Source: an uncultured Caryophanales bacterium (GTDB taxonomy: Bacteria; Bacillota_I; Bacilli_A; RF39; UBA660). Taken from it: DNA of 6,737 nt. The position numbers and the translations under genes were made by a program. Under the pieces are notes generated by a model. It was given only the letters and a program-made list of their open reading frames with translations. It had not been told where the DNA came from and searched no databases. The stretch is from assembly GCA_937897245.1 (NCBI GenBank), contig CALCBO010000101.1, forward strand, positions 1-6,737, read 5' to 3'. The first letter of the stretch is position 1. Each line of letters opens with the position of its first letter. Shown here piece by piece: positions 1-6,737 of the stretch.

Positions 1-663
1 CAAGCAGATAGTAATGCAACAAAAGTTATTCATATGATAAATGGAACCATTTATTCACAATCATATTTAGATGTTAATGGATTGTATTTTGGTGAATCTG
101 TAGCTTCACATAATAGAAGTGTTTGGTGTATTGTTGATGGTGATTATAATAGTTGTATAGAAGAAAATTATGTTTTTGAAAGTGAAGAAGAATGCTTAAA
201 TTATGCTGAAAATTGTGAGCTTGGTTCTATTCTTATTGACGCTATTGATTATATAGATGATATTAGTGAAATAAATCGTGATACTTATTTAAAATTTAAT
301 GTAGAAAACAATATTATTAGTGATGCTTATGTCTGTAATAAGAATAATTCAGAATTCTGCCTTCATAGTGGTAATGATAATTTCTTTAGTGAAAACAAAA
401 GTACAATGCAATCTTTGGTAGGATGGATTAATGAAAAGGGAGGAAGTTGCTCATTTAATGATTTAGAAGCTAGCTGTTTTTTTAAAGAGGGTAATAGTGG
501 AATTTCAATATTAGCTCAAGCTAATGGGTTGATTGAGATAAGTGAATTAAATTATGATTGTAATCCAAATTGTTTTTGTCAACCTGGAAAAGATGGAATA
601 AGGATAACAGATACAAAGAGAATTGTTAATGTTTTTAGTTCAGTAGCACAAGCTTGCTTTTAA
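1..663 (+). CDS. C-terminal part of a cysteine-rich, secreted-looking protein (possibly pilin/pseudopilin-like), 5' partial
   Basis: The reading frame is open from base 1 to the TAA at 661-663 (220 visible residues). The ATG at 34 has no ribosome binding site in front of it, so the true start is upstream of the window. The visible part is soluble, acidic and rich in Asn and Ser, with no membrane segment. It has 12 cysteines, including a CNPNCFC cluster near the C-terminus, which suggests disulfides and an extracytoplasmic location. The first residues (QADSNATKVIHMINGTIYSQ) could be the end of an N-terminal helix like that of type IV pilin-like proteins, followed by a globular disulfide-bonded head; this is inference, since the prepilin peptide that would prove it lies outside the window. 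I cannot assign a family with certainty. Codon use is AT-rich but a little less extreme than in the mre genes. I see no intrinsic terminator after the stop. Confidence 0.6.
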   Translation, partial: QADSNATKVIHMINGTIYSQSYLDVNGLYFGESVASHNRSVWCIVDGDYNSCIEENYVFESEEECLNYAENCELGSILIDAIDYIDDISEINRDTYLKFNVENNIISDAYVCNKNNSEFCLHSGNDNFFSENKSTMQSLVGWINEKGGSCSFNDLEASCFFKEGNSGISILAQANGLIEISELNYDCNPNCFCQPGKDGIRITDTKRIVNVFSSVAQACF

Positions 664-747
664 TAAAAATGAGATTTAAAAGCATATTAATTAGAGTACA
701 GCTAATATAAAGAGAATTTATGGATATATACAAAGATATTATACCTA

Positions 748-776
748 TTGACTTCTTATTTAAAATTTGATATAAG
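748..776 (+). promoter_or_regulatory. SigA-type promoter with extended -10 for the leader ORF and RSH gene
   Basis: The -35 element is TTGACT (748-753) and the -10 element is TATAAG (771-776), separated by exactly 17 bases. A TG at 768-769 sits one base before the -10 element, giving an extended -10. Transcription would start near 783, leaving about 18 bases before the leader ORF. It differs from consensus at one position in each hexamer, so it should be strong. It lies in the gap between the cysteine-rich gene and the RSH gene and supports a separate RSH transcription unit. Confidence 0.8.
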
Positions 777-800
777 TTAATCTAATAAAGAGGTGGTACT

Positions 801-854
801 ATGGATGGATTAGTATTATTTAATTTAGATGAAATATTTACGATTCAATTATGA
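801..854 (+). CDS. 17-residue leader peptide upstream of the RSH gene
   Basis: ATG at 801 is preceded by a strong Shine-Dalgarno sequence, GAGGTGG at 790-796, at close spacing, and the ORF ends at TGA 852-854. The product would be MDGLVLFNLDEIFTIQL. Seven of 17 residues are branched-chain (four Leu, two Ile, one Val), and all four Leu codons are TTA. The last codons (ACG ATT CAA TTA TGA) form the 5' arm of the intrinsic terminator at 840-875. A ribosome on these codons would therefore prevent the terminator hairpin. This arrangement is what a ribosome-dependent attenuator needs. The ORF is in the same frame as the RSH gene, separated from it by a single in-frame stop and the intervening 12 codons. 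Translation is predicted, not shown. The strong ribosome site and its place right after a good promoter make it more than a random short ORF. Confidence 0.65.
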   Translation: MDGLVLFNLDEIFTIQL

Positions 855-875
855 TTGTATAATTGGGTCGTTTTT
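840..875 (+). terminator. Intrinsic terminator / attenuator inside the RSH leader
   Basis: The arm at 840-852 (acgattcaattat) pairs with 859-871 (ataattgggtcgt) over 13 positions, 11 Watson-Crick and two G-U, around a 6-base loop (853-858). It is followed by a run of five T (871-875). It sits between a strong promoter and the RSH start codon at 891, so termination here would produce only a roughly 90-base leader RNA. The 5' arm is the last part of the 17-codon leader ORF, with its stop codon at the arm/loop border. I found no convincing alternative antiterminator helix by eye in 783-839, so the simplest model is occlusion of the 5' arm by a translating or stalled ribosome. Confidence 0.7.
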
Positions 876-879
876 AAAT

Positions 880-885
880 GGAGGG
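880..885 (+). promoter_or_regulatory. Ribosome binding site that sets the RSH start
   Basis: GGAGGG lies 5 bases before the ATG at 891. This favours 891 over the in-frame TTG at 855, which has no binding site and lies in the loop of the attenuator hairpin. RSH homologues also begin close to this point. Confidence 0.75.
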
Positions 886-890
886 TTATT

Positions 891-2330
891 ATGGAAGCGA
901 GTATTGATTATATCTTGAGTGTATTAGAAGAACATGGTGTTAGTTTAGATAAATTACAAGAGGTTCGGAAATCTTATGAGATTGCTAGTGAAGTTCATAA
1001 GAATCAGTATAGACAAAGTGGAGAACCTTATATTATTCATCCTTTACATGTAGCAGCTAATTTATTAATGATGGAAGTATATGATGCTGATTGTATTAGT
1101 GCAGCTTTACTTCATGATACTATTGAAGATAGTGAAGATAATTTTTCTAAAGAAGATGTTTGTCGACTTATTAATCCAACTGTTGCAGAATTAGTTGATG
1201 GAGTAACTAAAATGAGAAGAATGAATTTTTCTTCTAAAGAAAATCAAAATTTAGCTAATACTAGAAAAATATTATCAGGATTAAATAAAGATGTTAGAAT
1301 AATACTTATTAAATTGGCAGATAGACTTCATAATATGCAAACTTTAGAATATAAGAGGCCTGAAAAACAAGTAGAAAATGCAAAAGAGACTATGGAGTTA
1401 TTTATTCCTATTACTTTAGCTATTGGAGCTTATCAATTAAAGAATCAATTAGAGGATTTGTCATTACAGTATTTAGATCCAGAATGGTATCAATTAATAT
1501 ATGATTTTAGAGAAAATATTGGAGAAATAGAAATTCCTAGATTGGGAGAAATAAGTGATAATATAAATAAAATATTAAATGAAAATGGTGTTTCTAATGA
1601 TATAGTTTTAAGAAATCAGACAATTCATACAATTTATAAGAAAATGCAGAATGGTATTATACCAGAGTCAATGTATGATTTGTTTTATTTAAAGATATTA
1701 GTTGATAAAGAAGATGATTGTTTTGATACTTTTAAATTTGTACATCGTTCTTATGTACCAATACAGGGTAAATTTAAAGATTATATTAATAGTCCTCGTA
1801 CTAATTTATATCAATCATTACATACGGCTGTTTTAGATAGTAATGGAAAACAATTAAAAGTTAAAATTAGAACTAATGATATGAATAAAGTGGCTGCTTG
1901 GGGTGTTCCTGCATTATGGTCTATTGAAGATCGTTGGACTTGGGATGAGACTCAAGATTATTTAAGAGATGAATGTCAATTTGCGAAGAGATTACAAGAG
2001 TTAGATGATAATTGTCCTGATAATATGAAATTTATGGATTTAATTAATAAAGATTTATTAACAGATCATGTTTATGTTTATACAGATAAAGGAATGATTA
2101 TGGAATTACCTGCAGGGTCAACAGTCTTTGATTTTGTTTCAAGAATATATCCATATTTAATGGATCAAATGATAGGGGTTGTGGTGAATGGAAGAGAAGT
2201 TCCAATGGACCAAGTATTAGAAAATCATGATATGGTACAAGTTATTACTAAAAATAATAGTAATCCATTTGACTTTGGAGATAATTCTATAGTTAGTAAG
2301 GGATTACAAAAAGTATTATCAAAGAATTAA
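891..2330 (+). CDS. RSH-family (p)ppGpp hydrolase/synthetase, short form with degenerate synthetase site
   Basis: This is a 479-residue RelA/SpoT homologue. The family makes (p)ppGpp from ATP and GDP/GTP and hydrolyses it with a Mn-dependent HD domain; it is cytoplasmic and sets the stringent response. The HD hydrolase domain (about 20-190) looks complete: H50 in YIIHP, H75-D76 and E79-D80 in LLHDTIEDS, and D144 and N148 in IKLADRLHNM. The synthetase domain follows (about 230-345, with YQSLHT at 307-312 and KIRT at 325-328), then a TGS domain (about 392-454). By recalled alignment, key synthetase residues are changed: the second basic residue of the GRPK motif is Q243, and the catalytic Glu of the E(I/V)QIRT motif is K323. 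The zinc-finger and ACT/RRM domains of long RSH proteins (usually about 700 or more residues) are absent, and a terminator follows at once, so this is a genuine end and not a visible frameshift. The likely activity is mainly hydrolysis. The family call is firm; loss of synthesis is inference. Confidence 0.9.
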   Translation: MEASIDYILSVLEEHGVSLDKLQEVRKSYEIASEVHKNQYRQSGEPYIIHPLHVAANLLMMEVYDADCISAALLHDTIEDSEDNFSKEDVCRLINPTVAELVDGVTKMRRMNFSSKENQNLANTRKILSGLNKDVRIILIKLADRLHNMQTLEYKRPEKQVENAKETMELFIPITLAIGAYQLKNQLEDLSLQYLDPEWYQLIYDFRENIGEIEIPRLGEISDNINKILNENGVSNDIVLRNQTIHTIYKKMQNGIIPESMYDLFYLKILVDKEDDCFDTFKFVHRSYVPIQGKFKDYINSPRTNLYQSLHTAVLDSNGKQLKVKIRTNDMNKVAAWGVPALWSIEDRWTWDETQDYLRDECQFAKRLQELDDNCPDNMKFMDLINKDLLTDHVYVYTDKGMIMELPAGSTVFDFVSRIYPYLMDQMIGVVVNGREVPMDQVLENHDMVQVITKNNSNPFDFGDNSIVSKGLQKVLSKN

Positions 2331-2357
2331 TTATGAATTATTTTCATAATTTTTTTT
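2329..2357 (+). terminator. Intrinsic terminator after the RSH gene
   Basis: A perfect 9-base-pair stem (aattatgaa at 2329-2337 with ttcataatt at 2343-2351) closes a 5-base loop and runs into eight T (2350-2357). It begins inside the RSH stop codon. The stem is AT-rich, but this is normal for such a genome. Confidence 0.75.
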
Positions 2358-2384
2358 CGACATAAAAAGTACATATTATATGTT
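2357..2384 (+). promoter_or_regulatory. Possible weak promoter for the SPOR-like gene and radC
   Basis: TCGACA (2357-2362, one mismatch to the -35 consensus) is followed after 16 bases by TATGTT (2379-2384, four of six matches). A promoter is expected here because an intrinsic terminator lies just upstream, but the -10 choice is uncertain in such AT-rich sequence. Confidence 0.35.
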
Positions 2385-2404
2385 ATTTTTTTATTGGTGA
2401 TTTG

Positions 2405-2848
2405 ATGAAAAAATTATTATGTTCTGGTGTGATATTTGTTATTATGGGGTTTCTTTTAGGAGTTTTTATTTTTAATAAAAGACAGTTATTGTTTAGACCA
2501 AGTAAACATGTATATTATGTATTAGAAGAAGGAGTATATGATAATAAAAAGTTATTACAAACTAGTATTAGCAATCTTAAATATAAAATAATTGATTATA
2601 ATAAGGATAAGTATTATGTTTATTTAGGTATTTCTAAAGATTTAGATGTTATTACTAGATTAAGTAAGGTATATGATAAGAAGGGAGTACAGACTATTAT
2701 TAAAGAAAAAGAATTTATTTCTGATGAATTTTTAACTAATGTTAGTCAGTTTGATTTATTAATAAAGGATACTAAAGATGATGAACAAATATTAACTATA
2801 GAAGAAGTAGTATTAGCTAATTATGAAGAAATATTTAAAAAGAAGTAG
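2405..2848 (+). CDS. Membrane-anchored protein with a SPOR-like domain
   Basis: This is a 147-residue protein. One N-terminal membrane segment (about 4-23, LLCSGVIFVIMGFLLGVFIF) is followed by KR and then an outside domain, a typical signal-anchor layout. Residues 36-101 look like one SPOR-type unit. A strand reading YYVLEEGVYDNK is followed by a helix, then YYVYLGISKDLD and a second helix ending in KKGVQTIIKE. SPOR domains bind glycan strands with stripped peptides at division or remodelling sites; binding here is inferred from the pattern only. ATG 2405 is preferred over TTG 2402 because GGTGA at 2396-2400 is too close to the TTG. Its end overlaps the first possible start of radC, and the two genes are probably co-transcribed. 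Its position next to radC and the mre genes suits an envelope role. The exact function is unknown. Confidence 0.7.
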   Translation: MKKLLCSGVIFVIMGFLLGVFIFNKRQLLFRPSKHVYYVLEEGVYDNKKLLQTSISNLKYKIIDYNKDKYYVYLGISKDLDVITRLSKVYDKKGVQTIIKEKEFISDEFLTNVSQFDLLIKDTKDDEQILTIEEVVLANYEEIFKKK

Positions 2849-2888
2849 TAAAGATAAAAAACTTGTTTATAATATAAATGGGGTGTTT

Positions 2889-3566
2889 ATGAGTTATCGA
2901 ATGAAGGAAATACCTATAAATGAAAGACCTAGAGAGAGGTTAAAAATAGTAGGAGTTAAGAATTTAACTGATAAAGAGATTCTTTCAATACTATTAAAGA
3001 CAGGGACTTATCAACATAATGTTTTTGATGTTTCTATTGAATTATTAAATAAGTATTCTTTAGCTAATTTAGAAAATGTTAGTTTGGATGAATTAACTAA
3101 AATTAAAGGAATTGGAGAAGTAAAAGCAATTGAATTGTTAGCGGCAATTGAGTTAGGAAAAAGAATTGTTTTAAGAAAAAATAATATGAGAAAGAAGTTA
3201 GAAAATGCTAGAGTTATTTGGGAAGATGCTAGATATTTATTTTATAATCTTCAACAAGAGAATTTTTATGCATATTATTTTAATAATAAACAGGAGTTAA
3301 TTAATCGTAAATTAATATTTATGGGAACTGTTAATTGTGCTACGACACATACTAGAGATGTTTTTAGGGAAGCTATTAAAGTTAATGCTACTACTATAGT
3401 ATGTTTACATAATCATCCTTCTGGAGATGTTACTCCATCAAAAGCAGATATAGTTTTTACAGAGAGATTAATGAAGACTGGAGAGATTCAAGGAATACCA
3501 GTAGTTGATCATATTATTATAGGAGATAATACTTATTATAGTTTTTATGAACACGGAGTATTTTAA
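2889..3566 (+). CDS. radC: RadC family protein (JAB/MPN+ domain)
   Basis: The product is 225 residues, the usual RadC length. It starts with the family pattern IPINERPRERL (8-18). A helix-hairpin-helix DNA-binding motif lies at about 70-85 (TKIKGIGEVKAIELLAAIELG). The C-terminal JAB/MPN+ domain carries the metal-binding JAMM motif H174-x-H176-x7-S184-x2-D187 (HNHPSGDVTPSKAD). The residue commonly Glu in the family's PREVF segment is Asp157 here (TRDVF). Despite its old name, a DNA-repair role has not held up well in studied bacteria, and the biochemical function is unsettled. I chose ATG 2889, preceded by GGGGTG at 2880-2885. The in-frame ATG at 2823 lies inside the previous gene and would add 22 residues unlike the family. 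radC next to mre genes is a conserved arrangement, but mreB, often found between them, is missing. Confidence 0.93.
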   Translation: MSYRMKEIPINERPRERLKIVGVKNLTDKEILSILLKTGTYQHNVFDVSIELLNKYSLANLENVSLDELTKIKGIGEVKAIELLAAIELGKRIVLRKNNMRKKLENARVIWEDARYLFYNLQQENFYAYYFNNKQELINRKLIFMGTVNCATTHTRDVFREAIKVNATTIVCLHNHPSGDVTPSKADIVFTERLMKTGEIQGIPVVDHIIIGDNTYYSFYEHGVF

Positions 3567-3574
3567 AACTATAA

Positions 3575-3603
3575 TTGTTTCTGTAAGTAAATTATAATAT
3601 AAT
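3575..3603 (+). promoter_or_regulatory. Possible promoter for the mreC operon
   Basis: TTGTTT (3575-3580) is followed after 17 bases by TATAAT (3598-3603). A second perfect TATAAT overlaps it at 3593-3598 but has no good -35. Transcription from the first would start near 3610, at the edge of the ribosome site GGGATGG (3611-3617), leaving a very short leader. The gap after radC has no terminator, so read-through from radC may also supply the operon. Confidence 0.45.
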
Positions 3604-3621
3604 AAATAAAGGGATGGTTTT

Positions 3622-4401
3622 ATGAAGAAGAAGAAAAATAAGAAATTATATTTAATTATTTCATTGGTATTTATCATATTAATTAGCATTTCATTGTTGT
3701 TGAGTAATAGGATAAAATTTGGAACTATATTTAAAGATAGTAGTATTTTAATACAAAGAATAGTTATTAGTCCATTTACTATTTTAAATAAAGAAAAGGG
3801 AAAGAGAGCTACAGAGAGTTATTTAATTCAAAAGAATGTTAATGCATCATTAGAAAAAGAGATTCAAGAATTAAAAGATGTTTTAGAATTAAATAAAACA
3901 TTAACTGAGTATGATGTAGTTAATGCAACTATAGTATCACGTAATAAGAGTTATTGGTTTAATACAATTACGATTGATAAGGGAAAGTCTTCGGGAATAA
4001 AGAATGGACAAGCTGTTATTACAAAGAATGGATTAATAGGAAAGATTACTAAAGTATCTAAATATTCTAGTGAAGTAAAATTAATTACTTCTGATGATAT
4101 TAATTTTAAAGTAAGTGTTTCTATTAAAACTAATGAAGTTGATAATTATGCAATCTTAAATGGTTATGATGTAGATAGTGGATTAATTAAAGCTAATGGG
4201 ATAGATAAAATGACAGAGATAAATAAAGGAGATATTGTTTTAACTAGTGGATTAGGAAGTATGTTTCCAGCAGGTATTTATATTGGAGAAGTAGAAAAGG
4301 TAGAAAATGATAGGTATAATTTAAGTAAAACAGTTTTTATTAAGACTTATCAGAATTTTAATGATATTCATTATGTAACTGTTTTAAAGGAGAAGAAATG
4401 A
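3622..4401 (+). CDS. mreC: Rod shape-determining protein MreC
   Basis: This is a 259-residue MreC. It is a bitopic membrane protein of the elongation machinery (with MreB, MreD, RodA and PBP2) that helps activate peptidoglycan synthesis along the side wall. A basic N-terminus (MKKKKNKK) precedes one membrane segment (about 9-28). A coiled coil follows (about 58-95, KEIQELKDVLEL), then the double beta-barrel domain (about 98-257). Family patterns are clear: SRNKSYWFNTITIDKGKSSG (106-125), NGLIGKI, and the C-terminal TSGLGSMFPAGIYIGEVEKV (208-227). GGGATGG lies just before the ATG. It ends in an ATGA overlap with mreD, so the two are probably translationally coupled. Confidence 0.93.
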   Translation: MKKKKNKKLYLIISLVFIILISISLLLSNRIKFGTIFKDSSILIQRIVISPFTILNKEKGKRATESYLIQKNVNASLEKEIQELKDVLELNKTLTEYDVVNATIVSRNKSYWFNTITIDKGKSSGIKNGQAVITKNGLIGKITKVSKYSSEVKLITSDDINFKVSVSIKTNEVDNYAILNGYDVDSGLIKANGIDKMTEINKGDIVLTSGLGSMFPAGIYIGEVEKVENDRYNLSKTVFIKTYQNFNDIHYVTVLKEKK

Positions 4402-4904
4402 TAGCTATTATAATAATGATTATTTCTTTATTGTTGGATGGATTGTTAAGTAATTTTTTACCTTTTATGCCTAATGATTTATCTTATTTTACTCCTTTAT
4501 TTACTGTTGTTTCTATTTTTATTATTTATCCTTATTATAGAAAGGATATAAAGAAATTTTTAATTACTATTTTTATTTTAGGAATAGTGTATGATTTGTT
4601 TTATACTAATTTATTATTTTTTAATGGAGTTTTATTTTGTTTAGTTGGTTTATTAGTTAAAGTGTTATATAAGAATTTTGAGGTAACTCCAATACGTTTA
4701 TTATTTTATATAGTTATTATAGTTTCTTTTTATGAATCATTATATGGAATAATATTATTAGTATTTCAGATGGTTCCAGTTACTATAAATAAAATTATTT
4801 ATAAGATTAGTCATACTTTGTTATTAAATATTATTTATGGAGAAGTAGTATTTATAATAGAGAAGATTATTCCACGAAAGTATAAAAAAATGAGTATTAA
4901 TTAG
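4398..4904 (+). CDS. mreD: Rod shape-determining protein MreD
   Basis: This is a 168-residue, very hydrophobic protein with about five membrane segments (roughly 3-20, 30-47, 54-90 as one or two, 100-124 and 138-157). The pattern LGIVYDLFYTNLLFFNG (61-77) matches the conserved MreD segment, a glycine, then YD, then a hydrophobic helix. MreD is the multi-pass partner of MreC in the cell-elongation complex. Its start shares the ATGA with the mreC stop. Its GC content is extremely low (one 60-base stretch near 4561 has 8 G/C). The family call rests on hydropathy, length, the YD motif and position after mreC. Confidence 0.88.
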   Translation: MIAIIIMIISLLLDGLLSNFLPFMPNDLSYFTPLFTVVSIFIIYPYYRKDIKKFLITIFILGIVYDLFYTNLLFFNGVLFCLVGLLVKVLYKNFEVTPIRLLFYIVIIVSFYESLYGIILLVFQMVPVTINKIIYKISHTLLLNIIYGEVVFIIEKIIPRKYKKMSIN

Positions 4905-4933
4905 AATACTTATTTTTTTTGTGAATAAGTATT
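4905..4933 (+). other. Intercistronic hairpin between mreD and the SpoIVFA-like gene
   Basis: A perfect 10-base-pair inverted repeat (aatacttatt at 4905-4914, aataagtatt at 4924-4933) closes a 9-base loop of mainly T. No T run follows on either strand, so it is not a standard intrinsic terminator. It begins right after the mreD stop and ends 4 bases before the next ribosome site (AGGAGG, 4938-4943). It could be an RNA processing or stability element, or could set the ratio of upstream to downstream products. Confidence 0.5.
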
Positions 4934-4953
4934 AACTAGGAGGAAATGGAATA

Positions 4954-5520
4954 ATGAGAGTAGAAAAAAGATTAGTATTAAAAAAAGGTATTAAGAAATT
5001 ATGTTATCAAATACTTTATACAGTAATTATTGTTTTAATTGGTTTAATTGTAGTTAAGAAGAATCCTGATGTTAGAAGTTTATTAAAAAGAAATATTTAT
5101 GAAAAGAGTTTTCCTTTTCAAAAAGTACATAATATTTATGATAAGTATTTTGGAAATTTATTAAGTGTTAAGAAGAGTAGTGATAAGAGTGAAGCTGTGT
5201 TTAAGGAAAAAGTAGTTTATAAAGATTTAGAGGAGTATAAAGAGGGAATTTATAGAGTAAAAGTTAAGAGTGGAGATAATATTTCTTTTATAGATAGTGG
5301 GGTAATAATATATATAGGAAATAAGGATGATTTAGGAGAAGCTATTGTTGTGGAACAAAGTGATGGTGTAGAAGTAACTTATAGTAATATTATTAATGAT
5401 AAATATAAAGTATATGATTATGTGGAAAAGGGAGATATTATAGGTAATGTTAAGGAAGATTATTTTTATTTAAGTTTAGAAAAAGATGGGAAGTATTTAG
5501 ATTATAAAGAATATATTTAA
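4954..5520 (+). CDS. SpoIVFA-like membrane protein with degenerate M23 (LytM) domain
   Basis: This is a 188-residue protein. One membrane segment lies at about 17-34, followed by an outside linker with the pattern FPFQKVHNIYDKYFGNLLS (53-71), which resembles the SpoIVFA linker. The C-terminal domain (about 98-188) has the M23/LytM strand pattern: VKVKSGDNISFIDSGVIIYI, then a VVEQSDGVEVTYSNI stretch, YVEKGDIIGNV and YFYLSLEKDGKYLDY. The metal ligands expected in active M23 enzymes (HxxxD and HxH) are absent; where HxHFE would sit, YFYLSLEK is found. It is therefore probably a non-catalytic wall- or partner-binding domain. In B. subtilis, SpoIVFA is such a protein and holds and regulates the protease SpoIVFB encoded just downstream, as here. 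A good AGGAGG lies 10 bases before the ATG. Whether this organism sporulates cannot be told from this window. Confidence 0.75.
   Translation: MRVEKRLVLKKGIKKLCYQILYTVIIVLIGLIVVKKNPDVRSLLKRNIYEKSFPFQKVHNIYDKYFGNLLSVKKSSDKSEAVFKEKVVYKDLEEYKEGIYRVKVKSGDNISFIDSGVIIYIGNKDDLGEAIVVEQSDGVEVTYSNIINDKYKVYDYVEKGDIIGNVKEDYFYLSLEKDGKYLDYKEYI
5485..5503 (+). promoter_or_regulatory. Proposed ribosome site and non-canonical ATT start for the M50 protease
   Basis: GATGGGAAG (5485-5493) lies 7 bases before an ATT codon at 5501, the first codon after the in-frame TAG at 5498-5500. The open frame from here to ATG 5597 contains no ATG, GTG, TTG or CTG. ATA codons at 5504 and 5513 are other candidates. The ribosome site is only a moderate match to AGGAGG. 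Confidence 0.4.
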
Positions 5521-6241
5521 GATTAGTCCTTTAGTTTATATTATTGCGTTAGGGGCCGTATTAACTGCTTCTTTTAGAGAATTTATAATTATTAGTATGT
5601 TGGTTATTATTCATGAATTGGGTCATTCTATGATGGCATATGTTTTTAAAGTGCCAATTAAGGAGATTTATTTATATCCTTTAGGTGGTATTTCTAAATT
5701 TAAGATGGATTTAAATGAAAATATATTTAAAGAGTTTTTAATTCTTGTTATGGGACCTATTTGGCAATTTATAGCTTTTTATATTCTATTAGTTATATTT
5801 CCTACTAAACAAATGGAGACTTCAGTGTATCATTATAGTTTATTGGTGTTTAATTTGTTACCTATATATCCTTTAGATGGGGGAAGATTATTAAGAGTTA
5901 TTTTAGATTTGTTTTTTCCATATAAAAAGAGTTTACAGTGTGTATTATTTTTTAGTTATTTGGTGGTGATAGTGTTATTATTAGTATTTTTTCAGTTAAA
6001 GATTAATTATATTATGATGTTTATATCATTGTTGTTTATAATAACTAAGGAGGTTAAGAAGGTTAATCTTATTTATCAAAAATTTTTATTAGAACGGTAT
6101 TTTAATAATTATAATTTTAAGAGATGTATGTTGATAGGTGATGTTAGAAATTTTTTTAGAGGAAGAAGACATATTATAAAAAATGGAGGAAAGTATTATA
6201 CAGAAAGAGAATTGTTAGAAAAAATGTATAAAAAAATGTGA
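5501..6241 (+). CDS. SpoIVFB-type M50 intramembrane zinc metalloprotease
   Basis: This is a site-2-type protease that cuts substrates within the membrane. The zinc site is HELGH (38-42; Glu39 catalytic), and the third ligand is D126 in NLLPIYPLDGG (118-128). PLGGISKF and GPIWQF are also family patterns, and several further membrane helices follow. The C-terminal tail (RGRRHIIKNGGKYYTERELLE) resembles the end of SpoIVFB. The first ATG (5597) lies only five codons before HELGH and has no ribosome site. The same frame upstream encodes IFKISPLVYIIALGAVLTAS and more, which closely matches the expected first membrane helix of SpoIVFB. The gene therefore probably starts at a non-canonical codon, ATT 5501, overlapping the SpoIVFA-like gene by 20 bases (246 residues; B. 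subtilis SpoIVFB is about 288). In B. subtilis SpoIVFB processes pro-sigmaK under SpoIVFA/BofA control; the substrate here is unknown. The family is firm, the start is not. Confidence 0.85.
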   Translation: MIKNIFKISPLVYIIALGAVLTASFREFIIISMLVIIHELGHSMMAYVFKVPIKEIYLYPLGGISKFKMDLNENIFKEFLILVMGPIWQFIAFYILLVIFPTKQMETSVYHYSLLVFNLLPIYPLDGGRLLRVILDLFFPYKKSLQCVLFFSYLVVIVLLLVFFQLKINYIMMFISLLFIITKEVKKVNLIYQKFLLERYFNNYNFKRCMLIGDVRNFFRGRRHIIKNGGKYYTERELLEKMYKKM

Positions 6242-6248
6242 AAAATTG

Positions 6249-6277
6249 TTGACTTTGATGAGGCTCTTTGTTATAAT
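6249..6277 (+). promoter_or_regulatory. Near-consensus promoter for tRNA-Ala
   Basis: TTGACT (6249-6254), a 17-base spacer and a perfect TATAAT (6272-6277), with TG at 6269-6270 giving an extended -10. The predicted start is near 6284, about 27 bases before the tRNA. It begins 8 bases after the M50 stop codon, and I see no terminator between them, so read-through from the mre operon is also possible. Confidence 0.85.
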
Positions 6278-6310
6278 TCAATTACTGACTGTGATTAAGT
6301 TAGTAGTTTT

Positions 6311-6386
6311 GGGGCATTAGCTCAGCTGGGAGAGCGCCACGTTTGCACCGTGGAGGTCAGCGGTTCGATCCCGCTATGCTCCACCA
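6311..6386 (+). tRNA. tRNA-Ala (anticodon TGC), CCA encoded
   Basis: The 76-base sequence folds as a complete cloverleaf. The acceptor stem is GGGGCAT/ATGCTCC, the D stem GCTC/GAGC, the anticodon stem CCACG/CGTGG with loop TTTGCAC (anticodon TGC), and the T stem AGCGG/CCGCT with loop TTCGATC. CCA is encoded. The third acceptor pair is G-U, the classic identity element for alanyl-tRNA synthetase, which confirms the assignment. It reads GCN alanine codons, mainly GCA. Confidence 0.97.
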
Positions 6387-6396
6387 TTAGAAATCT

Positions 6397-6422
6397 AAAG
6401 AACTTGAAAAAAGTTCTTTTTT
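6397..6422 (+). terminator. Intrinsic terminator after tRNA-Ala
   Basis: A perfect 9-base-pair stem (aaagaactt at 6397-6405, aagttcttt at 6411-6419) with loop GAAAA and six T (6417-6422), starting 10 bases after the tRNA. It ends the plus-strand transcription unit before the convergent minus-strand gene. Confidence 0.85.
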
Positions 6423-6460
6423 ATATTACTATGTATCTAGCAAGTATTCTTGCATAAAAT

Positions 6461-6497
6461 AAAAAAAGGGAACATTCAGTTTTCTCTAGTTGAATGT
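6461..6497 (-). terminator. Intrinsic terminator of the minus-strand gene
   Basis: Read on the minus strand, acattca (6497-6491) pairs perfectly with tgaatgt (6478-6472) around a 12-base loop, followed by TTCCC and seven T (6467-6461). The stop codon (6478-6476) lies inside the hairpin, so the end of the gene and the terminator overlap. Confidence 0.6.
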
Positions 6498-6737
6498 CTA
6501 CCTAATAAATTTCCAGTGTCTGCGTCAATTATTTCTGCAGCCTTTTTGTCGTAGCCTTCGAGCGGTATAGAGTAGACATTAACAGCGACCCCATGGTTAG
6601 CCAAATCCAAAAGCACATCATAGAATTTTTTGTTATTGAACAAAAAGATAGAGACATCTAAAGTATGAATGCTGTCCTTATTATTCTGGAGCCATCTTGC
6701 AAATGATTTAAAAAAATTCGGAGAAGATCCTAGGTCT
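6476..6737 (-). CDS. C-terminal fragment of an unassigned protein, possibly phospholipase D-like, 5' partial
   Basis: The minus-strand frame is open from the window edge to TGA at 6478-6476 (86 visible residues); the start lies beyond the window. The visible stretch includes FARWLQNNKDSIHTLDVSIF, then LFNNKKFYDVLLDLANHGVA, then VNVYSIPLEGYDKK, ending in GRHSTREN. An alternation of strand (LDVSIFLF), helix (KKFYDVLLDLANHG) and strand (VAVNVYSIPLE) is what the first part of a phospholipase D-type domain looks like. The catalytic HxKxxxxD motif is not in the visible part, and the frame stops about where such a domain would continue. It may be a truncated copy or a different family. Codons such as GAC, GTC, ATC, CTC, GGC and CCG are common here and rare in the neighbouring genes, and GC is about 36%, so it was probably acquired. 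It is convergent with the tRNA. Confidence 0.5.
   Translation of the reverse strand, partial: DLGSSPNFFKSFARWLQNNKDSIHTLDVSIFLFNNKKFYDVLLDLANHGVAVNVYSIPLEGYDKKAAEIIDADTGNLLGRHSTREN

Follow-up and report, generated by a model that had tools for sequence, protein, structure and literature searches.

Why should the gene of an RSH-type alarmone enzyme be preceded by a short ORF that ends inside a terminator hairpin? The question is raised by an A+T-rich bacterial contig of 6,737 nucleotides, which was analyzed over its whole length and is called the window here. An initial annotation of this DNA had proposed ribosome-mediated attenuation as the answer.

A leader ORF and a terminator precede the RSH gene

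Reading of the forward strand places a promoter at positions 748–776, made up of TTGACT (748–753), a 17-nt spacer, and TATAAG (771–776), with the TG of an extended −10 element at 768–769. An automated promoter list missed it because the −10 hexamer ends in G, not T. Promoter-like sites likewise lie 5′ of the leader in relatives, among them L081, L126, L130, and L131 (loci of the set described below), and a loose TTGA...TATA-type pattern lies ahead of the leader at 35 of 50 loci, a raw count taken without a shuffled control; the pattern is 24 to 35 nt 5′ of the leader start in 31 of these and elsewhere in 4.

The promoter is followed by the leader ribosome-binding site AAAGAGGTGG (787–796), an element that forms part of the fixed test described below, and by a leader ORF of 17 codons, MDGLVLFNLDEIFTIQL, which runs from the ATG at 801 to a TGA ending at 854 (801–854). 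Leucine, isoleucine, and valine account for 7 of the 17 residues of its peptide. The stop codon lies inside the hairpin of an intrinsic terminator (840–875), ending 15 nt into the stem, and the 5′ arm of the hairpin consists of the last four sense codons and most of the stop. By pair count and folding, the hairpin has 14 pairs (840–871), three of them G-C; T871 is paired within it, and the unpaired T872–875 come next. With a folding energy of −13.5 kcal/mol (z = −5.3; none of 200 shuffles equally stable), its stability exceeds chance. The full leader (783–890) has a z of −3.0, and 2 of 200 shuffles were as stable. Very similar hairpin sequences occur in L126, L132, L135, L140, and L143. The RSH ribosome-binding site GGAGGG (880–885) and the RSH gene (891–2330, ATG at 891) complete the series; Pfam and alignments to solved Rel proteins identify the product as a short RSH of 479 residues. 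The extended −10 promoter, the leader ORF with its ribosome site, the hairpin with its T run, and the RSH start had all been named in the initial annotation, as had the use of the leader's final codons as the 5′ arm, and all can be read in the window; the hairpin itself stands, with 14 pairs counted rather than the 13 given.

The remainder of the window holds, 3′ of the RSH gene, a frame without a Pfam match, radC, mreC, mreD (its match just under the Pfam cut-off), genes for an M23 and an M50 peptidase, and a tRNA. The protein of positions 2405–2848, encoded between the RSH gene and radC, is about 147 residues long; it has a hydrophobic stretch at its N terminus and no Pfam or NCBIfam match. 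Positions 1–663 encode the C-terminal part of a cysteine-containing protein, which likewise matches neither Pfam nor NCBIfam. At the contig end, a partial frame on the minus strand (6476–6736) has a match to nuclease NucT that scores well under the curated cut-off (E = 0.0065) and is possibly a fragment of a phospholipase D-type nuclease. The gene upstream of the RSH leader in L126, L130, L140, L142, and L143 differs from that in the window, and its last residues are presumably those of a valyl-tRNA synthetase.

The layout recurs before short RSH genes of one bacterial order

The proteins found in a homologue search were at most 61% identical to the window RSH. A profile search of genome contigs with the single RSH protein gave no match, and one with an RSH alignment gave only distant Rel proteins of at most 41% identity. 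In a whole-genome search of one bacterial order, 100 of 288 genomes had an RSH match at E = 1e-100 or better, and many genomes of the order carry a short RSH of about 480 to 500 residues. The closest genome-borne relatives, at 60% identity and lower, occur in a genus of 39 genomes; among the matches listed, 22 of these 39 have both a short RSH (409–529 residues) and a long RelA (at least 660, about 720 residues).

A fixed test was applied to 66 short-RSH loci, comprising the 65 best-match loci (L081–L145) and the window. Its first part required a hairpin with a folding energy of at most −6 kcal/mol and a T run starting 8 to 48 nt 5′ of the gene start; its second part required a leader ORF of 10 to 60 codons, preceded by a ribosome site, whose end lies from 15 nt 5′ to 35 nt 3′ of the start of the stem. 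The terminator was present at 54 of the 66 loci, and 53 passed the full test, including 15 of 23 in the genus set (window included) and 38 of the 43 others. By comparison, none of 28 long RelA paralogues from the same genus passed, and none had a terminator. The background comprised 329 genes of at least 100 codons from a 400-kb part of one member genome; a terminator preceded 43 of them, and 9 passed, including the genome's own RSH. Held-out loci fetched later (n = 40) had the terminator in 29 cases and passed fully in 23. The layout of a ribosome-mediated attenuator, namely a leader ORF with a ribosome site, an intrinsic terminator, and the gene, is present in the window and in many of its relatives, and the coupling of leader ORF and terminator before the RSH gene that had been claimed for the window recurs across the order.

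Failures amounted to 8 of 23 loci in the genus set, 5 of 43 outside it, and 17 of 40 among the held-out loci. In the genus set, L133, L134, L136, L142, L144, and L145 have no leader-terminator on reading, and the other two, L082 and L129, are ambiguous. The test-negative loci L087, L106, L113, and L116 show hairpins by eye and were kept out of the counts. By eye, a 6-codon ORF overlaps the RSH ribosome site in L134, a genus member without a terminator; it is perhaps a remnant or another type of leader.

Leader ORFs end within the terminator hairpin

Removal of three near-duplicates left 50 leaders, which are 16 to 48 codons long with a median of 30; the window leader is the second shortest. 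Because the leader search required an ORF end near the stem, the evidence from stop positions and open frames leans on picking: the leader stop falls within the stem-loop at 43–44 of 50 loci and upstream of it at 6, the ORF of L093 runs past the hairpin, the median stop position is 14 nt past the stem start, and the leader frame is open to the hairpin region at 49 of 50 loci, compared with 2 and 9 of 50 for the other two frames. Held-out leaders stop inside the stem-loop in 19 of 23 cases.

The peptide sequences and the last codons of the leaders vary among loci. The initial annotation had a ribosome pausing on these last codons; what is conserved in relatives is the leader-terminator layout and not the last codons, and nothing here points to a specific pause on them. 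Four leaders (L131, L132, L140, and L143) have in common, by eye, a possible small internal hairpin (AAATCCA...TGGA), and this stretch also encodes a similar peptide segment.

The leader ORF could also be a gene for an ordinary small protein, ended by a terminator of its own, leaving the RSH gene to constant leak-through without regulation. The hairpin would then end the transcript of the small gene, and some of the leader peptides are hydrophobic. However, the peptides vary widely in both length and sequence, the layout recurs before the short RSH and not before the long paralogue, and the RNA pairing and codon placement described below are common to the loci. We regard this explanation as very improbable.

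The short RSH is a predicted alarmone hydrolase

The window RSH contains HD_4, RelA_SpoT, and TGS domains according to Pfam, which gave no match to an ACT domain. His50, His75, Asp76, Glu79, Asp80, Asp144, and Asn148 (window numbering), which we take to be the hydrolase residues of the HD site, are kept in all 66 short RSHs and also in all 8 long RSHs. For the synthetase, Glu323 and Asp264 of RelSeq are called the catalytic residues in an excerpt of PMC7983052. The Glu323 equivalent is present in 8 of 8 long RSHs. In the window this position is Lys323, and among the 65 short RSHs with the column it is Gln in 43, Lys in 20, Arg in 2, and Glu in none. Short RSHs have also lost the histidine that the long form has at 342, and the Asp264 equivalent is retained in 63 of 65. 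Since the hydrolase residues are intact and the catalytic synthetase Glu is lost, the short RSH is probably a hydrolase without synthetase activity, the loss of synthesis being a prediction because of the retained Asp. With a product of the hydrolase type, the switch would control the removal of alarmone.

The combination of intact hydrolase residues and an altered synthetase site is also a feature of SpoT[Hs] and the small alarmone hydrolases, and SpoT proteins that are apparently losing synthetase function are described by Atkinson et al. in the available text of PMC3153485. However, the short RSH, at about 480 residues, is a paralogue in its own right, and it has a TGS domain and no ACT match.

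In-frame enrichment of cysteine codons 5′ of the hairpin

Cysteine makes up 5.8% of leader residues, compared with 0.8% in the comparison proteome. In the region 15 to 60 nt before the stem, which was chosen on the same 50 leaders, Cys codons are 72 of 697 in frame (10.3%) and 37 of 1235 off frame (3.0%; p = 1e-10); by locus, the difference is positive in 35, negative in 7, and zero in 8. At least one Cys codon lies in this region in 38 of the 50 leaders, and none in 12. The held-out loci, which serve as the independent repeat, gave 24 of 322 in frame and 15 of 569 off frame (p = 0.001), with 13 loci positive and 4 negative. Cysteine is not enriched farther upstream than 60 nt (7/386 in frame, 15/622 off frame), in the last 15 nt before the stem (10/227, 24/376), or in the hairpin from 0 to 40 nt (1/173, 10/286), and for the last Cys codon the median distance to the stem is 27 nt (n = 42). 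For the genus set alone, in which a Cys codon occurs in 11 of 15 leaders, the enrichment over the whole leader is borderline (22/342 compared with 22/604 off frame, p = 0.05). Serine shows a second, weaker in-frame enrichment (p = 8e-5; held-out p = 0.05).

Anti-SD pairing was rejected as the full cause of the cysteine bias, since TGY triplets are less frequent off frame and the bias persists at loci where helix P1 (see below) is weak (18/270 compared with 8/466). A frame preference of Cys codons would not be expected from RNA pairing alone.

Charged Leu or Ile tRNA had been put forward earlier as the signal. Isoleucine, leucine, and valine together make up 28% of leader residues, compared with 22% of the comparison proteome. 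However, the region before the hairpin shows no in-frame excess of them: leucine accounts there for 13.6% in frame and 17.0% off frame in the 50 leaders, valine for 3.7% and 5.5%, and isoleucine is outside the nine largest in-frame/off-frame differences; the corresponding held-out values are 14.6 and 15.3 for leucine and 13.7 and 14.4 for isoleucine. That signal is therefore not supported for the locus set. The window leader has zero Cys codons and three TTA codons before the hairpin, and for this leader considered alone, leucine may be the signal.

Predicted pairing of the leader ribosome site with the end of the leader

Folding pointed to pairing between the leader ribosome site and the end of the leader ORF. 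In the window, the minimum-energy and centroid structures contain a candidate helix, P1 (791–821, forward strand), with 11 G-U-rich pairs between 791–801 and 811–821; its 5′ strand corresponds to the ribosome site and the first base of the start codon. At −11.8 kcal/mol, the window duplex is at the 41st percentile of swapped pairs, no better than these controls, and P1 is therefore weak for the window alone. For the locus set, own-locus duplexes have a mean of −13.8 kcal/mol, compared with −10.5 kcal/mol when strands are swapped between loci (0 of 20,000 permutations), and the held-out loci gave −12.2 and −9.6 kcal/mol (again 0 of 20,000). The best P1 scanning window reached a z of −7.8 and was the sole interaction to stand out besides the arm–arm control. 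At only 21 of 50 loci does the late segment rank in the best 10% of partners for the ribosome site of the same locus. Comparison of related loci showed many broken or gapped pairs, with 4, 1, 0, 0, 0, and 0 both-side changes in six small groups. As compensatory changes between related loci are few, it is the swap test that carries P1, and by this test the predicted helix is well supported for the locus set as a whole.

An antiterminator was sought by testing windows along the leader against both terminator arms, and it was rejected: none of these windows paired with an arm more strongly than expected from swapped controls (lowest z −1.2), and the positive control in the same scan, arm against arm, gave a z of −23.5. 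Pairing of the late leader segment with the RSH ribosome site falls below the level of swapped controls (z = +4.0, 50 leaders); such apparent avoidance would keep a read-through transcript translatable.

The presence of P1 at many loci would also suit a riboswitch-like RNA that binds a protein or metabolite, with P1 as the sensor and the ORF as an incidental feature. However, positions 730–900 of the window have no Rfam match up to E = 5, and the leader frames are open into the hairpin. In 20 relative loci, no gathering-level match was found 5′ of the RSH gene, and the only one at all was a T-box 3′ of it (L117, 3028–3238). A T-box, riboswitch, or other known RNA family was rejected as the leader, there being no curated-family match, and the riboswitch-like explanation is hardly credible.

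Proposed mechanism of the RSH leader

We consider it fairly probable that the leader is a pyrBI-like attenuator, in which read-through is controlled by the ribosome and depends on translation, for the predicted alarmone hydrolase. Here, we infer leader translation, the sign of the response, the role of cysteine, and the enzyme activity from the sequence. In the window, the leader RNA made by RNA polymerase would be some 90 nt long. If a ribosome loaded promptly and translated to the stop, it would occupy the 5′ arm of the hairpin, the terminator would be unfolded, and the RSH gene would be transcribed; the leader stops are placed where a finishing ribosome would cover the stem. If no ribosome loaded, the hairpin would fold and transcription would stop. 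In many relatives, the ribosome site paired with the late leader segment would stay closed until a ribosome loads, which agrees with the earlier suggestion that poor initiation could allow termination. A stall upstream, in most relatives perhaps at the Cys codons 15 to 60 nt before the stem, would also lead to termination; because most of these codons lie too far upstream for the ribosome to cover the hairpin, stalling at them should switch the gene off, not on. While translation is running, hydrolase would be made and alarmone would be low, and when translation is blocked, no new hydrolase would be made and alarmone would be allowed to rise.

Work in E. coli bears on the distances involved. 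According to the accessible portion of PMC4824070, moving a stop codon from 28 to 5 bp before a terminator lowered termination from about 90% to less than 10%, the effect of the stop codon on the terminator was gone beyond about 27 nt, and slower translation raises termination in the authors' model. Given the limit of about 27 nt, folding of the hairpin might still be disturbed in part by a ribosome stalled on the Cys codons closest to it. In B. subtilis, RNA polymerase moves faster than the ribosome and leaves it behind, and a polymerase–ribosome architecture has been seen in Mycoplasma pneumoniae (PMC9226507, in excerpt). If the polymerase is ahead of the ribosome here, the model would need pausing.

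In amino acid and antibiotic leaders, a stall usually turns the gene on. The main rival to the reading that we favor, and the model of the initial annotation, applies this logic to the RSH gene: a ribosome paused by starvation or a bound drug would block the hairpin or free an antiterminator, and translational stress would turn the gene on. The geometry of leader and terminator fits, a pause on the last codons would cover the stem (stops at a median of 14 nt inside it), and attenuators of this kind are known in Bacilli, such as vmlR in the available part of PMC9226507. However, the enriched Cys codons lie 15 to 60 nt before the stem and not within it, no antiterminator signal was detected, and the last leader codons are not conserved. 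On this evidence, stall-induced read-through is unlikely.

Nucleotides could be sensed instead, as in pyrBI, with an NTP-set polymerase speed deciding whether the ribosome catches up and with Cys codons only tuning the timing; the sensed pool would perhaps be GTP, which falls when alarmone rises. Both the entry of the leader ORF into the terminator, as in pyrBI (PMC5021804, in excerpt), and the absence of a detectable antiterminator fit such sensing, but it does not by itself predict the frame-specific enrichment of Cys codons, and we judge it quite improbable.

Returning to translation-dependent read-through, we advance a more specific form of it with some doubt. In one order, an attenuator of two helices, free of an antiterminator, may require the ribosome to pass the Cys codons into the terminator, thus licensing a dedicated hydrolase. 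If true, failure of cysteine or of translation raises alarmone by cutting off new hydrolase, and the stringent response has a transcriptional layer in which cysteine is the sentinel amino acid.

Comparison with known attenuators

The control of alarmone is usually described at the level of the enzyme, with Rel sensing the ribosome and tRNA. A cis-acting leader before distantly related copies of one gene would tie the amount of a dedicated hydrolase to translation, and such control would connect both sides of the stringent response. Among the titles and abstract openings listed in searches of open-licence papers, none describes an attenuator of an RSH gene or of a gene for an alarmone hydrolase. 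A paper containing both "leader peptide" and "RSH gene" (PMC6892785) deals, in its available text, with amino acid operons and not with the control of an RSH gene. The excerpted text of a premature-terminator survey of 302 genomes (PMC2965389) does not mention ppGpp or spoT, and "rela" occurs there only within words like "related." The same text lists leader peptides of hisS/hisZ in Firmicutes and presents ermC as a sensor of a general slowing of translation; control by leaders is thus already known beyond Proteobacteria. In B. subtilis, vmlR and bmrCD also combine a short ORF and a terminator in a Bacilli leader; however, vmlR acts via an anti-antiterminator and an antiterminator (PMC9226507, in part), no antiterminator was detected in the RSH leaders, and the RSH gene is no resistance factor.

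Like E. coli pyrBI with its leader peptide pyrL, the RSH system has a leader ORF that extends into the terminator hairpin, both in the window and at 43–44 of 50 loci. Attenuation of pyrBI includes a nucleotide-sensitive polymerase pause in the leader. Tight coupling of translation and transcription prevents the pyrBI terminator hairpin (PMC5021804, in part), and the terminator is described as lying inside the leader peptide in the accessible portion of PMC4824070. However, the RSH system differs from pyrBI in its predicted alarmone hydrolase gene, in the Cys codons enriched before the hairpin, and in a ribosome site that tends to be paired.

The attenuators of trp, his, and similar operons consist of a leader peptide, codons enriched for one amino acid, and an intrinsic terminator before the gene. 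The RSH leaders have the same peptide, one-amino-acid enrichment, and terminator. However, no antiterminator was detected in them, which would make theirs a minimal attenuator design, and their stop usually lies inside the terminator. The enriched codons name a testable signal, cysteine, and the response to it is predicted to be inverted relative to trp and his, with shortage turning off a gene that is not biosynthetic.
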